Virus record (IMG/VR): IMGVR_UViG_3300032315_001715
Span: 62,001 to 126,000 of that record
Length of the DNA stretch: 64,000 nucleotides
Direction: 5' to 3' (one strand)
Origin: a virus
Shown: in pieces, positions 1 to 64,000 of the stretch
How the letters are laid out: every line of letters starts with the position of its first letter
How positions within the stretch are numbered: position 1 is the stretch's first letter
Notes under the pieces: model-generated
Databases searched by the model: none
Seen by the model: the letters and a program-made list of their open reading frames with translations, nothing else
Told to the model about the DNA's origin: nothing
Position numbers and translations under genes: made by a program

Positions 1-40
1 CATAGCACCGCGGCCCTCCACCGTCAACCGATTTCCTCGG

Positions 41-463
41 TTAGATCCGCTGCCCGCGGAACCAGCAAACCCTGTGCCGCTGGTTCAGCACATACATGGC
101 TCCATGCAATACCAACTCCGGCGTGGTGGGAACCTCACCGGTCATGGTGTAGAACCACGGATCGTTGCGCGAGTCCTGCCCCTGTGCCAGCACCGACACG
201 CGCTGGTCCCTGACCGCACCGTTCCACGTTTCCGCCCACGGCACGCCCGATCGGTGCTGACCGCTGCTATCGCCTCGCAGGGACCCGTTGGTGATGGTCA
301 GCGTCAAGCCCTGTCGGCTCCATCCCGGATGGCGCAGGCCGGTGGTGGGATGCGGCAGGCTGGTGCCGCAGGCCATGGTTCCACGATAGACGCCGTCCCC
401 GGGCAGACCCCACGCTGGCCCAGCGATCAGCACCAACGCCGCGATCAGGCACAACCGCATCAT
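41..463 (-). CDS. secreted small protein, function unknown
   Basis: 140 aa. The first 19 residues form a classic signal peptide (hydrophobic run after MMRLC, cleavage likely after AWG), so the product is probably periplasmic. The mature part is Trp/Gly-rich with Cys near residues 32 and 133 that could form a disulfide. The start overlaps the stop of the upstream 45-aa membrane gene as ATGA. I do not recognise the family; beta-rich secreted phage protein is as far as the sequence goes. Confidence 0.7.
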   Translation of the reverse strand: MMRLCLIAALVLIAGPAWGLPGDGVYRGTMACGTSLPHPTTGLRHPGWSRQGLTLTITNGSLRGDSSGQHRSGVPWAETWNGAVRDQRVSVLAQGQDSRNDPWFYTMTGEVPTTPELVLHGAMYVLNQRHRVCWFRGQRI

Positions 464-597
464 CGCCGCAGATCCGGATCGATGATGTTCCAGGTGCCGT
501 CCATGATGCGTGTGACCAAGCTGGTGGCACCCAGCAGCAGCACCACGAAGCCCAGCAGGATCAGCGGCTCAGCGAGGATTTCCATCAGAGTGTCCAT
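460..597 (-). CDS. small single-span membrane protein (45 aa)
   Basis: The start at 597 is chosen because a good Shine-Dalgarno (GGGAG) sits just upstream and a sigma70-like promoter lies at 623-651; a longer reading frame to 750 would run through the promoter. Residues 7-27 are one transmembrane helix (ILAEPLILLGFVVLLLGATS). Stop overlaps the next start (ATGA), so it is co-translated with the secreted protein downstream. Function unknown. Confidence 0.7.
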   Translation of the reverse strand: MDTLMEILAEPLILLGFVVLLLGATSLVTRIMDGTWNIIDPDLRR

Positions 598-622
598 GGT
601 GTCGTCTCCCGGTTGCAGGGCC

Positions 623-651
623 AACATAGCATGCCGGCCCTGCGGTGTCAA
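623..651 (-). promoter_or_regulatory. early sigma70-type promoter
   Basis: TTGACA, 17-nt spacer ending ATGC, then TATGTT. Drives the 45-aa membrane gene. Confidence 0.7.
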
Positions 652-661
652 CCAACATTCC

Positions 662-889
662 TCAGAAGATCTCGCTGCGGGCTTCCCGCTCACGCTCGCG
701 ATAGCTGCGATCGATCCTGCGCGCCCAGCGCACGCTTTCGATCTTGCCACGGATGCCGTCCCGCGTCAGCGCTGCCCGCAGCTCGTCGTCGGTGTAGCAC
801 TCGTCGATCACGCTGCAGGACCCAACACCCACCTTGTCGTCCCTGCGCACCGCGTTGATCCAGGCCGGCATGCCAGTGATCTTGTCCAT
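662..889 (-). CDS. hypothetical charged protein (75 aa)
   Basis: 75 aa with a CSVIDECYTDDELRAAL stretch and a strongly basic, Arg-rich C-terminal helix (RWARRIDRSYREREREAR). No signal peptide or membrane segment. Preceded by a consensus early promoter (919-946), so probably an early host-takeover protein. Not recognised. Confidence 0.65.
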   Translation of the reverse strand: MDKITGMPAWINAVRRDDKVGVGSCSVIDECYTDDELRAALTRDGIRGKIESVRWARRIDRSYREREREARSEIF

Positions 890-918
890 TGCAATCTAGC
901 TCCCTGTTCCGTGTGGTG

Positions 919-946
919 ATTATAGCACGGTGGAACAGGGTGTCAA
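919..946 (-). promoter_or_regulatory. early sigma70-type promoter (perfect -10)
   Basis: TTGACA, 16 nt ending GTGC, TATAAT: the cleanest copy of the window-wide early promoter; includes the extended -10 TGC. Confidence 0.85.
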
Positions 947-1026
947 CCATAAAATGTCCCGCGTGCAACGCCGCTGCAACCCCCTCGGCATCTCTCCGTG
1001 GTCACGCTAGCGGCCACCATGTTTGA

Positions 1027-1065
1027 CCCCGGTGTAGCGGCGTTAAAACCCGCCTAGCACCGGGG
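1027..1065. terminator. hairpin between genes
   Basis: CCCCGGTG pairs with CACCGGGG with a second inner GGCG/CGCC stem; lies just after the stop of the 99-aa gene. No clear T-run, so attenuator or processing hairpin is equally possible. Confidence 0.45.
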
Positions 1066-1068
1066 ATA

Positions 1069-1368
1069 TCAACCCCACCGCGTGATGTCTTCGAAACGAT
1101 CACTGCCCATGGTGAGATAGTCCATCTCGGTATAGCCCAAACGGTCCACACCCGCACCAATGCCCAGGTAGACACCATCTACATCAAAGGCACCGTAGCC
1201 GTAGCTGTCATAACCTTCGTCGTCATAGTTGCCAAAGTGCCGTTGCTCGTCGTAAACGTCTCGGGTGTGATCATATGGCACAGGAAGCTCACCACGGCAG
1301 TTGAACCTGTATTCATACTGGTTGTCTCGCGCATGCGGGCAGCGAGGTGAGTATTTGCCCTGTCCCAT
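1069..1368 (-). CDS. hypothetical Tyr/Asp-rich protein (99 aa)
   Basis: Start placed at MGQGKYSP (1368); the frame is open further upstream but there it overlaps the preceding gene. Rich in Tyr, Asp and Gly (DEGYDSYGYGAFDVDGVY), with two Cys. Acidic and probably soluble. Not recognised. Confidence 0.6.
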   Translation of the reverse strand: MGQGKYSPRCPHARDNQYEYRFNCRGELPVPYDHTRDVYDEQRHFGNYDDEGYDSYGYGAFDVDGVYLGIGAGVDRLGYTEMDYLTMGSDRFEDITRWG

Positions 1369-1372
1369 GATC

Positions 1373-1576
1373 CTAGGCCGCGCGGGCCACTTGCTCGACG
1401 AAGGGCCGCACCACCGACATCTCACGGCGGGTCAGCGGCGGCTCAAAGGGCTGGCCAATGTGCTGCACGCGGCTGGCCACGCGGGCCACCTCCACGCTGA
1501 GGCGATCGTTCTTGGTGTTGCTGGCGAACTTGGTCATGGCCGCGATCACCGCGTCCAGCTGGTTGTCAGGTGTCAT
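1373..1576 (-). CDS. hypothetical helical protein (67 aa)
   Basis: Start MTPDNQ at 1576 is preceded by AAGGA at good spacing and by a promoter at 1608-1636. Mostly helical; no membrane segment. Unknown function. Confidence 0.65.
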   Translation of the reverse strand: MTPDNQLDAVIAAMTKFASNTKNDRLSVEVARVASRVQHIGQPFEPPLTRREMSVVRPFVEQVARAA

Positions 1577-1607
1577 ACCGGGATCCTTGCTAGCTGTGTT
1601 GATCAAC

Positions 1608-1636
1608 AGTCTAGCACGGCCTCACCGTGCCGTCAA
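1608..1636 (-). promoter_or_regulatory. early sigma70-type promoter
   Basis: TTGACG, 17 nt ending GTGC, TAGACT; upstream of the 67-aa gene. Confidence 0.6.
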
Positions 1637-1812
1637 GCGTTTTCCAGCCCCATGGCGGCTGATACCGCAGGAATCCTGCGCCTCGCCATCGCCACGTACC
1701 GTGCCCACATCGCCAGCAGGGTTTCCGCTGCCAGGGCCGCAGCGGCCGTCATCACGCCCAGCAAGGTCCAGGCCACCACCGCGGCACCTACCCAGAAAAT
1801 CACATCCATCAT
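1633..1812 (-). CDS. small membrane protein (59 aa)
   Basis: Start MMDVIF at 1812 is fixed by an exceptionally strong ribosome site (GGGAGGGG, 8 nt upstream). Residues 3-35 are hydrophobic and could span the membrane once or twice, followed by a basic tail (RYVAMARRR). Unknown role. Confidence 0.65.
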   Translation of the reverse strand: MMDVIFWVGAAVVAWTLLGVMTAAAALAAETLLAMWARYVAMARRRIPAVSAAMGLENA

Positions 1813-1986
1813 GGCCGTTGCCCCTCCCAGGGCTACCAAGCGAATCATCGTGTTCGCCGATGCCACAATGTAGCGGATGAATGTGTTGCAAATGCGTTAA
1901 CACAGTGCAGAACCAGTGTGGAACCAAAATATATTTTTGGTCGCGGAAAACCCCCGTGGCCACTGGTGCCGCCGGTGGTTTCGGTG

Positions 1987-2568
1987 TTAGTAGTTGCTGA
2001 GCTGGTCGTCGGCACGTTCAGCAGCGTCATCCTCGTGCTGATGGAACCATGTGGTGATTTCCTCACGCTCCTTCGGGGTCAGCTCGTCGCCGGGCTCAGG
2101 GCTTATGCCCTTGGGAAGGTCCAGCTCGATGGAGTTGATTTCAAACTCCCACTCGGGACCATGTCCTGGATCGGTGCGGTCGCCCGCAAATCCCGGTGAC
2201 ACCATGGTTGCGGTGTATTCTATCCACACGTCATACTCGGCCTCATCGGGCGTGCCCTTGTGGCGGGTCATCACCATGCCCATGCCGGCATCAACGCTGT
2301 CACCCCTGCGTGGTCCACCACGTCCGTAGGCTTCGGCAACGCCGCCGCGTCGGATGGTCAACAGCACCTCGTCCATGCTGTTGTGTGCTCCCTGCACCAG
2401 CCTCATGATCTCGCTGGTGTCCTTGCTGTTCAGCGCCTTGGCAAGATCGGCCTTGATTGCCTGTGCGGTGGCCGTCAGCTGGCCCTTGTCCTCGGCAACG
2501 GTTTCGCTTGCTTGGTGCTCGATGCTTTCGAGCAGGTTACGGTAGTATCCTGGATCCTTGGTTGCCAT
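1987..2568 (-). CDS. hypothetical phage protein (193 aa)
   Basis: Good ribosome site (AAGGAGAACAAAG then ATG). The N-terminal third is helical, the centre has a Gly/Arg loop (YGRGGPRRGD), and the C-terminal half is acidic and beta-rich (EWEFEINSIELDLP). A TAAATA late element at 2596-2601 suggests late expression. Not recognised; virion-associated is a guess. Confidence 0.7.
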   Translation of the reverse strand: MATKDPGYYRNLLESIEHQASETVAEDKGQLTATAQAIKADLAKALNSKDTSEIMRLVQGAHNSMDEVLLTIRRGGVAEAYGRGGPRRGDSVDAGMGMVMTRHKGTPDEAEYDVWIEYTATMVSPGFAGDRTDPGHGPEWEFEINSIELDLPKGISPEPGDELTPKEREEITTWFHQHEDDAAERADDQLSNY

Positions 2569-2595
2569 CTTTGTTCTCCTTGGCGGTGGTTAGCC

Positions 2596-2601
2596 TATTT
2601 A
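2596..2601 (-). promoter_or_regulatory. T4-type late promoter element TAAATA
   Basis: GCTAAATAGG 27 nt upstream of the ATG at 2568. Confidence 0.5.
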
Positions 2602-2650
2602 GCCGTGGAATGTGGTTTCGCCGCCGTATGGCAATCCTAGCGGGCGATGG

Positions 2651-2812
2651 TCACTTGTCGTCCTTGCCTTCCACATAGGTGCTGGCCATGATGGCCTTGA
2701 ATCGCGCGTTCTTGCTCTTCTGCTCATGGGTCGTCAAGTCTTCCGTCTCGATTTTCACATGCGGAAGCATTTCGATTTCGTTTGCCTCTCCGGCAAAGCG
2801 GCTTTTCTTCAT
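2651..2812 (-). CDS. hypothetical charged protein (53 aa)
   Basis: Start taken at MKKSRFAGE (2812), downstream of an early promoter (2853-2881); the frame upstream of it runs through the promoter. Highly charged with a KIETEDLTTHEQKSKNARFK helix. Function unknown. Confidence 0.55.
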   Translation of the reverse strand: MKKSRFAGEANEIEMLPHVKIETEDLTTHEQKSKNARFKAIMASTYVEGKDDK

Positions 2813-2852
2813 GGTTCTCTGGTCCACAGGTAGTTGGGTTGGCGGTTGATGT

Positions 2853-2881
2853 AACATAGCAGCATCAACCATAACGATCAA
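2853..2881 (-). promoter_or_regulatory. early sigma70-type promoter
   Basis: TTGATC, 17 nt ending CTGC, TATGTT. Confidence 0.6.
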
Positions 2882-2906
2882 GCTGCTAACCAACCATATG
2901 GTGCGA

Positions 2907-3827
2907 TTATCTACGCAGGGATTGCAGACGATTCATGGCCATCTGTGCCACATCCTCGTTCCTCTCTAGCGTGGCCTTGGCAAAGCGCGTTAGGTTATGG
3001 AAATAGGTGGTGACATCGGTGGTATAACGCTGGAACCCTTCGGGATTTCGCAGGGTGGCATCGATCTGATAGTTGCTGATATTCGGCATGGGATTCTCAG
3101 CAACAGCACGGGAGACAGCGTTCATCACCTCGGGTGAATTGCGGGTATAACTGGTCAAGCGCCCCTGATTGTCGTTGATGACGTCGGTAAAGCGCTGCCA
3201 CCGCTGCCGCCCACCGATCACACCGGTTTCGTCCTGCATGGCGATGCGTTCAAGATTGATGGCACCATTGGTGGAAGGAACTCGGGTGGCATTGAACTGC
3301 AAAACGTTCTGAATTGTGTTGGGGTTTGCTGCGGTCTGTGCGGCAGCAACATCTCCCCCGCTGCCGCCAGTGACCGTGTTTACCAGCTGATCAATGTTGC
3401 CAGACAGTGACTGATCCATCTGTGCTGCTGCGCTTTGTGCTGCTGCGGGATTGGACGCCAGTCCTATCAGCGTGCCTACCATGCCTACCAGCACCAATAT
3501 CAATGTGCGATTTGCTGCGGCGGCTTTGCCCATCTTGCCGATCTTGGTCAACACCGCACCGACCTTGGGATCCATCTTGCCCGAGGAATTGAACATGTCC
3601 ATGGCTCGGGTGGTAGCCTTGGACAACAGCGAGTATTGCACATCGTCGTATTTGTCCTTGACGGCCTTGGTGGTCTTGCGAATGCGATCAAGTATGGCAC
3701 CCTCGCTGAGTGCCGTGCTTTCCAGCAGCATGCTGGATTGGTTGATTTCCGTGCAGAAGATCACAAATGGATCCTCACAAACGCTAATACGGTTGATCAG
3801 CTGTCTCATGGAGTCTGAAGCGGACAT
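2907..3827 (-). CDS. leader-bearing membrane protein, candidate head-packaged protein
   Basis: 306 aa. Begins MSASDS followed by MRQLINRI, one of several N-terminal leaders shared in this window with the kinase-like protein (MDSHSDSMRLLINAA) and others. Residues about 104-127 form a transmembrane helix (LILVLVGMVGTLIGLAS), followed by a Gln/Ala-rich region and a helical C-terminus. Ribosome site CAGGAG 10 nt before ATG, and two TAAATA late elements upstream. The leader resembles T4 capsid-targeting sequences; packaging is inferred. Confidence 0.65.
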   Translation of the reverse strand: MSASDSMRQLINRISVCEDPFVIFCTEINQSSMLLESTALSEGAILDRIRKTTKAVKDKYDDVQYSLLSKATTRAMDMFNSSGKMDPKVGAVLTKIGKMGKAAAANRTLILVLVGMVGTLIGLASNPAAAQSAAAQMDQSLSGNIDQLVNTVTGGSGGDVAAAQTAANPNTIQNVLQFNATRVPSTNGAINLERIAMQDETGVIGGRQRWQRFTDVINDNQGRLTSYTRNSPEVMNAVSRAVAENPMPNISNYQIDATLRNPEGFQRYTTDVTTYFHNLTRFAKATLERNEDVAQMAMNRLQSLRR

Positions 3828-3857
3828 GTTACATGGTCTCCTGGATGTGGTATGGGA

Positions 3858-3863
3858 TATTTA
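3858..3863 (-). promoter_or_regulatory. late promoter element TAAATA (first copy)
   Basis: GCTAAATATCCC upstream of the 306-aa leader protein; a second copy follows at 3887-3892. Confidence 0.55.
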
Positions 3864-3886
3864 GCATGCCAGCCCATCTGATGGGA

Positions 3887-3892
3887 TATTTA
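3887..3892 (-). promoter_or_regulatory. late promoter element TAAATA (second copy)
   Basis: GATAAATATCCC, tandem with the copy at 3858-3863 (both followed by TCCCAT). Confidence 0.5.
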
Positions 3893-3918
3893 TCGCTACC
3901 CCAGGTCAACCATCAAAG

Positions 3919-4245
3919 CTATGCAGCCCAGGTATAGTTGAGGGCGCGATCATGCATGACGAACTCCCAGTTCTCATCGTGGTACTCAGGCTTGGCGTCG
4001 GAATACCACACGCGGAGGTTTTCATGCGCATATCGACGGGTGTGTGCAAGATCCTCGGGCGTTCGCTTGAAATGCCTATTGATCACGCGGATGGCCGAAT
4101 GATAGGTGATGAAGTCCACCAACCATTCTCGGAACTCCTCTGCCGTGAGTTCATGCTCGGCCCGCTGGGCGATGTAGGGCACGCCTGCCATGAGGTGACA
4201 GTGGAAGTCATTGTCGTGCAGCGTGGCGATGATGAAGTTTGTCAT
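3919..4245 (-). CDS. hypothetical protein (108 aa)
   Basis: Soluble, His/Trp-rich protein; His residues at the N-terminus (LHDNDFHCH) and near HSAIRVINRHFKR could bind metal. No known family recognised. Ends NYTWAA but lacks the 'LFxLTW' signature of the neighbouring small family. Confidence 0.6.
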   Translation of the reverse strand: MTNFIIATLHDNDFHCHLMAGVPYIAQRAEHELTAEEFREWLVDFITYHSAIRVINRHFKRTPEDLAHTRRYAHENLRVWYSDAKPEYHDENWEFVMHDRALNYTWAA

Positions 4246-4299
4246 GTTTGCGATCCTTGTTGGTTATCCCCAGGTTAGCTGCCACGGCGGTGAGAGGCG

Positions 4300-4518
4300 T
4301 CATTGTTCCCTGATCGTCTTCGATCTCGGTTTGCGGGGCAGCTTGCCGTGCCGACCGTGCCAGATACCGGGACAGGTCCCGCCTCCCTGATCTCGCAGGG
4401 CGGCATCGGCCTCATCAAAGGTATCCACCGGCCATGTCACCCAGCCGCAGGTCCAGCAGATGCTCTCCTCGCCTTTGAACGGCAGGAAAACATGTCCGTG
4501 GCAGGCAACACCGCTCAT
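4300..4518 (-). CDS. small Cys-containing protein (72 aa)
   Basis: CxxC at ICWTCGW plus further Cys and His residues suggest a small metal-binding fold. Basic C-terminus (GKLPRKPRSKTIR). ATG overlaps the upstream stop (ATGA). Function unknown. Confidence 0.6.
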   Translation of the reverse strand: MSGVACHGHVFLPFKGEESICWTCGWVTWPVDTFDEADAALRDQGGGTCPGIWHGRHGKLPRKPRSKTIREQ

Positions 4519-4790
4519 TGCACCGGCACCAGATCATACACCACGATTTCAGCGGCACACCACTTGGCATGGTTATCAACCTGCCAGGGAAGATACCTCC
4601 GGGTCTCGCTGAGTTCCCGGCTGGTCTTGAGCTCGATGAGTTCCCGGCTGGTCTTGAGCTCGCTGCGCATCTTGCGCTCGGCGCTGAGACGATTGGTGAA
4701 GACGGGACTGTCATGCTCGTCCCGACACCAACCGCTGCGGCCCTTGTACCAGACGCGACCGCTGCGGATCCTGTATAGCTGCTGGTTCAT
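4515..4790 (-). CDS. hypothetical protein with internal tandem repeat (91 aa)
   Basis: Start MNQQLYRI at 4790 overlaps the upstream stop (ATGA); a GTG at 4814 is an alternative. Contains an exact 9-residue duplication (ELKTSRELI / ELKTSRELS) encoded by two 27-nt DNA repeats, placed in a charged helix. Unknown function. Confidence 0.6.
   Translation of the reverse strand: MNQQLYRIRSGRVWYKGRSGWCRDEHDSPVFTNRLSAERKMRSELKTSRELIELKTSRELSETRRYLPWQVDNHAKWCAAEIVVYDLVPVQ
4611..4664. repeat. 27-nt tandem duplication inside a gene
   Basis: Two copies (4611-4637, 4638-4664) differing by one base; keeps the reading frame and adds nine residues. Confidence 0.85.
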
Positions 4791-5362
4791 CGCGGCTTCA
4801 CCACCAGGCTCCACCAGCTTTCCATGCCTGCACCGTCATGATCTGAAATGACCTGGAGATCCAGTCCTTGTGCGTCTGCCCAAGCGACCATTTCCCTGCA
4901 CCATTGCGCATGATCACCGTGATGTGCCTGGGCAATGCTGGTGTCATAGCGGCGAGCATCATTCAGCGTCCTGGGCAGTCGCATGGGCTTGAGCACCAAG
5001 CCCTCGTTGATTGAGCGCGCGATGCGGCTTTGCAGCTCTTGGATGGCCAAGAACACCTCTTGCCGGCGTCTCTCCGCCTTCTCTCGCAGTTCCCGGCTTG
5101 CGGCCGCATCGCGATCCAAGCGCAGTCTCTCCGCCTCCTGGATGTTCTCGCGCAGCAGCGCGCCCAGGGTCTTGTGGGCAGGTTCAACCGGATCAGGCAC
5201 AGCAAGGTCCAGCTCGCGATCCAACCAACGGCGGGCTTCGTTCATGGCCATGCTGATGCCTTGCTGATGCTCTCCACCGGCTCGGAGAGCCCGGATGCTG
5301 GCAACTTCCTTTTCATACAGTGCATGCACTTCGCTGCGGGTCATGCGGGGTTTATCGCTCAT
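4787..5362 (-). CDS. coiled-coil protein (191 aa)
   Basis: Residues about 60-115 are a long charged helix (REKAERRRQEVFLAIQELQ). N-terminus MSDKPRMTRSEVHALYEKE looks like a small helical domain. Both ends overlap neighbours as ATGA, so it sits in a tight operon with the 75-aa membrane protein upstream. Unknown function. Confidence 0.65.
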   Translation of the reverse strand: MSDKPRMTRSEVHALYEKEVASIRALRAGGEHQQGISMAMNEARRWLDRELDLAVPDPVEPAHKTLGALLRENIQEAERLRLDRDAAASRELREKAERRRQEVFLAIQELQSRIARSINEGLVLKPMRLPRTLNDARRYDTSIAQAHHGDHAQWCREMVAWADAQGLDLQVISDHDGAGMESWWSLVVKPR

Positions 5363-5586
5363 CGCTGCCGAATCCCAACCTCAACGCGATCGCTGACATA
5401 CCAGCAGGCAAAGCTGTTGGGATCTCGGCTGGAATAGCATTGGTATTGCAGATATGCACCCAGTCCCCAGAATCCAAGGATGCCAACAAACATCAGCACC
5501 CAGAGCACCATGAACATGCGGCCGAACAGATCCATGCGCCGGCGGCTTTTTTCAAAGCGATTTTCAAATTGGTTTCGATTAAGCAT
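5359..5586 (-). CDS. small single-pass membrane protein (75 aa)
   Basis: Basic N-terminus (FEKSRRRMD), one transmembrane helix (residues 24-46, MFMVLWVLMFVGILGFWGLG), then a short C-terminal part with two Cys. Role unknown. Confidence 0.65.
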   Translation of the reverse strand: MLNRNQFENRFEKSRRRMDLFGRMFMVLWVLMFVGILGFWGLGAYLQYQCYSSRDPNSFACWYVSDRVEVGIRQR

Positions 5587-5631
5587 GTGATGTCAATCCC
5601 AGCGTTGATCAGCCCCGCGGGCCGTTAACCG

Positions 5632-5659
5632 ATTGTAGCAGAACAGCCCTAGGTGTCAA
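5632..5659 (-). promoter_or_regulatory. early sigma70-type promoter
   Basis: TTGACA, 16 nt ending CTGC, TACAAT; drives the 5586-4300 gene string. Confidence 0.75.
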
Positions 5660-5683
5660 GCGATATTTGCCGAACCGCGCACA

Positions 5684-5953
5684 TCACGCCCATTTCATCA
5701 GGAATGCGATCTTGTGCTCTTGGCTGGGAAATTCAATGTAGCCGTCAATGCCAAATGTTGTCACTCCGCCAAAGCTGGCTATCTCCTCGTTGACACGCGC
5801 ATCGGCAATGGGCCTGGCCATGGAATCACCCTCCGTGTCATTGAGATCGTCCCAGGCCCGATCAAGCAGATTGGAATAAGCAGGATGGCATTCTCGGCCG
5901 CCGTTTTCCAGCCGACGATACAGCGGGAGCGTGTTATCGCACCCGCTGCTCAT
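5684..5953 (-). CDS. small protein, divergent member of the 'LFxLTW' family
   Basis: 89 aa. C-terminus EHKIAFLMKWA aligns with the C-terminal signature (D/E-x-A-x-L-F-x-L-T-W) of other small proteins here. Family function unknown; membership of this one is tentative. Confidence 0.55.
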   Translation of the reverse strand: MSSGCDNTLPLYRRLENGGRECHPAYSNLLDRAWDDLNDTEGDSMARPIADARVNEEIASFGGVTTFGIDGYIEFPSQEHKIAFLMKWA

Positions 5954-5963
5954 CGGTCCACCA

Positions 5964-6554
5964 TTAGCGTCGTTGATTCTGGCGAAGCACGCCCAGCGGT
6001 AAGCTCACCGGATGTTGGCTGCATGCCTGCGGGTCTCCCTGTCCGGCCTCGGTGAGAAATGCTGTGTTGGCAGGCACCTGTCCCATGGGGCAGCGGCAGC
6101 TGGCCATGCCGTTGCCGAGATTCTCGCAGAGGAATGAAAAGCAATTGGATGCGTTGTAGCCCTGGTTGAGCTCGGCACCGCACATCTGCACCCTGGCCCT
6201 CATGTCCCGGGGGCGGTGTGAGAATCCCGATGCTTCCTGTGGGTAAAACACCCGCGGTGCGAACAAGCTCCACACCGTGCCTTCTCGGGGGATGTCGCAG
6301 GTACCTGTCATGTTGCCCGCCTGCGTGTCGGCCAGCGCGGTACCCGTCAGTATGGGGCAGCGGCATTCCACCTCGGGATAGCTCTCACCAGACGTGGTGG
6401 TGATGGTTCGACCCGTGGGGGTGCAGGTCGACGCGGCACACAATGCAAACTCCCCGTTGCAGGTGGTCAGGCCCTGGGTGCCGGGGCTTTGCGCTGCCGT
6501 GGGCGATGTCATCACCGCCGCGATGATGATAATGATGGCTATGATGTATTTCAT
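5964..6554 (-). CDS. secreted Cys-rich protein (196 aa)
   Basis: Start MKYIIAI at 6554 (GGAGA upstream) gives a textbook signal peptide of 23 residues ending TAAQS. The mature protein holds about a dozen Cys in CxC and CxxxC spacings (CRCP occurs twice), so it is probably disulfide-bonded in the periplasm or outside. Late element TAAATA at 6587-6592. Family not recognised. Confidence 0.7.
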   Translation of the reverse strand: MKYIIAIIIIIAAVMTSPTAAQSPGTQGLTTCNGEFALCAASTCTPTGRTITTTSGESYPEVECRCPILTGTALADTQAGNMTGTCDIPREGTVWSLFAPRVFYPQEASGFSHRPRDMRARVQMCGAELNQGYNASNCFSFLCENLGNGMASCRCPMGQVPANTAFLTEAGQGDPQACSQHPVSLPLGVLRQNQRR

Positions 6555-6586
6555 GGTGTCTCCGATGTTAACTGGTATTATCCTGG

Positions 6587-6592
6587 TATTTA
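6587..6592 (-). promoter_or_regulatory. late promoter element TAAATA
   Basis: GATAAATACC 33 nt upstream of the secreted Cys-rich protein. Confidence 0.5.
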
Positions 6593-6634
6593 TCGGCTTG
6601 ATACCAGCATCCCTGCGGATATCACCCGCAGGAA

Positions 6635-6967
6635 TCAATTGATCTTGGCATCGCATGCGCAGCGGGTATCATCCTTCTTGGTACTCTGTACCGAACCGGC
6701 ACCCAGCGCTGGGGTTCTCTGTCCGGCCAAGAATCCCAGCGCGGTTGATGCCAGGCTCAGCATGGCTGCCATCCATTCACCTGGTGGTGCTGCATCGGAA
6801 CTTCCCATCACCTTGATCGCCATCATGACGAAACCAATGCTGATGAATGACACCACGGTAACGGAGCACACCATGACCCCGGCATAATCCCTGAGCATGG
6901 TGGCACCCATGCGCGGGTCAACCTTACCGGAGATTTCAGCAGCAGGCTTGGCATCGTCAGTTGGCAT
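6635..6967 (-). CDS. two-span membrane protein, holin candidate
   Basis: 110 aa with a soluble N-terminus, two predicted membrane helices (residues about 31-53 and 65-82) and a basic, Cys-containing tail. Overlaps the next gene by 11 nt and lies in a four-gene late membrane cluster, which is the context of phage lysis cassettes. Holin is inference; no family match recognised. Confidence 0.55.
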   Translation of the reverse strand: MPTDDAKPAAEISGKVDPRMGATMLRDYAGVMVCSVTVVSFISIGFVMMAIKVMGSSDAAPPGEWMAAMLSLASTALGFLAGQRTPALGAGSVQSTKKDDTRCACDAKIN

Positions 6968-7448
6968 GGGTCACCTCGAATTCCAATCTGGGTGTGCGGG
7001 GATAATCTATCATCTGCTGGCCTTCGCGGCATTCGTACACCAACGTGCCGGTTAGCCTTGCTGTGCCTGCCGCCACCGAATCGCGGTTTGTCATGCGCAT
7101 GACCCAGCTGAAGGTTTCAACCTTGCCGTCGGACGACGTCCCTACCGTGCGATTGGCGCTGTTGACCACGGAATGGGCAAATCCATCCGCGTCTACAATG
7201 CCTGCATCAAAGCTTTTCAACGGGCAGTCGTTGCGCAGCTTGCGCCGGGCCACGGTGACCTGCCATGTGTGCGGTGCCGTGCCAGGCCGCACGGAAAATC
7301 CTGACTCATCCCAGATCAACACTGGTTTATCGCCGCGCAGGAATCTATCATATGCGGTGTGCGTGCCTAGTGCGATGGTTATCACCACGGCGACGAATTG
7401 CAGCTTGGGAAGATATTCCTTGAGAGCCCTGGTTATTGTTATTGCCAT
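6957..7448 (-). CDS. membrane-anchored periplasmic protein (163 aa)
   Basis: Start MAITITRA at 7448. One N-terminal membrane anchor (residues 17-34) then a beta-rich domain of about 120 residues with two Cys, presumably periplasmic. In the membrane-protein cluster 6635-7882; spanin-like placement but no recognised spanin features. Confidence 0.55.
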   Translation of the reverse strand: MAITITRALKEYLPKLQFVAVVITIALGTHTAYDRFLRGDKPVLIWDESGFSVRPGTAPHTWQVTVARRKLRNDCPLKSFDAGIVDADGFAHSVVNSANRTVGTSSDGKVETFSWVMRMTNRDSVAAGTARLTGTLVYECREGQQMIDYPRTPRLEFEVTHAN

Positions 7449-7452
7449 TGGA

Positions 7453-7572
7453 TCACCACCATCCTGCCAGCCATCCAAGTCCCACGGCTAGATTGAACAC
7501 GGTCCAGGATCCAAGACCAGCCAACACGAAGTTCTTCGCCGCAACAAGCATCATGCCAATGGATTCAAGCAT
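7453..7572 (-). CDS. 39-aa hydrophobic peptide
   Basis: Complete frame starting at ATG 7572 inside the end of the upstream gene, with AAAGG upstream, ending 4 nt before the next start. Almost entirely one membrane helix with Trp-rich end (GWLAGWW). Small holin/antiholin-like peptide is possible. Confidence 0.55.
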   Translation of the reverse strand: MLESIGMMLVAAKNFVLAGLGSWTVFNLAVGLGWLAGWW

Positions 7573-7882
7573 CGGGCTTGCCTTTCCACAGCATCTGGTG
7601 GAATGCATATACCCAGCTTAACAGGCTCAGGGTGCTGATGGCAAACACGGCCTGCACGTAGTTGTGGAGCTCCAGTGGAACACCGTATTGCATGGCATCA
7701 GACACGCCATGCAGCCCTGCTAGATTCACCGAGCTCATCAGCGCGAGGCTGGCAAATGCCCAGCGCCGCATGCCAGGTCCTAGATGCTTTTTTAGCGTGT
7801 TGCCCTGCATGAAGAAATGCGTGGTGACCAGCATCTCAACGACAAAGGCCAGGAGGAAAATCGCAGCTAATATCCATACCAT
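7565..7882 (-). CDS. three-span membrane protein (105 aa)
   Basis: Hydrophobic segments at residues 3-25, 41-60 and 75-95. First gene of the overlapping membrane cluster, with a TAAATA late element 28 nt upstream and GGAGAT ribosome site. Possible lysis function by context only. Confidence 0.6.
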   Translation of the reverse strand: MVWILAAIFLLAFVVEMLVTTHFFMQGNTLKKHLGPGMRRWAFASLALMSSVNLAGLHGVSDAMQYGVPLELHNYVQAVFAISTLSLLSWVYAFHQMLWKGKPDA

Positions 7883-7909
7883 GGTTGTATCTCCAGTAAT
7901 GTATGGAGA

Positions 7910-7915
7910 TATTTA
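7910..7915 (-). promoter_or_regulatory. late promoter element TAAATA
   Basis: Predicted start leaves a short leader with a ribosome site for the membrane cluster. Confidence 0.6.
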
Positions 7916-7976
7916 TTTTACGGCATTTGGATCATAAACCTGAGGTTAATGGCACGACTGGTTCGGTACCGCTTGA

Positions 7977-8411
7977 TTAGATCGGCAACATCTGGGCAAA
8001 TCCCTGCATCCACAACAGCAGCCGCTCACGCATGGTGAGAACACCAACGCCGCGCTGCTTGGCACGCTGCCTCTGGCGGCGCGCGCGGCGATTGACCACC
8101 GCAGCGTCCTCGATGCGTCGCTGGTCCTGCTCAAATCGCCGCGAGATCAGCTCAAACTCATGCATGTCGGTATGTCGGCGAACGCTGTTGCATCGATGGC
8201 ATGCGGCTGTGAGGTTCCATCGGTGGTTATCGCCTCCCTGGCACTGGGGTACCATGTGCTCGATGGTTGCGGTGTGCATGAATCCCACATCCATGGTTAT
8301 CTCCTGATTGCACCAATGGCATCGCCAGCCGTGGTCAGCGGCTATGGCTTGCCGCCAGCGACCGCGGTGCCGTGATGTGGTTATCTTAATGCACTCGTGG
8401 ATGTCGCACAT
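7977..8411 (-). CDS. HNH endonuclease
   Basis: 144 aa. CHWC, then IEHMVPQCQGGDNHRWNL, then CHRCN: the HNH fold with its two zinc-binding CxxC knuckles and catalytic His. Basic C-terminal half (NRRARRQRQRAKQR). Could be a free-standing homing endonuclease or a nuclease acting on host DNA; no intron or interrupted gene is visible beside it. Confidence 0.8.
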   Translation of the reverse strand: MCDIHECIKITTSRHRGRWRQAIAADHGWRCHWCNQEITMDVGFMHTATIEHMVPQCQGGDNHRWNLTAACHRCNSVRRHTDMHEFELISRRFEQDQRRIEDAAVVNRRARRQRQRAKQRGVGVLTMRERLLLWMQGFAQMLPI

Positions 8412-8423
8412 CGTCGGATGCCC

Positions 8424-8528
8424 TTAGCGGCCGCGAAAAACGTTCAGGGAAATCGCAGCCCAGGGCGTCAACAGCATGCCAAACGCGGCGATCATGCGTG
8501 TCATTGGATCGGTGATGATGTCTAACAT
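8424..8528 (-). CDS. 34-aa membrane peptide
   Basis: GGAGACCAAAAG ribosome site then ATG; MLDIITDP followed by a hydrophobic helix. Short but with its own promoter (8561-8589), so likely real. Confidence 0.55.
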   Translation of the reverse strand: MLDIITDPMTRMIAAFGMLLTPWAAISLNVFRGR

Positions 8529-8560
8529 CTTTTGGTCTCCCGTTGGTATGTTGCACAGCT

Positions 8561-8589
8561 AACATAGCACGGTTGCAAACCAAAATCAA
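8561..8589 (-). promoter_or_regulatory. early sigma70-type promoter
   Basis: TTGATT, 17 nt ending GTGC, TATGTT. Confidence 0.65.
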
Positions 8590-8602
8590 GGGATATTTTT
8601 TA

Positions 8603-8803
8603 TCATTTTCCTGCGCGCTTGCGGCCACGTCGCATGTTGGCCTGCCAGCGTGCTAGCTGGGCCTTGCGCCCAGATCCGCGGCCGATCTTATCCAACTGCC
8701 CTAGGCTGGCGTGTTTTGGTATGCCGTGCCGGCGGCTGTCACCCGGACGACCAGGCCCCTTGCCGTCCGCGAAGTTTTCCTTGATGAATTCCCAGGCCCG
8801 CAT
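8603..8803 (-). CDS. leader-bearing small basic protein, candidate head-packaged
   Basis: 66 aa. MRAWEFIKENFADG closely resembles T4 internal-protein leaders (MKTYQEFIAEA). The rest is strongly basic (GRGSGRKAQLARWQANMRRGRKRAGK), as expected of a DNA-associated internal head protein. No ribosome site; TAAATA lies exactly 5 nt before the ATG. Confidence 0.75.
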   Translation of the reverse strand: MRAWEFIKENFADGKGPGRPGDSRRHGIPKHASLGQLDKIGRGSGRKAQLARWQANMRRGRKRAGK

Positions 8804-8808
8804 GGGAT

Positions 8809-8814
8809 TATTTA
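8809..8814 (-). promoter_or_regulatory. late promoter, leaderless arrangement
   Basis: GATAAATA, 5 nt (ATCCC), ATG at 8803. Confidence 0.65.
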
Positions 8815-8818
8815 TCGA

Positions 8819-9076
8819 TCATGTCCACGTCATCTGGAACAAGATCGCATCCTCGTGGTTTTTAAAGGTAAACATTGCCCGTCCGGACTCGGTTACCATG
8901 GATTCATGCCCCCAGGTCCATGAATCCATGGTTAGATTATTGACGCACCAATCCACGTGATCATGTATGGCATCGGTGGTGATGTTCAGCTTAACAACAC
9001 TGGGATGGTGCTGCGGATTTTCGACCAGGATCTCAGCATCAGCATGGTGTCGCCTTATCAACTCAACCTTCATCAT
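8819..9076 (-). CDS. 'LFxLTW' family small protein
   Basis: 85 aa ending FKNHEDAILFQMTWT, the family signature. Starts MMKVELIRRHHADAE. One base separates it from the paralogue upstream. The DNA for residues around NLTMDSWTWGHESM forms a perfect 14-bp inverted repeat (8895-8932). Function unknown. Confidence 0.7.
   Translation of the reverse strand: MMKVELIRRHHADAEILVENPQHHPSVVKLNITTDAIHDHVDWCVNNLTMDSWTWGHESMVTESGRAMFTFKNHEDAILFQMTWT
8895..8932. repeat. 14-bp perfect inverted repeat inside a coding region
   Basis: ACCATGGATTCATG, 10-nt loop, exact complement. Confidence 0.85.
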
Positions 9077-9077
9077 G

Positions 9078-9284
9078 CTAACACCATGTCAGCTGGAACA
9101 GCATGGCGTCCTCGAGCCGACGGAATCTCACGTCGGCATGTCCGAATATTTCGGCGAAATCCCAGAACCAGTCATCGGGCATGGTGGGCTTCCAACTCCC
9201 ACCGAGTCCAATGTTGTCCAGCAGCCAATGGCAGATCTCTGAATGTTGGGGATAATAATCTCGATCCAATCTGATGATCTTCAT
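9078..9284 (-). CDS. 'LFxLTW' family small protein
   Basis: 68 aa ending FRRLEDAMLFQLTWC, the best example of the C-terminal signature. Body is Trp/Asp-rich. Tandem paralogue of 8819-9076. Function unknown. Confidence 0.7.
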   Translation of the reverse strand: MKIIRLDRDYYPQHSEICHWLLDNIGLGGSWKPTMPDDWFWDFAEIFGHADVRFRRLEDAMLFQLTWC

Positions 9285-9287
9285 TGG

Positions 9288-9728
9288 CTACACCAGGGTT
9301 TCCTGCGTTTCGGTGCGGATCTCGATCATCACGATGTCGATTGGATGGGTCAGGAGAGCCATCAGCTCGTCCCTGATCTCAATGCAACGATCCAATGCAT
9401 CATGATATGGCTGCACACGGTAACCACCATTGGGCGGCACCCGACGATTAAGGTCCAAGATGCTGTCCAACGATCTCCGTGCTTGATCAATGTTCTGCTC
9501 GGCCTCGACGATTTCTTCTTGCAGCCGTGCAGGAATCAGGCTTGCGATCTTTCGCATGGCCTTTTCGGACCTGGCAACGGAAACCGGATGGTCAATTACT
9601 TCGAGATATCTGATCTTATAGTCCGTGTTGCCATCGTAACCCCAGGCCCGTACACTGATGTATTTTCCCAGCACCTGGCTCTTGAATGCGTAGATCTTGG
9701 AGGTGTGTACTCCGGGTTTGCGTGCCAT
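9288..9728 (-). CDS. hypothetical protein (146 aa)
   Basis: Basic N-terminal beta region (VRAWGYDGNTDYKIRYLEV), then a helical segment rich in Glu/Arg, then a hydrophobic strand. Ribosome site AGGAACG. Ends 4 nt before the next start. Not recognised. Confidence 0.65.
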   Translation of the reverse strand: MARKPGVHTSKIYAFKSQVLGKYISVRAWGYDGNTDYKIRYLEVIDHPVSVARSEKAMRKIASLIPARLQEEIVEAEQNIDQARRSLDSILDLNRRVPPNGGYRVQPYHDALDRCIEIRDELMALLTHPIDIVMIEIRTETQETLV

Positions 9729-9773
9729 GATTCAACGTTCCTAGATTGGTTAACAATGGTGGCATTTGATCAG

Positions 9774-9809
9774 CCGGGGCAGGAACATGCTCAGCGGTTC
9801 CTGCCCCGG
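9774..9809. terminator. strong hairpin, possible terminator
   Basis: 13-bp perfect stem (CCGGGGCAGGAAC), 10-nt loop; short T-run only on the plus strand. Confidence 0.6.
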
Positions 9810-9861
9810 TCGTCGTTTTAGCCTTCCGGCTCAGCCAGCTGTCCTTGCAGGTGCCGGATTT

Positions 9862-9966
9862 TCATTCGGTAATCCCCCTGGGAGCGTTGACCTCGTATCC
9901 GTGTGACCTCAGTAGCTTGATCGCCGCATTGATTGTGTCGGACGGAATGCTATCTTCGTCAGTCAT
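9862..9966 (-). CDS. 34-aa peptide
   Basis: AGGAG ribosome site just upstream of ATGATG; MTDEDSIPSDTINAAIKLLRSHGYEV looks like a folded helix-turn fragment. Overlaps the stop of the upstream gene. Confidence 0.5.
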   Translation of the reverse strand: MTDEDSIPSDTINAAIKLLRSHGYEVNAPRGITE

Positions 9967-10231
9967 CATTGTTTCTCCTGAGTTCGCGCAACATCTTGGC
10001 AGATCTGCTGCCTCGGATCAACACTATGGTATCAAATGGCTTGCACTGGTCCAGCAGATTGGTGATCAGCACAAACACCCCAAGGGGCCATGTGACGGCC
10101 CGCACCAACACCATCCACAGATCAGCCAGGGTGATGTCGTCGCCCCTGGCCCATTCCATGTATGACATGATGCCACTGGTGATCACCCCGGCGGTGAGAT
10201 ACGCTACGAACCAAATCAAGAGATCCTCCAT
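9959..10231 (-). CDS. two-span membrane protein (90 aa)
   Basis: Start MEDLLIW at 10231 is the likely one, with in-frame ATG codons further upstream. Two hydrophobic helices (residues 4-24 and 45-62) and a basic C-terminus (IRGSRSAKMLRELRR). Unknown. Confidence 0.55.
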   Translation of the reverse strand: MEDLLIWFVAYLTAGVITSGIMSYMEWARGDDITLADLWMVLVRAVTWPLGVFVLITNLLDQCKPFDTIVLIRGSRSAKMLRELRRNNDD

Positions 10232-10274
10232 TGAGAGGGTTAAAGTGACCATCGTCACTGTACCGATGTCGATG

Positions 10275-10469
10275 TTAGCGATATATTACGTTGAGCAGGG
10301 CAACGGCCATGCTAGCGTAAGTGATGCAAAGCACAACATCGGCGATTCGCCCTGGCATTTTCTGCCGTTCGAACACCAAGGTTCGCAACCGTGCAAACAG
10401 ATGTCCGGAGAATATGGCAACGCTGAACCACAGGGCAACCAGCTGCCAAAGGGTATATGATATTGTCAT
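10275..10469 (-). CDS. two-span membrane protein (64 aa)
   Basis: Start MTISYTLW at 10469 is set by CAGGAGAACCA. Helices at residues 5-24 and 43-62 joined by a basic loop. Unknown. Confidence 0.65.
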   Translation of the reverse strand: MTISYTLWQLVALWFSVAIFSGHLFARLRTLVFERQKMPGRIADVVLCITYASMAVALLNVIYR

Positions 10470-10541
10470 TGGTTCTCCTGGGAATTGATCATACCGTAGC
10501 TTACAGCACAAGTTGTAAATGATCAATCGATATTTTGAACG

Positions 10542-10823
10542 TTAGCGAGCATATCCGATGCCCTTGCCGGTTCTTACCGTGGGAGTGCCCAGGGTCATGC
10601 CACCGTCCAGGCTTAATTTCCACTTCCATAGTATCTTCATCAACTGATCGGTGGTGCCAGCTGCCATGATCTCATCTCGCATGTCAGCACGCTTCTTTGG
10701 CGAGGCTGTTTGTGAATGTAGCACGGCCAGGGCGGCAGTGCGAGCGTCTTGGATGTTTCGCAGACCTGCTACCGAGCCGATTTGATCTGCATTGATGGCT
10801 TCGATGATTTCTTTGATTCGCAT
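10542..10823 (-). CDS. leader-bearing small protein, candidate head-packaged
   Basis: 93 aa starting MRIKEIIEAINA, the shared leader type. The rest is helical then a basic Gly/Thr tail. No ribosome site; TAAATA at 10832-10837, 8 nt before ATG. Function unknown. Confidence 0.65.
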   Translation of the reverse strand: MRIKEIIEAINADQIGSVAGLRNIQDARTAALAVLHSQTASPKKRADMRDEIMAAGTTDQLMKILWKWKLSLDGGMTLGTPTVRTGKGIGYAR

Positions 10824-10831
10824 GGTAAGCG

Positions 10832-10837
10832 TATTTA
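10832..10837 (-). promoter_or_regulatory. late promoter, near-leaderless
   Basis: GTAAATA, 8 nt, ATG at 10823. Confidence 0.55.
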
Positions 10838-10954
10838 CACAGGTAACGCCTAATATCATTCCATTGAAAATTCATCCGGAATAGCATCGGATTTGCTACT
10901 GGTGCAGATAGTCCGATTGTTGTTATAACCTGCTGATGATAAAGAAAATTTAAG

Positions 10955-11179
10955 CTAGATCGATCCTGTTTTAATTGGATCGCTAGTCATGCTAGCGATC
11001 CTCGTTCGGATCAGGTCTGAGCTCTTGAGCCATACTTCTGCCAAATGTGGATGGCTGTCGATCAGCTTTTCGGCCATCCGCATGGAATGCGCCAGCTTGG
11101 TATGATCATCCCAAAAAATGGGATTCGGCTCAATAGTGCTATCCTTGTGATTCTCGCCTGGGTTAAAAGAACGCCGCAT
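10955..11179 (-). CDS. hypothetical protein (74 aa)
   Basis: MRRSFNPGENHKD then a helical region (LAHSMRMAEKLIDSHPHLAEVWL). Soluble. Not recognised. Confidence 0.55.
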   Translation of the reverse strand: MRRSFNPGENHKDSTIEPNPIFWDDHTKLAHSMRMAEKLIDSHPHLAEVWLKSSDLIRTRIASMTSDPIKTGSI

Positions 11180-11194
11180 TTTATGTCCTCGTAG

Positions 11195-11650
11195 TTAAAT
11201 CAGTTGGATGGCCCGGGTCTTGCCCATGCGAAAGACCCCCGGCTCAACCGGACGATCCCAGCCGTTTTTACGGGCCTGGCTAACGCTGGGAAACCAACCG
11301 AGATGCACCACGAGATGTGCCATGGTCTGTTGATTCCAGTCGTCAACCTTAATGGTTTCAATGGTAACATTTGGACCTGATTTTGAAAATCCTGTCCACC
11401 ATCCCTGCCGTCGGCCAAATTCCAATCCAGCTAGGTTCTTGCGACGAACGGCCACGGAAAACTCCTCGTCTGATGCACCGATCGGTAACGGCGTGCAAAG
11501 GGCCATGACCTCAATCTCGCCGTCACTCAGCTGGCCGAGCTGTGCTTCGGATGGGATCCACGTTTTTTGCACATGGAGCCATTCTGCTTGCCACCGATCC
11601 GTGGACCAGTTGCCAGCGTCTGATGAGAATATGTTTGGTAGCTGTTCCAT
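11195..11650 (-). CDS. hypothetical protein (151 aa)
   Basis: Trp-rich soluble protein; C-terminal WFPSVSQARKNGWDRPVEPGV has a short helix followed by a Pro/Gly turn. Early promoter at 11657-11685. Not recognised. Confidence 0.65.
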   Translation of the reverse strand: MEQLPNIFSSDAGNWSTDRWQAEWLHVQKTWIPSEAQLGQLSDGEIEVMALCTPLPIGASDEEFSVAVRRKNLAGLEFGRRQGWWTGFSKSGPNVTIETIKVDDWNQQTMAHLVVHLGWFPSVSQARKNGWDRPVEPGVFRMGKTRAIQLI

Positions 11651-11656
11651 GCAGCA

Positions 11657-11685
11657 AACTTAGCACGGAACAGCTACTCGGTCAA
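11657..11685 (-). promoter_or_regulatory. early sigma70-type promoter
   Basis: TTGACC, 17 nt ending GTGC, TAAGTT. Confidence 0.7.
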
Positions 11686-11696
11686 CAGATATTTGT

Positions 11697-12491
11697 CTAG
11701 CCTGCGGAGGTGTGGAACGGATCGTTGATCACCAGGGTTTCTCCCCTGAGCATGATGTTTTGATCGTGCAGATCCCAGCCGGTGTCGATCCTGGACTTGA
11801 GTTTGGACAGGGACTTGATCACGGTTTTCCATCCAACCGGTACGCCGCCCAATGCGGCTTCGACCAGTTTCCAGTTCTTTGGAACTGACAAATCCCTGGG
11901 CGAGCGGATTTTGTTTTCCGAGATTACCGCAGCCGTTCGTCGATCGTTGGCTAGCGCACGCACTACCTCCATGCCGTCGGTGATGTATAGGGCGCTCATC
12001 GCGGCTAGATATGCCATCTCAGGTAGCCATTTTTCTATCATGGTGCCGTATGGTATCTGATCCAACCGTTCAACGATAACAAAGTGAAACCTATCCGTCG
12101 GGCTAAGACTTGCCGAACCGATGATGTTTTCGTCTAGGTTCTTTCGCAGCTTTCTCAACATGTTTGGTGGTACGAATCTAGGAAGATGCTGTGAGCCATT
12201 GCCGGAATATTTTTGGCAGAACCCGATGAATGCTTCATATGCCGGGTCCTGTTTCCATGCCTTGAGAACGAACCGATCGCCCGGGAGATCCAAGGCAACC
12301 GCATTAGCGCCTGTGCCCAACACATTGATACCGGGTACGACCTTTTTCAGCAGCCCTGCCCATATGTCCGGTTCATCGGCTGCCCAACTACCGGCTACCT
12401 TGGAAAATTCCCCTCTGATCGGCAGCATCTTCAATTCATTCAATGAGGCTGCGTTGATCAGCAGCCTCATTGAATCCGAGTGACTATCCAT
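11697..12491 (-). CDS. protein-kinase-like protein with N-terminal leader
   Basis: 264 aa. Gly-rich loop VLGTGANAVAL (about residue 55), catalytic Lys in FVLKAW, catalytic loop WDLHDQNIM near residue 240 and metal-binding DPF (in place of DFG): the ordered hallmarks of a small protein/aminoglycoside-type kinase. Begins MDSHSDS then MRLLINAA, a leader shared with the 306-aa protein at 2907. ATG 12491 has GGAG 10 nt upstream; TAAATA is at 12523-12528. Likely injected or late; substrate unknown. Confidence 0.75.
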   Translation of the reverse strand: MDSHSDSMRLLINAASLNELKMLPIRGEFSKVAGSWAADEPDIWAGLLKKVVPGINVLGTGANAVALDLPGDRFVLKAWKQDPAYEAFIGFCQKYSGNGSQHLPRFVPPNMLRKLRKNLDENIIGSASLSPTDRFHFVIVERLDQIPYGTMIEKWLPEMAYLAAMSALYITDGMEVVRALANDRRTAAVISENKIRSPRDLSVPKNWKLVEAALGGVPVGWKTVIKSLSKLKSRIDTGWDLHDQNIMLRGETLVINDPFHTSAG

Positions 12492-12522
12492 TTGCAAGAA
12501 TCTCCATTTGCATGATTTCAGC

Positions 12523-12528
12523 TATTTA
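12523..12528 (-). promoter_or_regulatory. late promoter element TAAATA
   Basis: CGTAAATAGC upstream of the kinase-like gene; leaves a short leader carrying the ribosome site. Confidence 0.55.
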
Positions 12529-12553
12529 CGGAGATCCCATCGGATGTGTTTGG

Positions 12554-12652
12554 TTAGTTTTTGGTGATCGTAACGTCCTTGAACACTCGGTTGCTTATGG
12601 CTTGCAATCCGCCCCCAAGCCGGACCGGGTCGTTGAGAACCGTCCATTCCAT
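12554..12652 (-). CDS. possible 32-aa peptide or gene remnant
   Basis: MEWTVLNDPVRLGGGL...TITKN has protein-like composition and the frame stays open about 18 codons upstream without a start, so it may be the 3' end of a decayed gene. Confidence 0.3.
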   Translation of the reverse strand: MEWTVLNDPVRLGGGLQAISNRVFKDVTITKN

Positions 12653-12763
12653 GATTCCGGTCTTGTGATCTCCGACCTTTGGAGGGAATTCACTGCTAAG
12701 ACCGGCATTTCACAAATCAGCTAGATTGCTGTCAATCAAGGATGAAAAATCGGTATCGACATG

Positions 12764-13216
12764 TCAGCTTGTGCCGTTGAGCTTTTCACACAGCTCGAGG
12801 TAAAACTGATGATAACGTGCCATCCTTGCGATGTCCTTTTCCGTGATGCCCTTGAGCCGACGCACATCGGTGTTGTGTCGAAGATCGGCTTGCTTGACCA
12901 TCATGGCATCACGGTTAGCGAACACTCGCATCTTGTATTCGTCCAGGGTTTCACCAGGCAGCTTGGTAAGTGTGGAGATACCCTTGATGATCCGTTCCGA
13001 GATACCAGCCTGCCTTAGGTCATGGTAGGTAACGTCGGTGTCCTCGATCACGTCGTGTCCAAGTGCGATGCATTGCAGCTCCTCGTCATTGCTCTTGAGA
13101 TAGTGCATGACCTTGAGGGGATGCAGGATGTACGGCTGCCCGCCCTTGTCGTATTGGCCAGCATGTGCGTTGGTGACCAGCACCAACATGCGTCCGAGCA
13201 TTTCACCCTTTTTCAT
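12764..13216 (-). CDS. HD-domain (p)ppGpp hydrolase-like protein
   Basis: 150 aa, start MKKGEML at 13216 set by GAGGAG. AHAGQYDKGGQPYILHPLKV, LGHDVIEDTDVT and VKQADLRHNTD match the HD hydrolase half of RelA/SpoT and the stand-alone Mesh1/SAH family. Metal ligands His, HD and the later Asp are present; no synthetase domain. Predicted to degrade the alarmone and blunt the host stringent response. Confidence 0.8.
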   Translation of the reverse strand: MKKGEMLGRMLVLVTNAHAGQYDKGGQPYILHPLKVMHYLKSNDEELQCIALGHDVIEDTDVTYHDLRQAGISERIIKGISTLTKLPGETLDEYKMRVFANRDAMMVKQADLRHNTDVRRLKGITEKDIARMARYHQFYLELCEKLNGTS

Positions 13217-13245
13217 CAACAGCTCCTCGGTTTGTATCATAAACA

Positions 13246-13274
13246 AGGTTAGCATTGATTACACCGGAGATCAA
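13246..13274 (-). promoter_or_regulatory. early sigma70-type promoter
   Basis: TTGATC, 17 nt ending ATGC, TAACCT; upstream of the HD hydrolase. Confidence 0.6.
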
Positions 13275-13346
13275 TCAAATACCATGCTGATCATGCATCT
13301 CTTTCTTCGACAACATGTTACATCCAGATCATTGGTTCCAAACGGC

Positions 13347-13352
13347 TAAATA
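13347..13352 (+). promoter_or_regulatory. late promoter, leaderless arrangement
   Basis: GCTAAATA, 5 nt (TTAGC), ATG at 13358. Confidence 0.65.
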
Positions 13353-13357
13353 TTAGC

Positions 13358-13885
13358 ATGCGCATAAATGAGCTTTTTGCCCCTGGGCAACAAAAACCGG
13401 ACGTATCTTGGAAATATGAATCAGGGAATCAGCTTGGCGGTGCAACGTATTCCGTTGATGTCGTTGGAAAGGATCGTAAGGTTCACGAATACATACTGAA
13501 CTTTGCTGCCTCGTATATCAAGGGAGTGTTTGAGGTATCTTTCGTGTTGCACACCGACGACGGATCCGTTAGCATGGAGATCACCAATACCGGCAAGGAG
13601 TTTGCCGTATTTTCTGGCATGGCCGAGGCTATCAGGGATTTCATACGCCGCAACGGACGATTGGTCAATGCCCTGTATTTCACAGCCAAGGAACCAAGCC
13701 GAGCAAGGGCGTACAAGCTCATGTCCAAGCGGATCGCCAGCGAGCTGGGCTGGGATGAAAATCCAAAGCTAGCTGAGATGCTCGGCGGGGACTGGCAAGC
13801 CGAAGGTGATCCAACACCATTCATGATCGTTAGACCTGGTACCGAAGATAGCATTGCCCGATCCATCATGGGAAATGATGACTGA
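13358..13885 (+). CDS. leader-bearing protein (175 aa), candidate head-packaged
   Basis: Starts MRINELFAPGQQ, very like the leader of T4 Alt (MELITELF). The rest is a mixed alpha/beta domain with a conserved-looking RARAYKLMSKRIASELGWD helix. On the plus strand alone, with TAAATA 5 nt before ATG and no ribosome site. Function unknown. Confidence 0.7.
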   Translation: MRINELFAPGQQKPDVSWKYESGNQLGGATYSVDVVGKDRKVHEYILNFAASYIKGVFEVSFVLHTDDGSVSMEITNTGKEFAVFSGMAEAIRDFIRRNGRLVNALYFTAKEPSRARAYKLMSKRIASELGWDENPKLAEMLGGDWQAEGDPTPFMIVRPGTEDSIARSIMGNDD

Positions 13886-13887
13886 TA

Positions 13888-14130
13888 TCACCAACACCAA
13901 GTTAGCATGAACAGCGGCCATGCATCTGGGTCATCGAGATAAACAACAACGCTGTGTATTCCCTCTGTCTTAGCCCTCTTGGTTTTTCTAACTGATACGT
14001 AGTATCGACGGTTGGTTTTATCTACCAACCATTCCCGCAGTTTCTTGAGGTCATCCTTGGTCAGGTGCAAGGTGCGGGTATGCGGCCATTTGTGAGTTTC
14101 ATCCGTTCGATAATAAAATCCAGATCTCAT
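13888..14130 (-). CDS. 'LFxLTW' family small protein
   Basis: 80 aa ending DDPDAWPLFMLTWCW. Very basic middle (KTNRRYYVSVRKTKRAK). ATG overlaps the upstream stop. Convergent with the leader protein at 13358. Function unknown. Confidence 0.65.
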   Translation of the reverse strand: MRSGFYYRTDETHKWPHTRTLHLTKDDLKKLREWLVDKTNRRYYVSVRKTKRAKTEGIHSVVVYLDDPDAWPLFMLTWCW

Positions 14131-14300
14131 CGAACATCAGCGTTGGCATCATAAAGCTGTTTGTGGCCAAGCGCGGTCATCCGTTCTACCAACAGTCCTG
14201 CTTCATTTTCGGATAAACCACGTGCGATAACATATTCACAGCCGTTGTCATCGGTCCGTATGACCTTAAACATTGTTGGGGTGTTGTTGTAGAGTTCCAT
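14127..14300 (-). CDS. small protein (57 aa)
   Basis: Frame from ATG 14300 to TGA 14127 fills the gap between two genes with an ATGA overlap downstream. MELYNNTPTMFKVIRTDDNGCEYVIA reads as a compact alpha/beta protein. Unknown. Confidence 0.6.
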   Translation of the reverse strand: MELYNNTPTMFKVIRTDDNGCEYVIARGLSENEAGLLVERMTALGHKQLYDANADVR

Positions 14301-14302
14301 CC

Positions 14303-14929
14303 TTAATATGCCCCTCGGCGCTGCATTACCACCATCGGCGTGGCCATGATGATCTTGGTATCTTTCCAGTATGACGGGTGTGTGGCATATTCGACGTCAA
14401 GCATCACCCGTTGTTCGTAGCTGAGATTGCTTCGTCCACTGATCTGCCACGGTCCGGTAATACCTGGTTTAACCGAGCAATATGCCGCAGCACTATTTCC
14501 GTATCTTTCCTCAAGTTCTCGTTGTCCAACCGGACGCGGACCTATTAGGCTCATGTCGCCCTTGAAGACATTGATGAATTGTGGCAGCTCATCAAGGCTG
14601 GATTTTCGTAGGAATCCACCTATACTTGTGATGCGCGGATCGTTCCTGAGTTTTTGGGTCGATGCCCATTCTTCCTGTGCAAGATGGTTCTTTGCTAGAT
14701 GATCGGCCAGTACCTCATTGCCATTAACCACCATTGATCGAAATTTGAGGCATCCAAACTTGGCACCATTCTTACCGATCCGAACGTCGGCATACAATGC
14801 CGGGCCTCCATCCCTGCGAACCAAAAAGGCAATGACGCTCAGTATCGGAAGGAAGAACAGGATGGCTAATCCAGATCCTATGACATCCAGAATTCGTTTC
14901 ACGATCGGAAATGATCGATTAATGATCAT
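14303..14929 (-). CDS. undecaprenyl-phosphate sugar transferase (WcaJ/RfbP C-terminal type)
   Basis: 208 aa. N-terminal membrane helix (residues 15-37), then the bacterial sugar transferase signature: KFRSM, DELPQFINVFKGDMSLIGPRP, YCSVKPGITGPWQISGRS. This family moves a sugar phosphate onto undecaprenyl phosphate to start exopolysaccharide or O-antigen repeats. Full-length for the minimal catalytic form. Unusual in a phage; it could re-route host surface polysaccharide after infection. Confidence 0.9.
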   Translation of the reverse strand: MIINRSFPIVKRILDVIGSGLAILFFLPILSVIAFLVRRDGGPALYADVRIGKNGAKFGCLKFRSMVVNGNEVLADHLAKNHLAQEEWASTQKLRNDPRITSIGGFLRKSSLDELPQFINVFKGDMSLIGPRPVGQRELEERYGNSAAAYCSVKPGITGPWQISGRSNLSYEQRVMLDVEYATHPSYWKDTKIIMATPMVVMQRRGAY

Positions 14930-14959
14930 TGACCTCTCCGGGGATCCATGTTGTTGCGT

Positions 14960-15208
14960 TTAGCTATGTGTTAGCGCGTAGGCAAAGTAAGCATCAAGAT
15001 CGATTTTAATGCAATCACAGGGATATGAATACTGGGTATGCTCATATGAGTTTCTTGTCCAGTTTATTCGAACCTTTTTTGCGGTGATCTTGGTGATACG
15101 GCCGACCTCAAGACTTTGTCTCGATGGAGACCTACATGCCACGGCATCGCCGATACCCAACGGTCGACCCATCATGTCCTTGATATCAGCTGCAATGTTT
15201 GATGCCAT
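14960..15208 (-). CDS. small beta-rich protein (82 aa)
   Basis: GIGDAVACRSPSRQSLEVGRITKITAKKVRINW looks like a KOW/SH3-type beta barrel that may bind nucleic acid. Unknown role. Confidence 0.55.
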   Translation of the reverse strand: MASNIAADIKDMMGRPLGIGDAVACRSPSRQSLEVGRITKITAKKVRINWTRNSYEHTQYSYPCDCIKIDLDAYFAYALTHS

Positions 15209-15226
15209 GATTCTCTGTAGCCCCGA

Positions 15227-15520
15227 TTATTTGATGTGGGCTTGGTGCCGGGCGGTAAACTCCTGGAGTGATCGTTCCAGATCCGTTATCGCCGCACCGA
15301 CGGCATCGGTATTCGGTTGGGCAGGAGTTTGCTGGACCGGGGTCGACATGACCGAAACCATGATCAACACGGCAATGATAAATCCAACCACGGCTCCGAT
15401 CTTGCTGGTGAAAATCCATCGGATGAACAAAAAGATCGCAAACGGGATGGCTACGATTATCGCTGCGGCAGCCATGCTTTGCAGGACTGAGGGACCTTCG
15501 TTTGACAATAAAACCTCCAT
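15227..15520 (-). CDS. two-span membrane protein (97 aa)
   Basis: Start MEVLLSNEG at 15520 is downstream of the predicted transcript start of promoter 15548-15576. Two hydrophobic helices (residues 15-35, 40-60), then a soluble helical tail. Unknown. Confidence 0.6.
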   Translation of the reverse strand: MEVLLSNEGPSVLQSMAAAAIIVAIPFAIFLFIRWIFTSKIGAVVGFIIAVLIMVSVMSTPVQQTPAQPNTDAVGAAITDLERSLQEFTARHQAHIK

Positions 15521-15547
15521 TTTATGGGCAAAAATGCCGCCCATTTG

Positions 15548-15576
15548 ATACTACTGCTAGAAGCTGTCTATGTCAA
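15548..15576 (-). promoter_or_regulatory. early sigma70-type promoter
   Basis: TTGACA, 17 nt, TAGTAT. Confidence 0.7.
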
Positions 15577-15582
15577 TGGAAT

Positions 15583-15622
15583 TTTGCTGGCGAGGTAGAC
15601 GATCATCTACCTCGCCAGCAAA
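15583..15622. terminator. 17-bp perfect hairpin
   Basis: TTTGCTGGCGAGGTAGA and its exact complement around a 6-nt loop, overlapping the end of the 47-aa gene; no T-run, so it may be an RNA-stability hairpin. Confidence 0.6.
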
Positions 15623-15746
15623 GATATAACATTGCCAACACGCACGAGAAAGAGATTCCAAATATTACCCATTGTCCCTGTAATGCGTGGACGATGGACG
15701 ATAATATACCCACGGATAAAATCGTACCGTTCATGTAGATGTTCAT
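15603..15746 (-). CDS. small membrane protein (47 aa)
   Basis: ATG 15746 with AGGAA upstream. Two hydrophobic stretches (ILSVGILSSIVHAL and VIFGISFSCVLAMLYLCW). The stop lies in the loop of the 17-bp hairpin. Unknown. Confidence 0.55.
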   Translation of the reverse strand: MNIYMNGTILSVGILSSIVHALQGQWVIFGISFSCVLAMLYLCWRGR

Positions 15747-15775
15747 CTCACTGGTTCCTCATGCAAATGTTGAGA

Positions 15776-16708
15776 TCAATCAAACAAGCTGCTCACGCTC
15801 TTTTCCGTGTGGATCCTGTCCATGGCATCTGCAATGAGCGGAGCAATGGTAAGCTGTCGGATGTTCCTTGCGGATTTAACATGATCCGTTGCCAGGATCG
15901 AATCGGTGATGGTTAGCATTTCGATCGGACTGGTAGCGATTCTATTGACCGCTTCTCCGCTGAGCACACCGTGCGTGACATAAACGCTAGCACTCGCAGC
16001 ACCATTTGACAACAGTGCCTTGGCAGCATTGATTAACGTTCCGCCGGAATCCACGATATCGTCGATCAATATGCAATCCTTACCTCGAACGTCGCCGATC
16101 ACATTCATCACTTCCGACACTCCGGCCTTTTCTCGGCGCTTGTCAATGATGGCAAGATCGGTATGCAGCCTGGTCGCGATGGCCCTTGCACGAACGACCC
16201 CACCAACATCAGGGCTAACGATCGTTAGATTTCGACCAGAATATCGATCCTTGATATCCTTGGCAAATAATGGTGCAGCATAGAGATTGTCCACCGGAAT
16301 GTCAAAGAAGCCCTGTATCTGTCCGGCGTGGAGATCCATCGTCAGCACTCGGTCAGCGCCTGCCTCGGTGATGAGATTGGCAACCAGTTTAGCACTGATT
16401 GGTGTGCGTGGACCGCTTTTGCGATCCTGCCGGGCATAACCAAAATACGGTAGCACGGCGGTGACACGCCGGCAACTTGCCCTTTTCAATGCATCCAGTG
16501 TCAACAAAAGTTCCATGAGATGGTCATTAGCTGGATACGATGTGCTTTGCATCACAAACACATCCTCGCCTCGGATGTTTTCGTGCAGCTCAACGAATAC
16601 CTCCATGTCCGCAAATCGTCGAACGGTGGCCTTTGCTAGGCCGGTTGATAAATGACTTGCGACGGATTCCGCCATCGGTCGATTGCTATTACAAGTTACG
16701 ATTTTCAT
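15776..16708 (-). CDS. prs: ribose-phosphate pyrophosphokinase
   Basis: 310 aa, the usual family length; start MKIVTCNSN set by GGAGACCGG. Makes PRPP from ribose 5-phosphate and ATP. Flexible-loop and metal/ATP motifs are visible: [19 protein letters not shown], the [15 protein letters not shown] segment, and the PRPP loop [12 protein letters not shown]. With CTP synthase next door and ribonucleotide reductase further on it feeds nucleotide supply. Confidence 0.95.
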
Positions 16709-16742
16709 TCCGGTCTCCGTCAATACATCGGTGATAACAGCA

Positions 16743-17063
16743 CTATAAGAGCGTAACAGCGGGTTGGTCAATTGTGTTTTTAACAGTGCATTCTGCGAGG
16801 GCACGCACAATGGCTAGCAATGCTGCCGCATCGGTGGAAAATGTCCCATTCAATTGTGGGGATTGTAGGAAGACGTGTATCATGGTTGGAGAATATCGCC
16901 GAACCACACCGTGTCCGGGATAACGACCGTTTCCCGGATTCCGATGATTCCATCTGGTTCTTTTTTCGTAGATCCGAGGCGAGTAGACATGCTGCTCGCA
17001 GCTTAATAATCTTGCAACTTCCGTATAGAAGTTTTTTTCCGCTTCTTGTTTTTCATTTAACAT
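16743..17063 (-). CDS. hypothetical protein (106 aa)
   Basis: Helical start ([19 protein letters not shown]), basic centre, then [30 protein letters not shown]. Sits between pyrG and prs in the same operon. Not recognised. Confidence 0.55.
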
Positions 17064-17115
17064 TTCAGCCTAAGTGTGCAGGGTCGTCCAGCACCTGTCA
17101 ACTGGCAGAATCGGA

Positions 17116-18680
<1,565 letters not shown>

Positions 18681-18684
<4 letters not shown>

Positions 18685-18920
18685 CAGCCGAGCTCCTTCA
18701 TGTCATTTGTAATTGATATCAGCATGCGCTGGTTGGTAATTGAATCCATCGAAAGATCTTTTCGAAATGATCTCAGCTCGCTGAGCTTTAATTTAGCACG
18801 TTCAATTTGGGATTTAATTCTAGGTTTCGATGACAACAATTCTTCTAGATCCTGTTGCTGTCGATTGATGATGGCATCAATGTGCGCCAGCACTGCGTTC
18901 TTGCTAACTTGCATTTGCAT
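18681..18920 (-). CDS. small coiled-coil protein (79 aa)
   Basis: Start MQMQVSKN with AAGGA upstream. Continuous charged helix ([19 protein letters not shown]). First gene of the pyrG-prs operon. Unknown. Confidence 0.55.
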
Positions 18921-19057
18921 TCGTTCCTTGATCAACACTGAATTCTAGCTAAAAAATCGTCGATCAGTCAACTAGCTAGCGCCGCTCCCTTCCATGCCCG
19001 CTAGACCCCCGAGGCCGTGCTCTTTGTTACTCCTCGTCCATCCAAGGCTATTTAGGC

Positions 19058-19189
19058 TCAGCCGAGAATTGACCAGGCGATCAGTCCGACACCGCCAAAT
19101 ATCATCAAGGACATCAACAAGGCATTGCGAAGGCCAATTAAAAAGCTTTGATCGTTGTCATTTTCGTCAGCATCGTAGATATTTTTCAT
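19058..19189 (-). CDS. small membrane protein (43 aa)
   Basis: AAGGAAACATT then ATG. Acidic N-terminus (MKNIYDADENDNDQ) and one C-terminal membrane helix (LLMSLMIFGGVGLIAWSIL). Unknown. Confidence 0.65.
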   Translation of the reverse strand: MKNIYDADENDNDQSFLIGLRNALLMSLMIFGGVGLIAWSILG

Positions 19190-19624
19190 AATGTTTCCTT
19201 TCGTTGCAAACAAACACGGGAGACCTTGCCATTGAAGTTCGGTGGCGAACCAATAGGATCAAACGGCTTGCCAAGCCTACCCTAAAGAGGAGATTATTTC
19301 ACTCCTGCGCTTTTTCCCGGTCTCGCCAGGGAAGAATGGTAAGACTGGATACTCATCTCTCTGTCGGCACGGTGTTCCTGGCCAATTTCATGGTACTATG
19401 CTTCTACCCAGTGGCTCTAGGCGTGTTGATCCAACATGGATTTTCCTATGTACGGCATCTTCCTTACCGCGCTGGGCATTTCCGTGTCTGGTAGTGAGAA
19501 CCCAGGTATCCATTCTTTCCCTGGAATGTAACGCCCGCAGTCTGTGTGGTGTGCGTAACCAGTTTTAGTAAGTTTAAGCCCAACTGTTAAGGTGGTCAGT
19601 CCCTACGCAGGGCTAATAAAATCA
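19190..19624. other. 435-nt stretch without a convincing gene
   Basis: No frame with good start, ribosome site and composition. Contains several short inverted repeats but no tRNA or terminator I can defend. Possibly an untranslated RNA or regulatory region upstream of the 43-aa gene. Confidence 0.4.
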
Positions 19625-19741
19625 ATGCAATATATCGAGATTAGTACATGTTACAGCTCCGGATGTTCTAAAGCATTAGCTTCCTTAGAAACTATGTATA
19701 ACATGAATCATACCGTTGGTCAATGTGCGTATCTAGATTAA
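19625..19741 (+). CDS. possible 38-aa Cys-containing peptide
   Basis: MQYIEISTCYSSGCSKALASLETMYN... with three Cys, convergent with and overlapping the stop of the radical SAM gene by 4 nt. Weak ribosome site. Might be chance. Confidence 0.25.
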   Translation: MQYIEISTCYSSGCSKALASLETMYNMNHTVGQCAYLD

Positions 19742-20925
19742 ACGATGTTATTTGGATTGAGATAGGATTCGTATATGGCATCCAGCTTTGATGGTATCGG
19801 TATCCCGGTTACCGATGAATACCACTTGGTGTGTGTTCTAAATTCTTCGAGTTTTTTCATATCTGCTGTACCAACTGATTGCACCGACGCTAGATTTTTA
19901 ATCCAGTGGCGATAAAATCGCCAATTTGGATGATCCGGTAAATGGTCCATCTTTGGTAAAAATTTAGCTATCGTTGGTCCGAGATTGGACACGGCTATCT
20001 TGTGTGGAGTTGTTGCTAGATTGCGTATGGGAGATATCTTACCATATCGTGGATTCGATATGGCAAATTCCATGATTTCCCCTTGCACAGGTAAATTGTA
20101 CAGGCTAGTGGTGATAGCAAAATCTGCCGCTATTCCTGCAGAAACCACGTCATCTAGATTCTTCTCAAACAACGTCCAATTCTTACCACCTCTGATGTAT
20201 TCTGCGTTTTCTCCGATAGCGTCGACGCTGATCTTCAATCGAACATCCCATCCTTTTGCCGACACGGCTAAAACGTTTTTTAGGAATTTTTGACCTATAT
20301 TATCGTGCGGCCACATTCCGTTGGTTATGATTGAGATCAAGGGTTTGCGTCGAAAGCCTAGATTCGGCACGTTTATCATGGATATGCTTTCCATAAATTT
20401 AATAAAAAATGGGTCAATGCTTGGTTCGCCGCCCATTATATTAATATTTGTCAGAGTGGAAGCATTGTCATAAACCAATTCGGCAATTCGTTCAATGACT
20501 TTTTCTTTAATGTCGTCAGACGCTTTTGTTATCTTGAACGGCATGTTGTTGGCCTTTAGTATTCCTTGCCATCGAGTGCTAGAATATGCACCACAGGTTG
20601 CACAAAATAGGTTGCAAAGATCACCGATCATTATGTCAATATATGTGAGACCGTTCAATGACGACAACGATGCCTGATCTATAGCACCGGCATTGGTGGT
20701 TCGAAAGCTAGCACCACCGAGTTCCTCATCTCTCCAACATGCGTTACAAGCGGACGGCTTTTTGCCTTCCATGAATTCGGTCTTTACCGATTGTAAGAAA
20801 TGATTTTGCTGATTATAACCGGATAGGAAATCCTCCTGCCAAGCTGTTTTGCAGCAAAAATACCACTGATTTCGATCTAGATTGATAACAACCCAAGTCC
20901 ATGGATATCGGCAGCTATGGTCCAT
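19738..20925 (-). CDS. radical SAM protein with N-terminal Cys-rich region
   Basis: 395 aa, start MDHSCRYPW set by AAGGAT 7 nt upstream. [4Fe-4S]/SAM motif is GDLCNLFCATCG (C-x3-C-x2-C), followed by IMGGEPSIDPFF, the GGE step typical of the family. An N-terminal set of Cys (WYFCC, CNACW) may hold an auxiliary cluster. Such 'twitch' radical SAM proteins are common in large T4-like phages; the substrate is not known. Confidence 0.88.
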   Translation of the reverse strand: MDHSCRYPWTWVVINLDRNQWYFCCKTAWQEDFLSGYNQQNHFLQSVKTEFMEGKKPSACNACWRDEELGGASFRTTNAGAIDQASLSSLNGLTYIDIMIGDLCNLFCATCGAYSSTRWQGILKANNMPFKITKASDDIKEKVIERIAELVYDNASTLTNINIMGGEPSIDPFFIKFMESISMINVPNLGFRRKPLISIITNGMWPHDNIGQKFLKNVLAVSAKGWDVRLKISVDAIGENAEYIRGGKNWTLFEKNLDDVVSAGIAADFAITTSLYNLPVQGEIMEFAISNPRYGKISPIRNLATTPHKIAVSNLGPTIAKFLPKMDHLPDHPNWRFYRHWIKNLASVQSVGTADMKKLEEFRTHTKWYSSVTGIPIPSKLDAIYESYLNPNNIV

Positions 20926-20954
20926 TGATACATCCTTCATGATGTTTTAAATTT

Positions 20955-21692
20955 TTAAAGTTTGATACCGCGCTTGCTTAGTTCAACCTGCAATGCTTGT
21001 ATCTTGTTGGAACTTTTTGCTATCGCTTGCCTGATGTCCCCAGCCACGCCAGCTGGTAGGCCACGCAACACATCACTGACGATTTTTTCAGCAGCGACAT
21101 TCTGCCCGGGAATCATGGATGCAGGCTTTGCTGTTAGCTGAGAAACCGGTTCTGACTTTGGTTCATCTTGATTTTTCTTGGAAGATTTCGATGGTCTAGC
21201 AGATTCAAGATCAGCTAGCCATGCTTGGAAGTCTCGTAGCTCTTCCTGCCATTTCTTGGCCTTGGTGACCAGATTGTCATTTCCGTGTGCTTGACCGATG
21301 CTGATGAGCATGGTCGGGAGGGTGCTGCTTAATCGAACGAAGCTACCCCGTCCGGTTATCATATCACGGAGAAAAGCCGCTAATGGCTGCCCAGATCGAC
21401 CAGCTTGCCGTGACAGATCGTATAGTTCACCTTGCAATCCAGGATTTGGTTTGCTGCTGCCTTTTTTTGGATTGGTTACCGGTGCCCATATCCGGTCCCA
21501 CCACATCCTGGTCTCGACGCTACTGGAAACGAATCCCCATCCCTTGAGACTATCGTGCCCTCCCATCCAGTTGCTGGCGCTGGCTTTAAGAGCGTCAAAC
21601 GTGTCGGTTACACCGTTGCCTATGTCAGCTGCAATCGATGACATGGTATTTTCGAGGCTAAATGCTTCTGAAATGATTTCGTTGATTTTCAT
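20955..21692 (-). CDS. leader-bearing protein (245 aa), candidate head-packaged
   Basis: Starts MKINEIISEAFS, close to the T4 internal-protein leader ending IAEA. Ala/Ser/Lys-rich linker (residues about 165-195) and helical C-terminus. ATG 21692 has no ribosome site but TAAATA exactly 5 nt upstream. No enzymatic motif recognised. Confidence 0.7.
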   Translation of the reverse strand: MKINEIISEAFSLENTMSSIAADIGNGVTDTFDALKASASNWMGGHDSLKGWGFVSSSVETRMWWDRIWAPVTNPKKGSSKPNPGLQGELYDLSRQAGRSGQPLAAFLRDMITGRGSFVRLSSTLPTMLISIGQAHGNDNLVTKAKKWQEELRDFQAWLADLESARPSKSSKKNQDEPKSEPVSQLTAKPASMIPGQNVAAEKIVSDVLRGLPAGVAGDIRQAIAKSSNKIQALQVELSKRGIKL

Positions 21693-21697
21693 AAAGC

Positions 21698-21703
21698 TAT
21701 TTA
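21698..21703 (-). promoter_or_regulatory. late promoter, leaderless arrangement
   Basis: AATAAATA, 5 nt (GCTTT), ATG at 21692. Confidence 0.65.
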
Positions 21704-21795
21704 TTTTGCAGGGGTCACAAATACAGATCACGTTTAATCAGTGATTGGTACGATCGATGCGGGTTCGCAAGATTTATGATTACACATTACATGTG

Positions 21796-21801
21796 TAAAT
21801 A
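21796..21801 (+). promoter_or_regulatory. late promoter, near-leaderless
   Basis: TGTAAATA, 8 nt, ATG at 21810. Confidence 0.55.
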
Positions 21802-21809
21802 GCTATACA

Positions 21810-22697
21810 ATGAGAATTGCCATTTGTATTAGCGGTCAAATACGAACAGGGTGCTACGCTGCACCAAACATCAAACGATATCTAGGCGAATACTTACCAA
21901 ATTGTGACATATTTGTCCATGCATGGGATTTCAACATGCAGAAATCAAATCATGGGTTCACCATGCAGACTCCGAATGTAAAATTTATTCCGGAGATATT
22001 TTGTCATCTTGGAGACGATGCTGATCGGTTTAGGAACATCTGGAATCCTGTTAGCATGGTTGTTGAAAGCTACGACATGGCCGTCCGGCGCATGGAAATT
22101 GAGCGAGGGATACCAGCGTGTCTGCCAGAATGGTCAGTATATCGAACCAATGGCATCAGCGATAGATGGATACCGTTATATTATAGCTGGTACCAAAGCA
22201 TATTGCTGAAACGCGACCACGAACTGCTTAATGGATTTAAATACGACTTAGTTGTTAAGCTGCGGGCAGACATGGTATATCGTAGATCGAGGACATTGAC
22301 ACATGACATATTAACATGGAAAAATGATCGCTCGCGTTTCTATACCGATACTGAGGTCGTCGGAACCCGCATAGATGATGTCCTTTGGTACGCTAGCTCA
22401 GATATCATGGATCGCGCATCGTGCTTTTGGTTAAAAAAACTCGACAATCCGTCGAAAGAATTCAACCATTACGCATACATGATGGAACAGGGGATTCAGA
22501 TCGGACATACTGGCAATACATATGCACCATTACGGTATCATTGCATTGACCTAGGACTTGACCCCCTCACACAATGGGGACAGATCTATGCCGAGGACCT
22601 TAGATTATACAGCCATGGGTCCACTATGTGGAACGGACAGCCAGTAACAGTAGAAGAATGGATAAAACTAAATCAGGATTGGTTAAGTTCCGGCTAA
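21810..22697 (+). CDS. glycosyltransferase-like protein
   Basis: 295 aa. Starts RIAICISGQIRTGCY, continues DIFVHAWD and YDLVVKLRADMVYR: the 'SGQxRT...HxWD...RxD' pattern of phage and plant-type glycosyltransferase-like proteins with a D-x-D-like metal site. Lone plus-strand gene with its own late element. Acceptor unknown (DNA, virion or host glycan). Confidence 0.65.
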   Translation: MRIAICISGQIRTGCYAAPNIKRYLGEYLPNCDIFVHAWDFNMQKSNHGFTMQTPNVKFIPEIFCHLGDDADRFRNIWNPVSMVVESYDMAVRRMEIERGIPACLPEWSVYRTNGISDRWIPLYYSWYQSILLKRDHELLNGFKYDLVVKLRADMVYRRSRTLTHDILTWKNDRSRFYTDTEVVGTRIDDVLWYASSDIMDRASCFWLKKLDNPSKEFNHYAYMMEQGIQIGHTGNTYAPLRYHCIDLGLDPLTQWGQIYAEDLRLYSHGSTMWNGQPVTVEEWIKLNQDWLSSG

Positions 22698-22756
22698 CTG
22701 CCCAAATAATAAATGTTGGCATTTACTCGTTTGTGATATATTAACCAACGCCTAGT

Positions 22757-23002
22757 TCAAGCTTTTTTGATCTTTTCTTCCCAGGTAAACGCAAACATCA
22801 TGGCGTCCTCCTTTCTCTTGAAACCCCATACCATGCCGCGTTGCTCCTGCCAGTCCAGCGTCCACCATTCGTCCATTGGACCAATTAGCAAGGTGCACCA
22901 ATCAGCAACCGATCCCCAGGTGTGATCGCCGCCCAGCATGGATTCCTCAGCAATGCTGATGGTAAATGGAAATCGGGTGCCAGGTTTTAGGACTAAGCCC
23001 AT
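22757..23002 (-). CDS. 'LFxLTW' family small protein
   Basis: 81 aa, start MGLVLKPG at 23002 inside the last codons of the paralogue upstream. Ends FKRKEDAMMFAFTWEEKIKKA. Trp-rich middle (DEWWTLDWQEQRG). Unknown function. Confidence 0.65.
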   Translation of the reverse strand: MGLVLKPGTRFPFTISIAEESMLGGDHTWGSVADWCTLLIGPMDEWWTLDWQEQRGMVWGFKRKEDAMMFAFTWEEKIKKA

Positions 23003-23109
23003 GTTAGGTTGAAGAGAACAGCATCCTCTTCCCTCTCGAACACCCATGTGTTGAACTCGGGATCCGCACGGCTGGGAGGTCCGGCCAGGCTGTGCCTCCA
23101 TCGGTACAT
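22993..23109 (-). CDS. 'LFxLTW' family minimal member (38 aa)
   Basis: MYRWRHSLAG... ending FEREEDAVLFNLTWA with GAGG upstream. Only the C-terminal signature half of the family; overlaps the next paralogue by 10 nt. Probably a truncated or minimal copy. Confidence 0.6.
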   Translation of the reverse strand: MYRWRHSLAGPPSRADPEFNTWVFEREEDAVLFNLTWA

Positions 23110-23139
23110 GTGTGTATCCTCATTGTGAACCTGCGCCGC

Positions 23140-23168
23140 ATGTTAACACGGCACAGGTTCTAGGTCAA
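23140..23168 (-). promoter_or_regulatory. early sigma70-type promoter
   Basis: TTGACC, 17 nt, TAACAT; upstream of the two overlapping LTW genes. Confidence 0.6.
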
Positions 23169-23181
23169 GGCCTATTTTAGA

Positions 23182-23412
23182 TTAACCAGACCAACACATG
23201 CGCCAAAGGGTATATTGGCTTTGTTCCTGGAACGTGATTATGGTATCACTTGGTTCGGGTTTACAGATCGGACAGTTGCGATCGAACCATTCGTCGATCT
23301 TGATTCGATTGGAATCCCACCATTCACAATCTATGATTAGGACGAGATACGGACCCCTCGGACCCCAATTGTTGTAAGACGTCCATCGCTGTTTTTCGAT
23401 GCTTTCTCGCAC
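23182..23412 (-). CDS. small protein, possible 'LFxLTW' relative
   Basis: 76 aa, GTG start with GGGGAA upstream. Ends QYTLWRMCWSG, a weak match to the family signature; contains CPIC, a possible metal knuckle. Unknown. Confidence 0.5.
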   Translation of the reverse strand: MRESIEKQRWTSYNNWGPRGPYLVLIIDCEWWDSNRIKIDEWFDRNCPICKPEPSDTIITFQEQSQYTLWRMCWSG

Positions 23413-23486
23413 TGATCATTCCCCAAAGCCAGCTGGGTGTATATTTACACAGCGTTAATTTAAAGCGTAGGCCAGATCAACACCGA

Positions 23487-23795
23487 TCAGGATTCTTCGA
23501 TCTCACATCGCAACGGATACTTATTGGTCCTAGCTGCATGGATTGTTTCGTCACGCTTCTGCGATGCAATCTCTAGGCTGTATGTACCAGCAACACCGCG
23601 TCCATTTTCATGTATAAGCATGGTCAGCTGGCTTGCAGCATCAAAATTCTTGTGGAATATCGTCATCAATACCAAGACCACAAATTCAACCGTGGTCTTG
23701 TCATCATTGTACAAGACCACGTTGAACTTGCTCGGAGGACGCATAACCACCTTTATCGATGACTCAATGTCAGTTACCGTGTCAGTTTCAGCCAT
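23487..23795 (-). CDS. clpS: ClpS adaptor
   Basis: 102 aa, usual length. FNVVLYNDDKTTVEFVVLVLMTIF is the N-degron pocket region, followed by the conserved AASQLTMLIHENGRGVAGTYSLEIA. Delivers proteins with destabilising N-terminal residues to ClpAP. Own promoter (23814-23842). The window also has ClpX but no ClpA or ClpP, so it must work with host Clp proteins. Confidence 0.93.
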   Translation of the reverse strand: MAETDTVTDIESSIKVVMRPPSKFNVVLYNDDKTTVEFVVLVLMTIFHKNFDAASQLTMLIHENGRGVAGTYSLEIASQKRDETIHAARTNKYPLRCEIEES

Positions 23796-23813
23796 GCGTT
23801 GCTCCTTTAGTCT

Positions 23814-23842
23814 ATTCTAGCCGTACGAGATCGGCTTGTCAA
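23814..23842 (-). promoter_or_regulatory. early sigma70-type promoter
   Basis: TTGACA, 17 nt ending CGGC, TAGAAT; drives clpS. Confidence 0.7.
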
Positions 23843-24327
23843 GCCACCCGGTTGGTTTCAGATTCGATAACCGTGTTGATTGCCTCGTGATTTCCAATGG
23901 TGATCTTTCGAGGTTTCATGCTTTCCGGGATCTCCTGATCAAAATCAATGGTAAGGATACCGTTGGCTAGATTGCTGCCGGTTACCTTGATCATCGAGTT
24001 AAGATAGAAGATCCTGCGAAAGCTACGACCAGCGATGCCCTTGTGCAGATACTTACGGACATCTTCCTGATTGACCTTGCCTTCGATGGTCAGCACCCCG
24101 TCGTGCAAGGTGATGTCGAGGTCGTCGGCTGAGAATCCTGCCACAGCCATGCTCAGGCGGTAGCGGTCCTCATCAATGCTTTCGAGATCGTATGGCGGAT
24201 AACCGGTTGTTGCCGTATTGCGGACCTGGTCCAGCATGCGGAAAGTGGGTTCAAAACCCACGGCAAAACGGTTGAAGTCGCGGAACATTTCCGCAACGGT
24301 ATTGTCTAGTGTGGTTAGGCTTCGCAT
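23839..24327 (-). CDS. small heat-shock protein (Hsp20/IbpA type)
   Basis: 162 aa. Alpha-crystallin domain from about residue 45 (YDLESIDEDRYRLSMAVAGF) to SNLANGILTIDF, with the IPESMKPRKITI tail. Holds unfolded proteins during stress. Strong AAGGAGG ribosome site. Hsp20 is common in large phages. Confidence 0.92.
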   Translation of the reverse strand: MRSLTTLDNTVAEMFRDFNRFAVGFEPTFRMLDQVRNTATTGYPPYDLESIDEDRYRLSMAVAGFSADDLDITLHDGVLTIEGKVNQEDVRKYLHKGIAGRSFRRIFYLNSMIKVTGSNLANGILTIDFDQEIPESMKPRKITIGNHEAINTVIESETNRVA

Positions 24328-24440
24328 GGTGTTTACCTCCTTGAAAAAAGCGAAGTAGATTTAGGACCCTAGATAGGCGTCCGGGTTAACCGAAGTTAAC
24401 AACCGTATTAAACGATCGTTAACCCCGATATGTCAAGACC

Positions 24441-24749
24441 TTAAATGTTGGTCGATTCAGTGATCACCGAGCGGTTCACAACCTTTTCAAACCGCTTCGG
24501 TTTCTTCTTCTTTGGCGTGTCCAGTTCCATGATCTGGGCATACTTCTTCTTCCAACGAAGCTTTGCTTCGGCAAGCTTCTGTCGGCGGACGATCGAAGGA
24601 GACGTGAAATGCTTGCGCTTCCGCAGTTCCTTGTTAACCCCTTCGCTGTTCATGCGACGCTTGAGCTGCGCAATCGCGCCCTCGATATTACCATTGAAGA
24701 CCTTTACGGTCATGCCCTTCTTCCTGAGCACGAAATCGTCGTTATCCAT
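24441..24749 (-). CDS. rpsU: ribosomal protein bS21
   Basis: 102 aa (bacterial S21 about 70). VKVFNGNIEGAIAQLKRRMNSEG, then KRKHFTSPSIVRRQKLAEAKLRWKKK matches S21 helices. Binds the 30S platform near the anti-Shine-Dalgarno; phage copies are thought to replace the host protein and favour phage mRNA. Extra C-terminal tail is Lys-rich. Confidence 0.92.
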   Translation of the reverse strand: MDNDDFVLRKKGMTVKVFNGNIEGAIAQLKRRMNSEGVNKELRKRKHFTSPSIVRRQKLAEAKLRWKKKYAQIMELDTPKKKKPKRFEKVVNRSVITESTNI

Positions 24750-24810
24750 GTTATCCTTGTTCCCTGGATGATATGTGTATGTATTTTTTACTGATAGCTT
24801 GGTGGTAGTG

Positions 24811-25386
24811 TCAAGCTTTCTTTATTGATGGGGCTATTACGGCCATCAGCATACGACCGTTCATCTCCGGTGGTTTTTCGATCTTGCATGGACCGAGTCC
24901 ATCGATAAAGCTTTGCATGACCTCAAAACCCCGTTGGGTAAAGCTCAACTCTCGGCCACGGAATTTGATCACCACCTTGACCTTGTTGCTGTCTGCTAAA
25001 AATTCTTTGGCGTGGTTCTGCTTGACCTCAATGTCATGCTTGTCTGTTACCGGACGAAGCTGGATCTCCTTGATAACGGTGGCGTTTTCTCTGGATTTTT
25101 TTTCCTGCTCTTTTTTAGCACGCTTGAGATTATACACCCATTTGTTTAGATCCACCATGCGAACCACAGGAGGTTTAGCGTCGGCGGTGATCTCGATTAG
25201 ATCTAGCCCTTTGTCTCTAGCCGTCCATAGTGCCTGCCTGGTTGGCATGACTCCGAGCTGCGAACCATCTTCGTCAACCACACGGACCTCTTGGTATCGT
25301 ATGCGTTCATTGCTAACGATTGCGTCCTTGATCGGATCTTCCGTGCGGCGAGGACCTCGCCTATCTCTTTGATAAAATCCACTCAA
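24811..25386 (-). CDS. infC: translation initiation factor IF-3
   Basis: 191 aa. N-domain NERIRYQEVRVVDEDGSQLGVM, Lys-rich linker (KRAKKEQEKKSR), C-domain IQLRPVTDKHDIEVKQNHAKEFL and KVKVVIKFRGRELSF. Start codon is TTG, overlapping the clpX stop as TTGA, with AGGGG 9 nt upstream. Cellular infC also uses a rare start and is autoregulated through it, so this may be too. Confidence 0.94.
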   Translation of the reverse strand: MSGFYQRDRRGPRRTEDPIKDAIVSNERIRYQEVRVVDEDGSQLGVMPTRQALWTARDKGLDLIEITADAKPPVVRMVDLNKWVYNLKRAKKEQEKKSRENATVIKEIQLRPVTDKHDIEVKQNHAKEFLADSNKVKVVIKFRGRELSFTQRGFEVMQSFIDGLGPCKIEKPPEMNGRMLMAVIAPSIKKA

Positions 25387-26624
25387 GATGCAGTCCCCTG
25401 TTCTTGATCATAGACCTTTAATGGTTCGCTCATATTTTCAACAGTCTCCCTTGTTATGCAGATTTTTTTCACGTTTTGTTTGGAAAGATTGGGTAGTTCA
25501 AATTGTACACCCAACAGGATGTTTTCGACAATGCTTCTCAGCCCTCGAGCACCGGTCTTGCGAGACATGGCCATTGCTGCAATGGCCTTGAGACTATCTT
25601 GGCTAAATTCGAGCCCGATCTTATCAAGCTTAAACATCTTTTGGAATTGCTTGACGATGGCATTCTTCGGTTCGGTTAACACTCGTATCAATGCTGCCTC
25701 ATCGAGATCATCAAATGTAACTATGATCGGTAAACGACCGATCAACTCTGGTATGATACCAAACTTAACCAGGTCCTCGCTGCGCACATCCTTGATGAAC
25801 GCCGCGTTGCTCTGCCGGACGGTTGGATCCTTAACCGATGCACCAAATCCAATAGAGGTATTACCTTCACCTTGCCGCCTCTCGATGATGCGATCAAGAC
25901 CTTCAAATGCCCCACCGACAATGAATAGGATGTTTTTGGTATTAATGGTAACGAAATCACCGTTAGGGTTCTTTCGACCGCCCTGCGGAGGTATCTTTAC
26001 TTCGCACCCTTCGATCATCTTGAGCAATGCCTGCTGTACGCCTTCGCCACTGACATCGCGTGTTACCGAGGTGTTTTCACTCTTGCGTCCTTTTTTGTCG
26101 ATCTCGTCGATGTAAACGATGCCTCGTTGGGTTTTCTCGATGTCCATTTCTGCGGCATGAAATAGTTTTGCAATGGCATCCTCGACATCTAATCCAACGT
26201 ATCCACTTTCAGTCAGGCTAGTAGCATCGACTATGGCAAACGGTACGTCCATGATCTTGGCAATGTTTTGGATGGTATAGGTCTTGCCCGTACCAGATCC
26301 ACCTATGAACAACATGTTGCTTTTGTCGATTTCAACCCCGTCGATTACTGGATTATTGATCCGCTTGACATGGTTGTAAACAGAGACCGCAAGGGTTCTC
26401 TTGGCATGTTCCTGTCCGATGACGTATTCGTCCAATCGAGCTTTGATCTTGCTTGGTATGATATCCTTTTCTGGTATTGCTTTGGGTGCATCCTGCCGTA
26501 TGATTTCATGGCACAGCATGATGCATTCGTCACAGATGTAAACATCATTACCAGCGACTAACTTGCTAACTTGCTGCTGATTCTTGTCACAGAAACTGCA
26601 TTGGTGATAGACCTTAGTGGTCAT
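25383..26624 (-). CDS. clpX: ClpX ATPase
   Basis: 413 aa, full length. N-terminal zinc domain (CSFC, CDEC), Walker A GGSGTGKT, Walker B IVYIDEIDK, pore loop near GYVGLD, sensor motif GARGLRSI. Start MTTKVYH chosen because the ribosome site (GAAGGG) touches the first ATG. Unfolds tagged proteins for host ClpP, including tmRNA-tagged ones; the phage also makes a tmRNA. Confidence 0.95.
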   Translation of the reverse strand: MTTKVYHQCSFCDKNQQQVSKLVAGNDVYICDECIMLCHEIIRQDAPKAIPEKDIIPSKIKARLDEYVIGQEHAKRTLAVSVYNHVKRINNPVIDGVEIDKSNMLFIGGSGTGKTYTIQNIAKIMDVPFAIVDATSLTESGYVGLDVEDAIAKLFHAAEMDIEKTQRGIVYIDEIDKKGRKSENTSVTRDVSGEGVQQALLKMIEGCEVKIPPQGGRKNPNGDFVTINTKNILFIVGGAFEGLDRIIERRQGEGNTSIGFGASVKDPTVRQSNAAFIKDVRSEDLVKFGIIPELIGRLPIIVTFDDLDEAALIRVLTEPKNAIVKQFQKMFKLDKIGLEFSQDSLKAIAAMAMSRKTGARGLRSIVENILLGVQFELPNLSKQNVKKICITRETVENMSEPLKVYDQEQGTAS

Positions 26625-26666
26625 GAGACCGATCATTCCCTTCTGGTTGTGATATTATGATAGTGG

Positions 26667-26672
26667 TATTTA
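26667..26672 (-). promoter_or_regulatory. late promoter element TAAATA
   Basis: TTTAAATACC upstream of clpX, overlapping the end of the preceding gene. Confidence 0.45.
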
Positions 26673-28025
26673 AAGCCACGACGGTGTCGTATTAACCGAG
26701 GAAACCGGTGGTTGTACACGATCCGGTTGCCCATTCTGTGGAATTGATACCGTATCCGGTGAAGGCTCACCCTTGACCAGCTCTGGTTCGATCACATCGG
26801 GCTCGAGTGGATTTGGGATGGTTTCTGTTGGCACGGTGTTTGTTTCTCTGTTAGATTGTGTTTCTCTAGAGGCTTTTGTCAACCATTCGTCCATGCTAGC
26901 CTTAACGATGTTTCTGATTTCATCAGCATCAACACTGGCGGTGACCTCAGATCGGTTGGACATCCATTTACCAATCGATTCGTCGATCAGTCTTGCTATT
27001 TCAACGGGCGAGTACTGTGGCAGCAATGGTACCGGAACATCAATCGGCGCCCAGGCATTGCCATCCCACCATCTGATTGGTCGTCCGTCAACCATAACAA
27101 GATCTCCGAGATTGGGTTCTTTTGATGGTAATTCCTCGATCGGCTGCCAATTAGCACCGTCCCACCAACGATATGGTCGACCGTCAATTGAAACGATTTC
27201 TCCCACAATAGGTCCAATGGGGGATGGTGTTAATGGTAACATCGGTTGATACGGAACGCTCGTATCATCGCGGATTTCAAGTTCCTGCCGTCGCTCCTTG
27301 GAAAAGCTGATGTTAGCTGCGATCAACATGAGAACGGCCAGTGGATCGAACACCAAGACCAACACAACTATCATCCATCGTATGGCTTTTTCAAGGTCAA
27401 CCTGACCACTGGTAACGAAAAATTCAGCAATATACCTGATCGGACCGACCTCACTTTCCAGCACACTGATCTGCTGTCGAAGCTGTAATCGTTGCTGCGT
27501 GAGATCGGCTATTTTTTGCTGCTCAGAATCCAATCTCTGTCGGATTTGGTCTCGTTCGGTTGTCTGCCGTTGCCGTGCGGCCAGTGCCTGTGTGGCGCGA
27601 TTGTTTTCTAGCTGTATGTTGATGCTGCGGTTTAGCTGTTCTAGCTGGTCTCGATATCGGTCGACCACCTCATTTGCTGCCGATATCTGGGTGTTAAGTT
27701 GTTCGATTCTCAATTGAACGGCGGTATTATTGAGATTTTGATCAACGTGTGCCCGGCTGAGGAATCCAAATATTCCCAAGCTGGTAATTATCATCAATAT
27801 AATCACGGCAGTAACAAGGTATCCTTTTACCCAACCGGTCACGATATTCCATTTGTGATAGAGCCAGCTGGTTACGACCAGCTTGCTGACTTCTAATATC
27901 GACGCCATGAATACAACCGGCCAGAAAGCGCTGGAAAATATGGTTGCTAGGCCGACGATTGAGTAATATGCAGCCAAAGTGCTTAGTGATATGGCGCACA
28001 AAAACAGCAAAGTGCTGATCTTCAT
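26670..28025 (-). CDS. membrane coiled-coil protein with WWDG repeats
   Basis: 451 aa. Four hydrophobic helices (residues 4-24, 30-55, 65-90 and about 215-240), a long Gln/Arg coiled coil between the third and fourth, then two copies of a short repeat (DGRPYRWWDGANWQPI and DGRPIRWWDGNAWAPI) like the small WWDG/DUF2510-type motif, and an acidic Pro-rich tail. Membrane anchoring and coiled coil suggest a scaffold at the cell membrane. Function unknown. Confidence 0.7.
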   Translation of the reverse strand: MKISTLLFLCAISLSTLAAYYSIVGLATIFSSAFWPVVFMASILEVSKLVVTSWLYHKWNIVTGWVKGYLVTAVIILMIITSLGIFGFLSRAHVDQNLNNTAVQLRIEQLNTQISAANEVVDRYRDQLEQLNRSINIQLENNRATQALAARQRQTTERDQIRQRLDSEQQKIADLTQQRLQLRQQISVLESEVGPIRYIAEFFVTSGQVDLEKAIRWMIVVLVLVFDPLAVLMLIAANISFSKERRQELEIRDDTSVPYQPMLPLTPSPIGPIVGEIVSIDGRPYRWWDGANWQPIEELPSKEPNLGDLVMVDGRPIRWWDGNAWAPIDVPVPLLPQYSPVEIARLIDESIGKWMSNRSEVTASVDADEIRNIVKASMDEWLTKASRETQSNRETNTVPTETIPNPLEPDVIEPELVKGEPSPDTVSIPQNGQPDRVQPPVSSVNTTPSWL

Positions 28026-28435
28026 TAGATCACCTGCCGATATTCGCCCTGGCTGATCTCGGTAAAGCCCTGTTCACGGTCTAGGAACTTGTACGAGGCA
28101 CATTGGACCTTGAAATGTCTATTAATGTAGTCAAATACCTCTGACACTTCGAACGGAGCGCAGCTATAGAGATCAAACTGCATGACGCTGTGTTGAGGCT
28201 CGGGCATGTTCCATATATGCATAGCACAATGGCTGGTAGTGAGGATCACCGTGGATGTAATGCCCTCGTTGCCCGGTTCGCCGCACCATGCCGACACTGG
28301 GTCAAGCATGACCTTCATGCGAACATGTTCGACCATACCTCGCATGAATTCGTTTATCTGTTCGCAATCTTCTGGTCCTGGTGGTTCGGTGATATTGGCG
28401 ATCACCAGAAGATGCAAATGAGCACTGGGCTTCAA
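28025..28435 (-). CDS. speD: S-adenosylmethionine decarboxylase-like protein
   Basis: 136 aa; start TTG at 28435 has AAAAGG at proper spacing. HLHLLVIANI begins the fold; ILTTSHCAMHIWNMP matches the SH-x3-H segment around the self-cleavage Ser that becomes the pyruvoyl group, followed by VMQFDLYSCAPFEVSEVFDYI. The residue before Ser is Thr rather than the usual Glu, so processing should be tested. Makes decarboxylated SAM for spermidine; an agmatinase is at 51299. Confidence 0.72.
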   Translation of the reverse strand: MKPSAHLHLLVIANITEPPGPEDCEQINEFMRGMVEHVRMKVMLDPVSAWCGEPGNEGITSTVILTTSHCAMHIWNMPEPQHSVMQFDLYSCAPFEVSEVFDYINRHFKVQCASYKFLDREQGFTEISQGEYRQVI

Positions 28436-28448
28436 CGATTGATTCCTT

Positions 28449-29594
28449 TTAAACTCCGGAGATCTGTACCACGGAGATGTTATTTTCAACTATAGCAATA
28501 TTAGCAATGATGTCAATAGGTGCGGCGGTGATGCTTTCGATCCTTGCTGCATTTGGACGATCGGAATATGCACCGTAGTTTTGTATGGTTGGATCGAACA
28601 GCTTTCTATTGCTAGCTATCTCGCTAACCAATGCCCGCGCAACCTGTCTTTTGATGGCATCGGTACCAACGTACAGATTACCAGCATCCGGCTCAGTTGG
28701 CCTTGCATAGGTATAGACCGTGTCAGGGCGCTCATATCCAACCGTAAATGTCACCGTTGTTGTGGCAACATTGGAGATGTTTCCGGTGCGGACGATATTA
28801 CCTAGGAAATTTGGTGTGGCGTTTTCCTCTAATTCCGAGGTCATCTGTGTCCAGCGCATATTAGCACGTTCTCTGGCCTGGCTATTAGACAGGGTGGTTG
28901 GATAGCCCCCGTGGTTGCCTAGCGTGGTTCCCAGGTTTGACACGGCGTTACCGCTGTTGATGGTCCAGGGTTGTCCGTTGATGCTGGCTAGTTGCAAGTA
29001 TGGTCCAGCAACGTATGCGGCCACGCTGGTCTGTGGTGTGTATGCATTGAGCTGGCTTGCAGCGCTGGCAACAGCACCCGTTGTAAACACGATGTTTACG
29101 CCGTTGATGGCGATGTTTGAATCAGTTGTAACCGATGTAAATGCGGTACCAATTTCACTCGGAGCATATGAGTATGTTGCCGGTTGCAATCCTAGCTTGA
29201 TTAACAGTGCCGTACCATTGCCCTCAGCGATCCAAAACGCCTGCCCTTCCCTAGTTGGCGCATTTTTCAGCGTGACATAAGTACCAGCAACGCTTTGATC
29301 TGCCACCACTCCGGTGAACTTCGAAGCAAGATTGATCTTGCTGAGAATGCTAGCTAGGTTATCGGTTGAAAGAAATGCTATCGAATAACCGTTGATCACG
29401 ATGGTCTCGTCATCTGCCATGGGAGTTCCGGTCACGGGCGAAACGCCAGTCACGCTAACAAGTCGATTGGTTCCCCAGGATGTTACTGGATCAAGCCCAC
29501 CGTTTTGATTTCCGGTTAATCCGGAATAATCGGTTGGACTGTTAAGCGTCCAGGTTACTTGATAATAGGTTGGGTTAAGAGAATAGGTGGTCAT
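28449..29594 (-). CDS. virion structural protein (381 aa)
   Basis: Thr/Ser/Asn-rich beta protein with flagellin/hook-like strands (INGVNIVFTTG, ETIVINGYSIAF) and a helical C-terminus (AIKRQVARALVSEIASNRKLFD). Composition and a late element at 29622-29627 indicate a tail or fibre component. Confidence 0.65.
   Translation of the reverse strand: MTTYSLNPTYYQVTWTLNSPTDYSGLTGNQNGGLDPVTSWGTNRLVSVTGVSPVTGTPMADDETIVINGYSIAFLSTDNLASILSKINLASKFTGVVADQSVAGTYVTLKNAPTREGQAFWIAEGNGTALLIKLGLQPATYSYAPSEIGTAFTSVTTDSNIAINGVNIVFTTGAVASAASQLNAYTPQTSVAAYVAGPYLQLASINGQPWTINSGNAVSNLGTTLGNHGGYPTTLSNSQARERANMRWTQMTSELEENATPNFLGNIVRTGNISNVATTTVTFTVGYERPDTVYTYARPTEPDAGNLYVGTDAIKRQVARALVSEIASNRKLFDPTIQNYGAYSDRPNAARIESITAAPIDIIANIAIVENNISVVQISGV
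28489..28516 (-). promoter_or_regulatory. early sigma70-type promoter
   Basis: TTGACA, 16 nt ending TTGC, TATAGT; lies inside the end of the structural gene and drives speD. Confidence 0.7.
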
Positions 29595-29621
29595 ATGGTT
29601 TCCCCTGCATGCAATTTCGAT

Positions 29622-29627
29622 TATTTA
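29622..29627 (-). promoter_or_regulatory. late promoter element TAAATA
   Basis: GCATAAATAATC upstream of the structural gene, whose ATG has AGGGG. Confidence 0.6.
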
Positions 29628-29661
29628 TGCAATCGGGCACCATATGACCACAAACACCTCA

Positions 29662-30492
29662 TCATACCTCTAGGACTATTGGTGTCCAGTTGTCGTTTTC
29701 TCCACGATATCCCTTGGCGTTGCAAACATAAGTTGTCGGTCCAATGCTCGCCATATCGCGTTGGTGAGTGTGTCCATAGATCCAGTATCGGATCTTTGGA
29801 TCCACGATGCTTTCCATGCGAGTGTTGGCAAAGCTACCATGCAGCAGGGTCCAAACTCGATCATGCGGGCGTTGCCATAGGAAACGTCGATTTGGGATGT
29901 GGTGGGTGACCGCCACCACCGGACCTTCTATCATTGGTATTTGATCACGGATATATTCCCAATCACGCACCCCAGCATCAAATGGTTTGAGATGGTCAGG
30001 TTGTATCAGTCCACGCTGCCATGGGATCGTGCGATCATTTAATACTTCGTACCAAACTTTAATCTGATCCTCGGTGCTATAGGGATCACCCGCACGGTAG
30101 TCGTGCCATCCGGTAGCACCGACAAAGGTCACTCCGTCGATCACCACCTTGTTGCGATGGAGGAAGGTGATACCATTGGTATCACTCCACCTCTGGTAGT
30201 GGTCAAGCATCTCGGGCATGTCGTGTGGATACGGCCATTTCTCCTCAAACTCTCGATCATAAACGCGGGTTTGGTGGAAACCAAGATTGTAAAAATCATG
30301 GTTTCCTGCCACCCAAACGACGTTAGTGAATCGTTGCTTGGCTAGAATCAGCCATCGGCTGGCTTCTCTAACATCGTTGCTGATGTCTCCGGCTACTACC
30401 AATGTGTTTACATCAGGGTCCATGTTTTCCAGGCACTCCCAGTCCCAGCGATTCAAATCGACGTGAATGTCTGATACCAGTGCGAATTTCAT
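29662..30492 (-). CDS. calcineurin-like metallophosphoesterase
   Basis: 276 aa. Metal-site order intact: SDIHVD, VVAGDISND, WVAGNHDFYN, VTHHIPN, IYGHTHQRD. Hydrolyses phosphoester bonds; substrate (nucleotide, RNA 2',3'-cyclic end or protein) not determinable. Own early promoter at 30517-30545. Confidence 0.92.
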   Translation of the reverse strand: MKFALVSDIHVDLNRWDWECLENMDPDVNTLVVAGDISNDVREASRWLILAKQRFTNVVWVAGNHDFYNLGFHQTRVYDREFEEKWPYPHDMPEMLDHYQRWSDTNGITFLHRNKVVIDGVTFVGATGWHDYRAGDPYSTEDQIKVWYEVLNDRTIPWQRGLIQPDHLKPFDAGVRDWEYIRDQIPMIEGPVVAVTHHIPNRRFLWQRPHDRVWTLLHGSFANTRMESIVDPKIRYWIYGHTHQRDMASIGPTTYVCNAKGYRGENDNWTPIVLEV

Positions 30493-30516
30493 TCTACATG
30501 CTCCCTATGCAGCTAT

Positions 30517-30545
30517 AGAATAGCACACCGCCAACATCGGGTCAA
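30517..30545 (-). promoter_or_regulatory. early sigma70-type promoter
   Basis: TTGACC, 17 nt ending GTGC, TATTCT. Confidence 0.7.
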
Positions 30546-30551
30546 CTTGAT

Positions 30552-31103
30552 TTACATTCTCCAAAAAACATGGGAACCCAAACGAATCTTCCGGGCCCTT
30601 GGTGCCCATCCCGGAACCAATCCGTGATGATGGAAATATGTTGATCCATTTGCGGTATCTGGTAATCGTCCGAGATACACATCTAGTGCTATTTCCTGCA
30701 TCTTGATCCAAGCATCATCCTCTCGGCGCCAACGCGGGCCTCGAACTATGCCTGCCCAACTAAACTGATACTGGCGGCGACCACCTGCCCATCCGTATTG
30801 GAACACGTTGGTGCAGATGTTTGATGAAAAGGCTGGATTGCCCATTCGATTAATTGGTACCCAAGCCACAGCGATCTGCTCGGCTCGGACGCCCCCTCGG
30901 GCTTCAAAATATAGATTCCATGCCAAGCACTCGAGATCGCGCTGCGCAGGTTCCTCTAACACAAGTGCCTCTGGGATGGTCAGTGGCAGGTGGTGCCGCA
31001 GGCTTGGGACCGCTCGATAATCAGCTCGAACATCCACTGGTTGTGCCTGAGCGACTCCTGTCATTAATACCCATAACACCGTGACAAGATATCTGACTCG
31101 CAT
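30552..31103 (-). CDS. SleB/CwlJ-type cell-wall hydrolase with signal peptide
   Basis: 183 aa. Signal peptide of 20 residues (LVTVLWVLMTGVAQAQ). The domain shows LECLAWNLYFEARGGVRAEQIAVAWVPINR, the catalytic Glu region of the hydrolase_2 family, and QYQFSW. Likely an exported endolysin or remodelling enzyme, but its promoter (31129-31156) is of the early type. Confidence 0.88.
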   Translation of the reverse strand: MRVRYLVTVLWVLMTGVAQAQPVDVRADYRAVPSLRHHLPLTIPEALVLEEPAQRDLECLAWNLYFEARGGVRAEQIAVAWVPINRMGNPAFSSNICTNVFQYGWAGGRRQYQFSWAGIVRGPRWRREDDAWIKMQEIALDVYLGRLPDTANGSTYFHHHGLVPGWAPRARKIRLGSHVFWRM

Positions 31104-31128
31104 TATCCTATGCTCTCCTTTTCTTAGT

Positions 31129-31156
31129 TTTATAGGCTCAGGAACGTTTATGTCAA
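31129..31156 (-). promoter_or_regulatory. early sigma70-type promoter
   Basis: TTGACA, 16 nt, TATAAA; drives the SleB-like gene. Confidence 0.7.
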
Positions 31157-31352
31157 CGTATATGATCTAAGCCATTGATCGATAAGAATCTTATCCATCA
31201 AGAACGCCGGTTTTCACCACGAATTGGCGCGATATGATATTTAGAACTGACTGCGGTTATATAACACACAACAGAACTTAGGGCAGGCGAATGTGTCACC
31301 TACCCTGATAGTAGACATAACTATATATACGCAAAAAGATCGAACAGCAACC

Positions 31353-31802
31353 TTAATCCAAATATAGGCCACTATTAGCTGGATGTTTCATGACCTCGAC
31401 GGTTCGCACGGATACCCGAGATTCTAGATCTCTCTCGCACAACCAGCCCCGCACGCGGTGCCATATCGTCTCGGCAAATCGCTCCATCCCGACACCTGAC
31501 ATGATTCTTAGGTCAATTACTCCGTAGGAGTGAAGGCGCTGAAAATCAGTTAATCTAGGGTCGTCCTCAGCAATACATGTCGTATGGCTAAATGTTTCCT
31601 TGAGCCACGAATCGATTTCTTCCATATCATCCAGATCCAATGCTCGACCCGTTTCATCGAGCATGGTCACCGCAAGCACTATCTTAACATGCAAAGAATA
31701 ACCGTGCAGAAATCTAGCCTTGGATTTTGCTTTCCAATTGCGCCAAGCACACGTAAGTCCTGCGTTATGATCGTAGGTTTTGGTGGTAATATATTTTCCC
31801 AT
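31353..31802 (-). CDS. queD: 6-pyruvoyl-tetrahydropterin synthase/QueD-like
   Basis: 149 aa; start MGKYITTK set by AAAGGGAG. HGYSLHVKIVL gives the zinc His pair, with the N-terminal His in TYDHNAG, and DLDDMEEIDSWLKE follows. Cys in AGLTCAWR is the candidate catalytic residue. QueD makes carboxytetrahydropterin on the route to preQ0, used by some phages for 7-deazaguanine DNA; partner genes are not in this window. Confidence 0.8.
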   Translation of the reverse strand: MGKYITTKTYDHNAGLTCAWRNWKAKSKARFLHGYSLHVKIVLAVTMLDETGRALDLDDMEEIDSWLKETFSHTTCIAEDDPRLTDFQRLHSYGVIDLRIMSGVGMERFAETIWHRVRGWLCERDLESRVSVRTVEVMKHPANSGLYLD

Positions 31803-31885
31803 GTTGATCTCCCTTTGCGTTATTAAACCGATGTCTTGACCTATAATCAATATAGCAAGCATACTCGTCATACCATGGATAAAAA

Positions 31886-32101
31886 TTGAAAGATACGATT
31901 GAGCTCGGAGAAAAGCTCAGCAACAAGCTGATAGCCTGCGTCACTGAGCTAAATTTACTGTTGCAGGAGGCAAACAACATCGGTCTCCATGTGATTCTTC
32001 AGAAAGACGAAATTTATGTCAAAGACGTACCGCTGCCAAAGATTTCGATCAAGAAATCGACATATCGAATCGAATACATCGACGCTGTTAAACCCGATTG
32101 A
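31886..32101 (+). CDS. small protein (71 aa)
   Basis: Only available start is TTG. Helical N-terminus (GEKLSNKLIACVTELNLLL) and basic beta C-terminus. Overlaps the Smr frame. Moderate coding appearance; unknown. Confidence 0.45.
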   Translation: MKDTIELGEKLSNKLIACVTELNLLLQEANNIGLHVILQKDEIYVKDVPLPKISIKKSTYRIEYIDAVKPD

Positions 32102-32456
32102 TCAACAACTATGGAATGATTATGTGTCTGGGCAACTGCGATTACCGGATAACAGTCGGTCTTCGCCTCCGGTACAAAAGCCGATATACCTGAAAAAGAG
32201 CCTAGATCTGCATGGAATGACCGTACAGCAAGCCTACCATCGTACCGAGGAATTCATTGGATCGCATCATCGGCTTGGGACCAAACAGGTTGTTATAATC
32301 TGCGGCAAGGGTGGTAGGATAGCATACGAGCTACCGCTATGGTGCAACCGATTTGGACAGATATCCAAGATCATACCAATCGTCGACAGCCGAGGTGAAC
32401 ACGGGTCGTATCGAATCGTGTTGAAAGTTAAAAATATCCGAGATTTTCCTGCATAA
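32016..32456 (+). CDS. Smr-domain protein
   Basis: Up to 146 aa; the real start may be near 32090 because the first 25 residues overlap the upstream gene. Smr core: SLDLHGMTVQQAYHRTEEFI, then VVIICGKGGRIAYELPLW. Smr domains nick or bind branched nucleic acid and, in some proteins, cleave mRNA on collided ribosomes, which fits the tmRNA theme. Confidence 0.8.
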   Translation: MSKTYRCQRFRSRNRHIESNTSTLLNPIDQQLWNDYVSGQLRLPDNSRSSPPVQKPIYLKKSLDLHGMTVQQAYHRTEEFIGSHHRLGTKQVVIICGKGGRIAYELPLWCNRFGQISKIIPIVDSRGEHGSYRIVLKVKNIRDFPA

Positions 32457-32484
32457 TACCAGGTATGCAGATTTTTCCCAATTC

Positions 32485-32509
32485 TATGTTGCAGTGCAGC
32501 ATAGAATTC
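32485..32509. repeat. hairpin just before a late promoter
   Basis: ATTCTATG and CATAGAAT arms around an 11-nt loop; may end upstream read-through. Confidence 0.5.
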
Positions 32510-32517
32510 TATAAATA
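32510..32517 (+). promoter_or_regulatory. late promoter, full T4 consensus TATAAATA
   Basis: The only full 8-base T4 late consensus noted; followed by an AGGGG ribosome site for the 51-aa gene. Confidence 0.75.
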
Positions 32518-32545
32518 GTATGTAAGAAGAATAGGGGAAGATGAA

Positions 32546-32701
32546 ATGTGTCGGATTAAACAATACATGCGCAAATGGTGGGAAAACTTTACCATGAGCG
32601 ATGACGAGCGCTATCTCAGCAACTCACGCGACGCTGCTGATTTCGAACGGCGTCTTTATACCCTGATTCATCGAAAAAATACAAACCTAACAGGAGCATG
32701 A
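32546..32701 (+). CDS. small protein (51 aa)
   Basis: MCRIKQYMRKWWENF then MSDDERYLSNSRDAADFERRLY, reminiscent of small bacterial proteins with a D-LERR helix. Stop overlaps the next ATG (ATGA), so it is co-translated with the phasin-like gene. Confidence 0.65.
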   Translation: MCRIKQYMRKWWENFTMSDDERYLSNSRDAADFERRLYTLIHRKNTNLTGA

Positions 32702-32898
32702 AAATGGAAACCAACTACAAGAGCCTCGCCGAAGCAATGATCAACTACACCGTCGATACCAACAAGCAGATGTACGAGTTTGGCACCAAGATGGTCAAGG
32801 AATACGCCGAATTCAACAAGAGCATGATGAAGTTTGTGCCCGGCATGGAAGCTTGGGAAAAGCTGATACCGGTTGTTAACAACAACAGCAAGAAGTAA
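32698..32898 (+). CDS. phasin-like small helical protein (66 aa)
   Basis: SLAEAMINYTVDTNKQMYEFGTKMVKEYAEFNKSMMKF resembles the helical core of phasins. Good AGGAG ribosome site and late promoter upstream, terminator directly after. Role unknown. Confidence 0.65.
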   Translation: MKMETNYKSLAEAMINYTVDTNKQMYEFGTKMVKEYAEFNKSMMKFVPGMEAWEKLIPVVNNNSKK

Positions 32899-32900
32899 GA

Positions 32901-32925
32901 AAAGGGAGCGTTAAGCTCCCTTTTT
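32901..32925. terminator. bidirectional terminator
   Basis: AAAGGGAGC, 5-nt loop, GCTCCCTTT then TTC; T-runs on both strands between convergent genes. Confidence 0.85.
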
Positions 32926-33290
32926 CATGGTCGGTTTTGTTCTCGTTCCTGCTGTTCTTTTGCCCAGTTATATTCGTTAATTTCAGCCTGGGTTTCCTCT
33001 TTGGTTTGCCAGCGATTTTTCTCCCAGTTCCAGTGCCGCGAATCATAGATCTTCACATCGAACATGAACCCAAGCAGGGTGACATCGAGCTCGGGCCCCT
33101 GATGGTCCTGACCCCACCATCGCAGATCAATGTTGAGATCCAGGATATCCCGTGCCTCAGATCGGCTGAGCAGGATCTCGAAATTCTTGTTCTCGGAAAG
33201 CTTTACATTCTTCCAATAATAGTTTTTGTCGGTGAAATCCTCTTGAGGAGAGAACCACGGATTATCAATCTGAAATTTGAAAAAGATCAT
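32925..33290 (-). CDS. hypothetical protein (121 aa)
   Basis: Aromatic-rich N-terminal beta part (IFFKFQIDNPWFSP) and charged helical C-terminus ending in many Glu/Gln. Start overlaps the upstream stop. Not recognised. Confidence 0.6.
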   Translation of the reverse strand: MIFFKFQIDNPWFSPQEDFTDKNYYWKNVKLSENKNFEILLSRSEARDILDLNIDLRWWGQDHQGPELDVTLLGFMFDVKIYDSRHWNWEKNRWQTKEETQAEINEYNWAKEQQEREQNRP

Positions 33291-33631
33291 CGCTCCATCT
33301 CCTTGAGATAGTTCCTATACTTTTCACCAAAAAATCTAGTGCCCTTGAGTGGCTTCATGGTAGGCTTGGCACACCTACCGCCCCAGTTGGGGCACAGACC
33401 TGCACCGGTGGGCATGGTGGGCCAACAACCTGTTTTTTGTGCTACCCTGTGCAATCGTAGGGTATTATTCAGATGCCTTTGGGCATGTGCCTTGGTGAGG
33501 AACGGACCTTCTGGAGCAAAGCCATAATCCCAACCCTCGGGGTCACCATTTGAATGCCACCACCAGCCCTCACGATGGAAGTTGCTGGTCAACGGGAAGT
33601 CCCGCAGACTTCCTCTAACTATCCTATACAT
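33287..33631 (-). CDS. hypothetical protein (114 aa)
   Basis: Start MYRIVRGS set by GAGGAAG. Trp/Gly-rich (EGWWWHSNGDPEGWDYG) with a Cys pair region (LCPNWGGRCAKP). Not recognised. Confidence 0.6.
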   Translation of the reverse strand: MYRIVRGSLRDFPLTSNFHREGWWWHSNGDPEGWDYGFAPEGPFLTKAHAQRHLNNTLRLHRVAQKTGCWPTMPTGAGLCPNWGGRCAKPTMKPLKGTRFFGEKYRNYLKEMER

Positions 33632-33785
33632 CTTCTTCCTCTTCGCAATCCTCATTGCCATATTCGGCATCTCGTGCAGCCATGACCTTGTTCATAGCTG
33701 CCATGAGCACACGGTATGGCTCGTATTCCTGGCTCTGGCTGCCTTCGTTGCTGCCTGGTATCCAGCTCTTGCGGGTGATCTCCAT
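33624..33785 (-). CDS. small acidic protein (53 aa)
   Basis: Start MEITRKSW. C-terminus is extremely acidic (NEDCEEEEDV), so possibly a DNA mimic or inhibitor. First gene of a three-gene overlapping operon. Confidence 0.55.
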   Translation of the reverse strand: MEITRKSWIPGSNEGSQSQEYEPYRVLMAAMNKVMAARDAEYGNEDCEEEEDV

Positions 33786-33824
33786 AAAGGTAATAGCCTG
33801 TGCATGATGATTCTCCAAAGAAAA

Positions 33825-33852
33825 TGGGTGCTGACGTTTCCATCAGCACCCA
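33825..33852 (-). terminator. terminator after the Ro60-like gene
   Basis: 10-bp stem (TGGGTGCTGA) with TTTTCTTT following on the minus strand; partly shared with the promoter region 33857-33884. Confidence 0.65.
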
Positions 33853-33856
33853 CGAA

Positions 33857-33884
33857 GTTATAGCACGTTTCTTATCGTTGTCAA
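33857..33884 (-). promoter_or_regulatory. early sigma70-type promoter
   Basis: TTGACA, 16 nt ending GTGC, TATAAC. Confidence 0.65.
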
Positions 33885-35300
33885 TCAGGCCGTGACGGCC
33901 TGATAGCGCTCACCCATGATGGTCTCAAGCATGATGTCTCGCGGCGTGAAGTTCTCTGCCGCCAGGATGCTCTTCATGATGCTCGGGCTGAACCCGCTCA
34001 CCATTGCCGTGCCGCGCTGATCGAAGCGCACTGGGCTGTTGCCGGTGGCATCCGGGCGGGCATTGAGATTCCACCACACCAGCTTGGGCAGCTCGTATCC
34101 AGCCGCCTCGAACATGCGCTGGGCAAGATCAAACGCACCCAGGCTTGCACCGCCGGCCCAGGCCGCGTTGAACTCCATGTCGCTCAACACCAGGAGGTAC
34201 CGAGGCATCTGATCAGCCGGCACGCGATTCTGCACCGCCACCTGCAGGATGCTGCGGAACGCGCTCTCCAGGTTGGTGTCGTAACCAACGTTGCGACGCA
34301 CCTGGTTGATCTTGGCTAGCAGGTCTCCCTTGAGCACGTCAATGTGGCTGTCACGGGTGAACGTCAGCCACATGTCCTTGAACGCACCCTGCTGCTTGTC
34401 GGCAACATACAGACCGAGGCTGATTGCCACGTCCATGCAGGTAAGACCTGCACCCGCCTGTCCGCCAACCGGGCAGCTCATGCTACCGCTGACATCCACC
34501 ATCGGAAGGATGGCATCATCACCGAGATAGTTCGGCAGTGCCTCCCACTGCGCCAGTGCCACAGCACGGTCACCATGTGCAACTGCCTTGATGACGTCGT
34601 ACGGATAAAGCACACCGGCGTTGACCTTGCTTGTGCCGTCCTTGAGACCCTCCTTCCAAGCCGCGTAGCGGGTGGCATCGCGCTTGTTGAAGGCCTTCTG
34701 ATAGCGGTTGGCAGCCACGCTAGGAACGTGATCGTAGTTGATCTGATCCCAGGTCTTGGCGCACATCTGCGTCTCAACAACCTTGGTGAGGTCAACGACG
34801 AGTCGGCGGTACTGCTTGGGAGTGAAGTTCAGGTACTTGCGCAGCTCGTTGGCTACCTCGCCCTTGCGGGGCATCCACTTGGCAGCAAGACCGTTACCGC
34901 CACGCAGGGCGCGTGCGATCAGGTCATATGCCGCCATCTTGACCTGCGGCGTCTTGAACTCGAGGAGGTCGTCCCAGCGACCGTACTCGGGTACCAGCGC
35001 AAGATTGCGCATGAGGCTCTCCGGATGGCTGACCTCCAGGTTACGAACGATCTTGCGGAAGGTCTCACGCTCGCCAGCACCGCCGCGAACGTCGCGCGCC
35101 CAGAATAGGATCTTCATGGCCACAGCCGGCTCGGCCGCATATGCACGGGCAAATGCGCCGGTGAGATCCTTGCCGCGGCTGGAACCGATGGCGAAGAACA
35201 GATCCACGTTAGGGTCAAGGCTGCTTTGATTGGTTGCCATGCCGTTGGCAGTAAGGCTCGGCTGCATGGTATTCTGTAGTGCCTGTGCGAAAGTGACCAT
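33885..35300 (-). CDS. Ro60/TROVE-like (DUF2828-type) vWA protein
   Basis: 471 aa; start MVTFAQAL set by GAGGAGAA. The helical N-terminal two-thirds carries ILFWARDVRGGAGERETF and YGRWDDLLEF, motifs of the TROVE/DUF2828 HEAT-ring fold. The C-terminal vWA domain has a complete MIDAS start (MVDVSGSM). Ro60 rings bind misfolded RNA and Y RNAs; bacterial Ro60 genes sit next to their Y RNAs. Here the gene lies directly after four related tRNA-like RNAs, supporting an RNA-binding role. Exact subfamily uncertain. Confidence 0.78.
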   Translation of the reverse strand: MVTFAQALQNTMQPSLTANGMATNQSSLDPNVDLFFAIGSSRGKDLTGAFARAYAAEPAVAMKILFWARDVRGGAGERETFRKIVRNLEVSHPESLMRNLALVPEYGRWDDLLEFKTPQVKMAAYDLIARALRGGNGLAAKWMPRKGEVANELRKYLNFTPKQYRRLVVDLTKVVETQMCAKTWDQINYDHVPSVAANRYQKAFNKRDATRYAAWKEGLKDGTSKVNAGVLYPYDVIKAVAHGDRAVALAQWEALPNYLGDDAILPMVDVSGSMSCPVGGQAGAGLTCMDVAISLGLYVADKQQGAFKDMWLTFTRDSHIDVLKGDLLAKINQVRRNVGYDTNLESAFRSILQVAVQNRVPADQMPRYLLVLSDMEFNAAWAGGASLGAFDLAQRMFEAAGYELPKLVWWNLNARPDATGNSPVRFDQRGTAMVSGFSPSIMKSILAAENFTPRDIMLETIMGERYQAVTA

Positions 35301-35386
35301 TTCTATTCTCCTCATCTGTGTCAGGTTGAACTTGGTTTGTTTGATAAAAACAATTGGTGTTGCGGAACTCAACCTATAAAGTGTAC

Positions 35387-42639: not shown

Positions 42640-43605
42640 CTATGCGGCCTTGCGCTGATTATTCCCAACATGGATGCGCTTGCCAATCTTGTTCATCGTG
42701 AATCCACGTAGACTAAGCTCATTGCGGCTGTCAAAGTCGGCATCGAGCAATCCGCGTGCAAACTGCTCAACATGGTTAACGCTGAATCCATACACCCCTT
42801 GCAGATCAAGAACACGCAGGATCATGTTCTTGATGCGCAGATATCCTAAATCGCGCACCTTGGTCCATTCTAAACAGCCATCTGTCATGGTTACTGATGA
42901 GATGTCCTGATCCGCTAGCATTGTTGTTAGCTCCCAAGCTTCGCTAAGATGCTGGATGCTGCGAATGGTGTTGATGTCGGCGATATCAAATCTTTCCTGG
43001 ATCACCGGCCAAATACGATTGCGGATGTAGTTACGGTCATATTTGTTATCAGAATTGGAAGGATCTTCAATCGCAACCACGCCATGTTCACCGGCCCACG
43101 CTTCAATTTGATCCCGTGTGACATTTAACATCGGGCGGAGAATCATCATTTTAGCATCGTACCAGCAAGGTGCGCTGGTATCCATGGCCTTGAGACCCTT
43201 AACGCCGCTGCCCCTGAACAGCTTGAGCAGGAAGCTTTCACACTGGTCGTTGGCGTGGTGTGCTAAAATCAGTGCATCGGCGCCACTTTCGCAAAACGCC
43301 CGATAACGGGCTTGCCGTGCAGCATATTCTAGATTGTTGCCGAGACCATCGAGGTTAACCTTCTTAACTTCACATGAGATCCGAAGGATCGTGCAGGTTG
43401 CCATGACATGATACGACCAATCCACACTATGTGGATGGATGCCATGATCAACATGCATCACGCGGATAGGTACCGGAAGAAGATCTCGATGTCGTGCCAG
43501 CCAGTGCAGGAGGACCATGCTGTCCATCCCACCGCTAACACCAACGAGGCAGTCTTTCTTACCGTCCAATAGCCGTGCGACGTCATCAACATTAATGATG
43601 TCCAT
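42640..43605 (-). CDS. tilS: tRNA(Ile)-lysidine synthase
   Basis: 321 aa. PP-loop VGVSGGMDSMVLLHWL, HVDHGIHPHS, LAHHANDQ, RPML, EDPSNSD...YDRNYIRN: the complete TilS catalytic core with a shortened C-terminal part. Puts lysidine on C34 of tRNA-Ile(CAU) so it reads AUA. In a phage it implies control of AUA decoding or of a phage tRNA outside the window. Confidence 0.92.
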   Translation of the reverse strand: MDIINVDDVARLLDGKKDCLVGVSGGMDSMVLLHWLARHRDLLPVPIRVMHVDHGIHPHSVDWSYHVMATCTILRISCEVKKVNLDGLGNNLEYAARQARYRAFCESGADALILAHHANDQCESFLLKLFRGSGVKGLKAMDTSAPCWYDAKMMILRPMLNVTRDQIEAWAGEHGVVAIEDPSNSDNKYDRNYIRNRIWPVIQERFDIADINTIRSIQHLSEAWELTTMLADQDISSVTMTDGCLEWTKVRDLGYLRIKNMILRVLDLQGVYGFSVNHVEQFARGLLDADFDSRNELSLRGFTMNKIGKRIHVGNNQRKAA

Positions 43606-43714
43606 TGGTACAAACGATCCTTTTAATTGTTAGACAGGGGGTGTGATTCCCAAGATATCCCGTTGCATTTGTTGCAGCTTACAGCATGCAGGATGATTGT
43701 CAACTCCAAAGAGC

Positions 43715-44173
43715 CTATGTGGATCCCTTTTGATCTTCCACGAACTTTTTTAGGATCTTGGCAGCCGAGTCATGATTGATCATCTGGGACACTCCCCAGT
43801 GTAATGGCTCTGGCAGGGAATCAATGTCACACCAAACATGTCCGGCGCTTTCCCAGTTCAACGTTGGCTGGAATTGCTTTTCAACCACACACGCATATGT
43901 ATAGAATCGAAATCTAGGAGCATGTGCATCGTTGGTATAAATCAACCGTAGTGGCCGATCACCGATGTCAAACCCTATTTCCTCAAACACCTCTCGCCGG
44001 GCAGCAACCGAAGGTCTCTCGCCAGGGTCAACCTTACCCCCTGGCAATGCCCATGTTAAGGGCATCGGTACGTATTCGCTGCGCTGTATCAGAAGAAACC
44101 GATCAGTCTCCATTGCTATGATAAGGCAGCCAGAGCCACTTTTATGCGGCTGTTGTAAATCTCTGGCTTTCAT
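43715..44173 (-). CDS. Nudix hydrolase
   Basis: 152 aa. Nudix box GGKVDPGERPSVAARREVFEEIGF complete. Cleaves nucleoside diphosphate-linked substrates; target unknown. Starts MKARDLQQ with TAAATA exactly 5 nt before ATG and no ribosome site. Confidence 0.9.
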   Translation of the reverse strand: MKARDLQQPHKSGSGCLIIAMETDRFLLIQRSEYVPMPLTWALPGGKVDPGERPSVAARREVFEEIGFDIGDRPLRLIYTNDAHAPRFRFYTYACVVEKQFQPTLNWESAGHVWCDIDSLPEPLHWGVSQMINHDSAAKILKKFVEDQKGST

Positions 44174-44178
44174 TGTGA

Positions 44179-44184
44179 TATTTA
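44179..44184 (-). promoter_or_regulatory. late promoter, leaderless arrangement
   Basis: GATAAATA, 5 nt (TCACA), ATG at 44173. Confidence 0.6.
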
Positions 44185-45540
44185 TCGATCAATGGCGGAT
44201 AGCTTTTTAAGGGCCACGACCTCTTGGCGATAAATCGATCGAAGTTTTGCCGGATCAGCCAGGATTTCTTGATAATCAGCAATGGTTTGGGTCAGTTCGG
44301 CGATCTTCTTAATGACCTCATCATACGCATCCTTGGCCCATCGATAGCTAGGCAGAGCCGCTATGCGATCTTTCTGTTCACCGTCAACGTCAATTTTTGC
44401 CGTAAATGCAATAATTTTTTCAATGATCTCAGTGCGATTAGCAGCCTTAGGAAGAAAACCAGGAAGTCCCTTATCGTAGCACGCCTTGAGGGCTAAATTC
44501 CAGTTTAGCAAGCGGCTAGCATCGTCGATCATCTTTTGATATCGAACGCCATAAAACCCCAAGCGCCATTCGACGAATTCCCTGATGAGAATTTCTGTAT
44601 TTTCATATTGCTTGATGTTGTTTCCATCCCAGTCTAATACCACCAGTCGTTCGGTTGTTTTGCTTTTTAGCTTGAGGAAGTCAATGGCCTTGCTTTCGGT
44701 CCAGCCGTTGATGGTACCTCGTTTGAACCTAACCTCAAATTTGATATCCTTGGTAGATCGATCGATGTAGGTTTGTATCAGCTCCTCGTCCTCCATCTTG
44801 TTTAACCGAGCCTTGAATTTTTCCGGACTGAGATCTGGCGGCAATTCGGTTACTATAACTGTCGACCCGTCGATGACGACCTTGCCGGTAAACTCATATG
44901 CATTGTCCCCCAATCCCCTGACCTGGGTTTGCAAGTATTCATAGCAAGGTAGCAATTCCGGCAGCTTCTTCTTACCGTCAATGGCTGCCAGGGTTGATTC
45001 GATCAAGCCGGACATGCTACGTGGGAGGATTTCCGTGCTCCATCCAACCGCAATTCCGCTCACACCGTTGAGCAATACCAATGGGATCAGTGGCAGGAAA
45101 TTCTTCGGCTCGAGGACCGATCCGTCGTAGTTTTCCTTCAACGGGATGATATCATAATCTTGGTAGATCAGGTTCTCTGTATGTGCGTTCTTCTTCACAT
45201 ATGTATATCGAGGTGCACCCCAATCGGTTGGACCAATTCGTGTACCAAATGCACCAATGCCACTAAGCAAAGGAATGTTGTTGCAATACGGAGCAGCCAT
45301 CATCGATATGGTGTCAGCTGCTGCGGCATCACCGTGAAGATAGATGTTTTCAGAAATCAACTTGCCGGCCAGTGATACCGTTTTGATCTTTTCGTTGATG
45401 GTCTTCATCACGAATAGAGCTTTACGCTGGGAATCCTTGAGACCGTCGCTTACGGAGGGAATTCCTCGGCTTTGGCAAACGTAGATCGAATAGTCTCGGC
45501 TAGTGTCCTTGATGAATGTTGTGGTGTCGGCGTAGGTCAT
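44182..45540 (-). CDS. type II topoisomerase, A-type subunit (T4 gp52-like)
   Basis: 452 aa, close to T4 gp52. Catalytic Tyr lies in the GAPRYTYVKK segment; GVSGIAVGWSTEILP and the C-terminal coiled coil (QTIADYQEILADP) follow. Lacks the beta-propeller of GyrA, as in T4. Works with the 628-aa subunit at 45910. Confidence 0.93.
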   Translation of the reverse strand: MTYADTTTFIKDTSRDYSIYVCQSRGIPSVSDGLKDSQRKALFVMKTINEKIKTVSLAGKLISENIYLHGDAAAADTISMMAAPYCNNIPLLSGIGAFGTRIGPTDWGAPRYTYVKKNAHTENLIYQDYDIIPLKENYDGSVLEPKNFLPLIPLVLLNGVSGIAVGWSTEILPRSMSGLIESTLAAIDGKKKLPELLPCYEYLQTQVRGLGDNAYEFTGKVVIDGSTVIVTELPPDLSPEKFKARLNKMEDEELIQTYIDRSTKDIKFEVRFKRGTINGWTESKAIDFLKLKSKTTERLVVLDWDGNNIKQYENTEILIREFVEWRLGFYGVRYQKMIDDASRLLNWNLALKACYDKGLPGFLPKAANRTEIIEKIIAFTAKIDVDGEQKDRIAALPSYRWAKDAYDEVIKKIAELTQTIADYQEILADPAKLRSIYRQEVVALKKLSAIDR

Positions 45541-45614
45541 TCTGTTCTCACATCTATGCGTTAACTATGTGTAATAGGCAAATAAATTGGTGTCAGCTAT
45601 CATGCGGTGGAATT

Positions 45615-45908
45615 TTAGGTCCATGTTAACTGAAATAGAGTTCGATCATCGATTCTTTCAAAGAACACCACCATATCTCCCTGAGGAGCAATCAGCTCAC
45701 CCCACCCGGATTGACCAGATGTCGGAGTTCGGGTCTTGTTCCATGCCCACACGGTACCATGGCAATGGCGTTCAACCCACTCTCGAATTTCGATCCGTAG
45801 ATCAGGGCGTTGGTCGAGAATTTCTGACCGTAAATCCACCCCGGTGGTATTGACCGGTACGTACCATTTTGCATGATCAGCGCTGTTGAGATATCGGAAT
45901 TTTTCCAT
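45615..45908 (-). CDS. 'LFxLTW' family small protein
   Basis: 97 aa between the two topoisomerase genes. Ends FFERIDDRTLFQLTWT. Function unknown; position here shows the family is scattered, not one tandem array. Confidence 0.65.
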   Translation of the reverse strand: MEKFRYLNSADHAKWYVPVNTTGVDLRSEILDQRPDLRIEIREWVERHCHGTVWAWNKTRTPTSGQSGWGELIAPQGDMVVFFERIDDRTLFQLTWT

Positions 45909-45909
45909 A

Positions 45910-47796
45910 TCAGTTCAGTGCCACCCATGCCTTGCGATCATCGGCCCTGGATCCGTTAAAGATTAAGTCCAACGCTTCGGCAAGCTTGCCGTCATCGGTT
46001 AGCGGTATCAATCGAGGGGTTGACAAGCTGTTTACCCAGTCGATTTCCTCAAGGCTACCAAGTCCCTTGGCCCTGGTTGGTTTTGGAGCACCCTTCCAGT
46101 TATCTGGATTGTAGGTATGATAATCATCTGCATACCAGTAGTGCCGCTTCTTACCTTTTTCTTGGATGATAAACGGAGTCTGGAAGGCATAAAAGAACGG
46201 TGTTAGATTAGCGTCAAACAGCTCTGGCCAATGCAGATAGAAGAAGTTTACCAGCAGTGCGGTGATGTTAGCACCGTCGGGATCTTGGTCAGCAGCAAGA
46301 TAGACCTTTCCATATCGCAGATCCTTTCTTTCAGCCTTTTGCCCAATGCCAACACCGATGGCTGTCATCATGTCAGCAATGATCTGATTGGCCATGACAT
46401 CCTTTGGACTTTCGCCGCGGACGTTGAGGATCTTTCCTCGCAGGGGTAGCGCACCGTGCACCTCGGGGTCACGCACGGCCGACACCATGGTCTTGGCCGA
46501 GTCGCCCTCGGTTATCAGCAACACACACTTGGTACGATCCTTGCCATTGGCGTCAAGAAGCTTGGGAACCTTGTTCCGCATCAGCTTGCGGTTTGCCTTG
46601 GCAATGTCAGCATCATCTCGCTTTTGTGTTCGTGCTGCGCAGCGTGCATAAATCGCATCGATCCATGGCTTGTTTTGCTTGATGATGATCTTGAATGTAT
46701 TTTCATCCTCAAGGCTGTTCTTGAGATATTTGTCAACCTCATCGTTGATCAACCTGGTCTTGCTTTGGCTATCAAAGTTTGGAGCATGCATGGTGGTGGT
46801 ATTGTAGATCAACAGTCCTTCGGCGATGTCGCTTCGATTCGGAGTTAATCCGCGCCGCTTGCTTTCACGTTCCAAGGCCTTGATCATGCCACCGTAAAAC
46901 AACCTCTTGAACGTATCGATATGCTGCCCGCCATTGAATGCCGGGATATCGTTGACCGTCGAATGTAGATATTCTCCTTCCTCGGCAAATCCTGGTAGAA
47001 GATAATAGGTGCTGTTGAACTTTTCTTCAGCAATGCCGATGATCACCACGTCCTTATTGGCAAACATGGTGCGGTCGATGCTCTTACCAACCACCACGCG
47101 GTCACCATTAAACGTGAACCTAACACGGGGATGGTTTGCTGCGACCTCAAATACCCTGGCCTTGACAAATGCCAGCGGGATCTTGGCCTTGGGAAACACG
47201 GATGAGCTCAGGGTAAAACGAACATTAGTACCGGTCTTGCCCGAGTTGCTGGTGATCTTCGGTTCGCTGATATCTAGCTCCGGAAGTATCTCCGTGCCTT
47301 CACGGAAGGTTTGCTGGAATCGCTTGGTATCCCTGACGATATCGATGGTGAATTCCTTGGAACAGCTAACCACCACCGAAGCACCAATACCGTTGGTGCC
47401 GCGAACTTCTTCACGGTCACCAAAGTTTCGACCAGCACGGGCCTGGGTTAGTGCCAGGGTCGCCTTGTGCATGTTTTCGTTTTCGTCCCAGTCGATGGGT
47501 ATCCCTCGACCGTTATCGGTTACGGAAAAGCTCAATGTCGTTGGATCATAGGTAACATCAATGTTGTTACCGTGTCCATGCCCAACAACCTCATCGAGGG
47601 CATTGTCGAACACCTCTCTAAAGGAGCAATACGCTGCAGGTGTCCACGACACTTCCTCGGCTATGAGTTTTGTGCCGTCCCAGTTGATCACGGTTTGGGT
47701 GTGTATGTTCCTAGAACCAAGATACATTTCTGTGCGAAGCCTGTGGTGAGCGTAATCGCTCAACTTGACTATCTCGTCAGCTTTCTTTTTAGACAT
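45910..47796 (-). CDS. type II topoisomerase, ATPase/TOPRIM subunit
   Basis: 628 aa, single polypeptide equivalent to T4 gp39 plus gp60. GHKL ATPase: FREVFDNALDEVVGHG, TDNGRGIP, GTNGIGASVV; TOPRIM: LLITEGDSAK and AADQDPDG. Own promoter at 47847-47875. Confidence 0.94.
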   Translation of the reverse strand: MSKKKADEIVKLSDYAHHRLRTEMYLGSRNIHTQTVINWDGTKLIAEEVSWTPAAYCSFREVFDNALDEVVGHGHGNNIDVTYDPTTLSFSVTDNGRGIPIDWDENENMHKATLALTQARAGRNFGDREEVRGTNGIGASVVVSCSKEFTIDIVRDTKRFQQTFREGTEILPELDISEPKITSNSGKTGTNVRFTLSSSVFPKAKIPLAFVKARVFEVAANHPRVRFTFNGDRVVVGKSIDRTMFANKDVVIIGIAEEKFNSTYYLLPGFAEEGEYLHSTVNDIPAFNGGQHIDTFKRLFYGGMIKALERESKRRGLTPNRSDIAEGLLIYNTTTMHAPNFDSQSKTRLINDEVDKYLKNSLEDENTFKIIIKQNKPWIDAIYARCAARTQKRDDADIAKANRKLMRNKVPKLLDANGKDRTKCVLLITEGDSAKTMVSAVRDPEVHGALPLRGKILNVRGESPKDVMANQIIADMMTAIGVGIGQKAERKDLRYGKVYLAADQDPDGANITALLVNFFYLHWPELFDANLTPFFYAFQTPFIIQEKGKKRHYWYADDYHTYNPDNWKGAPKPTRAKGLGSLEEIDWVNSLSTPRLIPLTDDGKLAEALDLIFNGSRADDRKAWVALN

Positions 47797-47846
47797 GGTT
47801 ATCCCAGATGTTAAAATGCTAGTTGGTCTTAAGCATTGGTCTTAAG

Positions 47847-47875
47847 CATATGCAAACCTATGCTAGGTCTGTCAA
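47847..47875 (-). promoter_or_regulatory. early sigma70-type promoter
   Basis: TTGACA, 17 nt, CATATG (weak -10); upstream of the topoisomerase subunit. Confidence 0.5.
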
Positions 47876-47893
47876 CCAATGCAAAAACAAAGA

Positions 47894-47915
47894 GGTAGGA
47901 ATTTTCATTCCTACC
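47894..47915 (-). terminator. rho-independent terminator
   Basis: GGTAGGAAT, 4-nt loop, ATTCCTACC then TCTTTGTTTTTG on the minus strand; separates the Bax-inhibitor gene from the topoisomerase promoter. Confidence 0.75.
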
Positions 47916-48064
47916 CCACTTGTGTTTTCCTGTTTTCGTCTAATCGTTGACATAATCCGTATCATACAAACAGCCTGGCCGATTCTAGCGCTGTTAAACG
48001 ATGATTGACCAGCTTTTTTGAATACCAGTCGCGTGCTTATTTCAATAATATTTACTTATCAATT

Positions 48065-48099
48065 AGGATTGGCAAGCGATCCTTGCACTTGCCAATCCT
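48065..48099. terminator. 12-bp hairpin after the Bax-inhibitor gene
   Basis: AGGATTGGCAAG and its complement around an 11-nt loop; no T-run. The 310-nt gap 47797-48106 otherwise holds only the promoter and terminator listed. Confidence 0.55.
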
Positions 48100-48106
48100 A
48101 TTTAGC

Positions 48107-48820
48107 TTAATCTTTCTTGATCCCGATCAGCTGCATGAGATGCACGAAGATATTGATGAAATCAAGATAAAGGGTTAGTGCTCCAAAGATCGAGCTCTTG
48201 GTCGGCGAATCAAACCCGTACACCTCGCCTCGGCTGAAGTATTCCTCCTTGAGCTTTTGGGTGTCATACGCGGTCAACCCGGTGAAAATCACCACGGCTA
48301 GGATGGAGATGATGAATGTCATCATTGAGCTTGCTAGGAAGATGTTAACCATGCTGGCAATGAATATACCAATTGCTCCCATGATGAGAAATCCGCCCAT
48401 GGTGGTTAGATCCCTACCGGTGGTATATCCATAAAGGCTTGCCGCGGCAAATGTCCCCGCGGTTATGAAAAATACCTGGGCAATGCTTGCGGTGGTGTAT
48501 AATACGAATATCGTGCTCAAGCTCACGCCCATCGACGCCGAGAATGCCCAAAACAAAACGTTAGCAGCGGTGTTGCTAAGTCTATCCATTCCAAATGATA
48601 GAATCAAAACAAACACCAGCGGTAACAGTGCCAGCACGATCCAAGTCCAGCTGTGCATCAATGGCAACAGTGCCGTGCTGCCCCACCATGCAACGATGCC
48701 GGTAACGGCCAATGCACCGGTCATCCTGTTGTAGATACCAAGCATGTATTCCCTGAGCCCGGCATTGATTTCATTTGAAGAAAGTGCCGGGATCGCATCC
48801 GGCGGATAATGATGGTTCAA
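48107..48820 (-). CDS. Bax inhibitor-1 (YccA/YbhL-type) membrane protein
   Basis: 237 aa, seven hydrophobic helices; SASMGVSLSTIFVLYT and FITAGTFAAASLYGYTTGRDL are BI-1 signatures, with a basic-free Asp-containing C-terminus. TTG start with AGGAGG 8 nt upstream. The YccA relatives interact with FtsH; a phage copy could protect phage membrane proteins from proteolysis. Confidence 0.88.
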   Translation of the reverse strand: MNHHYPPDAIPALSSNEINAGLREYMLGIYNRMTGALAVTGIVAWWGSTALLPLMHSWTWIVLALLPLVFVLILSFGMDRLSNTAANVLFWAFSASMGVSLSTIFVLYTTASIAQVFFITAGTFAAASLYGYTTGRDLTTMGGFLIMGAIGIFIASMVNIFLASSMMTFIISILAVVIFTGLTAYDTQKLKEEYFSRGEVYGFDSPTKSSIFGALTLYLDFINIFVHLMQLIGIKKD

Positions 48821-48849
48821 GTTTGTCCCTCCTTAAGGTGATCAATCGT

Positions 48850-48855
48850 TAAATA
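48850..48855 (+). promoter_or_regulatory. late promoter element TAAATA
   Basis: GTTAAATATT 41 nt upstream of the ADP-ribosyltransferase start. Confidence 0.6.
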
Positions 48856-48896
48856 TTACGACAAGATACGCTGGATCACAAGAGAGGACCAATACG

Positions 48897-49730
48897 TTGA
48901 GAATCATTGAATTGGCTAGAAACATCATCAAGGAATCATTTACCGACATCAGCGTTGTTAAACTTGGCATCGGTGCATTGGTAAATCAGGCAGATGCCGA
49001 TCTAGGTGATGAAGCCGCGGCCGCCATAGACGCATTTGTTGGGGTTCCCCACGATGCGATAAAAAAAGGATATACATTTGGAATCATGCATTCCAGACCG
49101 CTTGAAGACGCATATTCTTCCAATCCAAGTCCCCGAGGAATCAAAATGCGTCAGCAGTTGGATTCGGCATTTGCTCCTATAAAGTCGGCATTGAAGTCTA
49201 AGTTTGGCAATGTTATGACGTTGTATCGAGGCCAAGAGAGCATTGATAATGAGAAAACGGAAAGAACCACACTTAGCTGGACATCCGATCCCCGAATTGC
49301 TGCCACGTTCGCCGGTATCGAACCGTGGGAAATGAAGCTGAAGCCCATTACCGATGAACAAATACAATCCGCATTGGACACATATGCCAAAACAGGAGAG
49401 GTTAAATTCCTCAGGAACCGATACGTTCGCACGGACACTCCGACTGATGAGGAAGGAAAGGACGAATTCTATTACGACATATATGACAATCACGACGATC
49501 TACTAACCGACGGCGACGATCTTGAGAATGAATTCAAGGATCATCAGAGATACCATCAGGAATTGATAGATAAACGGGCTCGAAAACTTACAAAGGTGGT
49601 CAGGGCTGAAATACCAGTTGATGACATCATCTGGATAACCGATCGCGCGGGACAAAGCGAATTCATCCTGCACAATCGGCCTGGTGCTCGAGGTTACATT
49701 GATGCTAAAGGAAAGCTGATAAAAGGATAG
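48897..49730 (+). CDS. Alt-like mono-ADP-ribosyltransferase with capsid-targeting-like leader
   Basis: 277 aa, TTG start with GAGAGG upstream. Leader MRIIELARNIIKESF resembles T4 Alt/IP leaders. R-S-E catalytic triad order is visible: Arg in MTLYRGQES, SWTSDPRIAATFAG for the STS strand, and QSEFIL (Q-x-E) near the C-terminus. T4 Alt is packaged, injected and modifies RNA polymerase; this protein has the same layout in a smaller form. Target unknown. Confidence 0.82.
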   Translation: MRIIELARNIIKESFTDISVVKLGIGALVNQADADLGDEAAAAIDAFVGVPHDAIKKGYTFGIMHSRPLEDAYSSNPSPRGIKMRQQLDSAFAPIKSALKSKFGNVMTLYRGQESIDNEKTERTTLSWTSDPRIAATFAGIEPWEMKLKPITDEQIQSALDTYAKTGEVKFLRNRYVRTDTPTDEEGKDEFYYDIYDNHDDLLTDGDDLENEFKDHQRYHQELIDKRARKLTKVVRAEIPVDDIIWITDRAGQSEFILHNRPGARGYIDAKGKLIKG

Positions 49731-49749
49731 GGCGGGATTTCTCCCGCCC
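49730..49749. terminator. bidirectional terminator hairpin
   Basis: GGGCGGGA, TTTC loop, TCCCGCCC between the ADP-ribosyltransferase stop and the 3' end of the tmRNA gene. Confidence 0.75.
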
Positions 49750-49754
49750 CTTCT

Positions 49755-50005
49755 GTTTCTAGGCCTTCCTTGTGGCCCAATGGAATTACGCTGCTAGCAG
49801 CTCATTCTCAAATGCTGCGTTATCATTTGCTGCATTTACAATTTTCTTGCGTTAAGGTAGCTTGCGCACCGCAACCGCACTATTGCTAGATTCCTTTTGC
49901 CCTTAATGCTGCCAATCGATCCCAAATCCGGCCCATAAATGGTGGACCGGAGGAGAATTGAACTCCTGTCTTGTTCAGCTTATTTGGCTACAGTCAAACA
50001 GTTAC
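49755..50005 (-). ncRNA. ssrA: two-piece permuted tmRNA
   Basis: Acceptor piece first: T-arm AGGAG-TTCAATT-CTCCT (49951-49967), acceptor CCGGTCC, A, CCA (49940-49950). Then a 5-nt linker and the coding piece: GGGCCGG (49928-49934, pairs with the acceptor, one G-U), D-analogue GGGATCGATTGG, and the tag frame 49786-49830. Tag: ANDNAAFENELLAA then TAA. Order and ANDN tag match alphaproteobacterial permuted tmRNA. Rescues stalled ribosomes; LLAA end should target ClpXP. Outer ends are approximate. Confidence 0.9.
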
Positions 50006-50011
50006 ATCTTT

Positions 50012-50040
50012 ATTTATGCGAAATTCTCCTCAGTTGTCAA
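50012..50040 (-). promoter_or_regulatory. tmRNA promoter
   Basis: TTGACA, 17 nt, ATAAAT; the -10 overlaps a TAAATA, so it may work both early and late. Confidence 0.65.
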
Positions 50041-50834
50041 CCTCGTATTCTCCCCCTTTTTAATCCAAGATTAGATATTGTTGGGTCCAATTTTTTTAGG
50101 GAGTAATTTCTATGCCCGTCATTATACCAAGATCGTCCATACGCCGGTGATTTATGATTCTTTTTCAAATCTTTCCATTGATCCAATGAGATCCATCCGT
50201 TTGGTTCAGAACCAGGAATATACCTATGACAGGTGTTCAATATTGAAATGCTTGGGATCGGGCCTTGATGATTTTGATCGATAAAAAATTTGGTACCATG
50301 CATACCGTTCCGATTACCTGACATTGATTTTGATAACCTGGCAACACGCTCGGCTCTTTTTTCTGGAGATAACCCTTTCCATTTATTTGGATCAATCTGT
50401 CCATTTGTTATTCGAGCTTTCCATCCATGATTTTTAGCATTGGCCCAAGTTTCTTCGGTCCAATACTTGGTCCCTCCTACTTTAATTTCCCCAGATTGGC
50501 ATTTTTGTCGAAGTGCCTGTAGATTTTTGCGATGTTCGGGCAAATCGTGATTAATGTGATCCCAACCTCCAACACCCCCGCATTTAAGATTATAAGTATC
50601 TTTCCTTTTTACAAACGATTCTGTTACAATTTCAGCTTCTGCGGCAAAAGCGTCGTCAGATGATTCAAAAGTTTCTATGATTTCTTTTCTGAAGTTATGA
50701 ATTCCATATTTCTTTATTGCCCGAATTATTGCCGTACCCGAACCCATGTAATCATCGTCAAATGATTCAGATTTATGTACGCCGACATAGATTTTATGAT
50801 TGATAAGATTTGTGATGCGATATAGATAATACAT
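50037..50834 (-). CDS. GIY-YIG homing endonuclease
   Basis: 265 aa. YYLYRITNLINHKIYVGVHKS is the GIY-YIG start, followed by the catalytic helix and C-terminal WYNDGHRNYSLKKLDP module. Sits immediately upstream of the tmRNA, its stop touching the tmRNA promoter. ATG 50834 has TAAATA 4 nt upstream. Confidence 0.87.
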   Translation of the reverse strand: MYYLYRITNLINHKIYVGVHKSESFDDDYMGSGTAIIRAIKKYGIHNFRKEIIETFESSDDAFAAEAEIVTESFVKRKDTYNLKCGGVGGWDHINHDLPEHRKNLQALRQKCQSGEIKVGGTKYWTEETWANAKNHGWKARITNGQIDPNKWKGLSPEKRAERVARLSKSMSGNRNGMHGTKFFIDQNHQGPIPSISILNTCHRYIPGSEPNGWISLDQWKDLKKNHKSPAYGRSWYNDGHRNYSLKKLDPTISNLGLKRGRIRG

Positions 50835-50838
50835 CAAC

Positions 50839-50844
50839 TATTTA
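50839..50844 (-). promoter_or_regulatory. late promoter, leaderless arrangement
   Basis: AATAAATA, 4 nt (GTTG), ATG at 50834; overlaps a CTATTT/AAATAG inverted repeat. Confidence 0.55.
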
Positions 50845-50887
50845 TTCAAATAGCCGAGTACTGCCACTCGGTCCTACCTATATAATA

Positions 50888-51241
50888 TTAAAAATCGTCT
50901 CCGGCCCATCCGGACGTTTTATGTGGCCTCGGTCTCCGGCGTTTTGGTTTTAAGGGTTTGTTTGGATTCGGGCCCTTATATGATGCCAGGACGCTAGATG
51001 GAGGATTCTTGTATTTTGGTTCCGGACCTCTGGGTCTCGGTCCTATGGCATAGCATTCTTTTGGAGGTGTTTCTGGTGGTACATACGGACGCCATAACCG
51101 GGCGTCGACCTCCTCCAGTTGATTGAGCTTCTCTTGCTCAATCAACATTTGCTGATAATCATCAAGTTTCTTGGTACCAGAACGTCCTCTGCCCTTGAAA
51201 AACTTTCTTTTACCGCTGTGTCCGTCTACAATATATCCCAT
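50888..51241 (-). CDS. basic Pro-rich protein (117 aa)
   Basis: Basic start (MGYIVDGHSGKRKFFKGRGRSG), helical middle, Pro/Lys-rich end (KPLKPKRRRPRPHK). Disordered, probably nucleic-acid binding. TAAATA exactly 5 nt before ATG; no ribosome site. Confidence 0.6.
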   Translation of the reverse strand: MGYIVDGHSGKRKFFKGRGRSGTKKLDDYQQMLIEQEKLNQLEEVDARLWRPYVPPETPPKECYAIGPRPRGPEPKYKNPPSSVLASYKGPNPNKPLKPKRRRPRPHKTSGWAGDDF

Positions 51242-51246
51242 GCAGA

Positions 51247-51252
51247 TATTTA
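51247..51252 (-). promoter_or_regulatory. late promoter, leaderless arrangement
   Basis: GTTAAATA, 5 nt (TCTGC), ATG at 51241. Confidence 0.65.
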
Positions 51253-51298
51253 ACGGAATGTCATGATAATTATCAATAATCCGGAGGCATCAGAATGC

Positions 51299-52201
51299 TC
51301 ACGAAGACTTTGAAATGTTCATTGACAGATATTGCCATACAAACGTTGCAGCAGCTATCGCGGTGATTTGCGAGTGATCGTATGCCGGTGCCACCTCGAC
51401 ACAATCCATGCCAATCCAATTGATATCCTGTAACTCCTCGATGACCTCCATCAACCACATCGACGTTAGTCCGCCGATCTCTGGAGTACCAGTCCCAGGT
51501 GCATATGCAGGATCAAGGCAGTCAATGTCTAGGCTGAGATAGCACGGGCGATCGCCAACCTTTGCACGTATCAGTTCGGCCATGAATCTCGGTGAATGTC
51601 TCATGGCCTTTCGGGCAGTCACCGTGGTACCACCGCGGCATTCGAGGAATGCACGGGATATCTCATCAGCAGGACTGCGGATACCTATGCTGATGGTATG
51701 ATGCGGATCAATGAGGTTGTCCTCAATCGCACGGAACATCCATGTCCCATGCCCGGTGGGCATGCCAAAATGATCCTGCCAGGTATCACAATGTGCATCA
51801 AAATGCACAACGGCTATTTCTGCCGAGGTGTACGACCGTTCTAATGCTGCAAGTATTGGATGTGTTATGCCATGATGGCCGCCAAGGGTCACAACGTGCT
51901 TTCCGGCAAAGGTGCGCATGCTGCGCCGTATTTCGCTCATGGCATCGATATTATATCCGCTAGGGATGGCCATGTCCCCAACATCCCCGACATGATCGAT
52001 CAGGGATACCGGATACCGCTCGTTTACACCGTCGGTTAGCATCATGCTAGCATCACGGATGGAGTTTGGTCCCATCCGTGATCCACTGCGGAACGTGGTT
52101 GCGCAATCGACCGGGGCACCAATGACGACAAATTTCTGATCGGTATAGTTTTTTATGCCGCTGAAGTTGCGTGTGCTACTATATTGGAATGGTAGATGCA
52201 T
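51299..52201 (-). CDS. speB: agmatinase/arginase family enzyme
   Basis: 300 aa. Binuclear Mn motifs in order: GGHHGITHP, HFDAHCDTW, SLDIDCLDPAYAPGTGTPE. Closest in form to agmatinase, giving putrescine and urea; arginase activity cannot be excluded. Pairs logically with the SpeD-like enzyme. Confidence 0.92.
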   Translation of the reverse strand: MHLPFQYSSTRNFSGIKNYTDQKFVVIGAPVDCATTFRSGSRMGPNSIRDASMMLTDGVNERYPVSLIDHVGDVGDMAIPSGYNIDAMSEIRRSMRTFAGKHVVTLGGHHGITHPILAALERSYTSAEIAVVHFDAHCDTWQDHFGMPTGHGTWMFRAIEDNLIDPHHTISIGIRSPADEISRAFLECRGGTTVTARKAMRHSPRFMAELIRAKVGDRPCYLSLDIDCLDPAYAPGTGTPEIGGLTSMWLMEVIEELQDINWIGMDCVEVAPAYDHSQITAIAAATFVWQYLSMNISKSS

Positions 52202-52202
52202 G

Positions 52203-52535
52203 TTAGGTAATTAGCCCGCCGCCGCCTGGTATCGTTAATCCGCTGGTCATCGAGGTATATCCCTTGATAGCATCCTGATTAGCCCTGACCATGCATACCA
52301 CGTGATCACGTGATACCGGATGTCTGGCATCTCGATCGCTGCCCAACATCCAGAACGGTACCATCTGTACGCCCGGCTGCTGTGTGCGAGGATCCTGCGA
52401 TAGTACCATCAGCAGAGGTTTCGCTATGGTTACGATCTTTTCGGTGATTTCAACGATCTTACCGATCACCTCATCCCCATTGGAGATCTTAAGACAAATG
52501 ATATCGTTAGCAACGAGTGGTTTTTCAAGTAGCAT
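52203..52535 (-). CDS. T4-like conserved small protein, Sm-like fold
   Basis: 110 aa; start MLLEKPLV set by GGAGAG. ICLKISNGDEVIGKIVEITEKIVTIAKPLLM is a compact beta barrel start seen in T4-like phage proteins of unknown role; Gly-rich C-terminus (TIPGGGGLIT). Confidence 0.6.
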   Translation of the reverse strand: MLLEKPLVANDIICLKISNGDEVIGKIVEITEKIVTIAKPLLMVLSQDPRTQQPGVQMVPFWMLGSDRDARHPVSRDHVVCMVRANQDAIKGYTSMTSGLTIPGGGGLIT

Positions 52536-52599
52536 GGTAGCTCTCCGGTTTCTATTAAGCAATATGCTTGATAGATTTGGCGAGCGCAACCTGTGTAGG

Positions 52600-53490
52600 T
52601 TATCTCAGCTTGACCAATTGGCCCCAGTAAGATCGATTGTTTATCAAATCTATGGTACCAACCTTTCTTGATTCCGGCACCCGAGGAGGATTGGCATACG
52701 ATATGTGTACCCATCCTCCTCCTCCGGCATATTCCAACAACAGCTGATCAAATGGGACATTGTCACGACACCACAGTGCAGTTTCATGTAGGGCCGAAGG
52801 ACCGCCTTGTGTTCGTCGAAAATCACAAGCTTGGAATTTGCAATGTTGCGATGTTGGATTGTTTTGCACCGGCCTGATAGTGCTGTTTACGGCAAAATCA
52901 GGAAAATGATTTTTGATTCGATCAAGAACATTTACCGACAATAATCGTGCGTTAGCAATCAACTGCCACGGTGTGAGACCATTGCTACCCCGTTCACCAA
53001 TTTTCCACGGATCGGCAGACCAGTAGGTGTTTATACCGTTGCCCCTAGCATGGAACGGGAATTCGGTTAGCTGCTGGACCGTGAAATTTTGGCTGAGCTG
53101 GAAGGTTGGAGGTACCGGTCCGGTTCGATTTTCAATGCCGCCGGTATCGTTGCTGATTATCCGCCCAGACGTGGTTGGCGCTCCGCTAACAGGCGGCGCT
53201 TCTTCGGCTGGTACTCCGGTTGCTTGTGCTTGGGCAACCTGCTCCGGAGTAACAACACCTTGCTCGATCAGCCGTTGATTCAATGCTGCTTGTTGATTCG
53301 ACGCTTCTGCACCGCCCTGGAACTGTATGTCCTCTCCGCCGTTCATATAAACTGTTAGCTCGCCTTCGAAACTAGCAGGTATGCCCCGTTCCTTTGCTGG
53401 TTGCCAAAGCGCAACGGGTACTTGATTAACATAGGTATCAGGACTAAACCAAACGTCTTGTCCTATGTAGCTCGGTGGGTTTAACGGCAT
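52600..53490 (-). CDS. virion peptidoglycan peptidase (M15-like)
   Basis: 296 aa. Ala/Gln/Pro-rich N-terminal linker; catalytic domain has TIRPVQNNPTSQHCKFQACDFR and GWVHISY, the S-x-H...D...H zinc arrangement of M15/VanY peptidases. Late element upstream at 53518-53523. Probably a tail- or baseplate-associated wall-cutting enzyme. Confidence 0.72.
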   Translation of the reverse strand: MPLNPPSYIGQDVWFSPDTYVNQVPVALWQPAKERGIPASFEGELTVYMNGGEDIQFQGGAEASNQQAALNQRLIEQGVVTPEQVAQAQATGVPAEEAPPVSGAPTTSGRIISNDTGGIENRTGPVPPTFQLSQNFTVQQLTEFPFHARGNGINTYWSADPWKIGERGSNGLTPWQLIANARLLSVNVLDRIKNHFPDFAVNSTIRPVQNNPTSQHCKFQACDFRRTQGGPSALHETALWCRDNVPFDQLLLEYAGGGGWVHISYANPPRVPESRKVGTIDLINNRSYWGQLVKLR

Positions 53491-53517
53491 TGAATTTATC
53501 CTTTCACAGGTATCAAT

Positions 53518-53523
53518 TATTTA
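53518..53523 (-). promoter_or_regulatory. late promoter element TAAATA
   Basis: CTTAAATAATT upstream of the M15-like gene, which has AAAGGA. Confidence 0.6.
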
Positions 53524-53529
53524 AGGCCG

Positions 53530-53790
53530 TTATTGACGATTGAAAAATGCAGCCAGTTCGGTATATCCACCAATGTAGTTACCTTCTAACCAAATCTGAG
53601 GAACCGTCTTGGCATTTGGAGCCTTTTCCAGCAGCATGGCCTTGGTTACATATTGTTGATTTTCAGTTAGGGCGCTTTCTCCAAATCCCGAACTGATGAT
53701 GTATTCTTGATAACTTATGCCTTTCTCGTTAAAAAGTTCTTTTGCCTTGACGCAATAAGAGCAGTTAATCTTGGTATAAATGTCGGCCTT
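53530..53790 (-). CDS. glutaredoxin
   Basis: 86 aa. MKADIYTKINCSYCVKAKELF with C-x2-C, KTVPQIWLEGNYIGGYTELAAFF with the cis-Pro and GG glutathione site. Likely electron donor to the phage ribonucleotide reductase. Confidence 0.92.
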   Translation of the reverse strand, partial: KADIYTKINCSYCVKAKELFNEKGISYQEYIISSGFGESALTENQQYVTKAMLLEKAPNAKTVPQIWLEGNYIGGYTELAAFFNRQ

Positions 53791-53803
53791 CATTATTAAC
53801 CTT

Positions 53804-54508
53804 TCACAATTCTGAATGCTGTTTATGTACGAGCCTACCATCGACGGTTCGATCTATCCATACGCTATGGGGCGGAGGAGTTTTACCAGCATGTTGGTAA
53901 TGCCAAGCCCATCTAGAATGGTAGTTTACCGTTGCGGTAGGAACGTGGTGTTTCGCCATGTTGCTTTGGATCACGGATGCCCAAAATTGCCTGTCGCTCC
54001 ATAAGCGCATGGCTGATTCCGTGATCCAGTATGTTAACAAATGCAACGCCGGCTTGCCAATAAACATGCAATTGGTATCACAAAAATCTCGGCCATTGCT
54101 TTCGACATCATCAACATATAGGTGATCCCCCGATTCAGTGCAGATGTTTCGAGTTGCTGTTACGATTGCCGCACCGGTCGATCGCATCGTGTCAACCATG
54201 GTCGATACGTGATCAGTGCAAAATGTGTTATCAGCATCAAGGAACGCAACCGCATCGTATCCGCGGCTAAACGCCGAAATAGCACCAATTGCCCTTGGAG
54301 TTGCACCAGCATCAGCATGTTGTACTGGTAATATCATGTGTTCAATGTTGGCAAATATTTTAAGACAGGGGTGTGGTAATCCGTCAGCTATAAACATATG
54401 CGTAACATCGCCATAATCCTGAGATGCCACCGAATCGTGGCATCTCTTTAAGATTTCATATTTCTCATTGTGATAGGGTGTTACAACCGCTACACGAGTT
54501 GTGGTCAA
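53804..54508 (-). CDS. GT2 glycosyltransferase
   Basis: 234 aa. VAVVTPYHNEKYEILKRCHDSVASQ and AVAFLDADNTFCTDH (D-x-D). Start is TTG overlapping the upstream stop (TTGA). Second GT2 enzyme of the window. Confidence 0.85.
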   Translation of the reverse strand: MTTTRVAVVTPYHNEKYEILKRCHDSVASQDYGDVTHMFIADGLPHPCLKIFANIEHMILPVQHADAGATPRAIGAISAFSRGYDAVAFLDADNTFCTDHVSTMVDTMRSTGAAIVTATRNICTESGDHLYVDDVESNGRDFCDTNCMFIGKPALHLLTYWITESAMRLWSDRQFWASVIQSNMAKHHVPTATVNYHSRWAWHYQHAGKTPPPHSVWIDRTVDGRLVHKQHSEL

Positions 54509-54939
54509 AGGCTAAGCCCCTTGAAACTATTTTCGTCGACGTCCATCTTAGCATCACCGATCTTATAACTTGAGATCTCCTGGCGATAGTAATCTGGAAT
54601 TTGATTCTTCAAAATGCAGAACATGTTATAAGTTCTCCCATCCATGAAAGGGGTTATGTCTATTAACCTGTTTTCCCAGGTTTGAATTACGCTATGCAAG
54701 ATAGCTATATGACCATCACGGTTAATATCTCTCAGAAGGTAATATCCAATAATACGAGTGCCACCATACCAATTAGTATATTCGATGGTATTATTGTGGC
54801 AGTCCCACTCCTTACAAAATGGTTTTGATATGATTGGAACCATTCCAATCCAGCGAGCGTCAAGAGATTTTGCAAAATCAATAAGGTCTTTATCAAGCTC
54901 CGGTATGATGAACATTTTCTGATCTAATCTTCCATCCAA
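54505..54939 (-). CDS. unknown protein carrying a copy of the NrdB C-terminal tail
   Basis: 144 aa (or 136 from MFIIPEL). The N-terminal 120 residues have KEWDCHNN, WYGGTRIIGYYLL, ILHSVIQTWENRLIDITPF, a pattern seen in uncharacterised bacterial proteins. The last 23 residues (ISSYKIGD...FKGLSL) are identical to the end of NrdB 1.2 kb away. That tail in R2 proteins binds R1, so this protein may bind NrdA. Confidence 0.7.
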   Translation of the reverse strand: MDGRLDQKMFIIPELDKDLIDFAKSLDARWIGMVPIISKPFCKEWDCHNNTIEYTNWYGGTRIIGYYLLRDINRDGHIAILHSVIQTWENRLIDITPFMDGRTYNMFCILKNQIPDYYRQEISSYKIGDAKMDVDENSFKGLSL

Positions 54940-55660
54940 CTGCAGGACCTGACCTCGGACGATATTCAGGATGATACAACATCTTATGCATGGTTGCTAG
55001 GGCAAGTCCAAGTGATCTGCAAAATTCATCTAGATTACCAATTGTAATATGGTCCATACCAGTTGGGTCTGTCAAAATCCATCTATAGCTTTTCTTATTG
55101 GCCGCACCTTTGTATTTTGAGTTTGCAGCACCGATCTTAGATTTCCTTTCATCCGGACATGACCCCAAAATTCTTCCCTTACCTTTGGCAGAAATTTTCT
55201 CTCTTGTTTCTTTGCTATGGATTTTGGGGCCATATCCTCCCCTAGATTTTTGTAGCATTGATCGAAAAGCACGCTGTTGGTCTGCCTTTTCTTTTGATCC
55301 ATATATTTCTTCGTAAGATTTGCCTTTGTGATTTGGCGGTCTTGAATCTTCGCAAATGTTAGTAAGTATTCCGCCTTTGTTGTAGCCCTTGCGTCCATAT
55401 TTTTTGATCAGAGAAGCTTCGAGCTCATATGCTATGTCTTCATCAATTATATTTTCTGCAACATAAATTATCTTGGGCTCAAGGCCTGCTGCTCTTATAG
55501 CAGTGATTTTGTTTTCTTTGTGCATGTTACGGGTTTCTGGTATTTCCCACAAATGAGTGATGGCTCTACGACCCGTTCCTTTGCCCACATAAAAAGGCTG
55601 ATCGTTTTTTCTTGGATCAGCCAAAATATAAACATAATAAGTTATCTCTGTCTCCTGCAC
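54893..55660 (-). CDS. GIY-YIG homing endonuclease next to nrdB
   Basis: 255 aa, GTG start within a hairpin arm. ITYYVYILADPRKNDQPFYVGKGTGRR is the GIY-YIG core; SKETREKISAKGKGR a NUMOD-like repeat; C-terminal helix-turn-helix-like LDEFCRSLGLALATMHKMLY. Overlaps the NrdB-tail gene by 47 nt. Confidence 0.87.
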   Translation of the reverse strand: MQETEITYYVYILADPRKNDQPFYVGKGTGRRAITHLWEIPETRNMHKENKITAIRAAGLEPKIIYVAENIIDEDIAYELEASLIKKYGRKGYNKGGILTNICEDSRPPNHKGKSYEEIYGSKEKADQQRAFRSMLQKSRGGYGPKIHSKETREKISAKGKGRILGSCPDERKSKIGAANSKYKGAANKKSYRWILTDPTGMDHITIGNLDEFCRSLGLALATMHKMLYHPEYRPRSGPAVGWKIRSENVHHTGA

Positions 55661-55691
55661 TTTGATAAACCTATTTAGTGCAGGAGACAGA
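55647..55691 (-). promoter_or_regulatory. translation-blocking hairpin around a homing endonuclease start
   Basis: 15-bp perfect inverted repeat with 15-nt loop; the 3' arm contains AGGAG and the GTG start at 55660, and the late element lies at the 5' side of the loop. Same logic as the T4 I-TevI leader. Confidence 0.7.
55672..55677 (-). promoter_or_regulatory. late promoter inside the hairpin
   Basis: ACTAAATAGG; a transcript starting about 6 nt downstream lacks the 5' arm, freeing the start. Confidence 0.65.
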
Positions 55692-55700
55692 AATCATTGT

Positions 55701-56834
55701 TTATAAACTTAGGCCCTTGAAACTATTCTCGTCGACGTCCATCTTAGCGTCACCGATCTTATACGAGGAAATTTGGACTTGCTGAGGTGCCACCTGCACT
55801 TCCTTGCCGGAAATCCATTTGTTGGTCCACGGTAGTGGATTAGCCTTTCCCTTGTAGGGGCTATCGAGGCCAATGCTAGTCATGCGAGAATGTGCGATGT
55901 GTTCGACATAATCCTTGAGCAATGCTGCATTAAGACCAATCATCGATCCATCCTTGAACAGATAATCGGCCCAGGCCTTTTCTTGATCAATGGCAGAAAT
56001 AAACATCTTGGTAACCTCATCCCTGCACTCGATTTCGATTTCAACAAAATCAGGATCGTCCTTCGGCAACAGCTTTATCAATGTCTGCGTGCTGCCGAGG
56101 TGTAGATTCTCGTCACGGCAGATAAATTTGATGATCTTGGCATTGCCTTCCATCTTCTTCAATTCGGCAAATGCCCAAGAGCACGCAAAGCTAACGTAAA
56201 ATCGAATACCTTCAAGTGCATTAACTGAATTAAGACACAGCCACAATCTCTTCTTTAGTTCCCTGCGACGTATGTCGATGGTCTGGCCATTGACGCTGTG
56301 CGAACCTTCTCCTAGTAGATGATACCACTGGGTGTATTCGATCAAGCTGTCATAATACTTGGTGATATCCCTGGCGCAGTCGACGATCTGTTCAATATCG
56401 AGCATGGTATCAAATACCTTGCCGGGATCCGGATAGACGTTGCGGATGATGTGCGTGTAGCTCTTGGAGTGGATGGTCTCGGAAAATGCCCAGGTCTGTA
56501 TCCAGGTTTCTAGCTCTGGTAGTGAGCAAATGGACAGGAACGCGAGATTTGGCGCACGCCCTTGCACGCTGTCGAGGATTATCTGTCGCTTGAGGTTGGA
56601 CGTAAAGATGTGCTGTTCATGCGGACTCAGTGCGCGAAAATCCTTCTGGTCCTTGGTTACATCAACTTCCTGTGGTCTCCAGAAGAAACTTAGCTGGTTC
56701 TCGGTAAGACGATCAAACACGCGGTATTTGATGTTGTCATATCTAGCAACAGTTGTGGTGCCAGATTGGTCCAGGAATGCCCGGACCTTGGTGCTGTTGG
56801 CTCTGTTGCCGCTGTCTAGTGTATGGAATGTCAT
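55701..56834 (-). CDS. nrdB: ribonucleotide reductase small subunit
   Basis: 377 aa, full length. Di-iron ligands in EQHIFTSNLKRQ, SETIHSKSYTHI and CRDENLHLGSTQ; the radical Tyr region is near FSETIHSKSYTH. Usual R1-binding C-terminal tail (DENSFKGLSL). AGGAGA ribosome site. Makes deoxynucleotides with NrdA. Confidence 0.95.
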   Translation of the reverse strand: MTFHTLDSGNRANSTKVRAFLDQSGTTTVARYDNIKYRVFDRLTENQLSFFWRPQEVDVTKDQKDFRALSPHEQHIFTSNLKRQIILDSVQGRAPNLAFLSICSLPELETWIQTWAFSETIHSKSYTHIIRNVYPDPGKVFDTMLDIEQIVDCARDITKYYDSLIEYTQWYHLLGEGSHSVNGQTIDIRRRELKKRLWLCLNSVNALEGIRFYVSFACSWAFAELKKMEGNAKIIKFICRDENLHLGSTQTLIKLLPKDDPDFVEIEIECRDEVTKMFISAIDQEKAWADYLFKDGSMIGLNAALLKDYVEHIAHSRMTSIGLDSPYKGKANPLPWTNKWISGKEVQVAPQQVQISSYKIGDAKMDVDENSFKGLSL

Positions 56835-56856
56835 AATGTGTCTCCTGAGCTCTATA

Positions 56857-57552
56857 TTATTGTCTATCTTCTTGTGAAGAGCAATACCTCAATCTACCTT
56901 TAACCCAGCCGTGTGGTTCTTGACCTGGATCAAAGTACCGGCATTCTTGACTATTGTTGTACCATTTCTTACCTAAGGCGGCTTTCGGTGGATTAGCTTT
57001 GACATTGGCAACCCACCCATAAGTTCTATTGTTGATATATGGTGTTGGATCGATGCCTTTGAGATAGAATTTGGTGTACAGATGTCGTGAGACTCCAGTT
57101 GCCTGTTGTAGTTCTTCATATCCTAGATAGGTGGCACTTTTATACTCCAGGGTTTTTGTCTTGATTTTGGACATCTGCGTCTTCCAATTTTCTGACTTAT
57201 TCCTACCCTTGTGAGCTTTGCTGATGCGCTCCTTTATATCATCAGTGGGCCTCCAAGACTTGTTATGCTCGCGAATGTGTTCGCCAAATTCACGTTTAAT
57301 CCAACCATATGATTTGTTGTTACGGTTAGCCATCATGTTGGCCGCATAGATCAACTTAGAATTGCCTGGATAGATCTTAACCAATAACAGATGAGCAATG
57401 TAGTGCTCTTCTGGTGTCAACCGTACAAGGTTAGAAGGATTATCTGACCCTCCAACACACTTAGGAATGATATGGTGTTTCTCAGCATAACCTTCAAATA
57501 CTCTATTGCGACCTTTGTTGATTAACTGCGAATAGATCCTACTATAGTTCAT
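56857..57552 (-). CDS. HNH homing endonuclease between nrdA and nrdB
   Basis: 231 aa. EKHHIIPKCVGGSDNPSNLVRLTPEEHYIAHLLL is the HNH core of intron-type endonucleases. NUMOD-like middle (ISKAHKGRNKSENWK) and a C-terminal WYNNSQECRYFDPGQEPHGWVKGRL module shared in pattern with the GIY-YIG enzymes. Starts 3 nt after the nrdA stop. Confidence 0.88.
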   Translation of the reverse strand: MNYSRIYSQLINKGRNRVFEGYAEKHHIIPKCVGGSDNPSNLVRLTPEEHYIAHLLLVKIYPGNSKLIYAANMMANRNNKSYGWIKREFGEHIREHNKSWRPTDDIKERISKAHKGRNKSENWKTQMSKIKTKTLEYKSATYLGYEELQQATGVSRHLYTKFYLKGIDPTPYINNRTYGWVANVKANPPKAALGKKWYNNSQECRYFDPGQEPHGWVKGRLRYCSSQEDRQ

Positions 57553-57555
57553 AGA

Positions 57556-59874
57556 TTACAAAACACAGCTATCGCAAGTAGGATCTTCAACTTTCTCCGT
57601 TGACGAATCTTTATCTGCTTCCATCATTTTGGAAACATTGACCTCTCCTTGCCCATCGAATTGGTTCATATAATACCAAGTTTTGTGCCCCCACTTGTAT
57701 CCAAGGATCATGTGCTGTAACAGCTCGCTCATCGGAAGCTGTTGATTCTCATGATGTTCCGGGTTGTAGGATGTATTGATGCTGATGCTTTGGTCGATGT
57801 ATTTTTGCAATACCGCTGCTATCTTGAGATAGCCTTCTGGACTGGCTTGATCCCAGAGAAGATCATAGCGATTCTTGAGCCTACGGTACTCGGGAACGAC
57901 CTGCCGCAATACACCGTCCTTGCTTTGCTTCACGGAGATGTATGACCTTGGGGGTTCAATGCCATTGGTGGCATTGCTGAGCTGGCTAGAGCTTTCGCTA
58001 GGCATCAATGCCATCAGTGTCGCATTACGGATGCCGTGTTCCTTGGCCGCAGCACGGAGATTGTCCCATGGCATGCGCTCACGGTATGGTACCAGATCAT
58101 CAACTTCTTTCTTACGTGTGTCAATTGGCATGATTCCCAGGGAATACTTGGTATCATCAACTCCCTCGCACGCGCCCTTTTCGCGAGCCAAGTCAATTGA
58201 CGCCTTGATGAGATAGTAGCTCCATGCTTCCGCGTATTCGTCAACCGTTTCCAGCGCGGAATCGTCGCTATACTTGAGACCATTCTTTGCTAGCCAATAG
58301 GCAAAGTTAATAATACCAACGCCAAGTGGACGATACAAGTCAGTATGCTTTCTTGCTGCCAGTATTGGATAATCCTGATAACTCAACAGGGCATCAAGTC
58401 CTCGAACTGCCAAGGTACACGGCTTTTCAAAATCCTTGGGTTCTCGGATCTTACCCCAGTTAATTGCCGATAGGGTGCAAAGTGCTACCAATCCGTTGGG
58501 ATCATTAACGTCGTCCATTGGTTTGGTTGGCAAGGTGATTTCTGCACAGAGATTGCTCTGTCGGACTGGCGCAACGCTTTCAATGAATGAGCTATGCGTG
58601 TTAGCATGGTCAACATTCATGAGATAAATCCGACCAGTATTCTTGCGTTCCTGCATGAACATGGTGAAGAGGTCAGCAGCTTTTAAGGTCTTTTTACGAA
58701 TCTTGGTGTTGCGCTCGGCCGCTTCATAAAGTTCCCTGAAACGCTCCTGATCAGCAAAGAAGGCATCATACAATCCCGGTACGTCTCCGGGCGAGAACAG
58801 CGTGAGATTGCCACCGGTCAATAGCCGTTCGTATGCGAGCTTGTTGAATTGAACTCCATAATCCATGTGACGTGCGCGATTTTCCTCGGTACCCTTGTTG
58901 TTCTTTAAAACGATTAGATCCTCAAACTCCCAGTGCCAAAAGGGGAAATACACCGTAGCTGCGCCGCCTCGTATGCCCCCTTGATTGCAGCTCTTAACAG
59001 CACTTTGAAACAGCTTGATAAAAGGCACGATACCGGTATGATACGCATCGCCCCTGCGGATCGGGCTTCCTATGCCACGAATACGGCCGGCATTGATTCC
59101 AATGCCGGCCTTCTGGCTAACGTATTTCACAATGGCCGATGTGGTTGCATTGATGCTGTCTATGCTGTCGTCGCTTTCAATCAACACGCATGATGAAAAC
59201 TGTCGCTGCGGTGTTCTCACACCGGCCATTACCGGTGTCGGTAGGCTCACATCGTGATTGCTGATGGCATCATAGTAGTCCTTGATCCACTTCAAGCGCG
59301 TGGCAGTTGGATAAGATGCAAACAACGTGGCTGAAATCAGCATGTATGCGATCTGCGGCGTTTCAAACAGCTGACCGGTCACTCGATTCTTTACCAGATA
59401 CTTGCCTCGCCATTGCTCCATGGCAACATAGGTCAGCTCATAATCTCGATCATGGTCGATGTATGTTTCCATCACTCGCCATTCATCGTCACTGTATGAT
59501 TCCATTAGCTCGGAGTCATAGTATCCCTCACCAACTATCTTGACAACATGCTCCTTGAGCGATGACGGATTGATACCCCCATAAACTTCCTTGCGTATGT
59601 GATAGTTGATCAATCGACCAGCAACATACTGGTAGTTTGGGGTTTCCTCGGTGATAAGATCAGCTGCGGCCTTGATCAACGTTTCTTGGATGTCTCTGGT
59701 CTTCATACCAGTATAGAACTGTAGCTGCGATCGTATTTCAACCTCGCTGGCCGAAACTCCACTGATCCCCTCGGTGGCCCACATAACCTGACGATGGATT
59801 TTTTCAATGTTTAGCAGCTCCCGCCGTCCGTCCCGTTTAGTGACGTATATCTCTCCATGCTTGCTAGTAACCAT
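57556..59874 (-). CDS. nrdA: ribonucleotide reductase large subunit
   Basis: 772 aa. ATP-cone-like N-terminus (VTKRDGRRELLNIEKIHRQV), RQSNLCAEITLPT with the active-site Cys, second site FSSCVLIESDD, and C-terminal CDSCVL redox pair for glutaredoxin. Class Ia. First of the nrdA-HNH-nrdB-GIY operon. Confidence 0.96.
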   Translation of the reverse strand: MVTSKHGEIYVTKRDGRRELLNIEKIHRQVMWATEGISGVSASEVEIRSQLQFYTGMKTRDIQETLIKAAADLITEETPNYQYVAGRLINYHIRKEVYGGINPSSLKEHVVKIVGEGYYDSELMESYSDDEWRVMETYIDHDRDYELTYVAMEQWRGKYLVKNRVTGQLFETPQIAYMLISATLFASYPTATRLKWIKDYYDAISNHDVSLPTPVMAGVRTPQRQFSSCVLIESDDSIDSINATTSAIVKYVSQKAGIGINAGRIRGIGSPIRRGDAYHTGIVPFIKLFQSAVKSCNQGGIRGGAATVYFPFWHWEFEDLIVLKNNKGTEENRARHMDYGVQFNKLAYERLLTGGNLTLFSPGDVPGLYDAFFADQERFRELYEAAERNTKIRKKTLKAADLFTMFMQERKNTGRIYLMNVDHANTHSSFIESVAPVRQSNLCAEITLPTKPMDDVNDPNGLVALCTLSAINWGKIREPKDFEKPCTLAVRGLDALLSYQDYPILAARKHTDLYRPLGVGIINFAYWLAKNGLKYSDDSALETVDEYAEAWSYYLIKASIDLAREKGACEGVDDTKYSLGIMPIDTRKKEVDDLVPYRERMPWDNLRAAAKEHGIRNATLMALMPSESSSQLSNATNGIEPPRSYISVKQSKDGVLRQVVPEYRRLKNRYDLLWDQASPEGYLKIAAVLQKYIDQSISINTSYNPEHHENQQLPMSELLQHMILGYKWGHKTWYYMNQFDGQGEVNVSKMMEADKDSSTEKVEDPTCDSCVL

Positions 59875-60003
59875 GTATCGGAATCCTTTTGATGCTATCG
59901 GCGATGTAAATTTCTATCTGTCTAAAAGACTTAGAATTGTGTATTTAAGTTCTAGCTTCGACGCCTGTCGAATAATTTTATATCGTTTTTGGCGGCGTGT
60001 TGA

Positions 60004-60468
60004 TCATCTAACCTTCATATGATGTTTTCCATCATATGCGTATTGTTGCTGTATCCATACGTTTTTTAACGCTGCGATGCGTGTTACGGACCCATAGTCT
60101 AGGTTCAACATCCATTGGTTGTCAGCTAGCAGAACCAATTTTTGTATCCGTTGATCAACATCGTTGATCAAGGCTAGTGCAAGCCGAGTTGCGTTCCATC
60201 GTTGGTCTTCCGAAAGCAGCAATGTATAAAACATACCAATGGCCATGCTGCTGTCGTCGAACTCGCCGCCGTGCATCAACTGCCACGGATCGGGCCATTG
60301 ATCCGGTTGATCCCAATCTATCAGTCGTGTTGACAATGGAGCAAGGTCCCAAAATTTTAGAACCATTTCAAGCTGTTCTAGATCTGATCGATCGGCTGTT
60401 AGGGTGGCCCGCAGATTCTTCCATTCTGCGAGCGCTGCCTTCTTTCCATTAATAAATGGCGAATGCAT
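60004..60468 (-). CDS. conserved T4-like hypothetical protein (154 aa)
   Basis: MHSPFINGKKAALAEWKNLRATL start and helical body; WPDPWQLMHGGEFDDSSMAIGMFYTLLL. I have the impression of related proteins in T4-like phages next to structural genes, but no function. Good GGAG ribosome site. Confidence 0.6.
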   Translation of the reverse strand: MHSPFINGKKAALAEWKNLRATLTADRSDLEQLEMVLKFWDLAPLSTRLIDWDQPDQWPDPWQLMHGGEFDDSSMAIGMFYTLLLSEDQRWNATRLALALINDVDQRIQKLVLLADNQWMLNLDYGSVTRIAALKNVWIQQQYAYDGKHHMKVR

Positions 60469-60480
60469 GATAACTCCGTG

Positions 60481-64000: not shown

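Follow-up and report, generated by a model that had tools for sequence, protein, structure and literature searches.

The virus analysed here, a bacterial virus known from a 452,799-bp IMG/VR record, carries a gene for a permuted two-piece tmRNA on the minus strand at about 50005-49729 of the window (the whole 64-kb stretch that was analysed, bases 62001-126000 of the record). We consider it very probable that this RNA is functional, acting in ribosome rescue and tagging in dependence on the SmpB of the host. The original prediction had proposed such a phage-encoded RNA, with a tmRNA covariance search as a check, and two methods now concur on it: the Rfam family RF04321 (tmRNA_permuted) matches at 49999-49786(-) over the full model (1-213) with 67.7 bits (E 7e-11 over the window), above the curated cut-off of 47 bits, and ARAGORN calls a permuted tmRNA* at 50033-49695(-), its sole match in the 64 kb. 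In the whole record, RF04321 matches once, at this same gene. Other tmRNA models of Rfam fit less well: cyano_tmRNA was not reached (39.9 bits vs. a cut-off of 70), and alpha_tmRNA (RF01849, cut-off 50 bits) was neither listed for the window tmRNA at the gathering threshold nor its best match in the clan, while the related viruses L489 (82.2 bits) and Phosso (108 bits) pass the latter model. A blastn search of the gene against named phages was set aside, giving only tRNA-like chance matches. Of 200 shuffled sequences, 199 folded less stably than the precursor (z = -2.94), whose acceptor hairpin is found in the minimum-energy and centroid structures alike.

The order of the parts along the minus strand (Table 1) has the acceptor piece ahead of the coding piece, as foreseen, the strand being a detail not given earlier. 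The two acceptor halves were also expected to pair, and they do so in 7 of 7 positions (GGGCCGG at 49934-49928 with CCGGUCC), including G3-U70, which is the alanine identity pair; one non-standard pair is seen in P2 of the RF04321 model. The promoter scores 11 of 12 against TTGACA/TATAAA, and it was omitted by a strict generic promoter scan because its second hexamer is atypical. Promoter elements scoring at least 10 precede 16 of 29 viral tmRNAs with tags starting AANDN (1.05 in shuffles) and 54 of 69 with tags starting ANDN (2.8 in shuffles). A late T4-type promoter was also considered, given that TATAAATA precedes most viral tmRNAs, yet a TTGACA box is located 16-18 nt ahead of it (17 in most), which is better explained by a promoter of sigma70 type.

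Downstream of the tag, GAAACAGAA is found no more than 80 nt away in 25 of 28 viral AANDN genes. Stem 2 of the pseudoknot cannot form at the place usual for the family, the sole candidate pairing being a short AAGGA/UCCUU match on the far side of the hairpin, and a compact H-type pseudoknot (UUCC/GGAA) after the tag was rejected by hand, as no loop would be left that could cross the stem. The hairpin that closes the gene is terminator-like on the plus strand too, for the convergent ORF, and its stem in L489, the nearest relative, reads GGGGCAGGA/UCCUGCCCC, with one compensatory change from G-C to A-U.

Table 1. Positions (in the window) of the tmRNA gene parts, the adjacent genes and the candidate partner proteins.
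Feature	Position	Strand	Details
sigma70-like promoter	50040-50013	-	TTGACA 50040-50035, 16-nt spacer, CATAAA(TA) 50018-50013
Acceptor piece	49940..50005	-	RF04321 alignment; P2 5' strand, T-arm, acceptor 3' strand; 5' end predicted
T-arm	49967-49951	-	AGGAG-TTCAATT-CTCCT; T-stem 5/5 pairs
Acceptor 3' strand	49950-49944	-	CCGGUCC, then ACCA end 49943-49940
Intervening segment	49935..49939	-	TTTAT, 5 nt; probably removed by RNase P and 3' trimming
Coding piece	49751..49934	-	Acceptor 5' strand GGGCCGG, D-loop with TCGA, tag frame, 3' pseudoknot region
Tag reading frame	49786..49833	-	AANDNAAFENELLAA + TAA; ARAGORN, RF04321 alignment
3' pseudoknot element	49751..49778	-	GGGCC 49778-49774 / GGCCU 49765-49761, then GAAACAGAA 49759-49751
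Terminator hairpin	49729..49750	-	GGGGCGGGA-GAAA-UCCCGCCCU, 9 pairs, partly T-rich tail ATCCTTTTAT
Convergent 277-aa ORF	48897-49730	+	No Pfam or PHROG match; kept beside tmRNA in L489
GIY-YIG homing endonuclease	50037..50837	-	Pfam SegE_GIY-YIG 1.7e-6; PHROG 314 homing endonuclease 1.5e-44
Phage ClpX	25383..26636	-	Zinc finger (C4), Walker A/B, GYVG pore loop, IGF loop, sensor 2; possible tag reader
Phage ClpS adaptor	23487..23795	-	PF02617 E 2.3e-26; PDB ClpS 3dnj 2.7e-17
Stand-alone Smr-domain protein	32016..32456	+	PF01713 E 1.4e-10; LDLHG motif

The tag itself needed one correction. Its frame and its LAA end are as first described, but the earlier reading (ANDNAAFENELLAA) misses the first alanine codon, and ARAGORN gives AANDNAAFENELLAA, one alanine longer, from the codons GCA GCA AAT GAT AAC at 49833-49819. 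In the RF04321 alignment the difference appears as three extra nucleotides, GCA, which the consensus UAAAUGCA-AACGAU lacks. Since the UAAAU ahead of the resume codon is intact, the simplest reading would have translation resume at the first GCA of the tag frame, and resume codon, stop and hydrophobic AA end are all present in this frame.

The AANDN start seems to be a viral trait. The pattern TAAATGCNGCNAAYGAYAAY, which demands a TAAAT context present in some bacterial genes only, matched 104 stretches in viral contigs, about 39 of them permuted tmRNAs with AANDN according to ARAGORN, vs. 111 stretches in 84,980 bacterial and archaeal species genomes, none of which was a tmRNA, and a chance origin of the viral pattern was rejected on these counts. 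None of the 50 bacterial tmRNA genes read by ARAGORN starts AANDN, nearly all having ANDN. A search for the exact tag found its core in none of the 84,980 species genomes, consistent with the earlier claim of a tag unlike that of the host. Among alphaproteobacterial genomes (359 of 385 with a tmRNA), a shortened pattern matched a single one of the 385, at a place which is not the tmRNA of that genome; this genome is the chosen centre of the set, reached via a chance match. Within viruses, the single-alanine ANDN is commoner than AANDN among the matches listed, and the tag of the nearest relative, ANDNVAFEEVRLAA, has one alanine, so the extra alanine was rejected as a clade marker and appears to be a recurrent viral variant, which may be neutral. 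We found no description of a virus-restricted AANDN tag start in the open-access papers searched. An unusually long predicted tag (25 residues, ANDNFVRNEQIAQSIVVRDRDLVAA) was seen in a different phage tmRNA (L485, virus record G417).

The gene is kept by many related viruses. RF04321 matches 16 of the 29 virus records related via ClpX or ribonucleotide reductase (NrdA), 15 of them above the cut-off, one of the 16 (G389) being a second assembly of the same virus. In the nearest relative, with a ClpX 87% identical, the position of the tmRNA is unchanged, with an arginase gene on one side and, on the other, the convergent 277-aa ORF known from the window, and the final third of the coding piece aligns closely, terminator hairpin included. 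The two viruses differ far more in the acceptor piece and in the initial 45 nt of the coding piece than at the tag end, as if the gene were a mosaic. Across 75 distinct viral acceptor/T-arm sets, pair 3-70 is G-U in all 75, and compensatory variation (CG, GC, AT, TA) is seen at pairs 4-69, 5-68 and 6-67. These counts give support but are not independent: tag patterns had supplied most of the genes before ARAGORN called them, and the stem-finding script rewarded pairing and a G-U at 3-70, so that the numbers are tilted towards both.

Mobile DNA often integrates at tmRNA genes, and fragments of them do occur in viral contigs. That the window gene is of this kind, a captured host gene or an artefact of assembly with no function for the phage, is nevertheless hardly credible. 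The gene is complete, it has promoter and terminator elements of its own, its AANDN class was seen in no bacterial genome searched, and it keeps both its position in L489 and its presence in the related records. Moreover, a separate IMG/VR contig is identical over 3,936 bp (100%, no mismatch); it represents the same virus and not an independent relative, and this segment having been assembled twice argues against a chimera or an assembly accident. A second alternative would be a decoy, an RNA that binds SmpB or ribosomes and blocks the trans-translation of the host instead of tagging. A tmRNA of phage DS6A consisting of the tRNA-like domain only has been reported as inhibitory (PMC11915505, PMC4131195), but the window gene has an intact tag frame, a stop codon and an LAA end, and the tag frames are kept with differing codons among relatives, which makes the decoy very improbable.

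Among named alphaproteobacterial phages, permuted tmRNAs were found in Phosso, phiCbK and RHph_I1_18. The one of Caulobacter phage phiCbK (NC_019405.1, L504) lies at about 103283-103601 (71.4 bits, ARAGORN tag VAANDNDVVAFASAREAIAA), a stretch across which the RefSeq record has no tmRNA feature annotated, and a GOLLD RNA is located about 0.5 kb from it on the opposite strand.

Regarding partner proteins, the ClpX, ClpS and Smr protein that had been named together with the tmRNA are all borne out by their domains (Table 1), ClpX having all its main motifs. The Smr-domain protein had no PDB sequence match and is a possible mRNA-cleaving partner. The cluster at 23487-26636(-) comprises ClpS, Hsp20, an S21-like protein (PHROG), IF3 and ClpX, and a similar ClpX-IF3 pair is found in Sinorhizobium phage Phosso. 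Neither SmpB (PF01668) nor SspB had a match in the 452,799-bp record, an absence that is provisional, as the record may be incomplete; SmpB is lacking as well in 30 other virus records, most of them with such a tmRNA. The proposal that the phage runs its own ribosome rescue is thus right in that the tmRNA is its own, but not in any independence from the host, since rescue must borrow SmpB, alanyl-tRNA synthetase, RNase P and ribosomes from the latter.

Outside the window, the same record encodes a ClpP-like protein (PF00574, 104.7 bits) with a short N-terminal part, in which the Ser-His-Asp positions align. It matches head-maturation protease families too (PHROG 94), and we withdrew its assignment as a certain Clp peptidase on account of these matches. 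The RKH loop of E. coli ClpX affects SsrA recognition. In the phage ClpX this loop reads RKN, also in the five close relatives recovered, and RKH in a more distant one. A dedicated tag-directed protease pathway of the phage is possible. The conserved RKN, the presence of ClpS and of a ClpP-like protein, and a tag core seen in none of the species genomes could fit a private channel, with the tag read mainly by the phage ClpX (together with phage or host ClpP) and kept separate from the host system. We regard this as unlikely, given that the ordinary LAA end and AANDN are kept and should be read by host ClpX/SspB, that the ClpP-like protein has matches among head-maturation protease families too, and that the record has no SspB. 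Somewhat less probable still is an evolutionary version, in which phage two-piece tmRNAs would have repeatedly gained AANDN, not found in bacteria, and the tag would here have co-evolved with the RKN ClpX into a degradation channel separate from the host.

The reading we prefer, a functional phage tmRNA working with host SmpB, can be outlined as follows. Host sigma70 RNA polymerase would transcribe one short precursor, probably early in infection, with its end at the hairpin 49750-49729. RNase P would cleave 5' of G49934 and 3' trimming would expose the CCA at 49940, the acceptor RNA and the coding RNA being presumably joined by the acceptor and P2 helices, as in bacterial two-piece tmRNAs. 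The alanyl-tRNA synthetase of the host would then charge the molecule via G3-U70, and host SmpB would deliver it to ribosomes stuck on broken mRNAs, of which many are to be expected in an infected cell. Such a ribosome would resume on the tag frame, add A-AANDNAAFENELLAA and stop at UAA, thus becoming free for phage translation, and the tagged fragment with its LAA end would be degraded by ClpXP, using host ClpX, phage ClpX or both. As the tag keeps both general features of bacterial tags (AANDN start and LAA end), host ClpXP should be able to read it.

With respect to the neighbouring genes, the stop codon of the GIY-YIG homing endonuclease falls within the -35 box of the tmRNA promoter, and this endonuclease is missing at the syntenic place in L489. 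The convergent ORF shows weak similarity to proteins of two phages, RHph_I1_18 (Rhizobium) and phiM9 (Sinorhizobium). Elsewhere in the window, the end of a 144-aa ORF (54505-54939(-)) repeats, with 93% identity, the terminal 56 nt of the gene for the small subunit of ribonucleotide reductase (55701-56834(-)), and a GIY-YIG-like ORF (54893-55660) lies between the two tails, apparently a duplicated gene tail flanking a homing-endonuclease-like insertion. The product of 12764-13255(-) is a metal-dependent phosphohydrolase (PHROG 990) and may be a small HD protein resembling ppGpp hydrolases. The ANDN core of the tag, the alpha_tmRNA matches of L489 and Phosso, and the best named protein matches, to Rhizobium and Sinorhizobium phages, point to an alphaproteobacterial host.

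Two-piece tmRNAs are already known from phages, making up 53 of 133 unique phage tmRNAs, with a two-piece tmRNA (ssrA) described in the Methylophilales phage Melnitz (Buchholz et al., 2022; PMC9004378), and the tmRNA database holds 79 phage tmRNAs (PMC11915505). The Melnitz tmRNA, which we recovered again with RF04321, is permuted and has an alphaproteobacterial-type ANDN tag as here, its gene lying behind an early promoter; its tag (ANDNYVPVDYALAA) has a single alanine, unlike the window tag, and it was reported with a glutamine riboswitch, none being seen here, in a 141 kb genome (PMC9004378). The Sinorhizobium jumbo phage AP-J-162 (PMC11242549) and Phosso (PV764938) are alphaproteobacterial phages of about 470 kb with a tmRNA and clpX beside IF-3, as in the present virus. 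AP-J-162 is reported to have 66 tRNAs (PMC11242549), whereas ARAGORN found none in this window. Phosso has a ClpX 55% and a ClpP-like protein 53% identical to those of the window phage and a permuted tmRNA of 113 bits, but differs in its one-alanine ANDN... tag frame and in a very long intervening segment. The alpha_tmRNA family (RF01849; Alphaproteobacteria, e.g., Caulobacter) has in common with the window tmRNA the permuted order, the G-U acceptor pair, the ANDN core and the AACAGAA motif of the 3' pseudoknot; the window tmRNA departs from it in scoring below the cut-off, in its extra Ala codon, in having GAAACAGAA in place of the usual GCAACAGAA and in the hairpin inserted in the 3' element. 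Huge phages (Al-Shayeb et al., 2020; PMC7162821) share with this virus the tmRNA and, among their translation genes, IF3, and the window record has its S21-like protein (PHROG); some of them are reported to encode SmpB, unlike the window record.

Overall, this gene is a new, well-supported example of the phage two-piece tmRNAs already published, and the combination of tmRNA and ClpX also has a precedent in AP-J-162. The giant phage that carries it also encodes a large part of the proteolysis set acting downstream (ClpX, ClpS, ClpP-like) but leaves SmpB to the host, and the tmRNA gene is retained across a phage clade. With tractable isolates such as Caulobacter phage phiCbK and Sinorhizobium phage Phosso, the role of phage tmRNAs and the reason for extra-alanine tags are testable in standard laboratory hosts.

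Follow-up and report, generated by a model that had tools for sequence, protein, structure and literature searches.

A probable late-only translation switch controlling the GIY-YIG homing endonuclease gene behind nrdB of a 453-kb phage

In a 453-kb phage, the gene for the small subunit of ribonucleotide reductase, nrdB, is followed on the same strand by a GIY-YIG homing endonuclease gene whose ribosome site is paired into a long hairpin, which raises the question of when, and from which RNA, this endonuclease would be translated. We analyzed a window of 64,000 nucleotides, corresponding to positions 62001-126000 of the 452,799-base virus record; coordinates are those of this window unless another sequence is named. 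The minus-strand gene order at the locus is nrdA, an HNH endonuclease gene, nrdB, the GIY-YIG endonuclease gene, gene X, a glycosyltransferase gene, and a glutaredoxin gene. nrdB (55701-56834) lies upstream of the hairpin, and the LEM-3-like/COG3680-type endonuclease gene (54893-55645) is separated from the nrdB stop by 55 nt, which the putative switch occupies. Gene X (54505-54915), whose product is small, conserved, and marked by invariant Cys, His, and Asp residues, follows the endonuclease gene here. The HNH homing endonuclease gene between nrdA and nrdB is located at 56857-57552 (-), and nrdB is flanked by two endonuclease genes, the HNH one on one side and the GIY-YIG one on the other. 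A group I intron was rejected as an explanation of the locus: an Rfam scan of 53000-60000 returned no intron, and the nrdB frame is intact. A TTGAC scan for nrdAB revealed no clearly recognizable early promoter ahead of nrdA. Elsewhere in the window, a phage-encoded tmRNA with the tag AANDNAAFENELLAA is predicted at 49695-50033 (-).

The hairpin spans 55647-55691 on the minus strand and consists, in the direction of the genes, of a 5' arm (55691-55677), a loop of 15 nt (55676-55662), and a 3' arm (55661-55647). The arms are complementary at 15 of 15 positions, the folding z score of the RNA is -7.6, and none of 200 shuffled sequences folded equally well. A 15-bp hairpin at exactly this place had been proposed in an earlier note on this DNA, and the proposal was borne out. 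Perfect stems of at least 12 bp number 49 in 446 kb of this genome, compared with 0, 1, and 0 in three random sequences generated with a dinucleotide model. Given that long stems are common in this genome, the stem by itself is unremarkable, and its position counts more than its existence.

The position of the stem relative to the translation start was therefore of particular importance. The Shine-Dalgarno sequence AGGAG (55652-55656), which is part of the same CAGGAGACA as found at the ribosome site of nrdB (56839-56856), lies within the 3' arm, together with a GTG codon (55658-55660). The earlier note had taken AGGAG and GTG as the buried start. The burial of AGGAG stood up to analysis, whereas the assignment of the start codon did not: AGGAG comes after GTG, which rules out GTG as a start served by AGGAG. 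The in-frame codon 6 nt beyond AGGAG (55643-55645) is ATA both in the window and in another contig of this virus, to which the window is 100% identical over 2501 bp, whereas the corresponding codon is ATG in the 91%-identical relative L004, and Met is kept at this position in nearly all of the more distant relatives. The order of AGGAG and GTG, the ATG of L004, and the Met of the relatives together indicate that the natural start is the codon at 55643-55645. ATG is likewise missing from the start of L140-L142, which have ATA ATA, yet their frame, stem, and TAAATA motif are intact.

We evaluated the burial of the start as the opening cost, i.e., the free energy required to unfold the ribosome site together with the start codon in the read-through RNA, calculated as constrained opening energies; averages of unpaired probability over the Shine-Dalgarno sequence and the start codon failed to discriminate, and the opening energies were used instead. 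The opening cost of the endonuclease start was 27.4 kcal/mol, the highest of the 374 called starts (median 5.7 kcal/mol), and fell to 4.3 kcal/mol in the predicted late RNA described below. When the sequence upstream of TAAATA was shuffled, none of 300 shuffles reached the native sequestration.

The hairpin contains a candidate late promoter element, TAAATA (55672-55677, context CACTAAATAGG), at the base of the loop and 32 nt upstream of the start. The T of this element is the last base of the 5' arm, with CTAAATA in the loop, and the element is identical in L004. De novo word counts upstream of the called genes gave two strong sense-strand signals, namely the sigma70-like GGTTGAC/TGCTATAAT and TAAATA. 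The latter peaks genome-wide at 30-39 nt upstream of starts, with 33 occurrences on the sense strand vs 2 on the antisense strand, and seven of nine tested genes preceded by TAAATA match tail or head families. The phage also encodes a gp55-type late sigma factor (PHROG, E 5.5e-86). From the geometry of T4 late promoters, late transcription is predicted to start at 55666, 11 nt after the T of TAAATA, and a start around this position would leave the whole 5' arm out of the late RNA. A second sense-strand peak of TAAATA is located 10-13 nt before start codons (17 occurrences, ten of which lie at exactly 11 nt, vs 3 on the antisense strand); with T4 promoter geometry, this spacing predicts leaderless late mRNAs.

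The same calculation was applied to the T4 genes for which the mechanism has been described, I-TevI, I-TevII, segB, and gene e (PMC2988022, PMC3014915). The opening cost decreased from the read-through to the late RNA from 14.2 to 4.6 kcal/mol for I-TevI, from 11.9 to 0.4 for I-TevII, from 15.7 to 5.6 for segB, and from 15.2 to 3.9 for gene e, with the motifs located 19-32 nt from the start. No such hairpin was detected by this calculation for T4 mobE, for which none of this kind has been described.

We then collected relatives of the locus. A profile search of viral contigs with the endonuclease gave 80 loci, 76 of which are directly behind nrdB; the remaining four show no upstream nrdB, and their contig stretch begins less than about 450 bases from the match. 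Three arrangements were found. In the window, L004, and L138-L142, the order is nrdB-endonuclease-X; at about 59 loci, X comes after nrdB and is continuous, in frame or almost in frame, with the endonuclease; and in others, such as L183, L186, L187, L191, and L201, X is missing and the endonuclease alone follows nrdB. An exact-pattern scan of the viral contigs with the window's own arm retrieved only the two known contigs, and among named phages no relative above 60% identity was found, the best match (34%) being from Synechococcus phage B23 and not adjoining nrdB.

The arrangement of motif, stem, and start is conserved across the family. In 40 of the 43 distinct leaders, the endonuclease Met is preceded by TAAATA at a distance of 22-35 nt, compared with none of 15 nrdB starts and 2.4% of random windows of 38 nt. 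In the relatives, the median opening cost dropped from 13.0 kcal/mol in the read-through RNA to 3.9 in the predicted late RNA, and it was 5.3 when the upstream sequence was shuffled (Wilcoxon p 3e-11). There are exceptions: L139 has kept the stem and lost TAAATA, and the hairpins of L210 and L214 are weak. Between L004 and the window, the 5' arm and TAAATA are unchanged. The part of the loop downstream of the predicted transcription start holds most of the differences, and where the outer end of the stem has changed, G-U pairs remain. In the relatives with an X fusion, the codons that contain TAAATA are read in either of two frames (SLxKY and xIN). In the SLxKY frame, Lys is preceded by Ala, Asp, Ser, Thr, or Val, with a codon that always ends in T, which indicates that the nucleotides, not the peptide, are kept.

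Covariation was examined in an alignment of 34 distinct leaders that was built by sequence and not fitted to structure; the sequences are related to one another. The 15-pair helix was paired in 85.4% of cells vs 77.3% after shuffling, a percentage that favors the window structure because the helix was taken from the window and that the slid and shuffled controls answer for only in part. Two-sided changes were found at 10 of the 15 stem pairs, and the covariation score was 0.263, compared with 0.155 for shuffled alignments (0 of 500 as high) and at most 0.106 for slid helices. The 13 leaders with a non-coding 5' arm were 93% paired, with 10 two-sided pairs, while the covariation of the 21 leaders inside the X frame was only marginally above that of shuffles, as would be expected if the stem were disrupted by ribosomes during translation of X.

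The GIY-YIG domain of the endonuclease was recognized by both Pfam (PF22945, 33.4 bits; cut-off 27) and PHROG, and its solved relatives are 9u75/9u7u (E 2e-16). Its open frame is intact, as are the conserved GIY-YIG residues, with the Arg/His/Glu/Asn pattern and the invariant columns. Judged from its sequence, the protein is assigned to the LEM-3-like/COG3680 branch of the GIY-YIG nuclease superfamily. Similarity to I-TevI over the length of the protein was not found, with only 28 columns aligned at a probability of 3.4%. Protein X (54580-54915 (-) in the window; also in L143, L212, and others) is a 112-residue domain with the invariant Cys, His, and Asp. Its structural model is confident (pLDDT 92.8), and a PDB search with this model gave no significant match and a weak resemblance to cysteine peptidases only. 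X is fused to GIY-YIG in many phages (UniProt A0A6J5NTA5). In most relatives, gene X precedes the endonuclease gene and runs in frame into it; here, it follows.

The endonuclease and X form a cassette. Between the window and L004, nrdB differs by about 20% (76-82% identity), whereas the stretch from the nrdB stop through the hairpin, the endonuclease, and X differs by only about 8%, and the jump in identity falls at the nrdB stop. The higher identity of the cassette implies that the switch travels with the endonuclease. The cassette sits between two copies of the nrdB 3' end: copy 1, the functional NrdB tail, at the left cassette edge (55708-55763 (-); L004, 1420-1475), and copy 2, in frame at the end of gene X, at the right edge (54512-54567 (-); L004, 224-279). 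Within each phage, the copies agree closely (93% identity in the window, 100% in L004), whereas between the phages the identity is only 80-84%. Both copies are thus of each phage's own type, and the downstream copy provides protein X with a NrdB C-terminal tail. L009 likewise has a NrdB tail, fused to its X-endonuclease frame.

Several explanations other than a translation switch were weighed against these data. It is very unlikely that the hairpin is a 3'-end or processing element of the nrdB mRNA, such as a terminator or an RNase barrier, that overlaps the next ribosome site by chance. A stem-loop is indeed present just past the nrdB stop in L012 and L013, the closest nrdB relatives without the cassette, and the frequency of long stems in this genome is in line with such a coincidence. 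However, the hairpin moves with the endonuclease cassette (about 92% identical) and not with nrdB, and in the relatives with X in between, the element is about 350 nt away from nrdB and always at the endonuclease start. In addition, the terminator scan omits the hairpin, GATAACTT follows the stem, and neither arm is followed by a U-run, which rules out an intrinsic transcription terminator. We attach equally little credence to the palindrome being a DNA site, i.e., an operator or a cleavage/end site recognized by the endonuclease itself, even though it is located at the cassette edge and I-TevI also binds an operator overlapping its own late promoter (PMC2988022). G-U substitutions, seen in L004 and in the U-G counts of the 34-leader alignment, keep the RNA pairing and break the DNA palindrome, and the arm sequences vary among relatives with the pairing kept; an additional operator role would still be compatible with these observations.

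A different kind of objection is that the switch is ancestral and the window copy a dead relic, in which ATG became ATA and the endonuclease is no longer translated. Because ATA is a very poor start codon, expression of the window copy is uncertain and this copy may be weak or decaying, and the presence of ATA in both contigs of this virus, at a place where nearly all relatives have Met, accords with such a loss. Nevertheless, the preserved reading frame and active-site residues speak against it, as do the intact frame, stem, and motif of the similarly ATG-less L140-L142 and the in-frame GTG codons upstream. We regard a dead relic as unlikely, though by no means far-fetched.

We consider it probable that the hairpin and TAAATA together act as a late-only translation switch of the I-TevI type, controlling a free-standing GIY-YIG homing endonuclease gene that has been inserted behind nrdB. 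In the proposed mechanism, RNA reading through from nrdB, presumably early in infection, would fold into the 15-bp hairpin, and with AGGAG hidden in the 3' arm, the endonuclease would remain untranslated. Later, RNA polymerase, directed by the gp55-type sigma factor, would initiate within the loop, about 11 nt past the T of TAAATA. The resulting RNA, devoid of the 5' arm, would leave the ribosome site free, so that the endonuclease would be made from this RNA, in the window copy putatively from ATA. More tentatively, and with some doubt, the switch might represent a widespread, so far uncultured element family at the 3' end of phage nrdB, whose parts outlived rearrangement of the cassette. In most members, it would be overprinted in the codons of X, with the read-through RNA yielding an X-endonuclease fusion and the late RNA the endonuclease alone.

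The earlier note had placed a late element in the loop, with a transcript lacking the 5' arm starting there, and regarded this as a repetition of the design of the T4 td intron enzyme in an unrelated location. The element itself is recognizable at the sequence level from its spacing of 32 nt, the genome-wide peak, and the gp55-type sigma factor; together with these, the drop in opening cost, the T4 controls, the 40 of 43 leaders, and the covariation support the proposed design in silico. As in I-TevI of the td intron, I-TevII, and I-TevIII of T4, the ribosome-binding site is hidden in read-through RNA and the late promoter lies in the hairpin (PMC2988022, PMC3014915), and I-TevI and I-TevII are GIY-YIG enzymes with the same energy signature. 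Unlike I-TevI, there is no intron here, the protein is unrelated beyond the short GIY-YIG core, TAAATA is in the loop instead of being paired in an arm, and the stem is about twice as costly to open. The location is not of a new type. T4 segB is a free-standing GIY-YIG endonuclease gene with a late promoter inside the hairpin that hides its ribosome-binding site (PMC2988022), although it is located among tRNA genes, not beside nrdB, and is absent from the relatives found here. Aeromonas phage Aeh1 mobE, as far as the account in PMC2988022 goes, is a free-standing endonuclease gene in a ribonucleotide reductase gene and has a ribosome-binding-site hairpin with a late promoter; it codes for an HNH enzyme and splits nrdA, whereas here, the GIY-YIG gene follows nrdB, which is intact and has its 3' end duplicated. 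The element shares its functional class with segB and Aeh1 mobE, and not with the I-TevI protein or intron family: a homing endonuclease gene lies downstream of a same-strand gene, a stable hairpin pairs its Shine-Dalgarno sequence, and a late promoter within this hairpin is recognizable by its motif. The cassette also resembles the fungal mitochondrial mORFs (Allomyces and Glomus), endonuclease elements inserted at a host gene's 3' end, with a copy of its C-terminus on either side (PMC3630166). In the mORFs, however, the inserted C-terminus is foreign, while in the present case both copies belong to the host's own type and the carrier is a phage, not a mitochondrion.

Other hidden starts are present in the genome. 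At two further GIY-YIG endonuclease genes, the ribosome site is covered by a stem whose 5' arm contains TAAATA: G000:284433-285335 (-), with Met18 as the start, where the opening cost falls from 23.4 to 5.5 kcal/mol, and G000:408372-409058 (-), where it falls from 14.1 to 7.4. A relief of at least 6 kcal/mol was found in 3 of 11 endonuclease genes, including the nrdB case, vs 8 of 373 other genes (Fisher p 0.003), and only the nrdB and 284433 cases beat the upstream shuffles. A gene of unknown family (28449-29594 (-) in the window) has a TAAATA late motif 33 nt upstream and an 11-bp stem (GGTCATATGGT/ACCATATGACC) over its start, with an opening cost of 21.9 falling to 4.7 kcal/mol, like T4 gene e. 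At G000:258269-258595 (-), a perfect stem of 14 bp, with AGGAG in its 3' arm and no TAAATA in its loop, hides the start, which is possibly under a different switch.

Previously, late-only hairpin switches had been described for a small number of T4-type endonucleases. Here, the design recurs across dozens of phage sequences, with compensatory base changes, in a protein family unrelated to I-TevI beyond the catalytic core. A stem that sequesters the ribosome site and contains TAAATA 22-35 nt upstream of the start provides a signature with which more can be searched for, and at least two further endonucleases in the same genome show it. In the td intron, delayed expression had been linked to splicing; the presence of this design in so many phage sequences and in another protein family makes delayed expression look like a general need of phage homing endonucleases and not a peculiarity of the td intron.
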